Below the pieces are notes generated by a model, which saw nothing but the letters and a program-made list of their open reading frames with translations, did no database searches and had not been told where the DNA came from. Shown here piece by piece: positions 1 to 49,289 of a stretch of DNA of 49,289 nt. The translations under genes and the position numbers were made by a program. Every line of letters starts with the position of its first letter. The first letter of the stretch is position 1. Origin of the DNA: a virus; IMG/VR virus record IMGVR_UViG_3300031952_000026, positions 1-49,289 of that record. One strand, 5' to 3'.

Positions 1-829
1 TCTCTTCTTCTGGCGTGTTGATTATTACTTCCGAATAGTCTAAGTTGCTAAATTTGATTAGCTGCAACTGCCGCAACTGCCGCAACCGCTCCAACCGCTC
101 CAACTGCTCCAACTGCTCCAACCGCAGCAACTGCTGCAACCGCTCCAACCGCTGCAACTGCTGCAACCGCTCCAACTGCTGCAACCGCTCCAACTGCTGC
201 AACCGCTCCAACCGCTGCAACTGCTCTTCTTTTACATCTCTTCTTTCTCTTGAGAACTGACCCATAAAATCTAACCTGCGGGCGTTCCAAGTTGGTGCAT
301 CACTCAACACAAAATTTGAGTTAGTTTTTTCGTTAAATTTCTTCAAGCTATCTTTACATTGAAAAACAACTATGTCATGTCCCAAGTGCTTTAATTCCTC
401 AATTTCACCGAATAAATATGATCTGCTATCATTTCCGAACGAATAGCAAATTCTCGCAAATTGCCCTAAATGACTATCCTCATTCACCAATTCTTTAAAC
501 CTCGCCCGATCAATAAAAGTGTAAAATTCCTCTGGAAAAATCCCAAATTTACTCCTTTCTCCAGACCTAATCCGCCCAAATATCCACTCAATGAAGTTGA
601 CGAGGTGGGTATTTTTTTCGTTGTAAAAAACCTGCAAGCCCAACTGCATAGCAGTAAAAGACATCGCCCCACCTCCACCGCATAAATCATAAAAATACTT
701 TGCTTTAGGCTTGATTTCCAGCATCTTGGCAAATAAATCAAGGGCAATTGAATTTTTAGAGCCTCGATAAGGAATGTGTATAATGTCCAGCTTCGGGATT
801 ATTGGCTTGCCAAATAAATCAAAATTCAT
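1..829 (-). CDS. D12-class DNA N6-adenine methylase, C-terminus cut by window edge
   Basis: A phage-type adenine methyltransferase of the Dam/D12 class, which would methylate adenine in a short DNA site and could protect phage DNA from restriction. Seen: the SAM-binding N-terminus with YRGSKNSI near residues 21-28 (motif X region) and DLCGGGG at 48-54 (motif I). The frame stays open to base 1, so the DPPY catalytic motif lies outside the window. Residues about 201-257 are an in-frame leucine-rich repeat of QLERL/QLQRL units, followed by NLDYSEV, the kind of sequence that precedes DPPY in this class. The ATG at 829 overlaps the stop of the upstream gene (ATGA), so it is coupled to the leftward operon. 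Confidence 0.85.
   Translation of the reverse strand, partial: MNFDLFGKPIIPKLDIIHIPYRGSKNSIALDLFAKMLEIKPKAKYFYDLCGGGGAMSFTAMQLGLQVFYNEKNTHLVNFIEWIFGRIRSGERSKFGIFPEEFYTFIDRARFKELVNEDSHLGQFARICYSFGNDSRSYLFGEIEELKHLGHDIVVFQCKDSLKKFNEKTNSNFVLSDAPTWNARRLDFMGQFSRERRDVKEEQLQRLERLQQLERLQQLERLQQLQRLERLQQLLRLEQLEQLERLERLRQLRQLQLIKFSNLDYSEVIINTPEEE
61..222. repeat. Degenerate tandem repeat coding QLERL/QLQRL units
   Basis: About 160 bp built from 6- and 9-base units of the type CTGCAA/CTCCAA-CCG. On the minus strand it is read in frame within the methylase as leucine every third residue, separated by Q, E and R. It also leaves the other frames open, so spurious reading frames appear on both strands. 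Confidence 0.9.
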
Positions 830-1098
830 ACTAAATTTCTAATTTGCTTTAACATTTTTACTAAATTTTTGTGGTACATTCTAGCTAAAAGCTTTTGCTC
901 GAATAATCCAATTTTCACATCAATATCTAATTTAACCGCTTCAATTTTCTTTTGAGAAACGCCAGTGCTTTTCGCACAAATTTTTAAACGATCTTGAAAT
1001 TCCTTGTTTTTATTTTCTAAATTTTGAATTATTAATTTTAATTCAGTAATTGTTTTTGCTTGATATTTCTTAAATTTTGTAAAATCTTTAGTTGCCAT
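826..1098 (-). CDS. Small coiled-coil protein of unknown function
   Basis: A 90-residue lysine-rich protein beginning MATKDFTKF. I chose this start over one 12 codons upstream because GGAGTGGAG sits just before it. The middle (ITELKLIIQNLENKNKEF) is predicted by eye to form a coiled coil. KSTGVSQKKIEAVKLDI resembles a short helix-turn-helix but is not diagnostic. It overlaps both neighbours by a few bases, so it belongs to the methylase operon. Function unknown. Confidence 0.6.
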   Translation of the reverse strand: MATKDFTKFKKYQAKTITELKLIIQNLENKNKEFQDRLKICAKSTGVSQKKIEAVKLDIDVKIGLFEQKLLARMYHKNLVKMLKQIRNLV

Positions 1099-1396
1099 CT
1101 CTCCACTCCATATATTTTTTGATATCATCCACACTTTTAATTGGAAATTCTAAATTCTGATCTGTAATTGAACCGTTTTGACTGCATTCCCACATAAAAT
1201 AACTCGCTAAACTATCGCCGATAATTTCATCAATTAATTCAACAGTTCTAATCAAACACTCATCATCAAATGCTTTAATGTGAGTTGGAAAATCACCTTG
1301 TAATTCTCTGATCTTATCGTTTAATTCCGTATATTTTTTTTCTGTGGTATGTACTAGTTCAAGTAATGCTAGCGCTTGTATTTGTATTTTAGTCAT
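1088..1396 (-). CDS. Hypothetical protein
   Basis: A 102-residue acidic protein starting MTKIQIQALA, preceded by a clear Shine-Dalgarno (AAGGGAG), which decides the start. An N-terminal helix with heptad spacing is followed by an acidic region and a C-terminus rich in D, K and W (DDIKKYMEWRDGN). The last codons overlap the start of the next gene. No family recognised. Confidence 0.6.
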   Translation of the reverse strand: MTKIQIQALALLELVHTTEKKYTELNDKIRELQGDFPTHIKAFDDECLIRTVELIDEIIGDSLASYFMWECSQNGSITDQNLEFPIKSVDDIKKYMEWRDGN

Positions 1397-1550
1397 TTTT
1401 TCTCCCTTCACTAACTTTTGGATTGATAATATGCTCAATATCTAAAATAAAAGAGCTTAAATTTTGCTCATGAGTAATAGTTTTTAACTCAATTCTGTGA
1501 GCTACTGCTTCTAAAGCTTTGGTTAATTTTAGTTTTATTTCGTTTTCCAT
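1389..1550 (-). CDS. Small hypothetical protein (53 aa)
   Basis: A short frame starting MENEIKLKLT and ending just inside the next gene's start, in the compact overlapping style of this operon. The final codons double as the Shine-Dalgarno of the following gene. No domain recognised; support comes from tight packing and amphipathic composition. Confidence 0.45.
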   Translation of the reverse strand: MENEIKLKLTKALEAVAHRIELKTITHEQNLSSFILDIEHIINPKVSEGRKND

Positions 1551-1562
1551 AATTGTTTTTAT

Positions 1563-1724
1563 TTATTTAATTCTCTTCAAAAGTTGACATTTATAGCATT
1601 GATCAATATGCAATTCGCCTGCACGCAAAAATCCATGTTCGTCTCGAATCGCTTCTTCAATATAGTGAATTGTAATCCAGATATGCTTGCAAAAATATTG
1701 TTTTATTAAAGTTTTTATTTTCAT
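1563..1724 (-). CDS. Small Cys/His-containing protein (53 aa)
   Basis: Starts MKIKTLIKQYFCKH and ends QCYKCQLLKRIK. It has one Cys-x-His pair near the N-terminus and a CxxC near the C-terminus, a plausible small zinc site. It fills the gap between neighbours with only a few spare bases. No family recognised. Confidence 0.45.
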   Translation of the reverse strand: MKIKTLIKQYFCKHIWITIHYIEEAIRDEHGFLRAGELHIDQCYKCQLLKRIK

Positions 1725-1729
1725 TGTTT

Positions 1730-1924
1730 TTATTTAATTTTTATAAAAAATAACTCAAAAACCCTTTTTGAAATTTCTTTGTTATTGTTACCCCTGACTA
1801 TCATATAATCCCCTTCTACCGCCGCACACTTACCGCCAGCTGTTGCGATAGCTTCAATATCGCCTTTGGTTAATTCAAAAGCTTGAACTATCTCTTTTGT
1901 GTGTATGCTAAGATACTGATTCAT
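1730..1924 (-). CDS. Hypothetical protein (64 aa)
   Basis: Starts MNQYLSIHTKEI. A glycine-rich centre (TAGGKCAAVEGDY) and a hydrophobic C-terminus are visible, but no known fold. Its start overlaps the end of the upstream membrane-protein gene, so it is probably co-transcribed with the dUTPase and helicase genes. Confidence 0.5.
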   Translation of the reverse strand: MNQYLSIHTKEIVQAFELTKGDIEAIATAGGKCAAVEGDYMIVRGNNNKEISKRVFELFFIKIK

Positions 1925-2366
1925 CTCTTTTAAATTTTACTTGAATTACTATCCCTAGTTCTTCTCTAAAATAATTTATAATTAAATAGTTATCTTGATT
2001 AACTACTAAATCATAATTTAAAGTTGCGCGCCAATCCTTTTTTTCTTTGTAGATTGTTGATAAAACTTTATTAAACTTAAATTTCCATTCTCCAATATAA
2101 ATTTCATTTGGAAAAGTTATGTTATTTTTAAGAAACCTAGCTTTTTCATCCATTGCCATTTTTCTAACTTCTCTAGCAGTTAGAAAATCTTTCAAAATTA
2201 GGAGCGGAATACACAGAATTAATAAAGTTGCCTGAGTTGCTGAATTTATGTAATTATTAAGCGGAAATAGGGCTGCTATTGCTAGAAATAAGAAATACAA
2301 CCAACAATAATTTGCTAAAAATTTTGATAATGTAAAAAGTGCTTTTATGTTTTTATTAATTTTCAT
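1908..2366 (-). CDS. Inner-membrane protein of unknown function
   Basis: About 152 residues starting MKINKNIKAL. The N-terminal third holds two hydrophobic segments (around LANYCWLYFLFLAIAAL and ATLLILCIPLLIL) that should span the membrane, followed by a soluble mixed alpha/beta domain of about 90 residues. An ATG 33 bases upstream would overlap the dUTPase gene. I prefer the later one because it follows that stop codon and has the A-rich leader common here. Function unknown. Confidence 0.6.
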   Translation of the reverse strand: MKINKNIKALFTLSKFLANYCWLYFLFLAIAALFPLNNYINSATQATLLILCIPLLILKDFLTAREVRKMAMDEKARFLKNNITFPNEIYIGEWKFKFNKVLSTIYKEKKDWRATLNYDLVVNQDNYLIINYFREELGIVIQVKFKRDESVS

Positions 2367-2379
2367 ATTTTTTAAATTT

Positions 2380-3048
2380 TTATTTACCAGTTGAACCATA
2401 GCCGCCTCTTGCAGTGTCTTTAATTTTTTCTACAATTTCCATTTTGGAAGGATAAAGAGGGCGTATTAACATTTGAGCTATTTTGTCACCTTTCTTAATA
2501 GTATAAGTCTCGTGTCCTGCGTTGTATAAAATAACTCCTATTTCTTTACGATAAGAATTATCGATAGTTGCGGGAGCATTTAATACCGTGATGCCATGTT
2601 TTAAAGCTAAGCCAGAGCGTGGGCGTAAATCTGCCACTGCGTAAGCTAATAAATATTCGTCTTCATCAACTTTGTTTTGGGCATATGTCCAAATATCGCC
2701 ATATTTAGTTTTATGTTGGACTGGCAACTCTAAACTTATACCTGTTTTAATAAGTATTCTGCCCTGCGGATATAACTCAACATCACAAATTTTTTGATCT
2801 ACAAAATTAGTGTAAATAAAACTATGATTTATTTCCAAACATTCAAATTGATCACAATACTCTGATAATTCTCCAGTGACGCCTCCGTGAATGCTTTCAT
2901 ATATTTTAGCTTCTCCTTGCTCTTCACAATCTTCTAAAAATTTATCACAAAAACCATCAGCAAATAGATCATATAAATCGCCTTCATTTGCCTTCTCTGG
3001 TGCTTTTGCTGTTTTAGTCAGTAATTTTACTTTGAATGGTATTGTCAT
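2380..3048 (-). CDS. dut: dUTPase (deoxyuridine 5'-triphosphate nucleotidohydrolase)
   Basis: Hydrolyses dUTP to dUMP and pyrophosphate, keeping uracil out of phage DNA and feeding thymidylate synthesis. All trimeric dUTPase motifs are visible in the 222 residues: DLYDLFA near 24-30 (motif 1), PRSGLA 143-148 (motif 2), APATIDNSYRKEI 158-170 with catalytic Asp and Tyr (motif 3), GDKIAQMLI 187-195 (motif 4) and RGGYGSTG 214-221 (motif 5). It is about 70 residues longer than the usual 150. The extra acidic, Cys-containing segment lies at about 31-90, between motifs 1 and 2. It sits in a leftward operon with the helicase. Confidence 0.95.
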   Translation of the reverse strand: MTIPFKVKLLTKTAKAPEKANEGDLYDLFADGFCDKFLEDCEEQGEAKIYESIHGGVTGELSEYCDQFECLEINHSFIYTNFVDQKICDVELYPQGRILIKTGISLELPVQHKTKYGDIWTYAQNKVDEDEYLLAYAVADLRPRSGLALKHGITVLNAPATIDNSYRKEIGVILYNAGHETYTIKKGDKIAQMLIRPLYPSKMEIVEKIKDTARGGYGSTGK

Positions 3049-3074
3049 TTTTTGTTTAATTTAAGTTAATAAAG

Positions 3075-3137
3075 TTAATTTCTTTTATCGTTAATTTCTT
3101 TCAAAACTTTCGCTAAAATATCTTTTATTGATTCCAT
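3075..3137 (-). CDS. Possible 20-residue peptide
   Basis: A short frame (MESIKDILAKVLKEIN...) begins at the helicase stop codon and ends before the dUTPase start. It reads as one amphipathic helix. It may be a real leader or small protein, or only filler; there is no family evidence. Confidence 0.25.
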   Translation of the reverse strand: MESIKDILAKVLKEINDKRN

Positions 3138-4433
3138 TTATAAGCCATCAATTTCAGTAAAACGACCGTGCTTGCCGTTAAATTCAATACCTACTTCACC
3201 AGTTCTGCCGTGCCTATTTTTTGCAACAATAAGTTTTCCACTTTCTGAAAAATAACTTTCAGTCTTGTCTTCACAACGATCACGATGTAAAATTATTGCA
3301 ACATCTGCATCCTCTTCAATTCCGCCAGAGCTTTTAAAATCATTAATTGTTGGTTCTTGATTGCTTCCTTCAACTGCTTTACGATTGATTTGTGCTAGAG
3401 CTAAAATTCCAACATCATATTGCTTTGCTAGAGCTTTGAGCATAGTAGTATTTTCTTTAATTATTGAAGCCTCATTTTTCCACTTAGTGTCATCGCCCTT
3501 GATTATTTGCACATAATCAACAATAACTAGATCAACTGGCTGTTTTTCAATTTGATTCTTTATAATTCTAGCAATTTGACTAATTCTTAAATAAGAGCTA
3601 TCATTTGTAAAAATTTGCATTGCTGCTAATTCTTTTTTAGCTCTTTGAACATCTTGAAGCTCGTCTTGCCGCAAAATATTTCTTCCAATTTTCCAAGCTT
3701 CAACACTGCTAAGATTCGATAAGAATTTCAAAATCACATTTCTTTTATCAACTTCTAGTGAAATAAATAGACATTTTTTACCTCTTTTGCTTGCGTTTAA
3801 GATTATGTTTTGAGCTACTGAGGTCTTGCCTACGGAGGGTCTAGCTCCAATTATTACTAGTTGTTGATTATGAATACCGCCATTCAAAATATTATCTAAT
3901 TTAGAAAATCCTGTTGGCGTAAATTTTTCAGATAAACCAGTCGCTAAATCCGTTTCTAATTCATCTAATAATTCTTTGATATGTTGGGTCTTTTTCTTCG
4001 GTTCTTGAATAGCTAAACCAGCTAATTCATTCTCAAGATTAGCGGCAATATTATCAAATTCTTTATCATTCAAAGCTTCCAAAGAATTTGTTAGTAAAAT
4101 ATGCAATTCTCTTTTTTGCCAAAGCTCAATCATATGATAAGCGTAGTCCCTAATGTCTATAACTCCAGTTGCTTTTGATATTAAAGTTGAAAGATATAAA
4201 ACTCCGCCCGATTCAGATATTATTTCGTTATTTTCAAAAAATTGTTTTAGAGTAACTTCATTTGAAACTCCACCAATTGCAACTTCAATAAGCCTTCTCC
4301 AAACAACTTTATTTTGAACAAAATAAAAATGCTCTTCTCTAAGCAGATCAGCTATTGAACTAGCGTATGCGTTATTCATTATGATCGTGCCTAAAATTAT
4401 TTGTTCTGCTTCTAAATTTGTATATTTTTCCAT
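3138..4433 (-). CDS. dnaB: Replicative DNA helicase, DnaB family
   Basis: Hexameric 5'-3' helicase that unwinds the replication fork and recruits primase. About 431 residues starting MEKYTNLEAEQIILG. The N-terminal DnaB domain covers about 1-100; the RecA-like domain starts near 172 (TPTGFSKLDNILNGG). Walker A is GARPSVGKTS (196-205), Walker B VIVDYVQII with Asp near 306, and the C-terminal arginine region is IILHRDR. I chose this Met because it follows the upstream gene's stop. The gene lies directly after the replisome-organiser-like gene, so the pair probably forms the phage initiation complex. Confidence 0.95.
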   Translation of the reverse strand: MEKYTNLEAEQIILGTIIMNNAYASSIADLLREEHFYFVQNKVVWRRLIEVAIGGVSNEVTLKQFFENNEIISESGGVLYLSTLISKATGVIDIRDYAYHMIELWQKRELHILLTNSLEALNDKEFDNIAANLENELAGLAIQEPKKKTQHIKELLDELETDLATGLSEKFTPTGFSKLDNILNGGIHNQQLVIIGARPSVGKTSVAQNIILNASKRGKKCLFISLEVDKRNVILKFLSNLSSVEAWKIGRNILRQDELQDVQRAKKELAAMQIFTNDSSYLRISQIARIIKNQIEKQPVDLVIVDYVQIIKGDDTKWKNEASIIKENTTMLKALAKQYDVGILALAQINRKAVEGSNQEPTINDFKSSGGIEEDADVAIILHRDRCEDKTESYFSESGKLIVAKNRHGRTGEVGIEFNGKHGRFTEIDGL

Positions 4434-4437
4434 AAAT

Positions 4438-5205
4438 TTAATATTTAAATTCAAGATCATTAGTTCCTAGTTCCGAAGATATTTTTTGTTTTATTTCATC
4501 TCTGGAGATTTGAGATAAATCTTTTAATGCGTAATAATCCTCTTTTTTGTCAAAATATAAAGCTGCCTTATTTGAGCCAGAGACGATAATCTTTGTTATC
4601 AATGTACTCTTAGCTATTTTATTCACAAAATCGCATAATGGTTGATTTGTGTTCTGTTTTGGGGTATTTGGATTGTCTATTATTTTATTTTCCCAAGTTA
4701 TTAGTTTTTGTTTCCAATTTTTTACTTGATTATTCTTAGCATCTTTCCAATTTCCAGTTTCGTAGTAATCAAAGAATTTTTTTGGATCAACGCCATTTTT
4801 TCTTTCTTCGCAATAATTTTTTATTTCTTCAAAAGTAGGTTTTCTAAAACCTTTAGGTTTTTCTTTCTTATTCTTATTATCACTATCATTATCATTATCA
4901 TTATCATTCTCTGCTAAGTTTGCTACCTTTTGCTTGCATTTGCTAGCATTTGCTACCTTTTGCTTACCACCCTTTGAACCCGCTAATTTTCTAGCTTCGC
5001 AGACATTATTATATTTTATTCCGTCTCTTTTAAATTGATTTAAAAACGGAGTTGTTGCCATCTCCATCGCAAAATCTAACTCTTGAAGTTCTCCAGTTTT
5101 TTTAAAATAATAAAGAATTTTAATGAATTTTCCAGCTTGTTCGTCAGTCATTTTTTCTAAAATAACTAAGCTGTCTTGATGTAATATGAATGATTTTTGT
5201 GGCAT
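4438..5205 (-). CDS. Replisome organiser-like protein (DUF6291-type N-terminus)
   Basis: A 255-residue protein just upstream of dnaB, in the position of a phage replication initiator or helicase loader. The N-terminus (KSFILHQDSLVILEKMTDEQ) matches the DUF6291 pattern. The region KPTFEEIKNYCEERKNGVDP to VKNWKQKLITWE is a domain common in phage replication proteins. Between them lies a low-complexity linker with four or more Asn-Asp repeats, coded by ATCATT repeats on the plus strand. It is the first gene behind the leftward promoter and structured leader at 5206-5308. The role is inferred from domain and position. Confidence 0.75.
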   Translation of the reverse strand: MPQKSFILHQDSLVILEKMTDEQAGKFIKILYYFKKTGELQELDFAMEMATTPFLNQFKRDGIKYNNVCEARKLAGSKGGKQKVANASKCKQKVANLAENDNDNDNDSDNKNKKEKPKGFRKPTFEEIKNYCEERKNGVDPKKFFDYYETGNWKDAKNNQVKNWKQKLITWENKIIDNPNTPKQNTNQPLCDFVNKIAKSTLITKIIVSGSNKAALYFDKKEDYYALKDLSQISRDEIKQKISSELGTNDLEFKY

Positions 5206-5232
5206 GATGACCTTAATATTTAATATTATATT

Positions 5233-5274
5233 CTCGAAACAAGGCAGGGAAAGGTTTCGAGGACTTTCCCCTTG
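5233..5274 (-). promoter_or_regulatory. Structured 5' leader of the replication operon, possible H-type pseudoknot
   Basis: Two complementary pairs interleave: CTCGAAAC (5233-5240) with GTTTCGAG (5254-5261), and GGGAAAG (5247-5253) with CTTTCCC (5264-5270). The second is extendable by CAAG (5240-5243) with CTTG (5271-5274). Interleaved arms define an H-type pseudoknot or two exclusive hairpins. The block is clearly GC-richer than its surroundings and lies between the promoter at 5280-5308 and the ATG at 5205, so it is probably a transcribed leader. Ligand or protein partner unknown. Confidence 0.6.
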
Positions 5275-5279
5275 GGACC

Positions 5280-5308
5280 AGCATAAATTATCTATAAATT
5301 ACTATCAA
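5280..5308 (-). promoter_or_regulatory. Leftward sigma70-like promoter for the replication operon
   Basis: Read on the minus strand: TTGATA (5308-5303), a 17-base spacer, TATGCT (5285-5280). Transcription would start near 5273, at the edge of the pseudoknot region, and run into the replisome-organiser, helicase and dUTPase genes. Confidence 0.55.
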
Positions 5309-5345
5309 ATATTTACCTAAATCTTATCTAAAATAATACACTTAG

Positions 5346-5630
5346 TTGTTTGATTTTGATACACTATTAATTTCTTGGCGTCGTGAAAATGCTTGGTGGT
5401 TTTCCGTGGTAGATATTGTTGAAGCTGTTGCAGAAACATCTAGACCAGAAACATATTGGACAGATTTAAAGAGGAAGCTTGATAAAGAAGGCTTTTCTGA
5501 GTTACACGATAAAATCGTGAAACTGAAAATGGCTTCACCTAAAGACGGAAAAATGTATTCAACAGATTGCGCTGATACAGAAACACTTTTTCGTTTAATT
5601 CAATCTATTCCATCTCCAAAAGAAGGGTAA
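5346..5630 (+). pseudogene. Truncated DinD/Bro-N-type antirepressor remnant
   Basis: A 94-residue rightward frame within a leftward region. WWFSVVDIVEAVAETSRPETYWTDLKRKL, KMYSTDCADTETLFRLIQSIPSPK and the general order match the N-terminal Bro-N domain of DinD-like phage antirepressors. In complete members the domain continues well beyond the SPK motif; here it stops two residues later. The only in-frame start is TTG at 5346 and no Shine-Dalgarno is seen. I read it as a broken gene left by rearrangement, though a short expressed Bro-N domain cannot be excluded. Confidence 0.65.
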
Positions 5631-5662
5631 AAATAGGAGTTTTCGGCGGGTTCTCGGTGGCA

Positions 5663-5706
5663 TAAAGTTTAACTAAAGTTTAACTAAAGTTTAGATAAAG
5701 TTATAA
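5663..5706. repeat. Four tandem 11-bp iteron-like repeats
   Basis: Two exact copies of TAAAGTTTAAC (5663-5673, 5674-5684), then TAAAGTTTAGA (5685-5695) and TAAAGTTATAA (5696-5706), head to tail at an 11-bp period, about one helical turn. They follow a short GC-richer stretch and overlap the end of the leftward Cys-rich gene. They could be a protein-binding array such as replication iterons or an operator. Confidence 0.7.
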
Positions 5707-5901
5707 GCTTTTATCGTATTTTGTGTGTTTGTGATCTTTGGGTTTTGTTGCCTTTGTTTCGTTGTCTGATTTTTTTTGGCAACTGTAGCAATATAAGGGA
5801 TAAGGTAAATTGTAGTTGCATTTGTAGACCTCTTCATTGTAAGATCTACTGATGCAATAATGCTTGTTGTTTTTAGTTTGGTTAAAATCTTTGCCGCTCA
5901 T
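5701..5901 (-). CDS. Small Cys-rich protein (66 aa)
   Basis: Starts MSGKDFNQTKNNKHYCIS. The centre YCYSCQKKSD holds a CxxC, with two further Cys upstream, suggesting a zinc ribbon or zinc-stabilised fold. The tail is basic and His-rich. Its ATG overlaps the stop of the YopX-like gene (TAATG). No named family. Confidence 0.5.
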   Translation of the reverse strand: MSGKDFNQTKNNKHYCISRSYNEEVYKCNYNLPYPLYCYSCQKKSDNETKATKPKDHKHTKYDKSL

Positions 5902-6335
5902 TATTTTAATAAATTTGGGTTTTCAAAAATATTTCCAATTATTTCGTAATTTATAGAACCCTCTTTGTTGCCAATAGCAACAAGCTTAGCAAAATTAACA
6001 AAATTGATTACATCATCAAAAATTGACTCAACTTCAAAACCAAAACATCCATTTTTAAAAATTATCTCAAAATCGTTTCCAAATCCATCTGTAATAATAT
6101 CCCCCTCATAAATATAATTCAAGCCATTCTTGTCTTTTACGCTTGTGCATTGCTGAATAACATATTGCCCTTTATCTACTTCAGATAAACCAGAGCCGTT
6201 TTTATCATCATAAAAGTATCTTATCCCGCCATTTTGGTCTATAAGAATAATATCAATCGAGGGAGTATACTTTTCTTCGTTATGAAACTCGTTGCAATAT
6301 ATATTCCAAGCCCTAAATTTTATTTCTCTTTGCAT
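5901..6335 (-). CDS. YopX family protein
   Basis: Matches the YopX family found in many phages: MQREIKFRAWN at the N-terminus, the central CTSVKDKNGLNYIYEGDII and the ending YEIIGNIFENPNLL are the family's diagnostic blocks in the right order. The biochemical role of YopX proteins is unknown. I chose the ATG after GGAGGG rather than one six codons earlier. It is one base downstream of the preceding small gene and overlaps the next. Confidence 0.85.
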   Translation of the reverse strand: MQREIKFRAWNIYCNEFHNEEKYTPSIDIILIDQNGGIRYFYDDKNGSGLSEVDKGQYVIQQCTSVKDKNGLNYIYEGDIITDGFGNDFEIIFKNGCFGFEVESIFDDVINFVNFAKLVAIGNKEGSINYEIIGNIFENPNLLK

Positions 6336-6336
6336 G

Positions 6337-6480
6337 TTATCCCTCCAAGACAAAATGATTAGCCCTAGTTTCTTGAGCTAGTTTAAAATTTTCCTCAAAG
6401 TCTCCCTCCATTTGTGCTATCAGATACAAATCTTTATAAGTTAACGGCTCTGGTGTTAGTTTAATTGTTTTTTTTGTCAT
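6337..6480 (-). CDS. Small hypothetical protein (47 aa)
   Basis: Starts MTKKTIKLTPEPLTYKDLYL and ends just before the YopX start. Its last codons form the GGAGGG Shine-Dalgarno for YopX. Its ATG overlaps the stop of the upstream gene (TAATG). Mostly one acidic helix; no family recognised. Confidence 0.5.
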   Translation of the reverse strand: MTKKTIKLTPEPLTYKDLYLIAQMEGDFEENFKLAQETRANHFVLEG

Positions 6481-6788
6481 TAATTCTTGCATATTTTTGC
6501 TTTAATTTTTGTTTTAATATTATCGGGTAGCGATTCAAATAAATTAACTAAACACTCTATTTCTTGTAGCTCCCCAATTTTTTCTGATAATTTGTAGAAA
6601 TTATAATCTGGAACGCTATCAATTAAAGCCGAGGCAATATAAACCTCAGAATTGTCTTTAGTTGTAATAAATTTTTTTATAATTTTTGATTTTTGCGATA
6701 AATTAAGTTTATTAATGACATAATCTTTAAAATAATTGTTGGATTTTATAAAGATTCTTAATGATTTAACTGCTGTTGAAGCTTTCAT
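6480..6788 (-). CDS. Hypothetical helical protein (102 aa)
   Basis: Starts MKASTAVKSLRIFIKS. It appears all-helical, with a basic first half and a conserved-looking end (LVNLFESLPDNIKTKIKAKI). It overlaps the downstream gene by four bases. No family recognised. Confidence 0.5.
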   Translation of the reverse strand: MKASTAVKSLRIFIKSNNYFKDYVINKLNLSQKSKIIKKFITTKDNSEVYIASALIDSVPDYNFYKLSEKIGELQEIECLVNLFESLPDNIKTKIKAKICKN

Positions 6789-6795
6789 ATAAATT

Positions 6796-6879
6796 TTATC
6801 TGATTAATAAATAAAATGCGCTTGCTATAAAAAAAGTAAGCACAATAATTTCTAAAATATCCCAAATTTTTATTTTCAT
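6796..6879 (-). CDS. Single-span membrane micropeptide (27 aa)
   Basis: Starts MKIKIWDILEIIVL and continues as one hydrophobic helix (VLTFFIASAFYLLI) ending in Arg. Its ATG overlaps the stop of the pentapeptide-repeat gene. Small one-helix membrane peptides are common in phage early regions; function unknown. Confidence 0.4.
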   Translation of the reverse strand: MKIKIWDILEIIVLTFFIASAFYLLIR

Positions 6880-7442
6880 AAATCGTTATTAGTCTGTGTT
6901 ATTATTCCATCCAAAACAAAATGTTTAGAATTGTCACGTCTACCTTTTATTGATTTGTAAATAATTGATTTATAAGCGAAACATACAGCATAGTATAAAA
7001 TATCCCTTGCATCAATATTCCATGCTTTAATATCCCTTGCATCAATATCCCATGCATCAATATCCCATGCATCAATATCCCATGCTTCAATATTCCATGC
7101 TTCAATATTCCGCGCATCAATATTCCATGCTTTAATATTCCGCGCATCAATATTCCGCGCATCAATATTCCATGCTTTAATATCCCTTGCATCAATATTC
7201 CATGCTTTAATATTCCGCGCTTCAATATTCCATGCTTTAATATTCCATGCTTCAATATTCCGCGCATCAATATTCCATGCTTTAATATTCCGCGCTTTAA
7301 TATTCCGCGCTTCAATATTCCGCGCTTCAATATTAGCTTTAATTTTAATGTTACAATCTATCTTTAAATCATCGTCAATAATAATGTTGTTATTACCATC
7401 AATTAATGCTTCTAGTTCTTGTTGTGTGTTTATTATTTTCAT
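6876..7442 (-). CDS. Pentapeptide-repeat protein (NIEAR/NIDAW type)
   Basis: About 188 residues. After a 35-residue cap (MKIINTQQELEALIDG...), more than 20 tandem pentapeptides of the form A-R/W-N/D-I-K/E/D follow, expected to wind as a right-handed quadrilateral beta-helix. The C-terminal cap (YYAVCFAYKSI...KSIKGRRDNSKHFVLDG) resembles that of related phage and bacterial proteins. Some beta-helices of this class mimic DNA, but the mixed K/R and D/E here does not show a strongly acidic surface. The in-frame TTG at 7451 is a poorer start than the ATG at 7442. Function unknown. Confidence 0.8.
   Translation of the reverse strand: MKIINTQQELEALIDGNNNIIIDDDLKIDCNIKIKANIEARNIEARNIKARNIKAWNIDARNIEAWNIKAWNIEARNIKAWNIDARDIKAWNIDARNIDARNIKAWNIDARNIEAWNIEAWDIDAWDIDAWDIDARDIKAWNIDARDILYYAVCFAYKSIIYKSIKGRRDNSKHFVLDGIITQTNNDL
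7005..7335. repeat. 15-bp tandem repeat array inside the pentapeptide gene
   Basis: About 22 copies of a 15-base unit (ATTCCATGCTTTAAT and variants CGCGC/CATGC/CTTGC). Each unit codes one pentapeptide. Variants occur in runs of identical neighbours, as expected from slippage or unequal recombination. Confidence 0.95.
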
Positions 7443-7443
7443 G

Positions 7444-7548
7444 TTATTCAAAAGTTGCTAATAATAAAATAAGATCCAGTTGATTAGTTGCTGGAGCGTT
7501 GCCAGTGTTAATTTTCAAAAGCTGGTTTATAATTTCCTCTTTACTCAT
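7444..7548 (-). CDS. Small hypothetical protein (34 aa)
   Basis: Starts MSKEEIINQLLKINTG, overlapping the stop of the upstream ribbon-helix-helix gene (ATGAGTAA), and ends just before the pentapeptide gene. No family recognised; packing supports translation. Confidence 0.4.
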   Translation of the reverse strand: MSKEEIINQLLKINTGNAPATNQLDLILLLATFE

Positions 7549-7699
7549 TTTCTTTTATAAATTTATCAATAAAATTTCTAATTAAACTTGATTTTGTAAC
7601 TTTTTGAGAAATGTTTTTGTTATGCTCTTCAATTTTTTCCTCAAATTTCTTTAAAGAAAGGGCGTCAATTGCGAGCTGGATGTATTTATTTTTTTTCAT
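7541..7699 (-). CDS. Ribbon-helix-helix DNA-binding protein candidate (52 aa)
   Basis: MKKNKYIQLAIDALSLKKFEEKIEEHNKN...VTKSSLIRNFIDKFIKE fits a ribbon-helix-helix pattern: a short N-terminal strand, helix A, and a second helix starting at T/S-x-S-x-L-I-R. Such proteins dimerise and bind operators through the N-terminal strand. It is the first gene behind the promoter at 7742-7770 and could regulate it. The assignment rests on pattern and length. Confidence 0.5.
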   Translation of the reverse strand: MKKNKYIQLAIDALSLKKFEEKIEEHNKNISQKVTKSSLIRNFIDKFIKENE

Positions 7700-7724
7700 A
7701 ATTATTTTTGGGATTATTATTAAA

Positions 7725-7770
7725 TCGTTTCCGATATTCTTATAATATTATGTTATAATGATAATATCAA
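7725..7770 (-). promoter_or_regulatory. Leftward promoter with downstream ATCGGAAACGA motif
   Basis: Minus strand: TTGATA (7770-7765), 17-base spacer, TATTAT (7747-7742), six bases, then ATCGGAAACGA (7735-7725) at the expected transcription start. The same arrangement recurs at 9485-9530. A near-palindrome (TTATAATGAT... with ...ATCATTATAA, about 7753-7784) covers the spacer and -35, so a repressor may bind here. Confidence 0.65.
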
Positions 7771-7813
7771 CATAATATCATTATAATTATTCACATGTTT
7801 TATTTTGAGACAA

Positions 7814-8104
7814 TTATAAAGTTCTCACGAAATCAAGAACCAATTCTTTTTTCTGCTCGTAATTAGCAGCATCTATATTGATCCAACTATTATTAAATCT
7901 TTCAAAGTCATCTTCAAAGTTGCAAATTACTATATCTTTTGCGTCATCAACATCTAACTGTTTATAACTTGAGCTACAAATAGCTTCTGTGTCACCGTAA
8001 TCTGCGTAATCATCGCAAGAAGTGCAAGACTCCAGCTCTTTGTCCAAGTGATATTCAAAACACGCTTTAATATCTGCCTTTGTTTTTTTTGTTAAATTTG
8101 TCAT
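7814..8104 (-). CDS. Acidic hypothetical protein (96 aa)
   Basis: Starts MTNLTKKTKADIKACFEYHL. Very rich in Asp and Glu after the first 15 residues, with Cys at ESCTSCDDYADYGD, giving one CxxC. Last gene of the leftward unit starting at about 9495, ending just before the next promoter region. The strong acidity could suit a DNA mimic or inhibitor, but nothing shows this directly. Confidence 0.5.
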   Translation of the reverse strand: MTNLTKKTKADIKACFEYHLDKELESCTSCDDYADYGDTEAICSSSYKQLDVDDAKDIVICNFEDDFERFNNSWINIDAANYEQKKELVLDFVRTL

Positions 8105-8114
8105 AAATTTCTAA

Positions 8115-8567
8115 TTAAATTTTCTTAGTTAAAATTAATCTTTCAAACTCTTCTTCTACCATTAGTTTTGAACCGTAAAAAGGGTTGCGCCACGTTGTTA
8201 ATGACATAAAATTCGCGTTTAGATAATTCTCTTTATGCTTTAATTCTGCGCTCTGATTCCAATTTAAGAAATCTTTTTTTAGCATTCTGACCTCTGTTAT
8301 TCCGTATTTTTTACAAAAATTATCAAACAATGATTCGTATTCTTGCCAGAATGTATCATATTCATCAATATCAATATCACTGTTGAACTTTTCCAAAAAA
8401 ACATTTCTGCTTTTTATCAGCTCTTCATAAGCATTAGCAAAAGCTTCTTTTGTTTTAATTTCGTTTGTCAAAAAATAAGAATCTTTTTTGAACTCTACAA
8501 AACATTCTTTAATAAAATCTTTAATAATCTCGTCTGTCAAAATTTTAATTAATAATTGATTTTCCAT
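8115..8567 (-). CDS. Hypothetical protein (150 aa)
   Basis: Starts MENQLLIKILTDEIIKDFI; mostly helical, rich in F, Y and E/K, with a short C-terminal segment LTTWRNPFYGSKLMVEEEF. The 17-base element AATAACTCAAATAAAAA lies six bases before its ATG, as in the two genes upstream. No family recognised. Confidence 0.55.
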   Translation of the reverse strand: MENQLLIKILTDEIIKDFIKECFVEFKKDSYFLTNEIKTKEAFANAYEELIKSRNVFLEKFNSDIDIDEYDTFWQEYESLFDNFCKKYGITEVRMLKKDFLNWNQSAELKHKENYLNANFMSLTTWRNPFYGSKLMVEEEFERLILTKKI

Positions 8568-8607
8568 AATATTTTTTTATTTGAGTTATTATTAATTGTT
8601 TTTAATT

Positions 8608-8961
8608 TTAAAAATTTACTAAATCTTTTGTTGGTATTTTGTTAATTTCTTCTATTGAATTGCCACCAAACATAAATTTTCTTAAGTCTTCAGCAGTACA
8701 TTTTTCTTTTGCAATCCCTAAAATAACATCGTATGATACTAATATTGAATACCTCATTAGCATTTGATAATTTTGTTCGTAATACTCTAATTCATTAAGG
8801 ATTTCCATTAATTTTTCTCCTTCATCTTGATCATAAAGAGTTGATCCATATAAATTCTTTTTAACTTTTTCTCTTATTTCGACTAGACCGTCTAAAATTT
8901 GCTGTGCTTTCTCAATTTGTTCTATAGCTTGAGAAAACATTTTTTTGAAATCTATATTCAT
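8608..8961 (-). CDS. Hypothetical coiled-coil protein (117 aa)
   Basis: Starts MNIDFKKMFSQAIEQIEKAQQIL. The first half looks like a coiled coil, followed by a helix pair and a C-terminal FMFGGNSIEEINKIP segment. Preceded by the same AATAACTCAAATAAAAA leader as its neighbours. Lies in the operon headed by the ImmA-like gene. Function unknown. Confidence 0.55.
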   Translation of the reverse strand: MNIDFKKMFSQAIEQIEKAQQILDGLVEIREKVKKNLYGSTLYDQDEGEKLMEILNELEYYEQNYQMLMRYSILVSYDVILGIAKEKCTAEDLRKFMFGGNSIEEINKIPTKDLVNF

Positions 8962-8996
8962 ATTTGTTTTTATTTGAGTTATTAATTTTCTAAAAA

Positions 8997-9452
8997 CTAA
9001 AGCAAACCTAAATTATTAAGTCTTATATTAATTGCAGGAATTGATACATTTAGTTCTTTTGCAAGCTGAGCAGGGTTAACTTCATTTGATAACTTATTTT
9101 TAATAATCTTTTTGATTAAAGAAGATGGCATTAATAAGTTGGCTGCAAAATTATTAGCTTGCTGTTCATCTTTTTCATTAATTGTGGTGTTAATGTAATC
9201 CTCTATTTTATCTCTATGATATAAATAATGTCCTAGTTCTCGGGATATTGTGAACCTTTGCTTTGTTATTATATCATTTTGATTCACAACTATAACATAT
9301 CCTTTCTCTGTTTTCTTTATCATGCCACAAACCTCATCTGGTAAATTTTGTCTTTCTACTTTCAAAGCGAGTGCTCTAGCTAATCCCTCAACATCTACAG
9401 GCATAGATAATGTAAAGTAATTTAAATGATCAAGTATTTCATCTAGTTTCAT
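8997..9452 (-). CDS. ImmA/IrrE-like protein with degenerate metal site
   Basis: Resembles ImmA/IrrE metallopeptidases, which cleave phage or transposon repressors. About 151 residues from MKLDEILDHL, with the family layout: N-terminal helices, a GYVIVVNQND strand, the helix FTISRELGHYLYHR (68-81), QQANNFAANLLMPSSLI and a C-terminal HTH-like part. The usual HExxH reads RELGH: the first zinc-binding His is Arg 71. It is therefore probably not an active protease and may act as a decoy or binding protein. The start is placed downstream of the promoter at 9502-9530. Confidence 0.75.
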   Translation of the reverse strand: MKLDEILDHLNYFTLSMPVDVEGLARALALKVERQNLPDEVCGMIKKTEKGYVIVVNQNDIITKQRFTISRELGHYLYHRDKIEDYINTTINEKDEQQANNFAANLLMPSSLIKKIIKNKLSNEVNPAQLAKELNVSIPAINIRLNNLGLL

Positions 9453-9484
9453 AATATTTTTTTTATTTGAGTTATTATTATTGC

Positions 9485-9530
9485 TCGTTTCCGATGAGAT
9501 TAGAATAACATTAATGAATTGAAGTGTCAA
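9485..9530 (-). promoter_or_regulatory. Leftward sigma70-like promoter with ATCGGAAACGA motif
   Basis: Minus strand: TTGACA (9530-9525), 17-base spacer, TATTCT (9507-9502), six bases, then ATCGGAAACGA (9495-9485). Near-consensus, and it points into the ImmA-like operon. The downstream 11-mer and its distance to the -10 are identical to those at 7725-7770. Confidence 0.75.
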
Positions 9531-9534
9531 ATAG

Positions 9535-9642
9535 TAATTATTAATATTTAATAATTATTTATTAACAATTCATTTTGAGACAATTAATTAATTAGTAATA
9601 TTTAATAATATTTATTGACTTTTATTTTACAAGAACTAACAT
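9535..9642 (+). promoter_or_regulatory. Divergent control region: AT-rich palindromes and rightward promoter candidate
   Basis: 9535-9557 is a 23-bp near-perfect palindrome (TAATTATTAA...), with a related AT palindrome around 9590-9610. TTGACT (9615-9620) and TAACAT (9637-9642), 16 bases apart, form a candidate rightward promoter for the ribbon-helix-helix gene. Between divergent early units, this is where an early/late switch would be expected. Confidence 0.4.
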
Positions 9643-9673
9643 AATTTTGAATATTAATTTATCTTTTACAAAA

Positions 9674-9841
9674 ATGACAAACGACATTAATACAACTCTT
9701 ACAGTACAAGTATCGCAAGATTTAGCTGATAAATTTAAAGAAGCTGTTGCTAATTCTAATAAAAATAAGATTGGAAATAAAAAAACTACTTCTTCTATTT
9801 TGAGGGATTTAGTTGAAGGTTTTATTAAAAAACATTTGTAG
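9674..9841 (+). CDS. Ribbon-helix-helix DNA-binding protein candidate (55 aa)
   Basis: MTNDINTTLTVQVSQDLADKFKE followed by KKTTSSILRDLVEGFIKKHL has the features of a ribbon-helix-helix regulator: a beta-strand, helix A and helix B preceded by T/S. First gene of the rightward early unit, next to palindromic sequence, so autoregulation is plausible. An upstream in-frame TTG at 9647 is less likely. Confidence 0.6.
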   Translation: MTNDINTTLTVQVSQDLADKFKEAVANSNKNKIGNKKTTSSILRDLVEGFIKKHL

Positions 9842-9844
9842 TAA

Positions 9845-9970
9845 ATGATTAAAACATGGCTAACGGGAAGAGACGCTCTGTTTTTTGAAGATAAAACTCA
9901 GGTAGAAAAAGATTTGCGAGAAATACAAAAACTAGAAATAAAGCAAAAGCTTGCAAAATTGAAACAGTAA
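9845..9970 (+). CDS. Small basic hypothetical protein (41 aa)
   Basis: Starts MIKTWLTGRDALFFEDKTQV three bases after the previous stop. The second half is a single charged helix. No family recognised. Confidence 0.45.
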   Translation: MIKTWLTGRDALFFEDKTQVEKDLREIQKLEIKQKLAKLKQ

Positions 9971-10010
9971 AAAGTTTGGATATTTATTATAAAAAAATCA
10001 GGTAAAAACG

Positions 10011-10520
10011 ATGGGTAAAGAAAAAATAGATTGGTCAAAACAACATTGCGGAGTTCATCAAGCTAATTATGATGATGTTGTAAAATATATGCCAGATTTG
10101 GAGGAATTATTAAATTCTTTTCCAGAAAATACTAATGACTTTATCTGGGATATTAAAATTCATATGTTGATGCCATCTCAATTTCCATGCATTCCCAATT
10201 GGCATTATGATAATATTCCAAGAGTGAATAATAAACAAGATTTTGATTTAATAAAACCTGACAAACCTATGTATCTATGGGTCAGTGGTCATCCCTTGAC
10301 TGAGTTTAGAGATGGTGATAAAAGATGGTTTATTGAGCCAGAAAAATGGATTAAATTTTTTCAAACCTCTGAACATAGAGGAACTATGTTAAAACATTTT
10401 CAGTGGAGAGCTTTTATTAGAGCGACTCACAAAGAAATTTCACCAGCAAATAAGAAGGGAGAAAGCTGTTTAAGAAGACATTCTCAAGTTTATCTAGATG
10501 TCAATAACTTTTCTTGGTAA
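10011..10520 (+). CDS. Conserved phage protein with HxD motif, possible Fe(II)/2OG-type oxygenase fold
   Basis: A 169-residue protein with blocks recurring in phage proteins of unknown role: HMLMPSQFPCIPNWHYDNIPRV, PMYLWVSGHPLTEFRDG, HRGTMLKHFQWRAFIRAT and RRHSQVYLD. NWHYDN contains an HxD, and later His/Arg blocks lie at a spacing that could fit a double-stranded beta-helix dioxygenase. That functional reading is inference. The family resemblance itself is from memory of similar alphaproteobacterial phage genes. Preceded by a short gap after the 41-aa gene. Confidence 0.6.
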   Translation: MGKEKIDWSKQHCGVHQANYDDVVKYMPDLEELLNSFPENTNDFIWDIKIHMLMPSQFPCIPNWHYDNIPRVNNKQDFDLIKPDKPMYLWVSGHPLTEFRDGDKRWFIEPEKWIKFFQTSEHRGTMLKHFQWRAFIRATHKEISPANKKGESCLRRHSQVYLDVNNFSW

Positions 10521-10560
10521 GGCGATTTCTAATTTTTACTAATAAAATGCTGGCGGAATT

Positions 10561-10749
10561 ATGAAATTAAAAGAAATAAAGAAAGGCAAATTTAAAGCTT
10601 TTACAATTTATGCGATGACTCAAGAAGGGCAAGGAATGCAAATAATATTAAATGATGCTGAACAAGTTTTTGTAATTGAAGTGATTGAAAGATTGCACGG
10701 CGGAGTAATTAAAGCTATCAAGCGTGATAATATTGAATTAATGAAATAA
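10561..10749 (+). CDS. Hypothetical protein (62 aa)
   Basis: Starts MKLKEIKKGKFKAFTIYAM. Looks like a small all-beta protein (IKKGKFKAFTIYA...MQIILNDAEQVFVIEVI...GGVIKAIKRDNIELM). No family recognised. Confidence 0.5.
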   Translation: MKLKEIKKGKFKAFTIYAMTQEGQGMQIILNDAEQVFVIEVIERLHGGVIKAIKRDNIELMK

Positions 10750-10752
10750 TTT

Positions 10753-10938
10753 ATGATATTTAATATAGTATTTGGAATTTGGGTAATTATTGCTATTATT
10801 TCTTTAATTTTGCTAGCGTCTTTCTTGGACAAAGAGCTTGAGTCTGAAAATAAAGAATTGTACAAGAATGCTAATTACATTTTACAGCGGTCAATGTTAG
10901 CGATAACAGTAATGGCAATAATATCTAAATTTATATGA
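10753..10938 (+). CDS. Small membrane protein (61 aa)
   Basis: Two hydrophobic helices (MIFNIVFGIWVIIAIISLILL and ILQRSMLAITVMAIISKF) flank an acidic/basic hairpin (DKELESENKELYK). Holin-like in shape, but it lies in the early region far from lysis genes, so holin is not favoured. Overlaps the next gene by four bases. Confidence 0.5.
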   Translation: MIFNIVFGIWVIIAIISLILLASFLDKELESENKELYKNANYILQRSMLAITVMAIISKFI

Positions 10939-11216
10939 ACAATGTAATTAATTTTGAAAAAGCGAAAAAAAGACTAAGAGTAGATAACTCTGGTAGAGTA
11001 ACTCTTGAAGAATTAAATAAAGCTTGCGATAAGCTAATAGAAAAAGAAAGGGAAAAATGGTTTTATGAAATTTTGAAAATAAAACCTTTTCCCAAAATTT
11101 GGGGGCAGCCGACTAAATTTTCTTTAAAAATTAGGGCGATTACTGTTAAATTTTATGGTGGAAAAATTGTTATAAGGCAATTTGGCAGAGTAATCGGGGA
11201 AAAAACATTTTATTAA
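10935..11216 (+). CDS. Hypothetical basic protein (93 aa)
   Basis: Starts MNNVINFEKAKKRLRV, a common opening for small phage and alphaproteobacterial proteins. A helical first half is followed by a strand-rich basic end (KIRAITVKFYGGKIVIRQFGRVIG). Possibly nucleic-acid binding; no family assigned. Confidence 0.5.
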   Translation: MNNVINFEKAKKRLRVDNSGRVTLEELNKACDKLIEKEREKWFYEILKIKPFPKIWGQPTKFSLKIRAITVKFYGGKIVIRQFGRVIGEKTFY

Positions 11217-11233
11217 TAATTTTAAAATAAATA

Positions 11234-11749
11234 ATGACAGTATTAATAGCACAAAATACAAAGGATAAGATAATCTTAGCAGCAGACACTGGGCTTTTTA
11301 GATTTAGCAGTCAAATTCATTGCAGCAATCACAAAATGCAATATAAAATTCTTACAGTGAATGACATAACTTTTTCATCTTGCGGGCGTTATGCAGAACA
11401 AATTAATTTTGGAATATTTTGCTTAATAAGAAAGCCAGAATCTGCTAACATTTTAGGGATCCAAAGATTTTTTATTGATTTTGGCAAATGGTTAAGAGAA
11501 CAGTGTTTGTCAGAACGCGGAGATTTACAAAATAATTATTTTTTTGTTTTTGACAAAAAGTTATTTCACTTTCAAGATGCAGGTATTCAAGAAATTTTAG
11601 AAGATGACTATGCAACTGACGGAGCTGGATATAAAGAAGCTTATATGGCAATGTATTTAAGCAAATCGCCTAAAGAAGCAATTGATTTAACTGTTCAAAT
11701 GAACGTCTGGACTTCTGGTGAAGCTCAAATTGTACAAATTAACAAATAA
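11234..11749 (+). CDS. Proteasome beta/HslV-type Ntn hydrolase
   Basis: A 171-residue protein with the N-terminal nucleophile hydrolase fold of proteasome beta and HslV subunits. After removal of Met, Thr becomes residue 1 (M-TVLIAQ). Asp 17 (ILAADT) and Lys 33 (SNHK) then fall at exactly the catalytic Thr1/Asp17/Lys33 positions. A Gly-rich turn (DGAGYKEAYMAMYLSKSPKEAIDL) matches the helix after the GSG loop in HslV. It would self-process and cleave peptides in the cytoplasm. No HslU-like ATPase is in the window, so it may act alone or with a host unfoldase. Its middle is duplicated at 12446-12476. Confidence 0.75.
   Translation: MTVLIAQNTKDKIILAADTGLFRFSSQIHCSNHKMQYKILTVNDITFSSCGRYAEQINFGIFCLIRKPESANILGIQRFFIDFGKWLREQCLSERGDLQNNYFFVFDKKLFHFQDAGIQEILEDDYATDGAGYKEAYMAMYLSKSPKEAIDLTVQMNVWTSGEAQIVQINK
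11619..11649 (+). repeat. 31-bp direct repeat, copy 1
   Basis: ACGGAGCTGGATATAAAG... to ...CTTATATGGC, inside the Ntn hydrolase gene (reads DGAGYKEAYMA). Identical over 31 bases to 12446-12476. Confidence 0.95.
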
Positions 11750-11764
11750 AATTTAATAACATAA

Positions 11765-12025
11765 ATGAATAATAGCATTACAGACATAACAAACAAAGAA
11801 ACGGCTGAACAATTAAGAAGGTATATTGAATCAATTGAAGCTAACGAAGCGGAAAAAAAAGAACTAACCGAAAGGATGGCGGAAATTTACGCAGAAGCTA
11901 AGGCGGTTGGATTTGATGTTGCAACTATTAAGCAAATCATTAAAATTCGTAAGATTGACAAAGAAAAGCTTTTGGAAGCAGAATATTTGCTGGAGACTTA
12001 TCTGGAGGCTTTGGATGGAAAATAA
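11765..12025 (+). CDS. gapR: GapR (DUF2312) nucleoid-associated protein
   Basis: GapR is an alphaproteobacterial DNA-binding protein that clamps overtwisted DNA ahead of forks and polymerases and stimulates topoisomerases. The 86 residues carry the family blocks in order: ETAEQLRRYIESIEANEAEK, then KELTERMAEIYAEAKAVGFD, then IIKIRKIDKEKLLEAEYLLETYLEAL. Length is normal. As a phage gene it could support phage replication or compete with host GapR. It is the strongest single host marker in the window. Confidence 0.9.
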   Translation: MNNSITDITNKETAEQLRRYIESIEANEAEKKELTERMAEIYAEAKAVGFDVATIKQIIKIRKIDKEKLLEAEYLLETYLEALDGK

Positions 12026-12083
12026 AATAGGGCGCGCTTTTTTAGAAGGGGAAAAAAGAAAATTACTAAAAGGTTTATTATGA
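12015..12083 (+). CDS. Possible 22-residue peptide
   Basis: ATG overlapping the end of gapR; reads MENKIGRAFLEGEKRKLLKG.... A basic micropeptide, supported only by overlap with gapR and purine-rich upstream sequence. Confidence 0.25.
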   Translation: MENKIGRAFLEGEKRKLLKGLL

Positions 12084-12124
12084 ATAAAGAAGATATAACA
12101 TTATTAATTATTAATTATTAAAAA

Positions 12125-12487
12125 ATGGTAGATTGTCCAGCTTATTATGCGCTAGAAAAAAAAGAATTTTGGGAAAATATTTTAAAAGGATTTGTTTTTG
12201 AAGATAATTATTTTGTTTTTTTAAATAAAAAATCAAATCTTAAAATAAATGATATTCTTGAACCAAAATATAGCACTTATGAATTAATTTCTTTAGTTTT
12301 ATTAAAATATATTCAAATTCGTGGCTGTTCATCTTTAGCTGGGTCTAATTACGATAATTTTTTATTGCTACAAGCTGCAATTAGTGATCTTGTTGATGAA
12401 GATACATTGTTATTTTGGAAAAATACATTTTATAATAAATATAGAACGGAGCTGGATATAAAGAAGCTTATATGGCCATCCGCTTAA
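12125..12487 (+). CDS. Hypothetical protein with a foreign C-terminal tail
   Basis: A 120-residue protein starting MVDCPAYYALEKKEFW, helical and aromatic, with no recognised family. Its last 12 or so codons are coded by the 31-bp repeat copied from the Ntn hydrolase gene but in another frame, so the C-terminus (TELDIKKLIWPSA) was probably replaced by recombination. In the hydrolase frame the same stretch reads GAGYKEAYMAIRLNKG and stops. Confidence 0.5.
   Translation: MVDCPAYYALEKKEFWENILKGFVFEDNYFVFLNKKSNLKINDILEPKYSTYELISLVLLKYIQIRGCSSLAGSNYDNFLLLQAAISDLVDEDTLLFWKNTFYNKYRTELDIKKLIWPSA
12446..12476 (+). repeat. 31-bp direct repeat, copy 2, with decayed homology beyond it
   Basis: Identical to 11619-11649. 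In the hydrolase frame the homology continues past the repeat (MAIRLNKG versus MAMYLSKS), so this is the remnant of a diverged second Ntn hydrolase gene. Confidence 0.85.
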
Positions 12488-12557
12488 ATAAAGGGTAAAA
12501 TGCTAATAGTACACCGTGCGGAGACAATTTATTTAAAACAAATATAAATCACAAACA

Positions 12558-12941
12558 ATGGCTAAAAAGAAACTAAAAGAACCAAATCCCAACGGGAGAC
12601 CGACAGTAATGACGTCAGAAACTGTCAAGAAACTAAAAGAGGGCTTTGCACAGGGGTTTAGTGTAGATAATGCTTGCATTTGGGCAGACGTATCAAAACA
12701 GACATATTATACCTATTGCGAAAAGGAAGCGGGCTTTTTAGACTATTGCAAGTCACTTCAAAAAAAGCCGCTAATAAAATCAATACTTGTAATCAATAAA
12801 GCCTTGAATGAAGGCGATGTTTCAACTGCAAAATGGTACGCAGAAAGGAAGGGAAAAGACGAATTTAGTTTGAGATCCGAATTAACTGGAAAAGATGGCG
12901 AAGAAATAAAAACTAAGATTATTTACGACGATATTAAATAA
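12558..12941 (+). CDS. Small terminase subunit candidate (HTH protein)
   Basis: A 127-residue protein: basic start with NPNGRPTVMTSETVKKL, a helix-turn-helix (FSVDNACIWADVSKQTYYTYCEK), helices around ALNEGDVSTAKWYAERKGKDEF and a short acidic tail. This layout is typical of small terminase subunits that recognise phage DNA and hand it to the large subunit. It lies about 1.1 kb before terL, separated by two leftward genes and one HTH gene. Confidence 0.65.
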   Translation: MAKKKLKEPNPNGRPTVMTSETVKKLKEGFAQGFSVDNACIWADVSKQTYYTYCEKEAGFLDYCKSLQKKPLIKSILVINKALNEGDVSTAKWYAERKGKDEFSLRSELTGKDGEEIKTKIIYDDIK

Positions 12942-12975
12942 TCTTAGATATGATTTTTTCAACAATATTAAACAG

Positions 12976-13278
12976 TTAGCGTTTCCCTGCTTGCTCTGTT
13001 CTGAACGCTTGTTTTTCTACGTATTCATAAAAAGAAGATTCACAGAATCCATCTTTAAAACCATAGTTTTTTACAAGAGATTTTATTGCTTTAGTAATTG
13101 CCTCTGGCAAGTCTTTTAATTTTTTTGATGAAAAGTCTATTGAAATCGAGTGGGCATATTTATTTTTTCCAGAAATAGCTGGCAAATAAGCTGTGTAACT
13201 ATAAAGATCTTTTACTACCAAAAAATCGTTTCCGTTAATTTTTTTTATTTTTCCTTCAACTTCTTCTAATACGATCAA
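12976..13278 (-). CDS. Hypothetical protein (100 aa)
   Basis: Starts MIVLEEVEGKIKKINGNDFLVV: strands at the N-terminus, then a helix LPEAITKAIKSLVKNYGF. Leftward within the packaging module, so it has its own control. No family recognised. Confidence 0.5.
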   Translation of the reverse strand: MIVLEEVEGKIKKINGNDFLVVKDLYSYTAYLPAISGKNKYAHSISIDFSSKKLKDLPEAITKAIKSLVKNYGFKDGFCESSFYEYVEKQAFRTEQAGKR

Positions 13279-13380
13279 TAAATTTGTTATTTACATAAAT
13301 AAAATATTCCATATTTTCTATATTAAATTAATATTGTAGTGCTTTTGTAATTTTTATTAAAAATATAATATAACCTATTT

Positions 13381-13421
13381 TTTATAAAGTATACAATTAT
13401 TTTTATAAAATATACAATTAT
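13381..13421. repeat. Two tandem 20-bp operator-like repeats, third partial copy at 13787-13800
   Basis: TTTATAAAGTATACAATTAT (13381-13400) and TTTATAAAATATACAATTAT (13402-13421), 21 bp apart. The first 14 bases recur at 13787-13800 on the other side of the small leftward gene. Spacing by two helical turns suits cooperative protein binding. Confidence 0.65.
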
Positions 13422-13657
13422 TTATCGTTTAATTTTATTACTAAATTGTAAAACATCTCTTCAATTTCTGGCTTTCCAGCCAAATCAATATGAGTCCTAA
13501 TAATTTCTAGTTGATCCAAAGCAAAAACGATTTTTTCTTTTTTAGTCATTTTTTTTCTTTTTTGATATTGCTCCTTCTGGTAATTTTGGTTTTTTTCTGT
13601 TTTGCGATATGCCGCGAAATAAGCAGCTCTATCTTTTGATAATTGTTTTTGCTTCAT
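13418..13657 (-). CDS. Small basic protein (79 aa)
   Basis: Starts MKQKQLSKDRAAYFAAYRKTEKNQNYQKEQYQKRKK: a highly basic, Gln/Tyr-rich N-terminus, then a helical pair (EKIVFALDQLEIIRTHI, PEIEEMFYNLVIKL). The basic half could bind nucleic acid. Flanked by the 13381/13787 repeats; an upstream TTTACT-N17-TAAAAT on the minus strand could be its promoter. Confidence 0.5.
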   Translation of the reverse strand: MKQKQLSKDRAAYFAAYRKTEKNQNYQKEQYQKRKKMTKKEKIVFALDQLEIIRTHIDLAGKPEIEEMFYNLVIKLNDK

Positions 13658-13807
13658 ATTATTTTTTATTTAAGATTGTTAAAATTGTTATTAAAGATTG
13701 TTATTAAATATATTTTAAAGGATATATAACTAATAGTAAAGAAGTTATTTAATTTATTTTAAACAATTGTTTTATTTTGACATAATTTTATAAAATATAC
13801 GAAATAC

Positions 13808-13836
13808 TTGATTATTTATAAAAAATTAATTATCAT
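13808..13836 (+). promoter_or_regulatory. Rightward sigma70-like promoter candidate before the terL block
   Basis: TTGATT (13808-13813), 17-base spacer, TATCAT (13831-13836), about 30 bases before the HTH gene. Plausible in an AT-rich background where chance matches are frequent. Confidence 0.35.
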
Positions 13837-13866
13837 TTATTTTTTTACTAAATTATTTCTAATAAA

Positions 13867-14091
13867 ATGACAGAATATTTAAATGAGGCTGAATTAGATA
13901 CACTCAAGAATTTCATGAAAGATAGAAATATCACAAAAGCTAAAATTGGTCGCTTAATAAATAAAACGCCACAGGTTGTCAATCACTATTTTAAAAAGAA
14001 AAAATTTAAAAGATTATTAGCTCAAGAGTTTCAAAAAAGATTACAAAAAGAATCTTTGAAAGGTTTTGAAGAAATTGCATTTTTAAATTAA
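13867..14091 (+). CDS. Small HTH protein (74 aa)
   Basis: KDRNITKAKIGRLINKTPQVVNHYFKKKKFKRLLAQEF looks like a Cro/CI-like helix-turn-helix with recognition helix TPQVVNHYF. It lies two bases before the terL start, so it could be a transcription regulator of the late block or an alternative small packaging subunit. Confidence 0.55.
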   Translation: MTEYLNEAELDTLKNFMKDRNITKAKIGRLINKTPQVVNHYFKKKKFKRLLAQEFQKRLQKESLKGFEEIAFLN

Positions 14092-14093
14092 TT

Positions 14094-15389
14094 GTGATTA
14101 AAACAAGTGATTTAATCGCACCACATTTTTATCCAGTTCACAAAGCTATCAGAAATCAAACCCACAGTCATTTTTTACTCAAAGGCGGCAGGGGTTCAAC
14201 AAAATCAAGCTTTGTAGCTATTGAAATAATTCTTGGTATAATAAATGATTCCGAAGCTAACGCAGTTTGTTTTCGTAAGACTGGCAATTCAATTAGAGAC
14301 TCAATCCACGGAACGCTAAAATGGGCAATTAATAAACTTGGGGAAACTGAAAACTTTCATTCTATTCAATCTCCCTCTGAAATTACATATTTACCCACGG
14401 GTCAAAAAATACTACTCAAAGGGCTTGACGATCCGACAAAAATTAAATCAATTAGAGTTGAATCGGGTTATTTTAAATATTTATGGTTTGAAGAAGGTGA
14501 AGAATATGACGGTGACGATGAAATCACAAGCGTTGCAGAATCAGTGTTGCGCGGTAGAAAATGTATTGAATTTATTACTTTTAATCCTCCAAAAAATCCG
14601 AAACATTGGATTAATAAATTTAGTGAAATTGAGCAGAATGAAAGGCTTGTCCACCATTCAACATATTTAGATATTCCACAAAGTTGGGTATCTAAAAAAA
14701 CAAGAGCAATAGTTGCAGAAATGGAATCTGGAAATTATGAACGCTATGCACATCAATATCTCGGAAAGCCTGTCGGCAATGCTGATGAAATTGTTTTTAG
14801 CGGAAAATTTGAATCACGAACATTTACAACCCCAGAAATTAGTGAACTTTACCAGAGCCGCTTTTTCTTTGGTGCGGATTGGGGCTTTGCAAATGATCCA
14901 ACAGTTTTAATACGCTGCTTTATAAAAGACAAATGTTTATGGATTGATTATGAAGCTTATAAAAAAGAAGTTGAAATTGATCATCTAGGAAAAGTTTTGT
15001 TTGATAAAATACCCGAATCTAGAAAATGGGTAATTGAATCAGATAGCTCAAGACCAGAAACAATATCAAATGTAGCTCGTCAAGGTTATAAAATAAGAGC
15101 AGCTAAAAAATGGAGCGGAAGTATTGAAGATGGTATTGAATATATTAAAAGCTTTAATAAAATAATAATTCACTCCCGCTGCCCAAGAATTTTACAAGAA
15201 TTTGAAAATTATTCTTATAAAATAGACAAAGAAACTAAAGACCCATTGCCTTTAATTGACGATAAAAAGCAAAGAATAAAATCAAACGGCGATAGTATAG
15301 GGATCAAAGATGACGGGATTGATGCTTTGCGTTATGCTTTAAGCACTTATATAATTCCTAAAAAAAAGTTTCATTATGCAATTATTTGA
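14094..15389 (+). CDS. terL: Terminase large subunit, PBSX family
   Basis: ATP-driven packaging motor and headful/cos nuclease. 431 residues. Walker A KGGRGSTKS (30-38), Walker B strand YLWFEEGEE (129-137), and C-terminal RNase H-like nuclease with Asp 262 (GADWGF), Asp 317 (IESDSSRPE) and Asp 410 (DDGIDALRYAL). Starts at GTG right after the HTH gene's stop; no better ATG upstream. Its TGA stop is part of the first late motif. The family is usually linked to SPP1/PBSX-type packaging, but the packaging mode cannot be read here. Confidence 0.95.
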   Translation: MIKTSDLIAPHFYPVHKAIRNQTHSHFLLKGGRGSTKSSFVAIEIILGIINDSEANAVCFRKTGNSIRDSIHGTLKWAINKLGETENFHSIQSPSEITYLPTGQKILLKGLDDPTKIKSIRVESGYFKYLWFEEGEEYDGDDEITSVAESVLRGRKCIEFITFNPPKNPKHWINKFSEIEQNERLVHHSTYLDIPQSWVSKKTRAIVAEMESGNYERYAHQYLGKPVGNADEIVFSGKFESRTFTTPEISELYQSRFFFGADWGFANDPTVLIRCFIKDKCLWIDYEAYKKEVEIDHLGKVLFDKIPESRKWVIESDSSRPETISNVARQGYKIRAAKKWSGSIEDGIEYIKSFNKIIIHSRCPRILQEFENYSYKIDKETKDPLPLIDDKKQRIKSNGDSIGIKDDGIDALRYALSTYIIPKKKFHYAII

Positions 15390-15410
15390 TTCTTTTTTCA
15401 CTTGCAATAA
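15386..15410 (+). promoter_or_regulatory. Late motif copy 1 (TTGAT-N8-CACTTGCAATAA)
   Basis: 25-bp element overlapping the terL stop and preceding the membrane protein/portal/minor-head block. Identical in layout to copies at 21679, 31310 and 40975; the N8 is TCTTTTTT here. Confidence 0.75.
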
Positions 15411-15448
15411 AAACCTAAAAATTTTTTATTTAATTAAAAAACTAAATT

Positions 15449-15640
15449 ATGAAAAAAATTAAATTTAGATCACTAGATTATAGATTAATTATTAAATTTT
15501 TTTTAGAATGTTTTTTGCTATTTTTAATTTTGTTTAATTTAATAAAATTAAGTTTTGCCAGCTCCTTATTTCTAGTAGCTAAACATTCAATTAGCGTTAT
15601 CATAACATGCGCTGCTTCATTAATAATTCTCAAAAAATAG
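15449..15640 (+). CDS. Small membrane protein (63 aa)
   Basis: Basic start (MKKIKFRSLDYRL) then two hydrophobic segments (FFLECFLLFLILFNLI and AKHSISVIITCAASLIIL). Lies between the late motif and the portal gene, stop codon abutting the portal ATG. Function unknown. Confidence 0.5.
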   Translation: MKKIKFRSLDYRLIIKFFLECFLLFLILFNLIKLSFASSLFLVAKHSISVIITCAASLIILKK

Positions 15641-17020
15641 ATGTTTGATTTAATAGTTAAAAAAGATTTACAATTAGAATCAAAAAAATCTTATAATTTC
15701 ACTAATCAGTCAGCATACACATCTTTAAATAATTCTTTTTTAAAATCAGATCAGCAATATAATTATTTAAAGTATTATCTTGAATCTTCGCCTGTTTTTA
15801 CTGCTATTCGCTTAATTGTTGATAATCTAGTATCAATTAAACCAATTTTAAGAAATAAAAAAACTGGTGATTTTACTGACATAAGTAAAGATAGCACTGG
15901 TATTTTGCTGCTCTTATCAAGACCAAATCCTTTTACAAGTCAAGAGTTGTTTTATAGACAGCTCGCAACTTATTATATTTTAACAGGAAATTCATATATT
16001 AACCAAATCGGTAATGAAAAGCGAATAGTGGAGCTTAATGTTTTAAGACCTCAAGATATAACTATTCAATCAGATTACACAGACGGTTACGCTGGTGAGT
16101 ACAGATATAATTCAACTTATTCTTCTTTAACTTACAAAAGAGGCAAAGATTACAAAGACTTGAGAAGATACAGATTTTATTCAGAAAATAAAAATGAAAT
16201 TAATCAATTAATCAATTTTAATCCTAATTATTCTAATTCAAATCTTTTGGGAGTTAGCGATTTATCAGCATGCGAAATTGAAATAAGCCAGTATCTTTTA
16301 GCTTCAATTCATAATAATTCTCTTTTGCAGAATCAAGCAAGACCAAGCGGTCTTTTAACATACAAAGGCAACAATATTTTTGATGAAGACTTTGTTGATA
16401 AAGCAAAAGATATGATCAGAGAAACTTTTAGCGGCGCAGGAAATGCAGGAAAAACAGCAATATTAGATGGTGACTTTCACTGGCAACAAATGAGTGAGTC
16501 AATAAAAGATATGGATTTTGCAACTCTTAAGAATCAAACAGAATTATCAGTTTATAAAGCTTTAAAAGTTCCGATGAGTTACGCGACAAATGATGCTTCA
16601 ACTTATAACAATAAAGAAATTTCTAAGTTAGATTTATACGATAATGCAGTTATACCGCTTAGAAAAACAATTGATAAATTCTTGACTGATGCTATAATGT
16701 ATAGATACGATGAAAATTTAGAAATAACTTTTGACCCCGCAGAAATTGAAACTCTTAATGTTCGTCGCGTTAAATATGCAACTGATATGTCAAAAATGGC
16801 AGCATTCAGTAGAGACGAAATCAGAAATATCATGGGCTATCCCAACACACAAGGTGGAGAAATAATTTATCAACCTCAAAACTTGATTGCTAGTGGTACA
16901 GATAGTATTATCAATAATGATAGAGAATCTTTAGACGCAAAAGCGCGTTTTATCAAAAACATGAAAGATGGCGGTTATAAAGATGAGGTAATTAGTGAAT
17001 CAATCAAAAAATGGTTTTAA
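15641..17020 (+). CDS. HK97-type portal protein
   Basis: Dodecameric ring at one capsid vertex through which DNA passes. 459 residues with family features: the SPVFTAIRLIVDNLVSIKP helix, the RPNPFTSQELFYRQLATYYILTGNSYI block, QARPSGLLTY and LKVPMSYATNDASTYNNKE near the C-terminal third, then a charged tail. Located after terL and overlapping the minor-head gene by ten bases. Confidence 0.92.
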   Translation: MFDLIVKKDLQLESKKSYNFTNQSAYTSLNNSFLKSDQQYNYLKYYLESSPVFTAIRLIVDNLVSIKPILRNKKTGDFTDISKDSTGILLLLSRPNPFTSQELFYRQLATYYILTGNSYINQIGNEKRIVELNVLRPQDITIQSDYTDGYAGEYRYNSTYSSLTYKRGKDYKDLRRYRFYSENKNEINQLINFNPNYSNSNLLGVSDLSACEIEISQYLLASIHNNSLLQNQARPSGLLTYKGNNIFDEDFVDKAKDMIRETFSGAGNAGKTAILDGDFHWQQMSESIKDMDFATLKNQTELSVYKALKVPMSYATNDASTYNNKEISKLDLYDNAVIPLRKTIDKFLTDAIMYRYDENLEITFDPAEIETLNVRRVKYATDMSKMAAFSRDEIRNIMGYPNTQGGEIIYQPQNLIASGTDSIINNDRESLDAKARFIKNMKDGGYKDEVISESIKKWF

Positions 17021-18036
17021 ACAATCAAAAGTCTTCTCAAGAATTAGATATTGAGAAAAAGAGAATTGAAGCTACTATCGCACCAAAATTTGAAGCTATT
17101 TTTAAGAATTTAGCTATTGACTGTCAAAACTTATATCTTGCAACACAATCATTAAATTCTGAGTTAATCGCTAATAATTACGCTCCTGAATTTTTAAAAG
17201 AAATTAGGGATGCAATGCGTAAATCAATAAAATATTTTGGTTTTAATTTGCGAAAAGAAGCTGAGAAAAAGTATAATCTTTTTTTTAATGCAAATTATCA
17301 TAAAAGCTTTTTAGATTTACAGTTAAAAACAGATATTACAATTCAAGATGACGAATTAGAGCCAAAACTTGATGAAATTAACAGCTCTTTTCTTTTAGCC
17401 GCGACTCTGTTTATTGCTAATGAAAGTGAGGTTCAAAATGCTTTTGTTACTTCTACAAATCAAAAAATGATTGATAATGCTTTGATTAAAGCGGATGTTG
17501 ATTTTTATCAATCACTACAAGAAAATCAAAGTTTAATTGCAAGTCTTCAAAATAAAATACCCTCTGCCTCTGTGCAACAACAAGCGGCAATCGCAAGAGA
17601 AATTGAGAAAGTTAGAAATCAAATCTTAATTTCAAATGATAATAAAGCTAAAATTATTGGCGAAAACATAAGAATTAACATTCTAGCAAAAGCACATTCA
17701 AGAAGCGAATTAATTAGTAGTCAAAATGTAGGTTTAGCGGAAAGTTGGGCAAGACAGACTGAGGCAAGTTTAATAGATCAAGCCGCTCTTATTACCAATC
17801 AAAATAAAGAAATTTATATTCTAAAAATTTGGGATTCTATTTTAGATGGCAAAACAAGAGTTGAAAATTTTAATCATGTAGCTCCAGATGGGCAGACTGT
17901 TGGTATAAATGAAGATTATATTGTGAGCGGAGAGCGTTTAAAATATCCCAGAGACGGTTCAAGAGCTTCAATTGGTAATATTGCGAGGTGTAGATGTAAT
18001 AGTAGATTTGTTATAAAAACTAGTATTCTATCTTAG
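17011..18036 (+). CDS. Mu gpF-like minor head protein
   Basis: Head morphogenesis protein of the Phage_Mu_F family, thought to bind the portal and sometimes enter the cell with DNA. 341 residues; long helical N-terminus, then the diagnostic C-terminal block IWDSILDGKTRVENFNHVAPDGQ...RYPRDGSRASIGNIARCRCNSRFV (approximate, with LKYPRDGS as seen). Follows portal as usual. The transposon-like element begins 48 bases after its stop. Confidence 0.88.
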   Translation: MVLNNQKSSQELDIEKKRIEATIAPKFEAIFKNLAIDCQNLYLATQSLNSELIANNYAPEFLKEIRDAMRKSIKYFGFNLRKEAEKKYNLFFNANYHKSFLDLQLKTDITIQDDELEPKLDEINSSFLLAATLFIANESEVQNAFVTSTNQKMIDNALIKADVDFYQSLQENQSLIASLQNKIPSASVQQQAAIAREIEKVRNQILISNDNKAKIIGENIRINILAKAHSRSELISSQNVGLAESWARQTEASLIDQAALITNQNKEIYILKIWDSILDGKTRVENFNHVAPDGQTVGINEDYIVSGERLKYPRDGSRASIGNIARCRCNSRFVIKTSILS

Positions 18037-18076
18037 AAATTTTGTAGCTCTTCAATTCATTATTATTACTTATATA

Positions 18077-18084
18077 ATTTCTTT
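18077..18084. repeat. 8-bp target duplication, left
   Basis: ATTTCTTT immediately outside the left terminal inverted repeat; identical copy at 20501-20508. Confidence 0.95.
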
Positions 18085-18108
18085 CGCAATGTCCCATTAA
18101 TAGGTTAT
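18085..18108 (+). repeat. Terminal inverted repeat, left
   Basis: 24 bp starting CGCAATGTCCCATTAATAGG; exact reverse complement of 20477-20500. Confidence 0.95.
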
Positions 18109-18122
18109 ACTTTTCTTTTGAC

Positions 18123-18189
18123 TTCATAAAATAGTTGGTTGTTAATAATCAAGTTTTGCAAAACCGATTATCGCCAGCTATTTTATGAA
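18123..18189 (+). promoter_or_regulatory. Nested hairpin covering the start codon of the fusion gene
   Basis: Outer stem: TTCATAAAATAGTTGG (18123-18138) with CCAGCTATTTTATGAA (18174-18189), 15 of 16 paired; the ATG at 18185 lies in the stem. Inside are ATAATC/GATTAT and the 12-bp palindrome GTTTTGCAAAAC. In RNA read through from outside this would hide the start codon, a device known from IS10/IS50-type elements. Confidence 0.7.
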
Positions 18190-19171
18190 TTTAGTAGAAA
18201 TATTTAAACAATTTCCTACCCAAAAAGAGTGTATTGATTACCTAGAAAATCTCAAGTGGAAAGGAGAGCCAACTTGCCCTTACTGCAAATCTAAAAAACA
18301 TCATTCCTACCCATCAGAATTTAGACATTATTGCCACAATTGTAAAACTTCTTACCGCGTCACAATCGGCACAATTTTTCACGATACATGCCTCCCCCTT
18401 CAAAAATGGTTCTTGGCTATTTGTTTAATTTTAAATGCCAAAAAAGGAATTTCTAGCCGTCAATTAGCAAGAGATTTAGATGTCAATAAAGACACGGCTT
18501 GGTCAATGCAAATGAGGGTTAGAAAAGCTATGGTTGAAACCCCAAATAGTCCTTTTAGTGGTGAAATAGCTATTGAATGGGATAGTAATCAAGAAATTCT
18601 TTTAACAAAGATTGCAAGTGATCTGAGGGCAATTAGATCCAACAATATATCTACAAGTAATTTAGATTATGATATATTGCAGGAATATAAAAAACTGGCT
18701 AAATTTTCTTTTAGAAAGAATGATAGATATGAAACTACTATTAGTTTTTCAGATGATGAAACCATAATTTTTGATGAAGATTTTAGCAAGAATATTGATA
18801 ATTTTCTAAAAGGAAATGATGATTGTTTTAGTTCTTACGAAGGAGAATTAGAGCAAATAAACTTACACAATGGAATAAACTGTTTTTATATTTATCCTTA
18901 TGGATTACCAGAAAAAATAAGATGTAATTTTTCACAAGAATTATCTGATAATGCAATAGATGGTATTGGCAGAAAAGTATGTATAAGTGGACAAGCTATT
19001 TATACAAATAATCAGAATTTTCCACATTTAATTAATGTTAAACAAATAGAAGTTTATCCTTTGGAAAATGACTTGCCAGATTGGAATGATTTATTAGGAA
19101 TCGCCCCAAATGCAACAGGTGATTTATATTCAGAACAATTTATTGCGAATTTAAGAGATGACTGGCACTAA
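18185..19171 (+). CDS. Chimera: IS1595-type transposase N-terminus fused to antitoxin-like protein
   Basis: 328 residues. Residues 1-126 match the N-terminus of ISXO2/IS1595 transposases: LEYLENLKW-like opening (IDYLENLKWKGEPT), zinc ribbon Cys 31/34/50/53, TIFHDTCLPLQKWF and HTH SSRQLARDLDVNKDTAWSMQMRV, ending SPFSGEI where family members run into the DDE domain. From IEWDSNQEILLTKIASDL on, the sequence is instead like proteins encoded just before PIN toxins, ending LLGIAPNATGDLYSEQFIANLRDDW. The last 14 bases overlap the PIN gene. It probably acts as antitoxin with a transposon-derived DNA-binding head. Confidence 0.75.
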   Translation: MNLVEIFKQFPTQKECIDYLENLKWKGEPTCPYCKSKKHHSYPSEFRHYCHNCKTSYRVTIGTIFHDTCLPLQKWFLAICLILNAKKGISSRQLARDLDVNKDTAWSMQMRVRKAMVETPNSPFSGEIAIEWDSNQEILLTKIASDLRAIRSNNISTSNLDYDILQEYKKLAKFSFRKNDRYETTISFSDDETIIFDEDFSKNIDNFLKGNDDCFSSYEGELEQINLHNGINCFYIYPYGLPEKIRCNFSQELSDNAIDGIGRKVCISGQAIYTNNQNFPHLINVKQIEVYPLENDLPDWNDLLGIAPNATGDLYSEQFIANLRDDWH

Positions 19172-19655
19172 AAAAATATTTTATTGGGATTCTTGCATTT
19201 TTATTTCTTGGATCAAAAACGAGGATCGTAAAGATCCAAATGACATGGCTGGTGTAAGAGATGTAATAGATAGATTAAAGAAAAGGGATGTAACTATTAT
19301 AACTTCAACAATAACGCAAACAGAAGTTGGAGCCTGTAATGTAGGTGTTGGTGTTCTACAAATATTTGATGATTTATTAAAAAGGAAAAATATTCAAAGA
19401 ATATCTGTTGATATTAAAATTGCTCAATTAGCTAGAACTTTAAGGGATCATTATAGAAATTGCCCAGCAGAATTAGATGCAGATGGTAAATTAATCTCAC
19501 CCAAAACTTTGAGTGTTCCAGATGCTATACACTTAGCTACCGCAATTCTTAACAAGGTAGATTGTTTTCATACTTTTGATAAAAATAATAGCAAAGAATC
19601 ATTAGGATTACTCCCTTTAACTGAAAATATTGCTGGTCATGGTTTAAAAATTTAG
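19158..19655 (+). CDS. PIN-domain toxin (VapC-like ribonuclease)
   Basis: A 165-residue PIN nuclease, expected to cleave RNA with Mg2+. The acidic residues are all present: Asp 11 (YWDSCIF), Glu 56 (TQTEVG), Asp 122 (SVPDAIHLATA) and Asp 141 (HTFDKNN). Its ATG lies within the end of the upstream antitoxin-like gene, the usual translational coupling of a toxin-antitoxin pair. It appears intact. Confidence 0.88.
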   Translation: MTGTKKIFYWDSCIFISWIKNEDRKDPNDMAGVRDVIDRLKKRDVTIITSTITQTEVGACNVGVGVLQIFDDLLKRKNIQRISVDIKIAQLARTLRDHYRNCPAELDADGKLISPKTLSVPDAIHLATAILNKVDCFHTFDKNNSKESLGLLPLTENIAGHGLKI

Positions 19656-19702
19656 AAACCAAGAGTCGAACAATATAGTTTTGCTATAAATGGAAAAACA
19701 AT

Positions 19703-19849
19703 ATGATTAAAAAGAATAGCAAACAACCCCAAAAAGATTTATTCAAACAAGTAGCCAGAGAGCTAAACTGCGATGAAAACGAAAAAAACTTTGACGAAAA
19801 ACTAAAGAAAATAACCAAAAAAATTTCAAAAACCGAGAAATCTAAATAA
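19703..19849 (+). CDS. Small charged protein between PIN and ImmA genes (48 aa)
   Basis: MIKKNSKQPQKDLFKQVARELNCDENEK... then FDEKLKKITKKIS. Resembles short proteins encoded just before ImmA/IrrE genes in alphaproteobacteria, with the CDEN-E-x-FDE-LKKI pattern. Function unknown; it could be a partner or antitoxin of the downstream peptidase. Ends 11 bases before the ImmA start. Confidence 0.6.
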   Translation: MIKKNSKQPQKDLFKQVARELNCDENEKNFDEKLKKITKKISKTEKSK

Positions 19850-19860
19850 CAAATAAAATT

Positions 19861-20355
19861 ATGAATGAAGCTCCTGATTTTAAAAAAGCCCAGCAAGAAG
19901 CCTTGAAGTTACTTGATAAGTTTGGCTACACTTCTCCATCAGTAGATCCAGTAAAGATATGCAAAGATTTGGGGATTAGAGTATTTTTTGCAAATTTTAC
20001 TGGTGATGATGATAAAATTTCCGGTTTTTTCTATGGAGAGAAAAACGAAATTTATGTTAACGAAAAAGAATATCCGCAGAGACAAACATTTACTATTGCT
20101 CACGAGCTTGGTCATAAAATAATGCACGAGGAATGGTTAAATTCATCTGAATACAAAGTTTTATTAAGAAATTCTATTAATGATTCCAACGATTCAAAAG
20201 AAAAGGAAGCAAATGCTTTTGCTGCTCATCTTTTGGTTCCAAAATTTATGCTAGACAAGTATTACAAAATTGCTTCTTTGGAGGAATTAGCAACTCTTTT
20301 TATGGTATCTGTTCCAGTTATTAGAGCCAGAATTCAATTTGAATATGGCAAATAA
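19861..20355 (+). CDS. ImmA/IrrE family metallopeptidase
   Basis: Zinc peptidase of the family that cleaves phage and mobile-element repressors. 164 residues; FTIAHELGHKIMH gives a complete HExxH (His 81, Glu 82, His 85), with EKEANAFAAHLLVP supplying the distal glutamate helix, and a C-terminal helix LEELATLFMVSVPVIRARIQF like an HTH. Unlike the phage's own copy at 8997-9452, the catalytic site is intact. Confidence 0.88.
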   Translation: MNEAPDFKKAQQEALKLLDKFGYTSPSVDPVKICKDLGIRVFFANFTGDDDKISGFFYGEKNEIYVNEKEYPQRQTFTIAHELGHKIMHEEWLNSSEYKVLLRNSINDSNDSKEKEANAFAAHLLVPKFMLDKYYKIASLEELATLFMVSVPVIRARIQFEYGK

Positions 20356-20430
20356 ATGGCAGAAAATATTAAAGAACTAGTTGCTAGGGTAGAAAATACA
20401 AAACAAGAATTTGACTATGCAATGAAATAA
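20356..20430 (+). CDS. 24-residue peptide after ImmA
   Basis: ATG directly follows the ImmA stop; reads MAENIKELVARVENTKQEFDY.... May be the start of a longer gene cut when the element formed, since the right inverted repeat begins 47 bases later. Confidence 0.35.
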   Translation: MAENIKELVARVENTKQEFDYAMK

Positions 20431-20476
20431 ATTTTTAAAATCACCAGTTTTAGAACCAATTGATTATTTAATTATA

Positions 20477-20500
20477 ATAACCTATTAATGGGACATTGCG
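20477..20500 (-). repeat. Terminal inverted repeat, right
   Basis: Ends ...GGGACATTGCG; exact reverse complement of 18085-18108. Confidence 0.95.
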
Positions 20501-20508
20501 ATTTCTTT
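20501..20508. repeat. 8-bp target duplication, right
   Basis: ATTTCTTT immediately outside the right inverted repeat; identical to 18077-18084. Confidence 0.95.
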
Positions 20509-20542
20509 TGCAGTCATAATTTATTTATAATTTAAGTTAATA

Positions 20543-20833
20543 TTATTCGATAACGGCTAAAATTTTTGATTCTTGTAAAATCAATAATTCTTTATTAGCA
20601 ACTTTAACTTCAGTGGCGCCCCATTTTTCAAAAAGAACTTTATCACCAACTCTAACATCTAAAGGAACGATTTTACCAGAATCATCTCTGGTTCCTTTTC
20701 CAACGGCGATAATTATGCCTTCAGTTGGTTTTTCTTGTGAAGAATCTGGAATAATAATTCCACCCGTAGTTTTAGTTTCAGCTTGAACTCTTTCCACTAA
20801 AACTTTGTCGTATAAAGGTCTGATTTGGCTCAT
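20543..20833 (-). CDS. groES: GroES co-chaperonin
   Basis: Heptameric lid of the GroEL folding chamber. 96 residues, full bacterial length. Visible: [12 protein letters not shown], the mobile loop around 17-34 with the hydrophobic GIII tripeptide that contacts Gro[31 protein letters not shown] and a C-terminal ESKILAVIE. It is much closer to bacterial GroES than to T4 gp31. No groEL is present, so it would work with the host's. Encoded against the direction of the head genes but between minor-head and protease genes, suggesting use in capsid folding. Confidence 0.95.
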
Positions 20834-20911
20834 TTTATTTTATAATTTGATTAATATTTAAGAAGAAGTTTAGTTGATCGCATAATTTTAAATTAATTAT
20901 ACCTTTCGTGA

Positions 20912-21045
20912 TTTGATATAATATTTTTTTTGATATTCTTTTTCTTTTTGGCTGTATTCAATTTTTATTGAGCCTTTTTTTGATATAATATTTTTTTTGA
21001 TATTCTTTTTCTTTTTGGCTGTATTCAATTTTTATTGAGCCTTTT
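20912..21045. repeat. Perfect 67-bp tandem duplication
   Basis: 20912-20978 is identical to 20979-21045 (TTTGATATAATATTTT... to ...TTGAGCCTTTT). It lies at the 3' end of the leftward gene 20958-21368 and is not a multiple of three, so it moved that gene's stop codon. Confidence 0.95.
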
Positions 21046-21368
21046 ATGTATTCTACTTTATAACCTAAGTAATCAAACTGTTTTTGTAAATCTTCAAAAC
21101 TCATTATTTCATCTTCTTTAATTTTTCCAGTCAGTCTGGCTAAAATTAATTCTTTATGTAAAAAATTCCATAATTTGGCTGGAACCTTATTTTTTTTTCT
21201 CCAAGTAAAAATTGGTCTGACATCTTGTAAACAATAAAAATTGCTAGCAAACTTCTTAACGCAACCATCAGCTATTTTATATTTTTTTAAAACAAAAACT
21301 AAAAAATTATAATCTGATTCAAATTTAGTGTTTAAGTCTTCTGGTGAATAGTATTTATTTAGCATCAA
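20958..21368 (-). CDS. Hypothetical protein, possible DNA-binding paralogue A
   Basis: 136 residues. The region YNFLVFVLKKYKIADG to KVPAKLWNFLHKELILARL resembles the same region of its neighbour 21355-21606 (NFLKKTLIKF... QRFWQLLHLDLTIL), so the two may be diverged copies. The C-terminus is very basic. The 67-bp duplication has changed its end: without it the protein would end YYIKSRKV instead of YYIKKRLNKN. In the leftward cassette with groES. Confidence 0.55.
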   Translation of the reverse strand: MMLNKYYSPEDLNTKFESDYNFLVFVLKKYKIADGCVKKFASNFYCLQDVRPIFTWRKKNKVPAKLWNFLHKELILARLTGKIKEDEIMSFEDLQKQFDYLGYKVEYIKGSIKIEYSQKEKEYQKKYYIKKRLNKN

Positions 21369-21606
21369 AATCTTTTTTTAATTTTTCTAAACTAGAATAT
21401 TTCATTTTAGGATTAACTATATTTAGGATTGTTAAATCCAAATGCAATAATTGCCAAAACCTTTGATTAATACCCCTTCTGCCATTTCTTACTAAGCTGT
21501 AATCTTGATACCCGTAATATTTAGTAATAATGTTTGGATTTTTTTTGTATAAATCAAATTTGATGAGTGTTTTTTTTAAAAAATTATATGAGCCTGTAAA
21601 ATTCAT
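21355..21606 (-). CDS. Hypothetical protein, possible DNA-binding paralogue B
   Basis: 83 residues starting MNFTGSYNFLKKTLIKF; the middle GYQDYSLVRNGRRGINQRFWQLL has a helix-turn-helix feel. Shares layout with the gene downstream, which it overlaps by 14 bases. It is the first gene of the leftward groES cassette and could regulate it. Confidence 0.5.
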   Translation of the reverse strand: MNFTGSYNFLKKTLIKFDLYKKNPNIITKYYGYQDYSLVRNGRRGINQRFWQLLHLDLTILNIVNPKMKYSSLEKLKKDFDAK

Positions 21607-21678
21607 TAAGCAGATATTTAATATTATTGGATAGTATCTAAATCATTACTGTAATTGATTTATTAAAATCATAAATAT

Positions 21679-21703
21679 TTGATTTTTTTTTCACTTGCAA
21701 TGA
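21679..21703 (+). promoter_or_regulatory. Late motif copy 2 (TTGAT-N8-CACTTGCAATGA)
   Basis: Lies 50 bases before the protease ATG; N8 is all T. Same layout as the other three copies. Allows the head block to be transcribed downstream of the inserted cassettes. Confidence 0.75.
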
Positions 21704-21753
21704 TTTTTTTTAAATTGTGTAATTTTGACATAATCAATTATTAATGTCTAATA

Positions 21754-22458
21754 ATGCAACATACACAATTTCTACCGATTCAGGTCAAGCAAATAAACAA
21801 TGAAGACCCAGATTATTTCATATTTGAGGGGTATGCTTCAACTTTTGGCAATATTGATCTTGGAGATGATATAATACAAAAAGGAGCATTTACACAATCA
21901 TTAATTGAAAATTCTGATGTTAAAGTTTTGTGGCAACACAAGATGAGCGAGCCTATCGGCATTCCCGAAATTATTAGAGAAGACGATTACGGACTTTATA
22001 TTCGTGCTAAACTTCCAAAAGCTGATGATTTTGTAAAAGGTCGCGTAATGCCTCAAGTCAAGATTGGGTCAGTAGCAGAAATGTCTATCGGATTTTTTGT
22101 TGAGGATTTTGAAATTAAAGGAATTGAAGGCAAGAATGTCAGAGTAATAACAAAGCTAAAATTATTTGAGTTTTCATTAGTTACTAAGGCTATGAATCCA
22201 AAAGCTAAAATAAATTCTTTTAAATCATTTAAAGATTCAGAAATTACAAACATTAAACAAATTGAAACATTTTTGAAAGATGGCGGAATGTCTCAAACAG
22301 GGGCAAAAACCCTTATTTCAAAAATAAAAGAATTTTCTAAGCAATGCGATGCTGCTGAGGATAAACAGTGTGATGCTGTTGAAACTAAACTAAATAAATT
22401 TTTTGAGGATCAAATGAATCAAAAAATAGATATAATCATTAATAATTTAAACAAATAA
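21754..22458 (+). CDS. HK97-type prohead protease (U35)
   Basis: Serine protease that trims the capsid protein's delta domain and then itself during head maturation. 234 residues: FEGYASTFGNIDLGDDIIQKGAF near 24-46, catalytic His 62 in KVLWQH, catalytic Ser 111 in AEMSIGF, then LFEFSLVTKAMNP. The C-terminal third is helical with two QCDA repeats (KQCDAAED, KQCDAVET), likely a scaffold-like or autocleaved tail. Four bases separate it from the capsid gene. Confidence 0.93.
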   Translation: MQHTQFLPIQVKQINNEDPDYFIFEGYASTFGNIDLGDDIIQKGAFTQSLIENSDVKVLWQHKMSEPIGIPEIIREDDYGLYIRAKLPKADDFVKGRVMPQVKIGSVAEMSIGFFVEDFEIKGIEGKNVRVITKLKLFEFSLVTKAMNPKAKINSFKSFKDSEITNIKQIETFLKDGGMSQTGAKTLISKIKEFSKQCDAAEDKQCDAVETKLNKFFEDQMNQKIDIIINNLNK

Positions 22459-22462
22459 TAAA

Positions 22463-23788
22463 ATGTTAGACCAAAAATTAGATCAAATATTGGATATGAC
22501 AGCCAAAGTTCAGGCTCGTCAAGACGAAATTGGTAAGAAAGAAGCTGAAAAAGATTTAGCTATTAAACAATTAACAGATCAAATCACTTCTCTTGCACAA
22601 GAAAAGCAAGATGAAAAAATCAAGACTGATTCAGATAAAAAAGCTTTAGAAGATTCAATTAAATCTATTGAAGCTGAAATAAAAAGAACAGGTTTAGGTA
22701 ATAATTCTTCTAAAAAGGAAAATTCTGTAGTTTATAAATTTAAAAGCGAGTTTGCTAACTACGCTAGAAAAGCTGGAAAAACTATTGATGAAGCTTTAAT
22801 TAATGAATATCATAGTACAATCGTTGATTCTTTTGCTGAACACGCGTCAGTAGAAAGTAGAGAAGTTTTAATTAAAGTTTTATCAGTTGATAGCAATCCT
22901 GACGGTGGTTACTTAGTTTTCCCAGAAAAAAATCCTAATGTTCAAAATATCAGAGAATTTGAGACTTCTCCGATGAGATCAGTTGCTACAGTTATTACAA
23001 CTATTGCAGAATCTTATGAAGAAGTTATTGATGATGATGAGTCAGAATCAGGCGGGTGGGTTTCTGAAAGAGAAGAAAGAAAAGATACTGGCACGCCACA
23101 ATTTGGCAAATTAGTATTCGCAACTCACGAACAATATGCTCAACCATTGGTTACTCAAAAAATGCTTGATGATTCCTCAATTAACATTGAAAGCTATTTA
23201 TCAGGAAAAACTAATGATATTGTTACTAGAACTGAGAACACAGCTTTTGTTAGTGGCAACGGTGCAGGCAAACCTAAAGGCTTCTTATCTTATGAGGCTT
23301 GGGCTGCAAATGGTTCTTACGAAAGAGGTAAACTTGAGCAAATTAAATCAGGAACTAACGGCGCTTATGTTGCTGATACTATCAAAACTCTTCAAAACTC
23401 ATTGAAAGGCAGATACCAAGCAAAAGCAGTATTTATGGGTAAAAGAGATGATTGGGGTAGAATTATTTTGTTAAAAGATGGCCAAGGAAACTATTTGCTA
23501 GATCCTAGATCTTTCAAAAATGGCGATACCTTGACTCTATTAGGAAAACCATTCGTTTTTGCTGATGATATGCAAGCTTCTGTTGTTTCAGGTTCTCCTG
23601 TAACTGGCGCTTTATCTTTATCTTACGGTGATTTTAATGCTGGATATATAATTGTTGATAGATTTGGTTTGAGAGTTCTCCGTGACCCTTACACAAGCAA
23701 ACCTTATGTTAAATTCTACACAACTAAAAGAGTTGGTGGTGGCGTTAAAAATTTTGAAGCTATCAAGAATTATAAATTATCTGCTTAG
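22463..23788 (+). CDS. HK97-fold major capsid protein
   Basis: Main shell subunit. 441 residues: residues 1-75 form a coiled-coil delta domain (KEAEKDLAIKQLTDQITSLAQ), followed by a mature shell domain with VESREVLIKVLSVDSNPDGGYLV, ETSPMRSVATV, the P-domain-like FVSGNGAGKPKGFL, and C-terminal GYIIVDRFGLRVLRDPYTSKPYVKFYTTKRVGG, all typical. Followed by a GC-rich hairpin. Confidence 0.95.
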   Translation: MLDQKLDQILDMTAKVQARQDEIGKKEAEKDLAIKQLTDQITSLAQEKQDEKIKTDSDKKALEDSIKSIEAEIKRTGLGNNSSKKENSVVYKFKSEFANYARKAGKTIDEALINEYHSTIVDSFAEHASVESREVLIKVLSVDSNPDGGYLVFPEKNPNVQNIREFETSPMRSVATVITTIAESYEEVIDDDESESGGWVSEREERKDTGTPQFGKLVFATHEQYAQPLVTQKMLDDSSINIESYLSGKTNDIVTRTENTAFVSGNGAGKPKGFLSYEAWAANGSYERGKLEQIKSGTNGAYVADTIKTLQNSLKGRYQAKAVFMGKRDDWGRIILLKDGQGNYLLDPRSFKNGDTLTLLGKPFVFADDMQASVVSGSPVTGALSLSYGDFNAGYIIVDRFGLRVLRDPYTSKPYVKFYTTKRVGGGVKNFEAIKNYKLSA

Positions 23789-23794
23789 TAATTT

Positions 23795-23814
23795 GGGGAG
23801 GTTAAGCACTCCCC
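23795..23814 (+). terminator. Hairpin after the capsid gene
   Basis: GGGGAG (23795-23800), 8-base loop, CTCCCC (23809-23814), then TTTGAT. Stem is strong for this AT-rich DNA; the U tract is weak, so it may stabilise the capsid mRNA or partly terminate. Confidence 0.6.
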
Positions 23815-23843
23815 TTTGATATTAAAATTAATAAAATTTAAAA

Positions 23844-24281
23844 ATGCCTACTTTAGAAATTACTACAAATTTAAAACAAGAAATAGCTGTAAATATTCAA
23901 GCTATTATTACTAACACTTCAACAGTTGGAAATATTATTGCTGCCGCTGATTTTGATCATGGCATTAATTTTAGCTTTTTCTCAGGTGCTAGAACTGACG
24001 GAACTTATAACATTCTAATTGAACATGGTGATGCTTCAGATCTTTCTGATGCTGTAGCAGTTCCAGATTCTCAGTTAAGAGGTCAAGATCCAACTTCTAC
24101 TGTTGCGCCTGAATTACAAGCTCAAATCACTGCTGCCAATAAAATTAAAAAGATTGGTTACGTTGGACCGAAAGCTTTTGTAAGAGCGACAATCGTATCA
24201 ACAGTTGTAACAACTGGCGCTACTTTAGGTTGTATTGTATCTAAAATGCCAGAAATTATGCCTGCAGCAATAACTGTCTAA
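23844..24281 (+). CDS. Putative capsid decoration protein
   Basis: 145 residues, strand-rich, starting MPTLEITTNLKQEIAVNIQA. The pattern FSGARTDGTYNILIEHGDASDLSDA...PDSQLRGQDPT...KKIGYVGPKAFVRATIVST resembles small virion proteins encoded after capsid genes. It sits between two strong hairpins (23795, 24290), which suggests a separately tuned, abundant mRNA. Role inferred from position. Confidence 0.6.
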   Translation: MPTLEITTNLKQEIAVNIQAIITNTSTVGNIIAAADFDHGINFSFFSGARTDGTYNILIEHGDASDLSDAVAVPDSQLRGQDPTSTVAPELQAQITAANKIKKIGYVGPKAFVRATIVSTVVTTGATLGCIVSKMPEIMPAAITV

Positions 24282-24289
24282 GTTATTTG

Positions 24290-24314
24290 GAGGGCTGTTT
24301 AAAATTCAGCCCTC
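24290..24314 (+). terminator. Hairpin after the decoration gene
   Basis: GAGGGCTG (24290-24297), 9-base loop, CAGCCCTC (24307-24314), followed by TATTAAATTTG. Perfect 8-bp GC-rich stem; terminator or mRNA-stabilising element. Confidence 0.65.
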
Positions 24315-24339
24315 TATTAAATTTGAAAAGATATATTTT

Positions 24340-24561
24340 ATGGATGTTCTAATTTTAAACCGAGTTACAGTAGCTAAAAATTGCAGAGCAGTTTTAGTTT
24401 TAGAAAAAGACCAAGCAACAGATTTGGATGATGATTTAGCTAATAGTTTAATTAAATCTGGAGATGCTAAACTTATTGAAAAGTTTGTAGAAAAAACAAT
24501 TCAAGAAGCTCCAGAAAATAAAATGTTTGACAAGAAATTAAACAAAAAGACAAATAAATAA
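24340..24561 (+). CDS. Hypothetical head-region protein (73 aa)
   Basis: Starts MDVLILNRVTVAKNCRAVL; a short strand-rich N-terminus with DDDLANSLIKSGDAKLIE, reminiscent of small capsid-region proteins, then a lysine-rich tail. Overlaps the next ATG. No named family. Confidence 0.5.
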   Translation: MDVLILNRVTVAKNCRAVLVLEKDQATDLDDDLANSLIKSGDAKLIEKFVEKTIQEAPENKMFDKKLNKKTNK

Positions 24562-24959
24562 TGAGTAAATCAACACAATTTCAATCAAGTAGAGATTTTA
24601 CAAGAAGTGTAAAAATGTTAGTTGGTCAAACTACTTCAACTACTTATAACGATAATATAGTGGTAAGCTCTTTTGATACGATGGGTTGCAATATTGTTGG
24701 GATAAGAACTGATGCTAATTTAACAGCAACATCTTTAAGGTTTCAAGTTGGTAATAGTTTGGATGGAATATTTTTAGATTATTATACAAATGATAGTTCT
24801 AATCCCGCTCTTTTAAAAGAAATAAAATTAACAGTTGCCACTTCAAAACATTTTGCTTTTGATAGAGATAATTTTAGCTCAGTACAATTTATTAAAATAA
24901 TTGGTAATACAGCCCAATTAACTACTGATTCAGTAATAACTTTAGTATTAAGACCATAA
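24561..24959 (+). CDS. Beta-sandwich virion protein candidate (132 aa)
   Basis: LTATSLRFQVGNSLDGIFLDYYTND, KHFAFDRDNFSSVQFIKIIGNT and SVITLVLRP form a pattern common in phage virion proteins: a strand-rich domain with a closing TLVLRP. Probably attached to the head or connector; receptor or decoration role is inference. Confidence 0.5.
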   Translation: MSKSTQFQSSRDFTRSVKMLVGQTTSTTYNDNIVVSSFDTMGCNIVGIRTDANLTATSLRFQVGNSLDGIFLDYYTNDSSNPALLKEIKLTVATSKHFAFDRDNFSSVQFIKIIGNTAQLTTDSVITLVLRP

Positions 24960-24962
24960 AAA

Positions 24963-25334
24963 ATGGCTAAAATAACGAGCTATACATATACAATAAGAAT
25001 CGGTGATGACTTTAGACAGAAATTAACGCTAAAAGACAAAGAGACAGGTAACCCTTTAAATTTGAGTGGCTACTCATTTAAAATGGAAATTAGGGAATGT
25101 AAAAGTAATTTAGATCCTATTTTGACATTAGAATCACCACTTGGAATTTCTGGAATAGGAATTGAAATTGATGACGCAATAAATGGCAATATTTTTTTGA
25201 TAATCTCAAAAAATATTACTAAAGATTTAACTGATACAAATGCAGTTTATGATTTGAAATGGACTACTGATGTTGGACAAGTAACTACAATTTTAGAAGG
25301 AAATATACAAATTTTAGAAACAGTTACTAAGTAA
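24963..25334 (+). CDS. Ig-like/BppU-N-like structural domain protein (123 aa)
   Basis: TIRIGDDFRQKLTLKDKETGNPLNLSGYSFKMEIRE is the opening of a small beta-sandwich domain also seen at the N-terminus of some baseplate and head proteins; later strands VYDLKWTTDVGQVTTILEGNIQI agree. Probably a virion accessory protein. Confidence 0.5.
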   Translation: MAKITSYTYTIRIGDDFRQKLTLKDKETGNPLNLSGYSFKMEIRECKSNLDPILTLESPLGISGIGIEIDDAINGNIFLIISKNITKDLTDTNAVYDLKWTTDVGQVTTILEGNIQILETVTK

Positions 25335-25336
25335 AG

Positions 25337-25660
25337 ATGTCTGAAATAGAAATAGAAATTGACCAGCAAGTTTTTGAGGTTACTCAAGAAAGCAGTCAAG
25401 TAATTGAAATAAATACAAGTAGTGTAATTTACAGGATATTTCCTGCTGGCAGTAGATATAATTTTTTTACTCCAGCAGATAATCAAAGTGTTTTTACATT
25501 GACAGAAATGCCAGCAGGAGATGAAATTTTATTATCAAGAACTTTTGTAAATGGTCAAAAATTAAAAATATTTGATAACTACACTATAATTGGAACTCAA
25601 CTAACTATTATTTTACCCTATTCGTTGCTAACAACGGATTCATTAGAAATTTATTATTAA
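25337..25660 (+). CDS. Hypothetical virion protein (107 aa)
   Basis: Second half NQSVFTLTEMPAGDEILLSRTFVNGQKLKIFDNYTIIGTQLTI...DSLEIYY fits a repeat domain of phage fibres and spikes (F-V-N-G-Q... Y-T-I-x-G... L-T-I). Related to the C-terminus of the next gene (ALYVNGKAE...FTRVGKVLTW). Confidence 0.5.
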   Translation: MSEIEIEIDQQVFEVTQESSQVIEINTSSVIYRIFPAGSRYNFFTPADNQSVFTLTEMPAGDEILLSRTFVNGQKLKIFDNYTIIGTQLTIILPYSLLTTDSLEIYY

Positions 25661-25681
25661 CTAAATAATTATTATAATCAT

Positions 25682-26377
25682 ATGGCTACTTTATTACAAG
25701 CTAAACAAATTAACAAATTTACTTTTGCAAAAATTGGATCAAGTGGCTTTTCAGGTGCTGGAGTTGATGATGTTGTAACAGCAGCAATCACTGCGGCGGC
25801 ATCAGTTGATAATGTGCCAGTTCAAGTTGGGTCTTCAACTGCTTTAGGTTTCATTACTACTGGAGCAAATAATAAAGCTTTAGTTTTAAATTCAACTAAT
25901 AAATCAGCTATTGAAGATGGTGCTGGGAATGAAGTTTACGCTAGATTAACGGAAGCTGCTGGCGTTTATACATTATCCTATTATTCATTAGTTGCTGGTA
26001 TTGAAACAGCTTACTCACTACCTGCTACAACAATAGATTTTTATGTTAATTATAGCTATAGTTTTGATAAATTACCAGTTGATTCTCTAGTTAGAATTAA
26101 TACCGTAGTTGTTGGCGAAGATCCATCAAATACATCTGGAAGAGCAATCAGAAATGAAAAAGTAAATGTTACATCATTAAATACTTTAGCAAATCTAGCT
26201 TTTTTACCTATTGCTAACTCTGTTGCTCTTTATGTTAATGGTAAAGCAGAATCTGAGGGTGCTAGTGAAGGTTTCACAAGAGTCGGTAAAGTTTTGACTT
26301 GGAGCGCAACTAATGGTAAATATAATCTAGAAACAACTGATACAGTAATAGCACATTATAACACTTTAGAAGCTTAA
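25682..26377 (+). CDS. Hypothetical virion protein (231 aa)
   Basis: Strand-rich, Ala/Thr/Ser-rich protein starting MATLLQAKQINKFTFAKIG. The N-terminal 110 residues look like one domain and the C-terminal SVALYVNGKAESEG...FTRVGKVLTWSATNGKYNLETTDTVIAHY is related to the previous gene. Probably a head-attached fibre or spike component; no named family. Confidence 0.5.
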   Translation: MATLLQAKQINKFTFAKIGSSGFSGAGVDDVVTAAITAAASVDNVPVQVGSSTALGFITTGANNKALVLNSTNKSAIEDGAGNEVYARLTEAAGVYTLSYYSLVAGIETAYSLPATTIDFYVNYSYSFDKLPVDSLVRINTVVVGEDPSNTSGRAIRNEKVNVTSLNTLANLAFLPIANSVALYVNGKAESEGASEGFTRVGKVLTWSATNGKYNLETTDTVIAHYNTLEA

Positions 26378-26670
26378 TGAGCCAATTAGTTAATAAAAAA
26401 CAATTAAAACCTTCTTTAATTTTTGAAAGTGCCGAAACTTCTTATGTTCAATATATTTATTCAGGAAATCTTTTAACTGATGTAATCACTTGGAAAGACA
26501 ATACTTTAGTTCAAAAAGTTCAAGAAGAAAATTATAGTTATTTATCTAACAGAGTTAGTATTATCACTACTAAACAATATGATAGAACTGGTGTTTTAAT
26601 TGAAACTTTAACAGAAGTTTTAAGTTATACTGGTAATAATGTCACTATAAATAATAAGATATTATCATGA
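26377..26670 (+). CDS. Hypothetical virion protein (97 aa)
   Basis: Starts MSQLVNKKQLKPSLIFESA; alternating strand pattern (YVQYIYSGNLLTDVITWKD, VSIITTKQYDRTGVLIETLTEVLSY) as in small phage beta proteins. ATG overlaps the previous stop. Function unknown. Confidence 0.5.
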   Translation: MSQLVNKKQLKPSLIFESAETSYVQYIYSGNLLTDVITWKDNTLVQKVQEENYSYLSNRVSIITTKQYDRTGVLIETLTEVLSYTGNNVTINNKILS

Positions 26671-26873
26671 CAGGGAATATAATAATTAGCCCAATAACAC
26701 AAGATGGCAACATTCCTATACAATCTAAGGGGTTTTTGTATAGTCATGAGAATACATTGACAACAAATAAGACTTTGACTGCTAATAGAAACCATTATGT
26801 TGATAGTGCTATGATTATAAATAATTTAGTTACACTAACAATTCCAAATAACACAATTTTAATTATAGAATAA
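26667..26873 (+). CDS. Small beta-rich protein (68 aa)
   Basis: MTGNIIISPITQDGNIPIQSKG then NKTLTANRNHYVDSAMIINNLVTLTIPNNTILIIE: the NVTLTIPNNTxLxI end is typical of beta-helix or fibre repeats. Four-base overlap with the upstream gene. Confidence 0.5.
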   Translation: MTGNIIISPITQDGNIPIQSKGFLYSHENTLTTNKTLTANRNHYVDSAMIINNLVTLTIPNNTILIIE

Positions 26874-26874
26874 T

Positions 26875-27471
26875 ATGCCAGCAATTTTAGTTTTAGATCA
26901 GGCAACATTAACATCAGATTCAACAAATTTTGTTGCAAATGGTAATATTAGAATAAATGGAACTCCTACAAATAATAATGACCTTGTTAATAAAAGTTAT
27001 GTTGATGCTATAGTTAATATGGCTTCTAATAAAATTCAAATTTATATGATTGATAACGCAGTTACTACGACTATTGCCGCTATTAATACTCCAGTTAAAG
27101 CTTTAGGAACAACAACTTTATTAACATCACCTTTAGTTTTGAACGCATTAAATTTTGACATGCCAATATCTAATAGAATTAGATATATTGGTACTGAAAC
27201 TGTAGTTGGGATCAATATTACTGCTACTCTTATATCTGCAAATAATAGTCAGAATTTTGGAGGTTATTTATATAAAAATGGAGTAAATATAGGAAATGGA
27301 TTTAAGCAAGAAGGGTCAATTCCAACATCAGCTACAAGTAGAGTAGGTTATGGTGCTTATGGATTTATAAATTTAGTTACTAATGACTACTTAGAATTTT
27401 TTATTGAGAATCAAACTGCTGCAAACCCTTTAACAGTTAGGCAGCTTCAAATTACTGTTGGAACAATATAA
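26875..27471 (+). CDS. Head-fibre-like protein with C1q/TNF-like C-terminus
   Basis: 198 residues. The N-terminal part carries NNNDLVNKSYVDA, a fibre-type hinge motif. The C-terminal RIRYIGTETVVGINITATLIS...FGGYLYKNGVNIGNG...YGFINLVTNDYLEFFIENQT...LQITVG follows the strand order of trimeric C1q/TNF-like receptor-binding heads. Its place between capsid and connector genes suggests a capsid fibre rather than a tail fibre. Inference. Confidence 0.5.
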   Translation: MPAILVLDQATLTSDSTNFVANGNIRINGTPTNNNDLVNKSYVDAIVNMASNKIQIYMIDNAVTTTIAAINTPVKALGTTTLLTSPLVLNALNFDMPISNRIRYIGTETVVGINITATLISANNSQNFGGYLYKNGVNIGNGFKQEGSIPTSATSRVGYGAYGFINLVTNDYLEFFIENQTAANPLTVRQLQITVGTI

Positions 27472-28133
27472 TGATTAAATATAGCCCTATAAATAAATTA
27501 TGTGATTGGCAGCCTTTTAAAGATAAAGTTATTAATAGAAATTTAAGCCCTCAATCAAATGAAGAAGTTATTGATGGAATAGATTATTATGTAATTTTAG
27601 CTCAAGATGGTTTTTTACTTTTTCAATGTAAAATTATTATAGGAAGTGATGAAGCAATAGATTTTGAAACTAACTTTAAAAATATTTGGAATAAGCAACT
27701 TACCTTTGCTGATTCTACTGGAATAAGTCAAGTAATGACTTCTGCTCGCCCAGTTGGAACAACTACTTTTTTTACAAGTATAGACGATAACGGCAATATA
27801 TTAGAGTTTAACTTTACAGAAAACGACACATTAATTACGAAGGATTTAACCTTCAATGAAGATATTTGGATTAAGGACGGCGGAATTAATTTTGAAAATG
27901 CCCCTTTTGGTGCATATTTTGATGTTTTTTTAGTTCATCCACAAGTTGGCGTAGTTGCTAAACTGTGTAGAAATGTTTTAATTTACGGAACTCATATTTT
28001 ACCTATAAATTCAGAAGATAAGTTTTTAGTATCAGAAGGTTTAATTATAAGAGTTAATATTTATAATGGTAATATAAAAGTGCCTTTCAAGGCAACTGCT
28101 TGGCTTGAGGGTTTTAGAAAAACATTAACTTAA
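27471..28133 (+). CDS. Hypothetical virion protein (220 aa)
   Basis: Starts MIKYSPINKLCDWQPFKDK; strand-rich, with VMTSARPVGTTTFFTSIDDNGNI and a C-terminal NGNIKVPFKATAWLEGFR. Looks like a lipocalin- or jelly-roll-type virion component; no named family. Overlaps its neighbour by one base. Confidence 0.5.
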   Translation: MIKYSPINKLCDWQPFKDKVINRNLSPQSNEEVIDGIDYYVILAQDGFLLFQCKIIIGSDEAIDFETNFKNIWNKQLTFADSTGISQVMTSARPVGTTTFFTSIDDNGNILEFNFTENDTLITKDLTFNEDIWIKDGGINFENAPFGAYFDVFLVHPQVGVVAKLCRNVLIYGTHILPINSEDKFLVSEGLIIRVNIYNGNIKVPFKATAWLEGFRKTLT

Positions 28134-28134
28134 T

Positions 28135-28755
28135 ATGATATATTATAAACCAGAACAATTAACAGCAAAAGATTATATTGTTGTAAATCCTTCAATATCA
28201 AGACCTGTAAGTTTAGAGGAAGTTAAGATAAATAGTAGGATTGATGATGACAGTTGCGATGCTCAATTATTATCATTAATTGATGTTGCAACAGAATTTG
28301 GTGAAAAAATTACTGGACGAGATTTTATTAATAAGACTTACAAATCATTTCTAAATTGTTTCCCCTCTAATTCATGCCGAAGTATTGAAATTAGAAGAAC
28401 TAAATTACAATCAATAGTATCAATTAAATATTATTTAAACGGAGTTTTAACAACTTTTGATGCTTCAAAATATTATATTACAGAGAATACAGATTTTAGT
28501 AGAATACATTTAAAAGAAGAAGAATTTTGGGCTACTGCTGATCGCAGATTACAATCAGTAATAATAACTTTTGTTGCTGGATATGGGGAAGATGCTTGCG
28601 ATGTTCCCGCTACTATCAAAAGAGCGATTCTATCACATGTTGAATTATTAAAATCAGAATCTGGAGATTGCGATAATGCAAATGGAGTGAATAAACAAGC
28701 AATAGAACTTTATTCTCCTTTTATTATAATAACTAAAAGATTTGCCATAGCGTGA
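28135..28755 (+). CDS. gp6-like head-tail connector
   Basis: Forms the ring below the portal. 206 residues: SRPVSLEEVKINSRIDDDSCDAQLLSLIDVATEFGEKITGR, the strand pair IEIRRTKLQSIVSIKYYLNG, and VIITFVAGYGEDACDVPATIKRAILSHVELL are the HK97 gp6/YqbG family features. Its last codon overlaps the next gene's GTG. Confidence 0.88.
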   Translation: MIYYKPEQLTAKDYIVVNPSISRPVSLEEVKINSRIDDDSCDAQLLSLIDVATEFGEKITGRDFINKTYKSFLNCFPSNSCRSIEIRRTKLQSIVSIKYYLNGVLTTFDASKYYITENTDFSRIHLKEEEFWATADRRLQSVIITFVAGYGEDACDVPATIKRAILSHVELLKSESGDCDNANGVNKQAIELYSPFIIITKRFAIA

Positions 28756-29153
28756 GTTGTAAACCAAAAATAAAACAAAAAGCTGATACAATTTGCACGG
28801 GTGATTTAAAGACAAGAATTACTATTCAGCGGCGTAGGAAAGTAACTTCTAATGATGGTAGTACAGATGCCTCTTTAAATATAAGTGATTTAGTAAAAGT
28901 TTGGGCAATGCAAGTTAGTAGCAACGGTGAAGAAGCTTTTGACTCAACTAATATTATTAAAGTTATAACAGATAAATTTTATATAAGATATAGAAATGAT
29001 ATTGATATTACTAAAATTTTGCAAAAAGAAGAAAAAGGTAATGTTATAAAATTTAAGATTATTGATATTGAAAATTTAAATGGCAAAAATGAATTTCTTT
29101 GCATAAGAGCTACTCGTAGAGGCGATGGAACTATTAAAAACAATTTTGTATGA
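28752..29153 (+). CDS. Head-closure / head-tail joining protein
   Basis: 133 residues from a GTG overlapping the connector stop. LKTRITIQRRRKVTSNDGSTD...LVKVWAMQVSSNGEEAFDS...FYIRYRNDIDIT...FKIIDIEN...FLCIRATRRGDG matches the SPP1 gp16/HK97 gp7-type joining fold. Confidence 0.8.
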   Translation: MSCKPKIKQKADTICTGDLKTRITIQRRRKVTSNDGSTDASLNISDLVKVWAMQVSSNGEEAFDSTNIIKVITDKFYIRYRNDIDITKILQKEEKGNVIKFKIIDIENLNGKNEFLCIRATRRGDGTIKNNFV

Positions 29154-29641
29154 TGCAGATTAAAGGCATTAAATCAGATAGAACAATGCTTAATCTTGTA
29201 ATAAGAACAAAAGGAATTACTCGTAATGCGGTTAGAAAAGGATTTTATAGAAGTGGTATTGATATAATAGGTAGAAAAGGCTCTACAAATGATGGTTTAG
29301 TAAAACAGCAAATGAACTCTGCAAAAACTGGTAGACTCTATAAAGTTTATAGGAGTAAATCAGGTGGTATATTAAAAAAAGGTAGACTTCATAGAGCCTC
29401 AGCAGTTGGTCAAAGCCCAGCAGTTTTAACTGGAGCTTTAAGAAAAAGCTTAAATTTTACAGTTTTAGGATCTTTGCAACTTAGAATAAGTGCAGATACT
29501 CCTTATGCAGCAATTTTAGAATTAGGCGGAAATGCTGGTAGAAATGGTTCAAGTAGAATTGGTAGAAGAAATTATTTGAGAAAAGCAATTTTACAAAGCA
29601 GGAGAAATATAATTAATAATATTCAAAGTGAGATGAAATGA
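29150..29641 (+). CDS. HK97 gp10-like neck / tail-completion protein
   Basis: 163 residues; SAVGQSPAVLTGALRKSLNF, ISADTPYAAILELGG and RNYLRKAI are diagnostic for the gp10 family that bridges head and tail. Very basic N-terminal half. Overlaps both neighbours by four bases. Confidence 0.82.
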   Translation: MMQIKGIKSDRTMLNLVIRTKGITRNAVRKGFYRSGIDIIGRKGSTNDGLVKQQMNSAKTGRLYKVYRSKSGGILKKGRLHRASAVGQSPAVLTGALRKSLNFTVLGSLQLRISADTPYAAILELGGNAGRNGSSRIGRRNYLRKAILQSRRNIINNIQSEMK

Positions 29642-30963
29642 AAACAAAGGATATTGTAAATCAAATAAAAGCTATTTTGCCAAAATATACTAATGATTTT
29701 ACTAGCAATAATGTTATTAGTTCATTAACTAGAAGCGGTTCAACAGTAACAGCAATAACCTCTAGTCCTCATAATTTAGCAATCAATAAATTAGCCTTAA
29801 TTAATGGTGCAAAAACTCCTATTTTAATAGATAGTTTAACTCAAAAAAATGGCGTTGCAATAGCTATAACAAATACAGAGCATAATCTTTATAAAGGTTT
29901 AACAACAACTGAAATATCTGGAGCTAATCAAGTTCAGTATAATGGAATCAAAACAATAATTACTCCTCCAATTCTAGAAATTGAATCAATTTCTATTTTG
30001 GGAAATATAGCAACAGTAACAACTGTTAAAGATCATGGCTATTTAGTAAATTCAAAATTTAATGTCAGGATCTTTAATGTTAAACAAAGCGCATATAATA
30101 AAGATACTCTAATTAACTCAATCCCAACACCGAAAACATTTACTTATACGGTTTATGGCACATCAGAAAATGCAGTTAATGCTTTTGGAAAAATGATGCA
30201 AGTTCAACAGCTTGAAAATAGTTACATAATTAATTTCAGTGTTGATAATAGCGCTTTAAGCCCAGCAACTGGCGTAATCTATCAACTTTCAAATTACCAA
30301 GATGGCTATAATGGATATAAAACTATTCTAACAGTACCAACCCCTACTAGCTTTACTTATTTAATAGATTCTAGCCCACTATCTCCAGCACAGGGTACTA
30401 TCAGTGTTAGAAATAATCCAACTGTAAGCGGAGCTATAAATCTTGATATGGCGATTGCTCATTTTGAAACAGAATTTATTAGTAATCAAAATAATTGGAT
30501 TTATGTAATAGCAGAAGATGAAGTAACTAGCCGCAATAATAAATCAAAAACTGATGCTATTAGCTATGCTGCAAATGGTTATGCTTTACGAGAGCAAAAT
30601 ATTCAAATGATTAATGTATACCTTTTTTTAAGGTCACAAAACGAATTGTTACATTCTGACACAAGAGATAAAGCAGTGTCTTATAAACAGCCATTATGTA
30701 AAGCATTATTAGGCTTTAAAGCTCCAAGTGTGTTTACTGATAATTTGTATTCATCGCTTTTGCTTATAAACAATGGTTCAGAAATATTTAATCAAAGCTA
30801 CTATGTCCACCGCTTTACTTTTGAGGCTACAAATTATTATACTAATTGCGATGCAATAGAACCATCAGATTTAAGCGCGTTTAGAGTGTTTGATTTTGAG
30901 TTAAAAGATTTTGATAATAATACAATTGCCTTAATGGGTGGTTTGATAGATCAAAATTATTAG
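29638..30963 (+). CDS. Tail terminator-like protein with inserted beta domains
   Basis: 441 residues, far longer than a usual terminator (about 150-200). The ends (MKTKDIVNQIKAILPKY... and INLDMAIAHFETEFISNQNNWIYVIAE...FEATNYYTNCDAI) suit a terminator/gp37-like protein. Between them, residues about 25-260, lie three beta modules of the type GSTVTAITSSPHNL, GNIATVTTVKDHGYL and FTYLIDSSPLSPAQGTI. The same module type occurs in the baseplate protein at 38827-40374. Confidence 0.6.
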   Translation: MKTKDIVNQIKAILPKYTNDFTSNNVISSLTRSGSTVTAITSSPHNLAINKLALINGAKTPILIDSLTQKNGVAIAITNTEHNLYKGLTTTEISGANQVQYNGIKTIITPPILEIESISILGNIATVTTVKDHGYLVNSKFNVRIFNVKQSAYNKDTLINSIPTPKTFTYTVYGTSENAVNAFGKMMQVQQLENSYIINFSVDNSALSPATGVIYQLSNYQDGYNGYKTILTVPTPTSFTYLIDSSPLSPAQGTISVRNNPTVSGAINLDMAIAHFETEFISNQNNWIYVIAEDEVTSRNNKSKTDAISYAANGYALREQNIQMINVYLFLRSQNELLHSDTRDKAVSYKQPLCKALLGFKAPSVFTDNLYSSLLLINNGSEIFNQSYYVHRFTFEATNYYTNCDAIEPSDLSAFRVFDFELKDFDNNTIALMGGLIDQNY

Positions 30964-31199
30964 CACCTTTGTTCATAACCACATTCAAAATGATATAAGC
31001 GAGCGCGAGCATCACCTATTGCACGAGCTACCGCTACATCTCTTTTATCTAAAATTAGTATTCTTCTTTGAAGTTCTTTGATTATCTCTTTTTGAGATCC
31101 AGTTTTCTCCTTCCATTTTCCAGCATTGATTTCTTCTTTAGCGTTAGCGTTGCTATTAAAAAAAGTAAATATTGTAAGTATAATTATTAATTTTTTCAT
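30960..31199 (-). CDS. Secreted or periplasmic moron protein (79 aa)
   Basis: MKKLIIILTIFTFFNSNANA followed by KEE is a standard Sec signal peptide with an ANA cleavage site. The mature part (about 59 residues) is basic and helical, ending in two Cys (ECGYEQRC) that could form a disulfide. It is encoded against the tail operon and converges on the terminator gene, so it is an inserted, separately controlled gene. Envelope modification or superinfection exclusion is plausible but unproven. Confidence 0.6.
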   Translation of the reverse strand: MKKLIIILTIFTFFNSNANAKEEINAGKWKEKTGSQKEIIKELQRRILILDKRDVAVARAIGDARARLYHFECGYEQRC

Positions 31200-31309
31200 A
31201 AATTTTTGTTAGTTGTTAATATTTTGTAAATCGTTGCAATATTTATTAACTTTTTTTTTATAAAAGCAACAACTTTTTTTATATTTTATAAAAAGATTAA
31301 ATTATAATT

Positions 31310-31334
31310 TTGATTTTTTTTTCACTTGCAATGA
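31310..31334 (+). promoter_or_regulatory. Late motif copy 3 (TTGAT-N8-CACTTGCAATGA)
   Basis: Lies 23 bases before the first gene of the tail block; N8 all T. A perfect 16-bp palindrome TTTCTTTTAAAAGAAA (31336-31351) follows directly. Confidence 0.75.
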
Positions 31335-31357
31335 ATTTCTTTTAAAAGAAACTCATA

Positions 31358-31564
31358 ATGTTTAAAAAAAAGCTATTTAATATGAAAATTCAATTTACTA
31401 GAGATTTTTATAATCCTAAAACTAGAGAATATATTAAGAAAGATTCAATTATTGAAATTGAAGATGAGCAAGGTGTACCTTTGGATAAATTCTGGCGAGG
31501 AATTATAAGCGACAATGAAATAGGTGGCAATATTATTAATATTAAAGAATCTAAAAAGAAATAA
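31358..31564 (+). CDS. Small protein before the sheath gene (68 aa)
   Basis: MFKKKLFNMKIQFTRDFYNPKTREYIKKDSIIEIEDEQG... The segment from MKIQF (ATG at 31382, an alternative start) is a small strand-rich domain seen before Mu-like sheath genes. First gene after the third late motif. Confidence 0.55.
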   Translation: MFKKKLFNMKIQFTRDFYNPKTREYIKKDSIIEIEDEQGVPLDKFWRGIISDNEIGGNIINIKESKKK

Positions 31565-31566
31565 TT

Positions 31567-33096
31567 ATGGCAGGAATATTCCCAACAACAAATTTTAATT
31601 TAAATAATGCTAATATTAAAATATTTTCATCTTCAAGAAAACCTTTAATTTTAGCGCAAGGTTTACCTAGTGGAACTTTTGTTAGTGGAGATTTGATTAC
31701 TTCAATAGATAATGAATTTGGCACAGCCTCAAAACTTTTTGGAGCAGGTTCTCATGCTCAAATAATGGTTGATGCTTTTAAAGAAGAAAATCAACTTTCA
31801 AGATTAGATGTAATTGCTATTAGTGATAATATTGCTGGTGTTGCCGCTACAAGCACGGCAACTTTTGTAGGAGTTCCAGTAGAAAATGGCACTTTTCAAA
31901 TATCAATAGGCTCTTACATAAATAACAAATATGATATTTCTGTCACAACAGCTTCAACAGTTACTACTATTGCCGCAAGTGTCGTTTCTGCAATCACCGC
32001 AGATCTTAAATCTCCAGTAACAGCCACTAATTTACTTGGTGTTGTAACTTTTACTGCTAAAAATAAAGGTAGCGAAGCTAATAGGTACACAATTAAACTA
32101 CAAGGAACAGTTTCAGGCTTGTCTCATTCTGTAACTGCATTTAATGGCGGTGCAACTGATCCAATCTTGACTGGTATTTTAGACAAAATTGACGAGTCTC
32201 GTTATGATATAATTACCCCATGTGCTTTCCTAAATACTATTAAAAGCCATTTAGAAAATAAATTTAATACTTTTAATGCTATTAGAGATGGAATTGGCTT
32301 TGTTAGCAAAACTGATAGTTATGCTAATATTCAAACAACTTTAGGAAGTTTAGCAAGCCAAGTTATCAATATTTGGTTCAATAAATTAGTTAATGATACT
32401 TCTTGGAAGGGTGGCGCTTTAGTTGAATTAGATTTTGTTATAAGTGCCAAAGTAGCAGCTTTAAGAGCTTTAAGATTTACTGATGATGCTATTTTAAGTA
32501 GCTTCATGACTGCTGGAAATATAAGAGGCGGGGTATTTATGGCTTCTATTCCATATTTTAATATGAAACTTAATAATGTTACATCAATTCCAGTTGGAAA
32601 AGGATTTAACCAAGTTGAAGTTTTGGGAATTGCAGATTTAGGTGGCTCTACTTTTGGAATGGAAAATGATAATTCTGTTGTTGTGACTAACGCAGCTTTA
32701 CTATCTTCTTACAAAAAACCTACTCCAACAGCAATAGGGCTAACTTATCACTACTTAGAAGATAATGACACTTTAACAACCGCTAGAGAATATATTTTTA
32801 CAAATGTTAAAACTAAATATGCTCAGTCCGCTTTAACTTCTGGCGAGATACCTAATAATCCTAATATTATTATTGCTAATGAGCAGTCTATAAGATCATA
32901 TTTCTTAGAATTATGGCTAGATTTAACTGGAGCAGATTTCAGTGTTTTACAAGGTGGTGCAAATTTGCAAGAAGAATTTTTACAAAACTTAGTTGTAAAT
33001 ATTGATACTTCAACAGGTACAGCTTCTGGATCAATGGCTCTTAGGAGAATGGGTCAATTAAGAAACTTTGACTTTGAAATAACCCCAATTTTATAA
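31567..33096 (+). CDS. Contractile tail sheath protein, Mu gpL-like
   Basis: 509 residues. The N-terminal GTFVSGDLITSIDNEFGTASKLFGAGSHAQIMVDAFKEEN and C-terminal REYIFTNVKTKYAQSAL...PNIIIANEQSIRSYFLELWLDLTGADFSVLQGGANLQEEF...NFDFEITPIL blocks match Mu-type sheath subunits, which contract to drive the tube through the envelope. It defines the phage as a myovirus. Confidence 0.92.
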   Translation: MAGIFPTTNFNLNNANIKIFSSSRKPLILAQGLPSGTFVSGDLITSIDNEFGTASKLFGAGSHAQIMVDAFKEENQLSRLDVIAISDNIAGVAATSTATFVGVPVENGTFQISIGSYINNKYDISVTTASTVTTIAASVVSAITADLKSPVTATNLLGVVTFTAKNKGSEANRYTIKLQGTVSGLSHSVTAFNGGATDPILTGILDKIDESRYDIITPCAFLNTIKSHLENKFNTFNAIRDGIGFVSKTDSYANIQTTLGSLASQVINIWFNKLVNDTSWKGGALVELDFVISAKVAALRALRFTDDAILSSFMTAGNIRGGVFMASIPYFNMKLNNVTSIPVGKGFNQVEVLGIADLGGSTFGMENDNSVVVTNAALLSSYKKPTPTAIGLTYHYLEDNDTLTTAREYIFTNVKTKYAQSALTSGEIPNNPNIIIANEQSIRSYFLELWLDLTGADFSVLQGGANLQEEFLQNLVVNIDTSTGTASGSMALRRMGQLRNFDFEITPIL

Positions 33097-33099
33097 AAA

Positions 33100-33516
33100 A
33101 TGGCAAACGGAATAGAAAGAATTAATGTAAAATCAATAGGTGTTAATGGTTCTCCATTGCCTTTTGGCTATGTACAAGGTTCTTTGAGTTATAAACTAGG
33201 TTTAGGTGATATTAAAATTAGAACTGCCGTAAACGGTAACACTACGACTAGAGTTATTTCAGAAGATAGAGAAACTTTAAGATCAATGTTAAAATTTGAT
33301 ATATTCCCGATTGACACTAAAAATAATACTGATGCAAGAGTATATGTAACAAATCTTAGAGCTAGTTTATACGGTAACACTTTGACTATTATATCTGAAA
33401 ATGGTAAAACATTAAGATTTACTGGAATGTGTATGCTTAATGATCCAGATATTAACGATAGTCCAGACGGCGTAATTTCTTTAGAATTTGAAGGTAATCC
33501 AGTACAAATATCTTAG
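33100..33516 (+). CDS. Tail tube protein, Mu gpM-like
   Basis: 138 residues; INVKSIGVNGSPLPFGYVQGSLSYKLG and TLRFTGMCMLNDPDINDSPDGVISLEFEG are typical of Mu-type tube subunits that stack inside the sheath. Three bases after the sheath stop, as in Mu-like phages. Confidence 0.85.
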   Translation: MANGIERINVKSIGVNGSPLPFGYVQGSLSYKLGLGDIKIRTAVNGNTTTRVISEDRETLRSMLKFDIFPIDTKNNTDARVYVTNLRASLYGNTLTIISENGKTLRFTGMCMLNDPDINDSPDGVISLEFEGNPVQIS

Positions 33517-33518
33517 TT

Positions 33519-33911
33519 ATGATAAAAGAAAAATCTATTCCAGAGTTAGAGATTGAGCTTCATTTAGCTTTAAAAGCTTTAGTAGAAGCAAAAAGCAATT
33601 TAGTCAAGGATATAGAATATACTCTACTTGAGCCTGTTAAATATAGCGAGAATGGCGTATTCAAACAGACAACAGATGTTATCTTAAAAGCACCAAAAGG
33701 AAAACATATTGATCTTATGCAAAAAGCACAAGATAAAGGTTTAACTGGAATGCTACAATTAATTGGTTGTGGCGACATCATGTTTACTAAAAATCAAATA
33801 AACGGTGAATTTAACATAGGAATTAGCCACACAGAATTTAATGATGTAGACATTAGAGTTCTTACGGATCTTATGACTTTTTATACAAGCGTTTTTTTTA
33901 CTTATTCATAA
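33519..33911 (+). CDS. Tail assembly chaperone, Mu gp41-like (zero-frame product)
   Basis: 130 residues with an N-terminal coil (PELEIELHLALKALVEAKSN) and the TLLEPVKYSENGVFKQTTDVILKAPKGKHIDLMQKA block. Binds the tape measure during tail assembly. The last codons contain a run of eight T, where -1 slippage would join it to the frame ending at 34060. Confidence 0.82.
   Translation: MIKEKSIPELEIELHLALKALVEAKSNLVKDIEYTLLEPVKYSENGVFKQTTDVILKAPKGKHIDLMQKAQDKGLTGMLQLIGCGDIMFTKNQINGEFNIGISHTEFNDVDIRVLTDLMTFYTSVFFTYS
33893..33899 (+). promoter_or_regulatory. -1 ribosomal frameshift site T TTT TTT
   Basis: In the zero frame the codons are GTT TTT TTT ACT TAT TCA TAA, giving a perfect X-XXY-YYZ heptamer three codons before the stop. 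After -1 slippage reading resumes TAC TTA TTC ATA and stays open to 34060. Confidence 0.8.
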
Positions 33912-34060
33912 ATAGAAAAGACTTTATCATAATAGTTTATGATTTTTTAGCTTATCATAAAGGTGCTTTTACATACGATAATATCATGAATATGTCAATT
34001 CCAGAATTTCACGAATGGAGAAATGAAGCATTAAAATCAATAAAATCACAAAATGGCTAA
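33899..34060 (+). CDS. Tail assembly chaperone extension, Mu gp42-like (-1 frame)
   Basis: Reached by frameshift from 33893. Reads YLFINRKDFIIIVYDFLAYHKGAFTY..., then MSIPEFHEWRNEALKSI, which matches the second chaperone frame of Mu-like phages. It ends inside the start of the tape-measure gene. The only in-frame ATGs lie late, so expression mainly as a fusion (33519-34060) is expected. Confidence 0.78.
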   Translation, partial: YLFINRKDFIIIVYDFLAYHKGAFTYDNIMNMSIPEFHEWRNEALKSIKSQNG

Positions 34061-35489
34061 CGACTTTGCGTATATCATAAAAGCTATTGATGAATTTACC
34101 GCCCCAACCAATGGAATCATAAGATCTTTAGATAAATTAAATAGACAAGTTAGAACTAGTAATAGATTAATGCTTAATCAAAATACTATTTTTAGAAAAA
34201 CAGTTCCAGAGCTAAATAATGCTGGTCAAGGGATGAAGAAAGCAAGCGAATCAGCCTCTTTATTTGGTCTTAGCCTCGGAAAAGTTGCAGTAATTGCAGC
34301 GGGTTATAAAGGATGGCAATTTTCAAAAGAGTTGTTTAGAGTGCAAACAATGTTTCAAGGAGTAAACGCGTCTTTTGAAGCTATTATTCCTAAATTTGGA
34401 TTAGCGGGTTCTAAATCATCTTTAGCGGCAAAAGAGTTAGAATGGTTAAAAAATACAACTAATGAATTAGGAGTTAGCTTTGAATCATCAACTAGAAGTT
34501 ATTCAAAATTTCTTGCCTCCTCAAATATGGGAATTGGAGATACTAGAAAAACTTTTAGAGCATTTGCTGGTTTATCAAGCTTACTTGGATTAAGTGGGGA
34601 TGAGTTTGAAGGTACAATTAGAGCTTTAGGACAGATGCAGTCTAAAACATCAATAACAGCAGAAGAATTAAAAGGTCAATTAGGCGATAGAATGCCGATG
34701 GCAGTTCAAATATTTGCCGAAGCTGCAGGCGTATCTATTCCTAAATTTTTAAAACTTATGGAGAAAGGTCAACTTAGTGCAGATTTAATGGCAAAAGTTG
34801 CTGATTTAATAACAACAAAATATTCAAAAGATATTGAAAAAGCTTCGCATAATCTTCAAGGAAGTGCAAATAGAACATCAAATTCAATATTAGAACTTAA
34901 GCATACAATAGGAGATATACTTGCCCCAACTATGAAAACTTTTACTGAAGGTACGGGTAAAGCAGCAGACGGGCTTAATAATTTTCTTAAAGCGTTTAAA
35001 GATAAAGATAAATTTGATGAAATGAATGCAGGATTGAAAATTATGATTTATAGTTTAAAGAAAATTGGTCAGCTTGCCAAACTTCCTTTTAAGCTTTTTC
35101 CAGAAGGGGCTGGAACTTTAGGTGAAGAAGATTATAGCCCTCAGGCAATTGAAAATAAAAAAATATACACAAAAAATAATGTTAATAAGACGGCAAAGGA
35201 TATTGTTTTAGATCAAACATACAAACAAAGTATGTATAAAAATCTTAGAAATTCTGCTTCACGGTATAATGGAGATGAAGATAAAACAGGCTATTTAAAT
35301 ACAAAGCGTAGGCAGCAAGCTTATTCAATAGAAAATTTACTTAATAGAAATAATAAACCGCAAGAAATCAAAGCAACTGTTTTAGTAGATTTTAAGAATG
35401 TTCCAAAAAATGCAGACATTACATTAAATAATTTAAGCAGTAGTTATCTAAATCTAGGATCTAATGTAAGTTATGGGAGTAGTTATTAA
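34053..35489 (+). CDS. Tape measure protein
   Basis: 478 residues, short for a myovirus, implying a short tail. Contains the tape-measure N-terminal domain (SLFGLSLGKVAVIAAGYKGWQFSKELFRVQTMFQG... to SITAEELKGQLGDRMPMAVQIFAEAAGVS...GSANRTSNSILELKHTIGDILAP). The hydrophobic segment near residues 75-90 is typical. Overlaps the chaperone frame and abuts gpN. Confidence 0.88.
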   Translation: MANDFAYIIKAIDEFTAPTNGIIRSLDKLNRQVRTSNRLMLNQNTIFRKTVPELNNAGQGMKKASESASLFGLSLGKVAVIAAGYKGWQFSKELFRVQTMFQGVNASFEAIIPKFGLAGSKSSLAAKELEWLKNTTNELGVSFESSTRSYSKFLASSNMGIGDTRKTFRAFAGLSSLLGLSGDEFEGTIRALGQMQSKTSITAEELKGQLGDRMPMAVQIFAEAAGVSIPKFLKLMEKGQLSADLMAKVADLITTKYSKDIEKASHNLQGSANRTSNSILELKHTIGDILAPTMKTFTEGTGKAADGLNNFLKAFKDKDKFDEMNAGLKIMIYSLKKIGQLAKLPFKLFPEGAGTLGEEDYSPQAIENKKIYTKNNVNKTAKDIVLDQTYKQSMYKNLRNSASRYNGDEDKTGYLNTKRRQQAYSIENLLNRNNKPQEIKATVLVDFKNVPKNADITLNNLSSSYLNLGSNVSYGSSY

Positions 35490-36682
35490 TGGGGATATTT
35501 ACTAGACTTCAACAAGCTTCACTTGATGGAGTACCTTTCCTTTTTAAAAAAAGAGATAAGCAATTTGGGCGAACTACCGTAACTCATGAATTTGTAAATT
35601 CTAATTCTCGCTTTGTTGAAGATTTAGGCGGCTTTCCACCTATTTTTCAAATTGATGCAGAAATATCAGATACTTCGGCACAAGATTATCAAAGAAAAAA
35701 ACAAATATTTGAAGCAGTCTTAAATAAAGAGGGAATATTAAAATATGTTGATCCTTTTTACGGTGCTGTAAATGTTGTTGCTGATCTTTCTACTATATCA
35801 GAATCTATAACTGATCTTAACGTTGCTACTTACACGATAATACTCAAGAAAGCAGATCTGAATATTTTTCCTACCGCTTCAACTGGTAATAAAACACTTT
35901 TAAATAGATTAAAAGATCAATTAACAGTTAATCAAAAAGCTTTTTTTGATAATGCTTTCAGTATTGCTAGAACAGGAATTGAAGGTTTTAATTATGCAAA
36001 AGATACTCTTGAAAATTTAACCACAACAATAAAATCAGTTGTTTCAACAATTAATGGCGGAGTAGATGAAGTCGCTGATTTCATTAATGATATTCAAGAT
36101 TTCCAAAATTCTATTTCTAGCTTAATTCAAACGCCATCAAATCTTTCAACAAGATTAGATATTATTTTTAATAATGTTAGTTTAATAACTGACAATTTTG
36201 AAGATTTATTTAGGATTAATATTAATTTGATTGGTATTGGAGGTTTAAGATCACCGCTGGGTGGATCTTCTTCAAGAATTTCAAGTATTAATAATAATAA
36301 TAAAACTCTTTATAGCTTTAGCGATGTAGCTTGTATTTCAACTGCTTTTCAAGCTTCAACAAATATTGATTATTCAAATCAAGATCAGTTAGATAGTATC
36401 TTAAAACAGTTAAATGATGCCTACAATTCAATATTTGATAATATTCAAGATGATTTAGTTTTAGATGATTTAGTTTCAATTAGAAATCAAACTAGATTAA
36501 TTCTTGAAAATATTAGATTAAATTTAGCAAAAATCGTAACCATTAGAGTTAATTCAATTCCAGTTACTGTTTTAGCTTACAAGCTTTATGGAAATACAAC
36601 AAGAGATCAGGAGATTTTAAGTTTAAATAAAATTGAAGATCCTGCTTTTATTCAAGGCGAAATTAGGGTGTTATCAAAATGA
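35489..36682 (+). CDS. Mu gpN-like DNA circularisation/tail hub protein
   Basis: 397 residues; the N-terminal 130 (GVPFLFKKRDKQFGRTTVTHEFVNSNSRFVEDLGGFPP...DPFYGAVNVVAD) is the DNA_circ_N domain of Mu gpN. The C-terminal part is helical. Part of the tail-tip hub, placed between tape measure and gpP as in Mu. Confidence 0.85.
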   Translation: MGIFTRLQQASLDGVPFLFKKRDKQFGRTTVTHEFVNSNSRFVEDLGGFPPIFQIDAEISDTSAQDYQRKKQIFEAVLNKEGILKYVDPFYGAVNVVADLSTISESITDLNVATYTIILKKADLNIFPTASTGNKTLLNRLKDQLTVNQKAFFDNAFSIARTGIEGFNYAKDTLENLTTTIKSVVSTINGGVDEVADFINDIQDFQNSISSLIQTPSNLSTRLDIIFNNVSLITDNFEDLFRININLIGIGGLRSPLGGSSSRISSINNNNKTLYSFSDVACISTAFQASTNIDYSNQDQLDSILKQLNDAYNSIFDNIQDDLVLDDLVSIRNQTRLILENIRLNLAKIVTIRVNSIPVTVLAYKLYGNTTRDQEILSLNKIEDPAFIQGEIRVLSK

Positions 36683-37833
36683 ATATAATAACGCTAAATA
36701 AAGAAGACAAAACTTATAGTAATTTTTTATCGTTTAATATCTCAAAAGATTTGGAAAATGCTTCTGGTAGCTTTAAGTTTGAAGCAAGCGTTTCAGATTT
36801 AGAAACTTTTCCTTTCAAAGAAGGAGACGCTGTACAAGTTGCTATTGATGGCGAAAATTTTATCACTGGCTTTATTGATATTATGAGTCCAGAAGGATCA
36901 AGGGAAAATCATATTATAAATATTGAAGGGCGAGATAAAATCTCAGATTTGATTGATTCACAAATTCAAGCAATAGCAATTAAAGCTCCTATTACAATGG
37001 TAGATTTAATTTCAAAAGTTTGTAAATTAGTAGGTTATCAAGTAGTGTCTTCAAAGAAACCTTATTTAGGAAAAAATAATGATAATGAAATTTCAATAAT
37101 TAATAATTACGGTGATATTGAAATTTTTAAAGAAAGGATTGATTTAAGAAATGGCGAATCTGGTTGGAATTTAATACAGAAATATGCTGAAAAAAGGCAA
37201 TTAGTTATTACTTGTAATGGCGATGGTAATATAGTAATTAATAAAATTGGATCAGAAAAAGCAGTTACTATTTTAAAAAATATTAAAAACGAAGAGAACA
37301 ATAACATTAAGAACACTGATTTTTCAATTAATGTTACAAATAGATTCCATAACTATATTGTTAAATCAAATAATACTGAATCACCAGAATCAGAAAATGA
37401 CGGATACCAAGTTGGCGTTGCTTATGATCACTCAATTAGAAAAACTCGCACTTTATTAATGATTGCACAAGTTCAAATGACTTCTGGCGATTGTCAAAAA
37501 AAAGCTGAATGGGAGGCTAATATTAGAAAAGCTGATTCAATTAAATATTGCGTTGAAATATTTGGCTTTAGACAAAATTTAAAAGATAAAATAAGTGAAA
37601 ATCCGCTTTGGAACATTAATCAATTAGTTTATGTAAAAGATAGTTTTGCTGGTATCAACGATGAGATGTTAATAAAATCAATTAATTACTCTAAAACTAA
37701 GGATAAAGGAAGCATTACTAAACTTGAATTAATAAATAAATTAGCCTATACTTTAACTTTAAACGAACCTCTATTAAAAAAGCCAAAAGAAAAAACTGGA
37801 TCTAAATTATACACAGAATTTGGTAAGGACTAA
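36679..37833 (+). CDS. Baseplate hub protein, Mu gpP (gp44)-like
   Basis: 384 residues; SASVSDLETFPFKEGDAVQVAIDGENFITGFIDI-type start (seen EASVSDLETFPFKEGD) and RNGESGWNLIQKYAEKRQLVITCNGDGNIVI, then NPLWNINQLVYVKDSFAGINDEMLIKSINYS, match gpD/VgrG-like hub proteins. Overlaps gpN by four bases. Confidence 0.85.
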   Translation: MNIITLNKEDKTYSNFLSFNISKDLENASGSFKFEASVSDLETFPFKEGDAVQVAIDGENFITGFIDIMSPEGSRENHIINIEGRDKISDLIDSQIQAIAIKAPITMVDLISKVCKLVGYQVVSSKKPYLGKNNDNEISIINNYGDIEIFKERIDLRNGESGWNLIQKYAEKRQLVITCNGDGNIVINKIGSEKAVTILKNIKNEENNNIKNTDFSINVTNRFHNYIVKSNNTESPESENDGYQVGVAYDHSIRKTRTLLMIAQVQMTSGDCQKKAEWEANIRKADSIKYCVEIFGFRQNLKDKISENPLWNINQLVYVKDSFAGINDEMLIKSINYSKTKDKGSITKLELINKLAYTLTLNEPLLKKPKEKTGSKLYTEFGKD

Positions 37834-38396
37834 TGATAAATTGGATAAGAAGTTTAATAAAAATAGTTAAAATTAACACAATAGATAATTCCAATGGTTT
37901 ATTACGCGCTCAAGTAATTAATCAAGGTGAGGTTGATGACACTATAATTTATAACGCTTATGGCTTTATAAGCAGTCCACCTATTCAAAATGCTATTGGT
38001 TTGCAATTTTTAATCAATGGTGATTCTAGCGCAAAATACGCTTTTGCAATGAATCCCTCTCTTAATCCTAAGATTGAAAGAGGTGAAGCTTGTATTTTCA
38101 GCGATCAAGGAATTAAAATTTATTTAAAAAAAGACGGTAATTTAGATATTATCTCGTTAAAAGATATAAATGTTACTTGTAATAATTTAGTTGCAAATAT
38201 CACTAATAATGCCACTATTAATGCTAGTGTTATTGAAGCAAATGCGGATACAAGTGCAGATATTACTTCTCCACAAATTAAATTAAATGGCAATGTGACA
38301 ATAACAGGCAATTTAATAGTTACTGGAAAAGACTTTTTAACACACTCCCACTCAGGTGTAACTGCTGGTAGTGCTAACACTGGAATAGTTGTATAA
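37833..38396 (+). CDS. Baseplate spike protein, Mu gp45-like
   Basis: 187 residues: OB-like N-terminal domain, a strand-rich shaft (NVTCNNLVANITNNATINASVIEANADTSADITSP) and the end FLTHSHSGVTAGSANTGIVV, where HxH can bind the iron ion at the spike apex, as in P2 gpV and Mu gp45. Membrane-piercing tip. Confidence 0.88.
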   Translation: MINWIRSLIKIVKINTIDNSNGLLRAQVINQGEVDDTIIYNAYGFISSPPIQNAIGLQFLINGDSSAKYAFAMNPSLNPKIERGEACIFSDQGIKIYLKKDGNLDIISLKDINVTCNNLVANITNNATINASVIEANADTSADITSPQIKLNGNVTITGNLIVTGKDFLTHSHSGVTAGSANTGIVV

Positions 38397-38827
38397 TGGA
38401 TTTAAAATTAAAACAAATAAACGGTGAATTTAAAATTAGCTTCACTAATGGTGATTTTACTTTAACTAATGGCTTAGATACGGCAATTGCTATGTCTATT
38501 TTTTGCGAAAAAAGAGATAATTCAATTGAAGATCCTTTACAAAGAGGCGGCTGGTGGGGAAACGAATTACAACCAGTTAATGGCTACGAACAAGGATCAC
38601 TTATTTGGACTCAATACCAATCAAGAGTAAATGAGCAAGAGGCATCAAAAGCAAGAGATTCTCTTCTAGACGGCATGAATTGGTTTTTACAAAAAAATAT
38701 TGCAAGTGATGTTAAAGTTACCTGCGATGTTGAGGGCAATAGTATAAAATCAAATATTGATCTTTATAGAAATAATAATACTCAAGAGGCTCAATCATAT
38801 GACCTTTGGAAAAATACAGGAAAATAA
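38396..38827 (+). CDS. Baseplate wedge protein, Mu gp46/gpW-like
   Basis: 143 residues; GDFTLTNGLDTAIAMSIFCEKRDNSIEDPLQRGGWWGNELQP is characteristic of gp46 (T4 gp25-like). Its stop overlaps the next ATG (TAATG). Confidence 0.85.
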   Translation: MDLKLKQINGEFKISFTNGDFTLTNGLDTAIAMSIFCEKRDNSIEDPLQRGGWWGNELQPVNGYEQGSLIWTQYQSRVNEQEASKARDSLLDGMNWFLQKNIASDVKVTCDVEGNSIKSNIDLYRNNNTQEAQSYDLWKNTGK

Positions 38828-40374
38828 TGGCAGTTGTAAATATACCTACTTCAAGAAAAGAAATATCAGATAGAATAGCAAGCGATGTTAAATCACGCTT
38901 ACCAGATAGCGATCCTTTTTTGCAAAATAGCTATTTGCAATCTTTAATTTTTGGTATTGCTGGTCGTGATTATGATATTTACCAAAAAATCAATATCATG
39001 ATTAAGCAATTTTTCCCAGATACTTCAGAAGATGATTTTATCCAAAGATGGGGTGGTATTTATGGACTTTCAAGAAACCCAGCAACACAAAGTAAGGGCT
39101 TAGTTACATTTAGCGGTCTAGCAACAACTATTATTGCTAATGGAACTTTATTGCAAAATTCATCAGGTATTCAATATACTACCCAAACTGACGCAACTAT
39201 TTCAACAAATAATTTAGTAATATCTTCAATTTCAAGAAGTGGTTCAATAGTTACTGTTAATTTTAGTTCTGCTCATAATTTAGCAAGTGGAATAATTATT
39301 GATAATATCACTGGCGTTACTCCTGTAGATTTTAATACTACAAATCAATTAATTTTAGTTACTTCACCAACACAAATTCAATATACTCTAGCTGGAACTA
39401 TTGGCGCAGGAAGTGGTGGTAATGCTCAATGGACTACTGCAAGCGTAGAAGTTAAATCTGTAACAAGTGGGGCTATTACTCAAGTTGGAAATGGAGGTTC
39501 ATTAAATCTAACAACACCAATTTCTGGATCTAATAATACTGTCTTTGTACAATTTACTCAAATTGGAGGTGGCACAGATGTTGAAAACAATACTGATTAT
39601 TTAGCAAGAATTTTAGATAGAATACAAAATCCTTTTTCATTTTTTAATAAAAATGCTATAGCTTTAGAAGCTAAAAAAGTAAGTGGTGTTACAAGAGTCT
39701 TTGTATTTTCACCAGATAATGTCTCATCTTCAAAACCTATAGTTTCAATTACAAGAGTTGGTCAGATTGCTACTGTAAATAGTTTAACTCATGGTTTAGC
39801 AGATGGATCATTTATTACAATTACTGGAGCAGTACAGCCAGAATATAATGTTACCCAAAAAAGAGTAATTGTAATTGATTTAAATAATTTTGCTTTTGTC
39901 ATCAATGGATCACCAGTTTCGCCAGCAACAGGAACTATTTCATTTTCATACTCTTTTGTTGAATTAGGACAAGTTAGGGTTTATCCATTACGCGATAAAG
40001 ATGATTCTATTATACCAACTGCAGAAGAAATAAACGATATTAAAAATCAAATTTTAAATATTTTACCAGCCCATATGGCAGCTTCTGATTTAATAGTTCA
40101 AGCGCCAACTGCCAAGCCAATTAACTTCTTATTTAGCTCATTGAGTCCAAATAATTCAACTATGCAAACAGCCATTAATAGTGCAATAGATGGTTATTTC
40201 AGGAGTGCTAATCAAGTCGGTGTTACGGTTAAATTAAATAGTTTGCAAGGCTTAATCAATGATGTTATAGATGGAAGCGGTGCAAGCCCTATTTATACCC
40301 TATCATCGCCTTCTGTCGATACTGTAATGGCAGTTGATGAAATAGGAACAAAAGGAACTATAACTTATCCGTAA
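38827..40374 (+). CDS. Baseplate J-like protein (Mu gp47) with inserted beta modules
   Basis: 515 residues from MAVVNIPTSRKEISDRIASDVKSRLP. GGGTDVENNTDYLARILDRIQNPF and the C-terminal GQVRVYPLRDKDDSIIPTAEEINDIKNQILNILPAHM block identify baseplate J. Two inserted modules (about SSISRSGSIVTVNFSSAHNLASG and VSITRVGQIATVNSLTHGLADG...SPVSPATGTISF) match those in the tail terminator gene. I chose the ATG overlapping the previous stop. Confidence 0.88.
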   Translation: MAVVNIPTSRKEISDRIASDVKSRLPDSDPFLQNSYLQSLIFGIAGRDYDIYQKINIMIKQFFPDTSEDDFIQRWGGIYGLSRNPATQSKGLVTFSGLATTIIANGTLLQNSSGIQYTTQTDATISTNNLVISSISRSGSIVTVNFSSAHNLASGIIIDNITGVTPVDFNTTNQLILVTSPTQIQYTLAGTIGAGSGGNAQWTTASVEVKSVTSGAITQVGNGGSLNLTTPISGSNNTVFVQFTQIGGGTDVENNTDYLARILDRIQNPFSFFNKNAIALEAKKVSGVTRVFVFSPDNVSSSKPIVSITRVGQIATVNSLTHGLADGSFITITGAVQPEYNVTQKRVIVIDLNNFAFVINGSPVSPATGTISFSYSFVELGQVRVYPLRDKDDSIIPTAEEINDIKNQILNILPAHMAASDLIVQAPTAKPINFLFSSLSPNNSTMQTAINSAIDGYFRSANQVGVTVKLNSLQGLINDVIDGSGASPIYTLSSPSVDTVMAVDEIGTKGTITYP

Positions 40375-40375
40375 T

Positions 40376-40978
40376 ATGAATAACTTTAAAGCTCATACAG
40401 TAGAAGAGCAAGCAACGGCATTAGCTCAATATTTACCAAACGACAAATTATTCTCAGGTAAAAATATAGAAGGTGACAATCTTAGAAATTTACTTTTAGG
40501 TTTTGGTGTAGAAATTCAAAGAATAGATGAATTATTCCAAATAGTTTGGGATAATACAAATATTTTGACCACTAATGATGAAGATTTTATAAAACTTTGG
40601 GAAAGTGCTGTTAGAATACCAGATCATTGCGTTCCACTAGCTAAAACAATTGAAGAAAGAAAAGCTAATATTTTACTTAAATTAAGAAGTCTTGGAGTGC
40701 TAACTGCTCAAGATTTTATAAATCTTGGGAATTTATTAGGTTTTAATATAACTATAACGCCACTTTCTGATTTAAAATATCCACCTTATCCAGTACCATT
40801 TATACCAATTGGTGAAGGTTTTAGATTTGTTGCAATCGTAAAAGGCGATAATATCGTAACTGAATTTTATCCCCCTTATGATGTGCCATTTATCCCGATT
40901 AAATTAAATACAATAATTCAGTGTCTTTTTGATGAGTTAAAACCAGCAATGACGCGGTTTATTTACATGAATAATTGA
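40376..40978 (+). CDS. Mu gp48-like baseplate protein (DUF2313)
   Basis: 200 residues; HTVEEQATALAQYLPNDKLFSGKNIEGDNLRNLLLGFGVEIQRI and the long helix KTIEERKANILLKLRSLGVLTAQDFINLGNLLGF are the gp48/YmfQ family blocks. Links baseplate to fibres. Its TGA stop is part of the fourth late motif. Confidence 0.85.
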   Translation: MNNFKAHTVEEQATALAQYLPNDKLFSGKNIEGDNLRNLLLGFGVEIQRIDELFQIVWDNTNILTTNDEDFIKLWESAVRIPDHCVPLAKTIEERKANILLKLRSLGVLTAQDFINLGNLLGFNITITPLSDLKYPPYPVPFIPIGEGFRFVAIVKGDNIVTEFYPPYDVPFIPIKLNTIIQCLFDELKPAMTRFIYMNN

Positions 40979-40999
40979 TTCTTTTTTCACTTGCAATAG
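40975..40999 (+). promoter_or_regulatory. Late motif copy 4 (TTGAT-N8-CACTTGCAATAG)
   Basis: Overlaps the gp48 stop and precedes the fibre genes; N8 is TCTTTTTT as in copy 1. Confidence 0.72.
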
Positions 41000-41019
41000 A
41001 AAAAAATACTTTAATTATT

Positions 41020-41041
41020 AAAGTTGTTAATTAACAACTTT
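41020..41041. repeat. Perfect 22-bp palindrome before the fibre gene
   Basis: Arms AAAGTTGTTAA and TTAACAACTTT with no loop, followed by a T run, nine bases before the ATG at 41050. It could be a protein-binding site or a leader hairpin. Confidence 0.7.
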
Positions 41042-41049
41042 TTTAAAAA

Positions 41050-41871
41050 ATGTCAGGTAAAAATAGTACATTTCTAAATAATAATCCACCAACAGTAGAT
41101 GATATTTGGCTTAATATGGTTACAACCGAAGTTAAGAACTTTATCACAAACACAGGTCAAACTCCTACAGATGCAGATTTATTTCAAATAGCAAAAGGAG
41201 TTGCTAATGCTGCCTCAGTTTCAAATTTTTATACCGATTCAGGTACTACAAACTCTTATGTATTAACTCCAGTAACACCATTCAAAGCTCCAGATGCTTA
41301 CAGAAATGGAATGGAAATCAGATTTAGAGCTGGAAATGTTAATAACGGATCTTCAACTATTAATGTGGCTGGTTTAGGTATATTAAATATTAGACAATCA
41401 GATGGTGTAAATAATTTGATAGGAGGCGAAATTTTAACAACTGCAGATACTAGATTAAGATATAATGGAAGTGTTGCGATCTTAGAAAGTTTAAATGTAG
41501 CTCCAGCTTCACAAGGTGCAGTAAGCGCTGGAGTTGTTGCTGATAAATTTGTTGCTCCTAGCACGCTTGCTGGTTTATTCAATAACAGCTCCAGATTAAG
41601 CAATGGATATATAAGAATTCCAGTTAAAGTCGGGGGGGCTTTTGTTGAAATTATAGTTCAGTGGGGAACTTCAGCTGGTTCAAATACAATCCCATATACA
41701 ATCACATTTCCAAATTCAGCTCTTCAAGTTTATACAAATTTACTGTTAAATGGATCGCAAGGGACTATTACTTATAGTAGCGTAATTAATGGATCTATTA
41801 ATGCAGCAAATTTTCAATCCATTATAGATTCAGATAATTTAGTATTTAATTGGTTAGCAATAGGTTATTAA
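41050..41871 (+). CDS. Tail fibre protein, short
   Basis: 273 residues. N-terminus MSGKNSTFLNNNPPTVDDIWLN; central NGMEIRFRAGNVNNGSSTINVAGLGILNIRQSDG is a phage tail-fibre/collar motif; C-terminus IRIPVKVGGAFVEIIVQWGTS...YTITFPNSALQVY resembles fibre tips that bind the cell surface. First gene behind the fourth late motif. Confidence 0.72.
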   Translation: MSGKNSTFLNNNPPTVDDIWLNMVTTEVKNFITNTGQTPTDADLFQIAKGVANAASVSNFYTDSGTTNSYVLTPVTPFKAPDAYRNGMEIRFRAGNVNNGSSTINVAGLGILNIRQSDGVNNLIGGEILTTADTRLRYNGSVAILESLNVAPASQGAVSAGVVADKFVAPSTLAGLFNNSSRLSNGYIRIPVKVGGAFVEIIVQWGTSAGSNTIPYTITFPNSALQVYTNLLLNGSQGTITYSSVINGSINAANFQSIIDSDNLVFNWLAIGY

Positions 41872-41883
41872 TAAATAAAATTT

Positions 41884-42435
41884 ATGATAAAAATAAATTA
41901 CGATCAAACCACAACTTTAGTTTTAGGATATTATCCAGACTCAGTAAAATATAATTCAATACCAACGCCATATGTTGAAATTGAAGATAATGAGCAAATT
42001 CTTGATAAAACTATGTGCGTCAAAAATGGAGTTTATCAAGAGTTTATAAAACCAGACAGCGAATTATTAGCTCAAGCTAAATTAAATAAAATAGCTCAAC
42101 TCAACAAAAACAGATCAGACTATTGCTTAGAGCCAATTTTATATGATGGTAATTATTACGCAACAACTAGCAATGCACAAATTGCGATTACATATTATAT
42201 AGCTAGTTTAATTGATGATGCAAGTGCATTATATCCAAACTACCCAGACGGCGATAATATTTTATTAACTAGACAAGATTTTATAAATATTGCTTCGCTA
42301 ATTGAAAGTAAAGAAATGAGTTCAAGAGATTTGAGAAAAACTCGCACTGATGAAATTAATTCAATTGAAATTACTCCAGAAATAACTTACGAGCAAGCGA
42401 TGAAAGCTCTTAATAATATTGACATAACTTTTTAA
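41884..42435 (+). CDS. Fibre-associated protein (tail fibre assembly-like)
   Basis: 183 residues; LAQAKLNKIAQLNKNRSDYCLEPILYDGNYYATTSNAQ and the following helices resemble the DUF4376/tail fibre assembly class, which helps fibres trimerise. Position between two fibre genes agrees. Confidence 0.6.
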   Translation: MIKINYDQTTTLVLGYYPDSVKYNSIPTPYVEIEDNEQILDKTMCVKNGVYQEFIKPDSELLAQAKLNKIAQLNKNRSDYCLEPILYDGNYYATTSNAQIAITYYIASLIDDASALYPNYPDGDNILLTRQDFINIASLIESKEMSSRDLRKTRTDEINSIEITPEITYEQAMKALNNIDITF

Positions 42436-42593
42436 TGCTTAAAAACTTATTAATAGACTTATTAACAAATTTAAATATTGATTTACTTGCTGAATCTGAA
42501 CAAGTAGATGTTGGCGAATATTTACTTCTAGAAGACGGCGGGCATCTTCTTTTAGAAGATGGCGGAAAAATCTTACTTGAATTTTTAATTTAA
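42435..42593 (+). CDS. Small LLLEDGG-repeat protein (52 aa)
   Basis: Starts MLKNLLIDLLTNLNIDLL with an ATG overlapping the previous stop (TAATG). The second half has an eight-residue repeat, YLLLEDGG then HLLLEDGG then KILLEF, a pattern also seen in small proteins of other phages' fibre regions. Function unknown. Confidence 0.5.
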   Translation: MLKNLLIDLLTNLNIDLLAESEQVDVGEYLLLEDGGHLLLEDGGKILLEFLI

Positions 42594-42611
42594 TTTAAAT
42601 TTTAATAAAAA

Positions 42612-44063
42612 ATGGCAGATTCAAAAATTAGTCAACTTACCGATGGAGGTAAAGTACAAGTTACTGATCAAGTACCAGTTTCAAGAGGTGGTGAAAATAG
42701 AAGAGTTCAAGTTGGAGCTTTGGCAGCGTTGGATAGTCTTTCAAAAGCAGATGTAGGACTAGGAAATGTAAATAACACAAGCGATGCAAGTAAACCAGTT
42801 TCAACTGCAACACAAACAGCTCTAAATCTTAAAGCAAATCTTGCTTCACCAACATTTACAGGGACTGTTTCAGGAATAAGCAAGAATATGGTTGGTTTAG
42901 CGAATGTAGATAATACTTCTGATGCAAACAAACCAATTTCAACCGCAACACAAACAGCATTAAACGCGAAAGAACCTGCAAACGCATTTTTAGCGAAATT
43001 AAATGTAGCTCAACAATTTACAAAACAACACAGTTTTTTAGAAACCACTTTAGCAAGTGGAGTGCCAATTAATTGGGATCTTGATAACAATCAAAATGCA
43101 AGTATTATCTTAACTAGCAACTCTTATTTATTGCCAGTCAATATTAAAAATGGTGCTGATTATACGCTAACTGTTAAACAAGATGCGGTTGGATCAAGAG
43201 TAATATTATTTTCAAATTTATCTTTTAAATTTCCCAGCGGAGGAATTCCTGTTTTATCAACAACTCCAAACGCCACAGATGTGCTAAAATTTACAGCAAG
43301 CAATGGAGTTTTGCTAGTGACTAGTTTTGATAAAAATTTTATTTCAGAATCAAATCCTATTTCTAGCAGATCACCAGCATTTTGGATTAATGGTGAAAAT
43401 GTTATAATGTCTGGTTCTAATGTTACACAAGTAAACGACATGGGGACTCTTGGTTATAACTTAACAGCAGGCTCTGGAAATACAACAATATCAAATATTA
43501 ATGGCTTGCCCGCACTTGATTTTGGAACTACTGTAAAAACAAATATGCAACGCACAGGAGTCTTAGCTAGTGATATTAGCACTTTGAATGCAATGACAAT
43601 ATTTATCGTCCAAAAAATATTAGCTACAGGAAGCCAAAACTGGGCATTTAACTGGGATTCAACTTCTGGTCTTACGCCAAGCAATGATATATTAATTGGT
43701 TCACCAGATGCGGTTGCGGGCGCACAAAGAGCAAGATGGCTTTACGGTAATTTTTCTAATGCTACAGACAGTTTATTGGCTGATGTTACGAATATAAATG
43801 TTAATCCAAAAGTGCTTTGTTTTTTAAAAAGAAGCAATAACTTAGGCTCTATTTATGAAAACAACAATCTAGTTTTAAGCGGAACGATGAATGGCACAGT
43901 AACATTAACTGATTCTGGTACGCTATCAGTCGGGGCAGGAGAAAGTTTTTCTGGTCAATTTAAGGGGCTAATCGCTGAAGTTATTGTTTTTAAAACAACT
44001 CTACTTTCTGCTGATATTGCCGCTGTAAATCAGTATCTACAAAATAAATATAATATATTTTAA
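42612..44063 (+). CDS. Tail fibre protein with LamG-like C-terminus
   Basis: 483 residues. N-terminal SKISQLTDGGKVQVTDQVPVSRGGENRRV anchors to the tail in many fibres; two phage-fibre repeats follow (DVGLGNVNNTSDASKPVSTAT and VGLANVDNTSDANKPISTAT). The C-terminal 230 residues (PAFWINGENV... to FKGLIAEVIVFKTTLLSADIAAVNQYLQNKY) fit a concanavalin A/LamG sugar-binding fold. Probably the receptor-binding protein. Confidence 0.82.
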   Translation: MADSKISQLTDGGKVQVTDQVPVSRGGENRRVQVGALAALDSLSKADVGLGNVNNTSDASKPVSTATQTALNLKANLASPTFTGTVSGISKNMVGLANVDNTSDANKPISTATQTALNAKEPANAFLAKLNVAQQFTKQHSFLETTLASGVPINWDLDNNQNASIILTSNSYLLPVNIKNGADYTLTVKQDAVGSRVILFSNLSFKFPSGGIPVLSTTPNATDVLKFTASNGVLLVTSFDKNFISESNPISSRSPAFWINGENVIMSGSNVTQVNDMGTLGYNLTAGSGNTTISNINGLPALDFGTTVKTNMQRTGVLASDISTLNAMTIFIVQKILATGSQNWAFNWDSTSGLTPSNDILIGSPDAVAGAQRARWLYGNFSNATDSLLADVTNINVNPKVLCFLKRSNNLGSIYENNNLVLSGTMNGTVTLTDSGTLSVGAGESFSGQFKGLIAEVIVFKTTLLSADIAAVNQYLQNKYNIF

Positions 44064-44554
44064 TGTATATCCTTCTTTTTAAGCCAATTCCTAAAAAAAA
44101 TATATTTCTTATTTTGAAGTGGATAATTATGCTTTTTAGCTGGTCAAAATATAATCATGCGGGGGTATATTTTGAAAATAAAGTTTGTGAAATGAAAGGT
44201 CATGGTTTTCAAGAAATTGATTTAAAAAAATGTCTTGAAGAATCTAAATCAAAAATTCATGCGTATAAATTTATTAAAGAATTTGATGAAAGGAAATTAA
44301 AAACTTTAATTAAATCAATGTATTTTAAAAAATATGATGCGATTGGAGCCATGACATCAGAAGCGAGTTGGTTTTCATGGTTTTTTAAACCAAAAAAAGA
44401 TGCGGTTTTTTGTAATGAAATTATAACAATCTTTTTAAAAGATAACAACTACTTGCCAAAAGATTTTGATTCAAAACGCTATTCGCCACAAGAAGTTTTA
44501 AATAAAATGCTTCAACTTAAACTTGTTAATCCAGTTTACGAGGTTTGGAAATGA
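44063..44554 (+). CDS. Permuted NlpC/P60-like cysteine peptidase
   Basis: 163 residues. WSKYNHAGVYFENKVCEM places His 32 and AVFCNEIITIFL places Cys 117, the order (His before Cys) of permuted YiiX-like NlpC/P60 enzymes; YSPQEVLNKML matches the common end. It could cut cell-wall peptides or act on host lipids or proteins. Located between fibre and lysis genes. Confidence 0.65.
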   Translation: MYILLFKPIPKKNIFLILKWIIMLFSWSKYNHAGVYFENKVCEMKGHGFQEIDLKKCLEESKSKIHAYKFIKEFDERKLKTLIKSMYFKKYDAIGAMTSEASWFSWFFKPKKDAVFCNEIITIFLKDNNYLPKDFDSKRYSPQEVLNKMLQLKLVNPVYEVWK

Positions 44555-45273
44555 CTTTTTTAAATCTAATTTTAAGCATTTTAAAAGGATTTAGCCAGAT
44601 AAAAGATATTTTTCAGTTTCTTTCAAAGCACAAATGGTGGGCAGTATTGCTTGCCATCTCAATAATATCAACATCTTATTTTTCTTTAAAAATTATAAGT
44701 AAAAATAATCACAATGTGCCTTTTGATTCTAACACTAACTACGATAAAGTTACGACTTTTGTTGATAAAATTTTAAAAAAATGTGGGGATAAAACTGCAA
44801 TTTCTATTAGTTCTGTAAGACTTGATTATGATAAATCAAAAGATGCGTATTTGGGTAGTTTCTTTGTTGTTAGAGCTTGCGATTTAAAAGAAATTGATAA
44901 CGATTGTCTAGTTGATTTAAAAAATATTCAGCCGATATTTTATTCTAAAATTCAAGAAATTGATTTTAATTCCTATCAATTTTTATTAAGATTAGGAAAT
45001 CAATTTAATTCCGCTAGATTTTATCTAAGAGATCGTAATAATACTCAAGACCTGTCTTCTTTAGATAAATATTCCTCTATCAAATATATAGTAAAAAATA
45101 CAAATTGGGCTAGTCAACAAAGCTTATATTATTTGTGGGTTACTTCTATCATAAGCAACAATCATGTATTATATGTAATAACATATCTTTCTGGGACAGC
45201 CAATGAAAAGCCAGAATGCTCTGATCCTAATATTATCTTAAATAATATCAAATACTTCTTAACAGAACTATGA
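44551..45273 (+). CDS. Membrane-anchored protein of unknown function
   Basis: 241 residues; start chosen at the ATG overlapping the previous stop (ATGA). One transmembrane helix (WWAVLLAISIISTSYFSLKII, around residues 30-50), then a soluble domain of about 190 residues with four or five Cys, probably periplasmic. No family recognised; lysis or exclusion roles are possible. Confidence 0.55.
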   Translation: MTFLNLILSILKGFSQIKDIFQFLSKHKWWAVLLAISIISTSYFSLKIISKNNHNVPFDSNTNYDKVTTFVDKILKKCGDKTAISISSVRLDYDKSKDAYLGSFFVVRACDLKEIDNDCLVDLKNIQPIFYSKIQEIDFNSYQFLLRLGNQFNSARFYLRDRNNTQDLSSLDKYSSIKYIVKNTNWASQQSLYYLWVTSIISNNHVLYVITYLSGTANEKPECSDPNIILNNIKYFLTEL

Positions 45274-45521
45274 TTTATCAAATTTTATTAACTATATCTA
45301 TAATTACAATATTAACAATTATAATCTGGATTCCATTAAATATAAGAATTAAAAAAATTGAAGATAGTTTACAATCTATCAAACGACATGAAGAGCAGCA
45401 TTCAAAACAACAAGTAGCATTATTAGAGAAATTATTAAATATTTTGGAATTATCACACCCTAATATTTTTAATCAAATTACAGACGAGATTGATAAAGAA
45501 AATAATACTAATTGTAATTAA
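45270..45521 (+). CDS. Small membrane protein with coiled coil (83 aa)
   Basis: N-terminal helix YQILLTISIITILTIIIWIPL then a charged coiled coil (RIKKIEDSLQSIKRHEEQHSKQQ). Shape like an i-spanin or DUF2746-type protein, but clear spanins are encoded downstream. Confidence 0.55.
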   Translation: MIYQILLTISIITILTIIIWIPLNIRIKKIEDSLQSIKRHEEQHSKQQVALLEKLLNILELSHPNIFNQITDEIDKENNTNCN

Positions 45522-45527
45522 AAATAT

Positions 45528-45818
45528 ATGAAAATTTTAGAATTTTTTCAAGGAATCACTGGTGAAATGAGTTCAAAAAGATTAGGATATTTATCAACAA
45601 TTCCTTTTGTTTTAGTTGGTACAATCTGGATCTGTGGGAAATTAATAGAAAATGGCAAGCCTGAAATGGCAGTAGATGTTTGGAAATGTTTTTATATCTT
45701 TTCTGCAATTTTGGGTGGCTTTGTTTCTGCTGAATTAATTCCTACAATTCTGCTAGCAATTCGAGGTAAAATATTTGATACAAAAATATTAAAAGAAGAA
45801 GAAAGAAAAAATGATTAA
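45528..45818 (+). CDS. Holin candidate (96 aa)
   Basis: Two predicted helices (LSTIPFVLVGTIWICGKLI and CFYIFSAILGGFVSAELIPTILLAI) with a short loop and a basic/acidic tail (KILKEEERKND). MKILEFFQGITGEMSSKRL resembles the start of class II holin-like proteins in alphaproteobacterial phages. Would release or activate the downstream endolysin. Confidence 0.65.
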   Translation: MKILEFFQGITGEMSSKRLGYLSTIPFVLVGTIWICGKLIENGKPEMAVDVWKCFYIFSAILGGFVSAELIPTILLAIRGKIFDTKILKEEERKND

Positions 45819-45846
45819 AATAATTCTAAAAACTTGGCAATAACCC

Positions 45847-45916
45847 ACGCCTTTCTTTTAAGGTGTGCCGCAGTGATAAAGTTAGCAATAACTATGGATC
45901 TGCGGCTTTTATTTAT
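45847..45916 (+). terminator. Double hairpin after the holin gene
   Basis: First stem ACGCCTT/AAGGTGT (45847-45853/45860-45866); second GCCGCAG/CTGCGGC (45867-45873/45900-45906) enclosing an inner AGTTA/TAACT stem; then TTTTATTTATT. Probably the terminator of the late transcript, though three stacked stems could also be a structured RNA. Confidence 0.65.
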
Positions 45917-45982
45917 TGTAAATTAATTTTACTATTGTTATTATAAGACATAGCTATTCCTCAAAGGTTTTAGTTCAAATGG

Positions 45983-46068
45983 TGGTAGTTGAAAATTGTA
46001 AAATTTTTCTTATTTAAACATATAAAAAGTATGTATAAAAATTGTCTCCCCAGACAAATCAACTACCA
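45983..46068 (+). promoter_or_regulatory. Leader hairpins before the outer-membrane protein gene
   Basis: Outer inverted repeat TGGTAGTTGA (45983-45992)/TCAACTACCA (46059-46068) encloses an inner TTGTCT-CCCC-AGACAA hairpin (46042-46057). The right arm ends six bases before the ATG at 46075, where a ribosome-binding site would lie. Confidence 0.6.
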
Positions 46069-46074
46069 TTCAAA

Positions 46075-46623
46075 ATGATTAAAAAAACGATTTTAATTCT
46101 ATTTTTTCTAACCTCAACTGCAAACGCTGGAGTCACTAAGTTTGGAATTAGTTTTAATCAAGCTTTTGAAGACTACAAAAACTTTAAATTCACAGATCGT
46201 GCAAATTTTGAAGATAATTTTAAAACCCCAAGTTTTAATTTAACTCATTTTTATAAAAATGGGTTGGTTACTTCAATCAGTTCAAACAGATTAATCAATT
46301 ACAAATCTAAACGACAAGCGAAACAATCTGGTCAAGATTTTAGCTACGAACATCAATCTTTTGTTGATTTTATTTCACTTGGTTATAAAATTAAGAAAGT
46401 CACCGCTTCGCTAATTTTGGCTAATGTCAATGTAGAAAGTAGAGCTTACAATAAATACTTTGACGAAGACAGCAAAATATCGGCAATCGTTCCAGCTCTT
46501 AGTTTTAGCTATCAATTAAAAACATTTAAATCGGTTAATTTAGTTCCTTCACTTAGTTTCTATTCTAGTAGTGGCTTAGGAATTACTAGGGGTATTTCTG
46601 CTAATATTAACTTTATGTTTTAA
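46075..46623 (+). CDS. Outer-membrane beta-barrel protein
   Basis: 182 residues. MIKKTILILFFLTSTANA is a Sec signal peptide with ANA cleavage. The mature part alternates strands and turns (FGISFNQAF, FNLTHFYKNGLVTSISSN, FVDFISLGYKIKKVTASLIL, IVPALSFSYQL, LVPSLSFYSSSGLG) and ends ANINFMF, the terminal Phe typical for BAM-dependent barrels. About eight strands, OmpA/OmpX size. A phage-coded barrel could mask receptors or change adhesion. Confidence 0.7.
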   Translation: MIKKTILILFFLTSTANAGVTKFGISFNQAFEDYKNFKFTDRANFEDNFKTPSFNLTHFYKNGLVTSISSNRLINYKSKRQAKQSGQDFSYEHQSFVDFISLGYKIKKVTASLILANVNVESRAYNKYFDEDSKISAIVPALSFSYQLKTFKSVNLVPSLSFYSSSGLGITRGISANINFMF

Positions 46624-46625
46624 AT

Positions 46626-46892
46626 ATGAAATTAGAAGGTATTACAACAGTTATAATTATCGGGTTATTTCTTGCTGGCTTTACTTGGGCTGCTTATGAG
46701 TTAAAAGAAAAAGGCAGAAATATTGAAATTATTAAACAAGAAAAAATAGAAAAAAAAGTAAAAGATGAAATTATTACAACTAAAATTTATCAGCAAAAAC
46801 TTATCCACAAAACTAGCAACAGCACTAGCCCTAGCGACCGCACTAAATGGTTGCAGCTTATTTATAAAAAAGGAAATAGTAATCAAAACTGA
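46626..46892 (+). CDS. i-spanin candidate (Rz-like)
   Basis: 88 residues: N-terminal membrane helix (TTVIIIGLFLAGFTWAAY) and a periplasmic charged coil (LKEKGRNIEIIKQEKIEKKVKDEI). Encodes the o-spanin in another frame from 46765. With its partner it fuses inner and outer membranes in the last lysis step. Confidence 0.72.
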   Translation: MKLEGITTVIIIGLFLAGFTWAAYELKEKGRNIEIIKQEKIEKKVKDEIITTKIYQQKLIHKTSNSTSPSDRTKWLQLIYKKGNSNQN

Positions 46893-47070
46893 TTATTGCG
46901 AAAAGCACTCACGCCTGCCAGAAAATCAAGATATTGTTAATGACATTAATAAAATATCGCTAAGCCTATTTAATTATATTAAGATCAATGAAACAACTTT
47001 TACTTGCGACTGTCTTGAGTCAAAAGCAAGAGAAAAATGTTATAATGATTTTTTAGAACTTTATAATTAA
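46765..47070 (+). CDS. o-spanin candidate (Rz1-like lipoprotein), nested
   Basis: 101 residues, starting inside the i-spanin gene in another frame. STKLATALALATALNGC has a lipobox (L-N-G-C, Cys 30) for outer-membrane anchoring. The rest is small and Cys-containing. Nesting of Rz1 in Rz is the classic arrangement. Confidence 0.7.
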   Translation: MKLLQLKFISKNLSTKLATALALATALNGCSLFIKKEIVIKTDYCEKHSRLPENQDIVNDINKISLSLFNYIKINETTFTCDCLESKAREKCYNDFLELYN

Positions 47071-47074
47071 AAAA

Positions 47075-47137
47075 ATGGGCTACGATAGCGTTTATCAAGA
47101 AATAATTTTAGAATTACTTAAATATTTGGATGAATAA
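47075..47137 (+). CDS. Possible 20-residue peptide
   Basis: Reads MGYDSVYQEIILELLKYLDE, overlapping the start of the endolysin gene by eight bases. May exist only for translational coupling. Confidence 0.3.
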   Translation: MGYDSVYQEIILELLKYLDE

Positions 47138-47624
47138 GTTAGATATTTCTATTTTAAAAAGGAAAAACTTTGAGCCAATAGATTTTATCGCCTCCCAAAC
47201 AGCTAAAAAATACAATATTGATAATAATATTTACGATCCAGCAATTCTTAAAAATTTAGAAAGGACTGCTAATAAAGCTCAAGAAATTAGAAATTTACTA
47301 AAAACTCCAGTAAAAATTAACAGCGGTTATCGTTGCTTGGAGCTGAATAGAAAAGTAAATGGCAAAGATACTAGCCAGCACACGAAAGGGCAAGCTATTG
47401 ATTTTTATTGCCCTGATTTACTTGATAACAAATTTATTATTTTATTATTGCAAGAGCTGAATTTAGAAGTAGATCAATGCTTAATGGAAGGTTCTTGGAT
47501 TCATGTAAGTATTAAAGAAATTAGCAATAGAAACCAGTTTGCTTATTACTTGCCTGATAAAACTGGAAAAAGAAAATTAGTTATTTTACCAATTAGAAAA
47601 CCTAAGCCAAGCCCTAGAGTTTAG
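47130..47624 (+). CDS. Endolysin, M15 peptidase
   Basis: D-Ala-D-Ala or L-Ala-D-Glu type zinc peptidase that cuts peptidoglycan crosslinks. 164 residues: KINSGYRCLELNRKV near 62-75, SQHTKGQAIDF with zinc ligands His 84 and Asp 91, and SWIHVSI with His 125. No signal peptide, so release depends on the holin. Its 3' end overlaps the convergent DUF1064 gene by 11 bases. Confidence 0.88.
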   Translation: MNKLDISILKRKNFEPIDFIASQTAKKYNIDNNIYDPAILKNLERTANKAQEIRNLLKTPVKINSGYRCLELNRKVNGKDTSQHTKGQAIDFYCPDLLDNKFIILLLQELNLEVDQCLMEGSWIHVSIKEISNRNQFAYYLPDKTGKRKLVILPIRKPKPSPRV

Positions 47625-48018
47625 TTTTCTTTTCCTGCTTTTTATAATTCTCAAAAAAGAAATATTGCGGGTATTTTAATTTAAACATCTTTCTCTTTAA
47701 AATATAAGCAGGTAATTTAGCAGTCATTGCACTTTTTACATCTTCGCAAATTAATCTATTTGTTTCAAGACACAAATAAACAAAATCAGCTTTGTAAGAT
47801 ATTCCCGCCTCATTTTCCCCATAACTATCTATGAAAGCATCTTGTAGCACAAATGTAACCTGTTTTTGTAAGTTTTTAATCAATCCTGCTTTTTCTAAAA
47901 ATTTAAGCTCCAGTTCCCTCTTATACTCTTTTTTAGAATCAGCTACTTTGACGCCGTCAATTTTAACGATTGTATTTTTATATTTTGAGTTTTTTAGTTT
48001 CTTTTTTAAGAAAATCAT
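47614..48018 (-). CDS. DUF1064 nuclease (PD-(D/E)xK, Holliday-junction-resolvase-like)
   Basis: 134 residues: KYKNTIVKIDGVKVADSKKEYKRELELKFLEKAGLIKNLQKQ, ISYKADFVYLCLETNRLICEDVKS and YILKRKMFKLKYPQYFF give the DUF1064 pattern with active-site E, D and ExVK residues. Likely resolves or nicks branched phage DNA during replication and packaging. In the leftward operon with SSB. Confidence 0.82.
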   Translation of the reverse strand: MIFLKKKLKNSKYKNTIVKIDGVKVADSKKEYKRELELKFLEKAGLIKNLQKQVTFVLQDAFIDSYGENEAGISYKADFVYLCLETNRLICEDVKSAMTAKLPAYILKRKMFKLKYPQYFFFENYKKQEKKTKL

Positions 48019-48230
48019 TAATGTAATTGGGTTAATTTTAAATCTTTAATTGCAAAATCATAATAATCAGAAATATTTTCAGATGTAACATCTTTGCCAA
48101 AATTTCTATAAAGCTCATCAGCTTCATTTTTAATGTCTAAAAATGGATTTTTTAATAAATAGCAATATTCTAAAGTTAACTTTTTAATTATTTTTATTTT
48201 TTTTTCATATTTTAGTTTTTCTCTAAACAT
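48018..48230 (-). CDS. Hypothetical helical protein (70 aa)
   Basis: Starts MFREKLKYEKKIKIIKKLTLEYCYLL: basic helix then acidic helices. Stop overlaps the DUF1064 start. No family recognised. Confidence 0.5.
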   Translation of the reverse strand: MFREKLKYEKKIKIIKKLTLEYCYLLKNPFLDIKNEADELYRNFGKDVTSENISDYYDFAIKDLKLTQLH

Positions 48231-48256
48231 TATTTTTCTGTTTTTTTATATTATAT

Positions 48257-48781
48257 CTAGTTAGTTTTCTTGACCCGAAGTTCTTTTAATCTTCTGGTGC
48301 ATTGTCCACTTTTAACATGAGTGATATTATTTATAATAAACCAGATTGGTCCATGTACAACACCATATTCTTTAGCTAGATTTTTCATTGTTTCACCATT
48401 CTTATATCTTTCTCTAATTAATCCAGCTTTCTTATCTGTAATTTTGGTTGTACTTTTTCTTTTAGAATTGACACTCGGAGAAATCCAAGAACAATTTTCA
48501 GGACAATAATCGCCATCATTATCAATTCTATCAATTGATAATCCCTGCCTCCATCCATTATTTAAAGCCCAGTCAGCAAAATTTTTTATATCAAACCACT
48601 CTTGACAAACACTAATCCCTCTACCGCCATAATTCTTATACTTACGATTATTTAAATTATAACATTTTTGTTTTATATTCATCCAAGTATAATAAAAACC
48701 ACTTCTTTTCCCTTTTATTGCAAAGCCAGTCTTATAATTAGGATTCTTAATTCCTAAAAAATCGGCGTTATTTTTTCCCAT
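48257..48781 (-). CDS. HNH/AP2-type endonuclease with C-terminal HTH
   Basis: 174 residues. YYTWMNIKQKCYNLNNRKYKNYGGRGISVCQEW, FADWALNNGWRQGLSIDRIDNDGDYCPENCSWIS is the phage HNH-like block (reactive D-R-I-D-N-D and N-C-x-W). The C-terminal KAGLIRERYKNGETMKNLAKEYGVVHGPIWFIINN adds an HTH. Starts three bases after the SSB stop, so it may be a homing-type passenger. Confidence 0.8.
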   Translation of the reverse strand: MGKNNADFLGIKNPNYKTGFAIKGKRSGFYYTWMNIKQKCYNLNNRKYKNYGGRGISVCQEWFDIKNFADWALNNGWRQGLSIDRIDNDGDYCPENCSWISPSVNSKRKSTTKITDKKAGLIRERYKNGETMKNLAKEYGVVHGPIWFIINNITHVKSGQCTRRLKELRVKKTN

Positions 48782-48784
48782 AAT

Positions 48785-49213
48785 TTAAAATGGTATTTCA
48801 GAATCATCATCCATTTCATTAGCCAGATTATCAATAGCGTCACTATCTTCTTTCGGCATTTCTAATTTAGATCTTGTATCTAACATCTGTAAATTGCAAT
48901 TAAAACCCTGCAAAACTATTTCAGTTGTATATTTTTTAGCTCCGTCTTTATCACTCCATTCTCTAGTTTTTAATTGACCTTCAATATAAAGCTTTGAACC
49001 TTTTTTAACATAATTTTTAACGATTCCAGCAAGTGGGCCAAAAACCACAATTCTATGCCATTCAGTCTTATCTTTTTTTTCGCCAGTAGTTTTATCTTTC
49101 CAGCTTTCGGTTGTTGCTAACGAAAAGCTCGCCAACTCTTTACCATCTTGGGTTGATCTGATATCGGGATCTTTACCTAAATTTCCGATTAATGTAACTT
49201 TATTTAGACTCAT
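48785..49213 (-). CDS. ssb: Single-stranded DNA-binding protein
   Basis: Coats ssDNA at forks and recruits partners through its tail. 142 residues: MSLNKVTLIGNLGKDPDIRSTQDGKELASFSLAT, WHRIVVFGPLAGIVKNYVKKGSKLYIEGQLKTREW form the OB fold; the acidic tail ends DDDSEIPF, a complete interaction tip. First gene visible in the right-hand leftward operon. Confidence 0.95.
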   Translation of the reverse strand: MSLNKVTLIGNLGKDPDIRSTQDGKELASFSLATTESWKDKTTGEKKDKTEWHRIVVFGPLAGIVKNYVKKGSKLYIEGQLKTREWSDKDGAKKYTTEIVLQGFNCNLQMLDTRSKLEMPKEDSDAIDNLANEMDDDSEIPF

Positions 49214-49289
49214 TTTTATTTAATTTATTGTTAATAAAAGTTCTACTTTTGGTAACTGGCGGAAAAGGTCAACATTCAGTTGACAAAAG

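Follow-up and report, generated by a model that had tools for sequence, protein, structure and literature searches.

Leader pseudoknots that control phage replication genes have so far been known from a few model phages. In the gene 32 leader of phage T4 the pseudoknot has a short L1 and no spacer between its stems, and in plasmid leaders such as those of IncI/IncB repZ and pT181 repC a pseudoknot or attenuator RNA fold upstream of the gene sets the expression of the initiator. The T4 knot is located upstream of the start codon and is followed by unstructured A+U-rich UUAA(A) repeats that extend over the ribosome-binding site (PMC3014915). In the case of phage P4, the CI RNA pairs with an upstream (seqA) and a downstream (seqC) site and terminates transcription of the replication genes (PMC4825925). 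The STAXI motif (RF01728) is a small pseudoknot found near DNA-handling genes, where it occurs in two or usually three copies (PMC2864571). Literature searches on phage leader pseudoknots recovered no description of the class of leaders presented here, and DUF6291 was not named in them.

The window, i.e. the entire 49,289-base stretch under analysis, is an IMG/VR phage record; genes for the terminase, portal and capsid are found farther along. Its minus strand bears a leader that can form a pseudoknot, located after a sigma-70-like promoter and ahead of the ATG of a gene for a DUF6291 protein (PF19808; 4438..5205, minus strand), a putative lambda-O-like replication initiator, and the next gene of the operon codes for a DnaB-like replicative helicase (3138..4460, minus strand). 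A preliminary description had placed a pseudoknot-like leader RNA ahead of the replication operon, between a promoter and the first ATG, and this layout is borne out by the promoter-like site TTGATA-17-TATGCT (5308-5280, minus strand; TTGATG-17-TATACT in the relatives L016 and L002) and the start codon at 5205. A start of transcription downstream of 5233 was also looked for; the sole promoter-like site puts the start upstream of the arms, at a predicted position of about 5274-5272. With a start at about 5274, S1 would lie at the extreme 5' end of the mRNA.

S1 is a hairpin formed by a 5' arm GGGAAAG (5264..5270, minus strand) that pairs with a 3' arm CTTTCCC (5247..5253, minus strand), and it can be extended across a 3-nt bulge by CAAG (5274-5271) and CTTG (5243-5240) on the same strand. 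S2 is formed by CTCGAAAC (5254..5261, minus strand) and GTTTCGAG (5233..5240, minus strand), with base 5240 common to this stem and to the extension of S1. The two stems are interleaved and measure 7 and 8 bp, the former extendable by 4, exactly as had been claimed. L1 consists of UC and zero nucleotides separate the 5' arm of S2 (S2a) from the 3' arm of S1 (S1b), as in the T4 knot. The L3 linker TGCCTT (UGCCUU in the RNA; 5241..5246, minus strand) has GCCCTT as its counterpart at the same place in L017, and part of it could instead pair with the Shine-Dalgarno sequence AAGG. The latter (5214-5211), 5 nt upstream of the start codon, is carried by an A+U-rich spacer (5206..5232, minus strand) that has no U-run after S2. 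This spacer includes UUAAA and UUAA; such an A+U-rich UUAA(A) stretch is partly kept in L016 and absent in L017. The GC-rich island noted earlier is likewise present, with 53% G+C against 29.8% for the whole window, a value reached by 0.4% of 53-nt windows.

Nested folding gave no signal for the window leader (z about 0), as is expected given that nested folding cannot form both stems. A general score for interleaved stems was borderline for this leader alone (p=0.044), while none of 2000 shuffles reached its score for compact H-type knots (p=0.0005). The same p-value was obtained for L016 and L017, and 0.002 for L021, and the leader is the strongest compact H-type element in the window, a tandem repeat excepted. 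The compact H-type geometry was picked after the element had been seen, and therefore the comparison with relatives weighs more; thresholds were set in the course of the analysis, and the collections searched are incomplete.

The N-domains of L002 and L016 are 94% identical to that of the window, and their leader is the same as the window's. Between the window and L016 the 39-nt core shows 2 changes, both in a single S2 pair (the outermost, C-G becoming G-C), against 28 differing columns of the 108 aligned in the flanks (Fisher p=0.005). Uncompensated changes in the arms, which would speak against the structure, were thus sought and none was found in this closest relative. A block of about 517 bp (90%), comprising the promoter, leader, N-domain and repeats, is kept between the window and L002/L016, while the C-terminal part of the initiator gene and the next gene are replaced, which indicates that the leader and the head of the initiator travel together. 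A module swap is seen here (3001-4414 in L002, 3138-5205 in the window): after the common initiator head, the window has DnaB and L002 a DnaC-like loader. Both L017 (66%) and L021 (60%) have compact knots at the same place that are unrelated in sequence to the window's, and the window, L016 and L017 share a compact form without a U-run. Pattern searches for further close relatives of the window leader recovered only L002 and L010, the first pattern having given none, and a DNA similarity search of the leader region against phage records found no match. With a single close relative in the collections searched, the covariation for the exact window element amounts to one pair. In a search for repeated sites the leader was found to be single-copy in its record, on which ground antitermination through repeated sites within one genome was rejected. 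Separately, a contig of 35,238 bases binned with a Thermoplasmata archaeon MAG (L084) has the same leader and DUF6291 start as the viral contig L017 (35,244 bases), and it is therefore probably a misbinned phage.

For a wider comparison, DUF6291 loci were drawn from searches of viral contigs, a genome search and phage records. Loci in which the DUF6291 gene starts the operon after a gap of at least 100 nt were taken as having a leader, and those in which another gene abuts it as leaderless. Interleaved stems were recovered at p<=0.05 in 29 of the 41 non-redundant leaders, and at p<=0.01 in 18 (combined p 2e-30), with 12 of the 41 missing the p<=0.05 level. The leaderless loci yielded 3 cases in 46 (combined p 0.20), one of which (L178) really is a leader, and other intergenic regions 20 in 102, several of these being the same architecture before a neighboring gene. 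Among stem pairs the excess is one of interleaving over nesting, with a Wilcoxon p of 1.6e-4 for the leaders and 0.96 for the controls. The leaders directly follow a promoter of the TAnnTTTG or sigma-70-like type and precede the start codon, and they usually present the order promoter, S1a, A-rich linker, S2a, S1b, short linker, S2b, often a U-run, and start codon. In most relatives S2 is reminiscent of an intrinsic terminator, has a U-run and ends roughly 5-25 nt before the start codon. The arm sequences are wholly different between phages while the topology is kept, and within alignable groups compensated changes are seen, such as S1 TGAGACC/GGTCTCA versus GCGAAC/GTTCGC, and CGTCGTCAA/TTGACGGCG versus CCACGTCAA/TTGACGTGG; several apparent breaks of arms in these groups are alignment slips across indels. 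The window leader is one of a class of phage leaders united by their topology, position and sense while differing in sequence, and the pseudoknotted structure described earlier is well supported by the shuffles, the relatives and the excess of the interleaved topology.

Searches for other features common to these leaders were negative. Rfam covariance models at their curated thresholds, including c4 and STAXI, matched neither the window nor 20 relatives, and no unpaired core common to the leaders was found by inspection. As for a conserved leader peptide, an ATG is present in the linker in 15 of 36 leaders against 12.7 expected (p=0.21). A survey of Bacteroidota genomes found DUF6291 in 4 of 395, adding little. 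Having no conserved letters, the class would be missed by sequence-based searches.

Comparable knots are also encountered before genes other than DUF6291. In several phages they occur ahead of a small gene preceding DUF6291, in the Flavobacterium phage tooticki ahead of an HNH endonuclease and gp035, and in the Cellulophaga phage phi19:3 ahead of YopX (p=0.016). The cultured examples are Cellulophaga phi19:3 and phi13:2 and Riemerella RAP44, the last with such knots ahead of two antirepressor operons; no such knot precedes the DUF6291 gene of RAP44 itself. When compared with whole-genome shuffles, RAP44, tooticki gp035 and phi19:3 gp007 are strong, and the weaker cases before genes other than DUF6291 are not individually significant. 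The two RAP44 (L189) leaders, at 13723-13866 and 30426-30556, are paralogous, precede antirepressor gene pairs and have an S1 of 15 bp, with arms that differ between the copies in a compensated manner. The S1a sequence recurs over each start codon. S1b has two complements, S1a and a 12-nt stretch over the start codon, and these covary in the two copies (p=0.003-0.005). In L018 and L079, CAACCAC is repeated just before the ATG (p=0.003 and 0.007), which is not above chance in a wider search. A second complement to S1b is likewise not above chance in most leaders, including that of the window (p=0.9), and a second target as a general rule was rejected, such targets being confined to RAP44 and L018/L079.

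These observations allow known modes of leader control to be weighed against the locus. The preliminary description had offered a replication protein that binds its own leader, as in T4 gene 32. In autogenous repression of this kind, DUF6291 or a phage single-strand-binding protein would nucleate on the knot and, by spreading along the A+U-rich spacer, reach the ribosome-binding site. The part of this model concerning geometry and layout stands, as the window has an H-type knot in a phage replication-gene leader and an A+U-rich stretch with UUAAA and UUAA over the ribosome-binding site. The first gene of the operon, however, codes for the DUF6291 initiator and not a gp32-like single-strand-binding protein; no protein of the latter kind was recognized among the window proteins scanned, and a fold search with DUF6291 gave no significant structural match. 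Moreover, the arms are unrelated or much changed between loci with near-identical N-domains (L026/L028 and L033/L035), and similar leaders precede YopX, HNH endonuclease and antirepressor operons, due to which sequence-specific self-repression by DUF6291 is disfavored and the model as a whole appears rather unlikely. The fast turnover of the arms would suit immunity or copy control in the manner of the P4 CI and P1/P7 C4 RNAs, with which the class shares a leader before replication or antirepressor genes, a terminator and a loop complementary to an upstream site. Here, a short leader RNA ended at S2 would expose S1b in its loop and pair, in cis or in trans, with S1a and the gene start region, shutting off replication or antirepressor genes, and the diversity of arms would be a diversity of immunity groups. 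The downstream target that this calls for is present in RAP44 and, before the ATG, in L018/L079, but the latter do not rise above chance in the wider search, the second complement is missing in the window and most other leaders, and there is no match to the c4 family at Rfam thresholds, so that we regard this reading as unlikely. The plasmid leaders of IncI/IncB repZ and pT181 repC are comparable in having an RNA fold upstream of a replication initiator, but no antisense gene was recognized here, and fold and genes differ. STAXI is similarly a small pseudoknot near DNA-handling genes, whereas the window knot is single-copy, lacks a conserved core and has no Rfam match. A small-molecule riboswitch, also suggested earlier, would account for a pseudoknotted 5' leader near the ribosome-binding site, but the lack of a conserved unpaired ligand core across the leaders and of an Rfam match, together with downstream genes that have no common metabolite, makes it very improbable.

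The same leaders speak to the question of whether the signal resides in RNA or DNA. Two dyad repressor sites just downstream of the promoter, with RNA folding being incidental, could produce a similar picture: the 8-nt arms of the second repeat are about 20 bp apart from centre to centre, at the promoter, and symmetric changes in operators would mimic compensation, of which the window alone has one instance. Against this, the arms are spaced very differently from leader to leader, with linkers from 1 to tens of nucleotides, and the excess is specific to interleaving. Further, the stems were detected by Watson-Crick pairs only, a procedure blind to strand, with mismatches being counted on extension, and in the sense of the gene these comprised 20 G.U and 1 A.C (p=2e-5; 2 and 2 in controls). 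Such a preponderance of G.U over A.C is not expected of operators and indicates that the signal is RNA, rendering DNA operators quite improbable. The arms are complementary and conserved, and the signal is RNA-like and on the strand of the gene; the window knot has no mismatches, and its own evidence for RNA and strand comes from the relatives.

Homologs of DUF6291 are annotated as 'replication protein' in the Flavobacterium elemo and Riemerella RAP44 phages, and five iteron-like repeats of about 10 bp (TTTGCTACCA) are present inside the window gene (4919-4969), which together suggest that DUF6291 is a lambda-O-like initiator whose gene contains the origin. The repeats, which adjoin an array of ATTATC hexamers (4876-4908), are a candidate replication origin. 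Several other features of the window are recorded here. On the other side of the leader, an apparently truncated BRO gene, a divergent ORF of 94 aa with a Bro-N domain only (5346-5630, plus strand), points away from the replication operon. An array of 11-bp direct repeats (TAAAGTTTAAC; 5663-5702) separates the leader from the YopX region, and L002 has a longer form of it (about 2660-2745). A 15-bp unit occurs 22 times within a predicted ORF (6999-7334), resembling a pentapeptide-repeat gene, and a similar repeat is encoded in L002. There is also a perfect tandem duplication of 67 bp (20912-21045), and at the contig end a 9-bp unit, GCTGCAACC, is present 18 times (61-226).

Taken together, the observations make it very probable that the knot is a genuine element controlling phage replication. 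We consider it somewhat better than an even chance that the knot, as a cis-acting RNA in the 5' leader of the replication operon, gates expression of the initiator. The transcript would fold into an H-type pseudoknot right after the promoter, enclosing the 5' end of the mRNA and standing just upstream of the ribosome-binding region of the initiator. In most members S2 is a terminator-like hairpin with a loop that pairs with the 5' portion of the leader, and such folding should lead to attenuation of transcription as well as to hindrance of ribosomes, a natural reading wherever the U-run of S2 is close to the start codon. The attenuator reading is drawn from relatives in which a U-run is present, and since the window has none its mechanism may be a different one, control of translation or of mRNA stability being more likely. 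In the window, the gate would most likely act on translation initiation or on the stability of the mRNA 5' end, through the knot and the A+U-rich spacer bearing the Shine-Dalgarno sequence. A lowering or gating effect of the knot on expression of the initiator is our inference, as is the step concerned. A more speculative and broader proposal, to which we assign a small chance, is that these leaders form an undescribed and widespread class of phage RNAs, with a pseudoknot kept by topology alone and arms diversifying like an immunity determinant. Acting in cis or released as short RNAs, they would shut off replication-initiator and antirepressor genes, providing superinfection immunity or copy control, with the window knot being a terminator-less branch.

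A class of leaders with conserved topology and variable sequence can thus be traced in many phages from the environment and in cultured phages of Cellulophaga and Riemerella, in most cases before the initiator gene. If the knot gates the initiator, the control of replication in these phages would be directly testable in laboratory strains, and if the arms set immunity groups, they would constitute a new natural system of RNA specificity.
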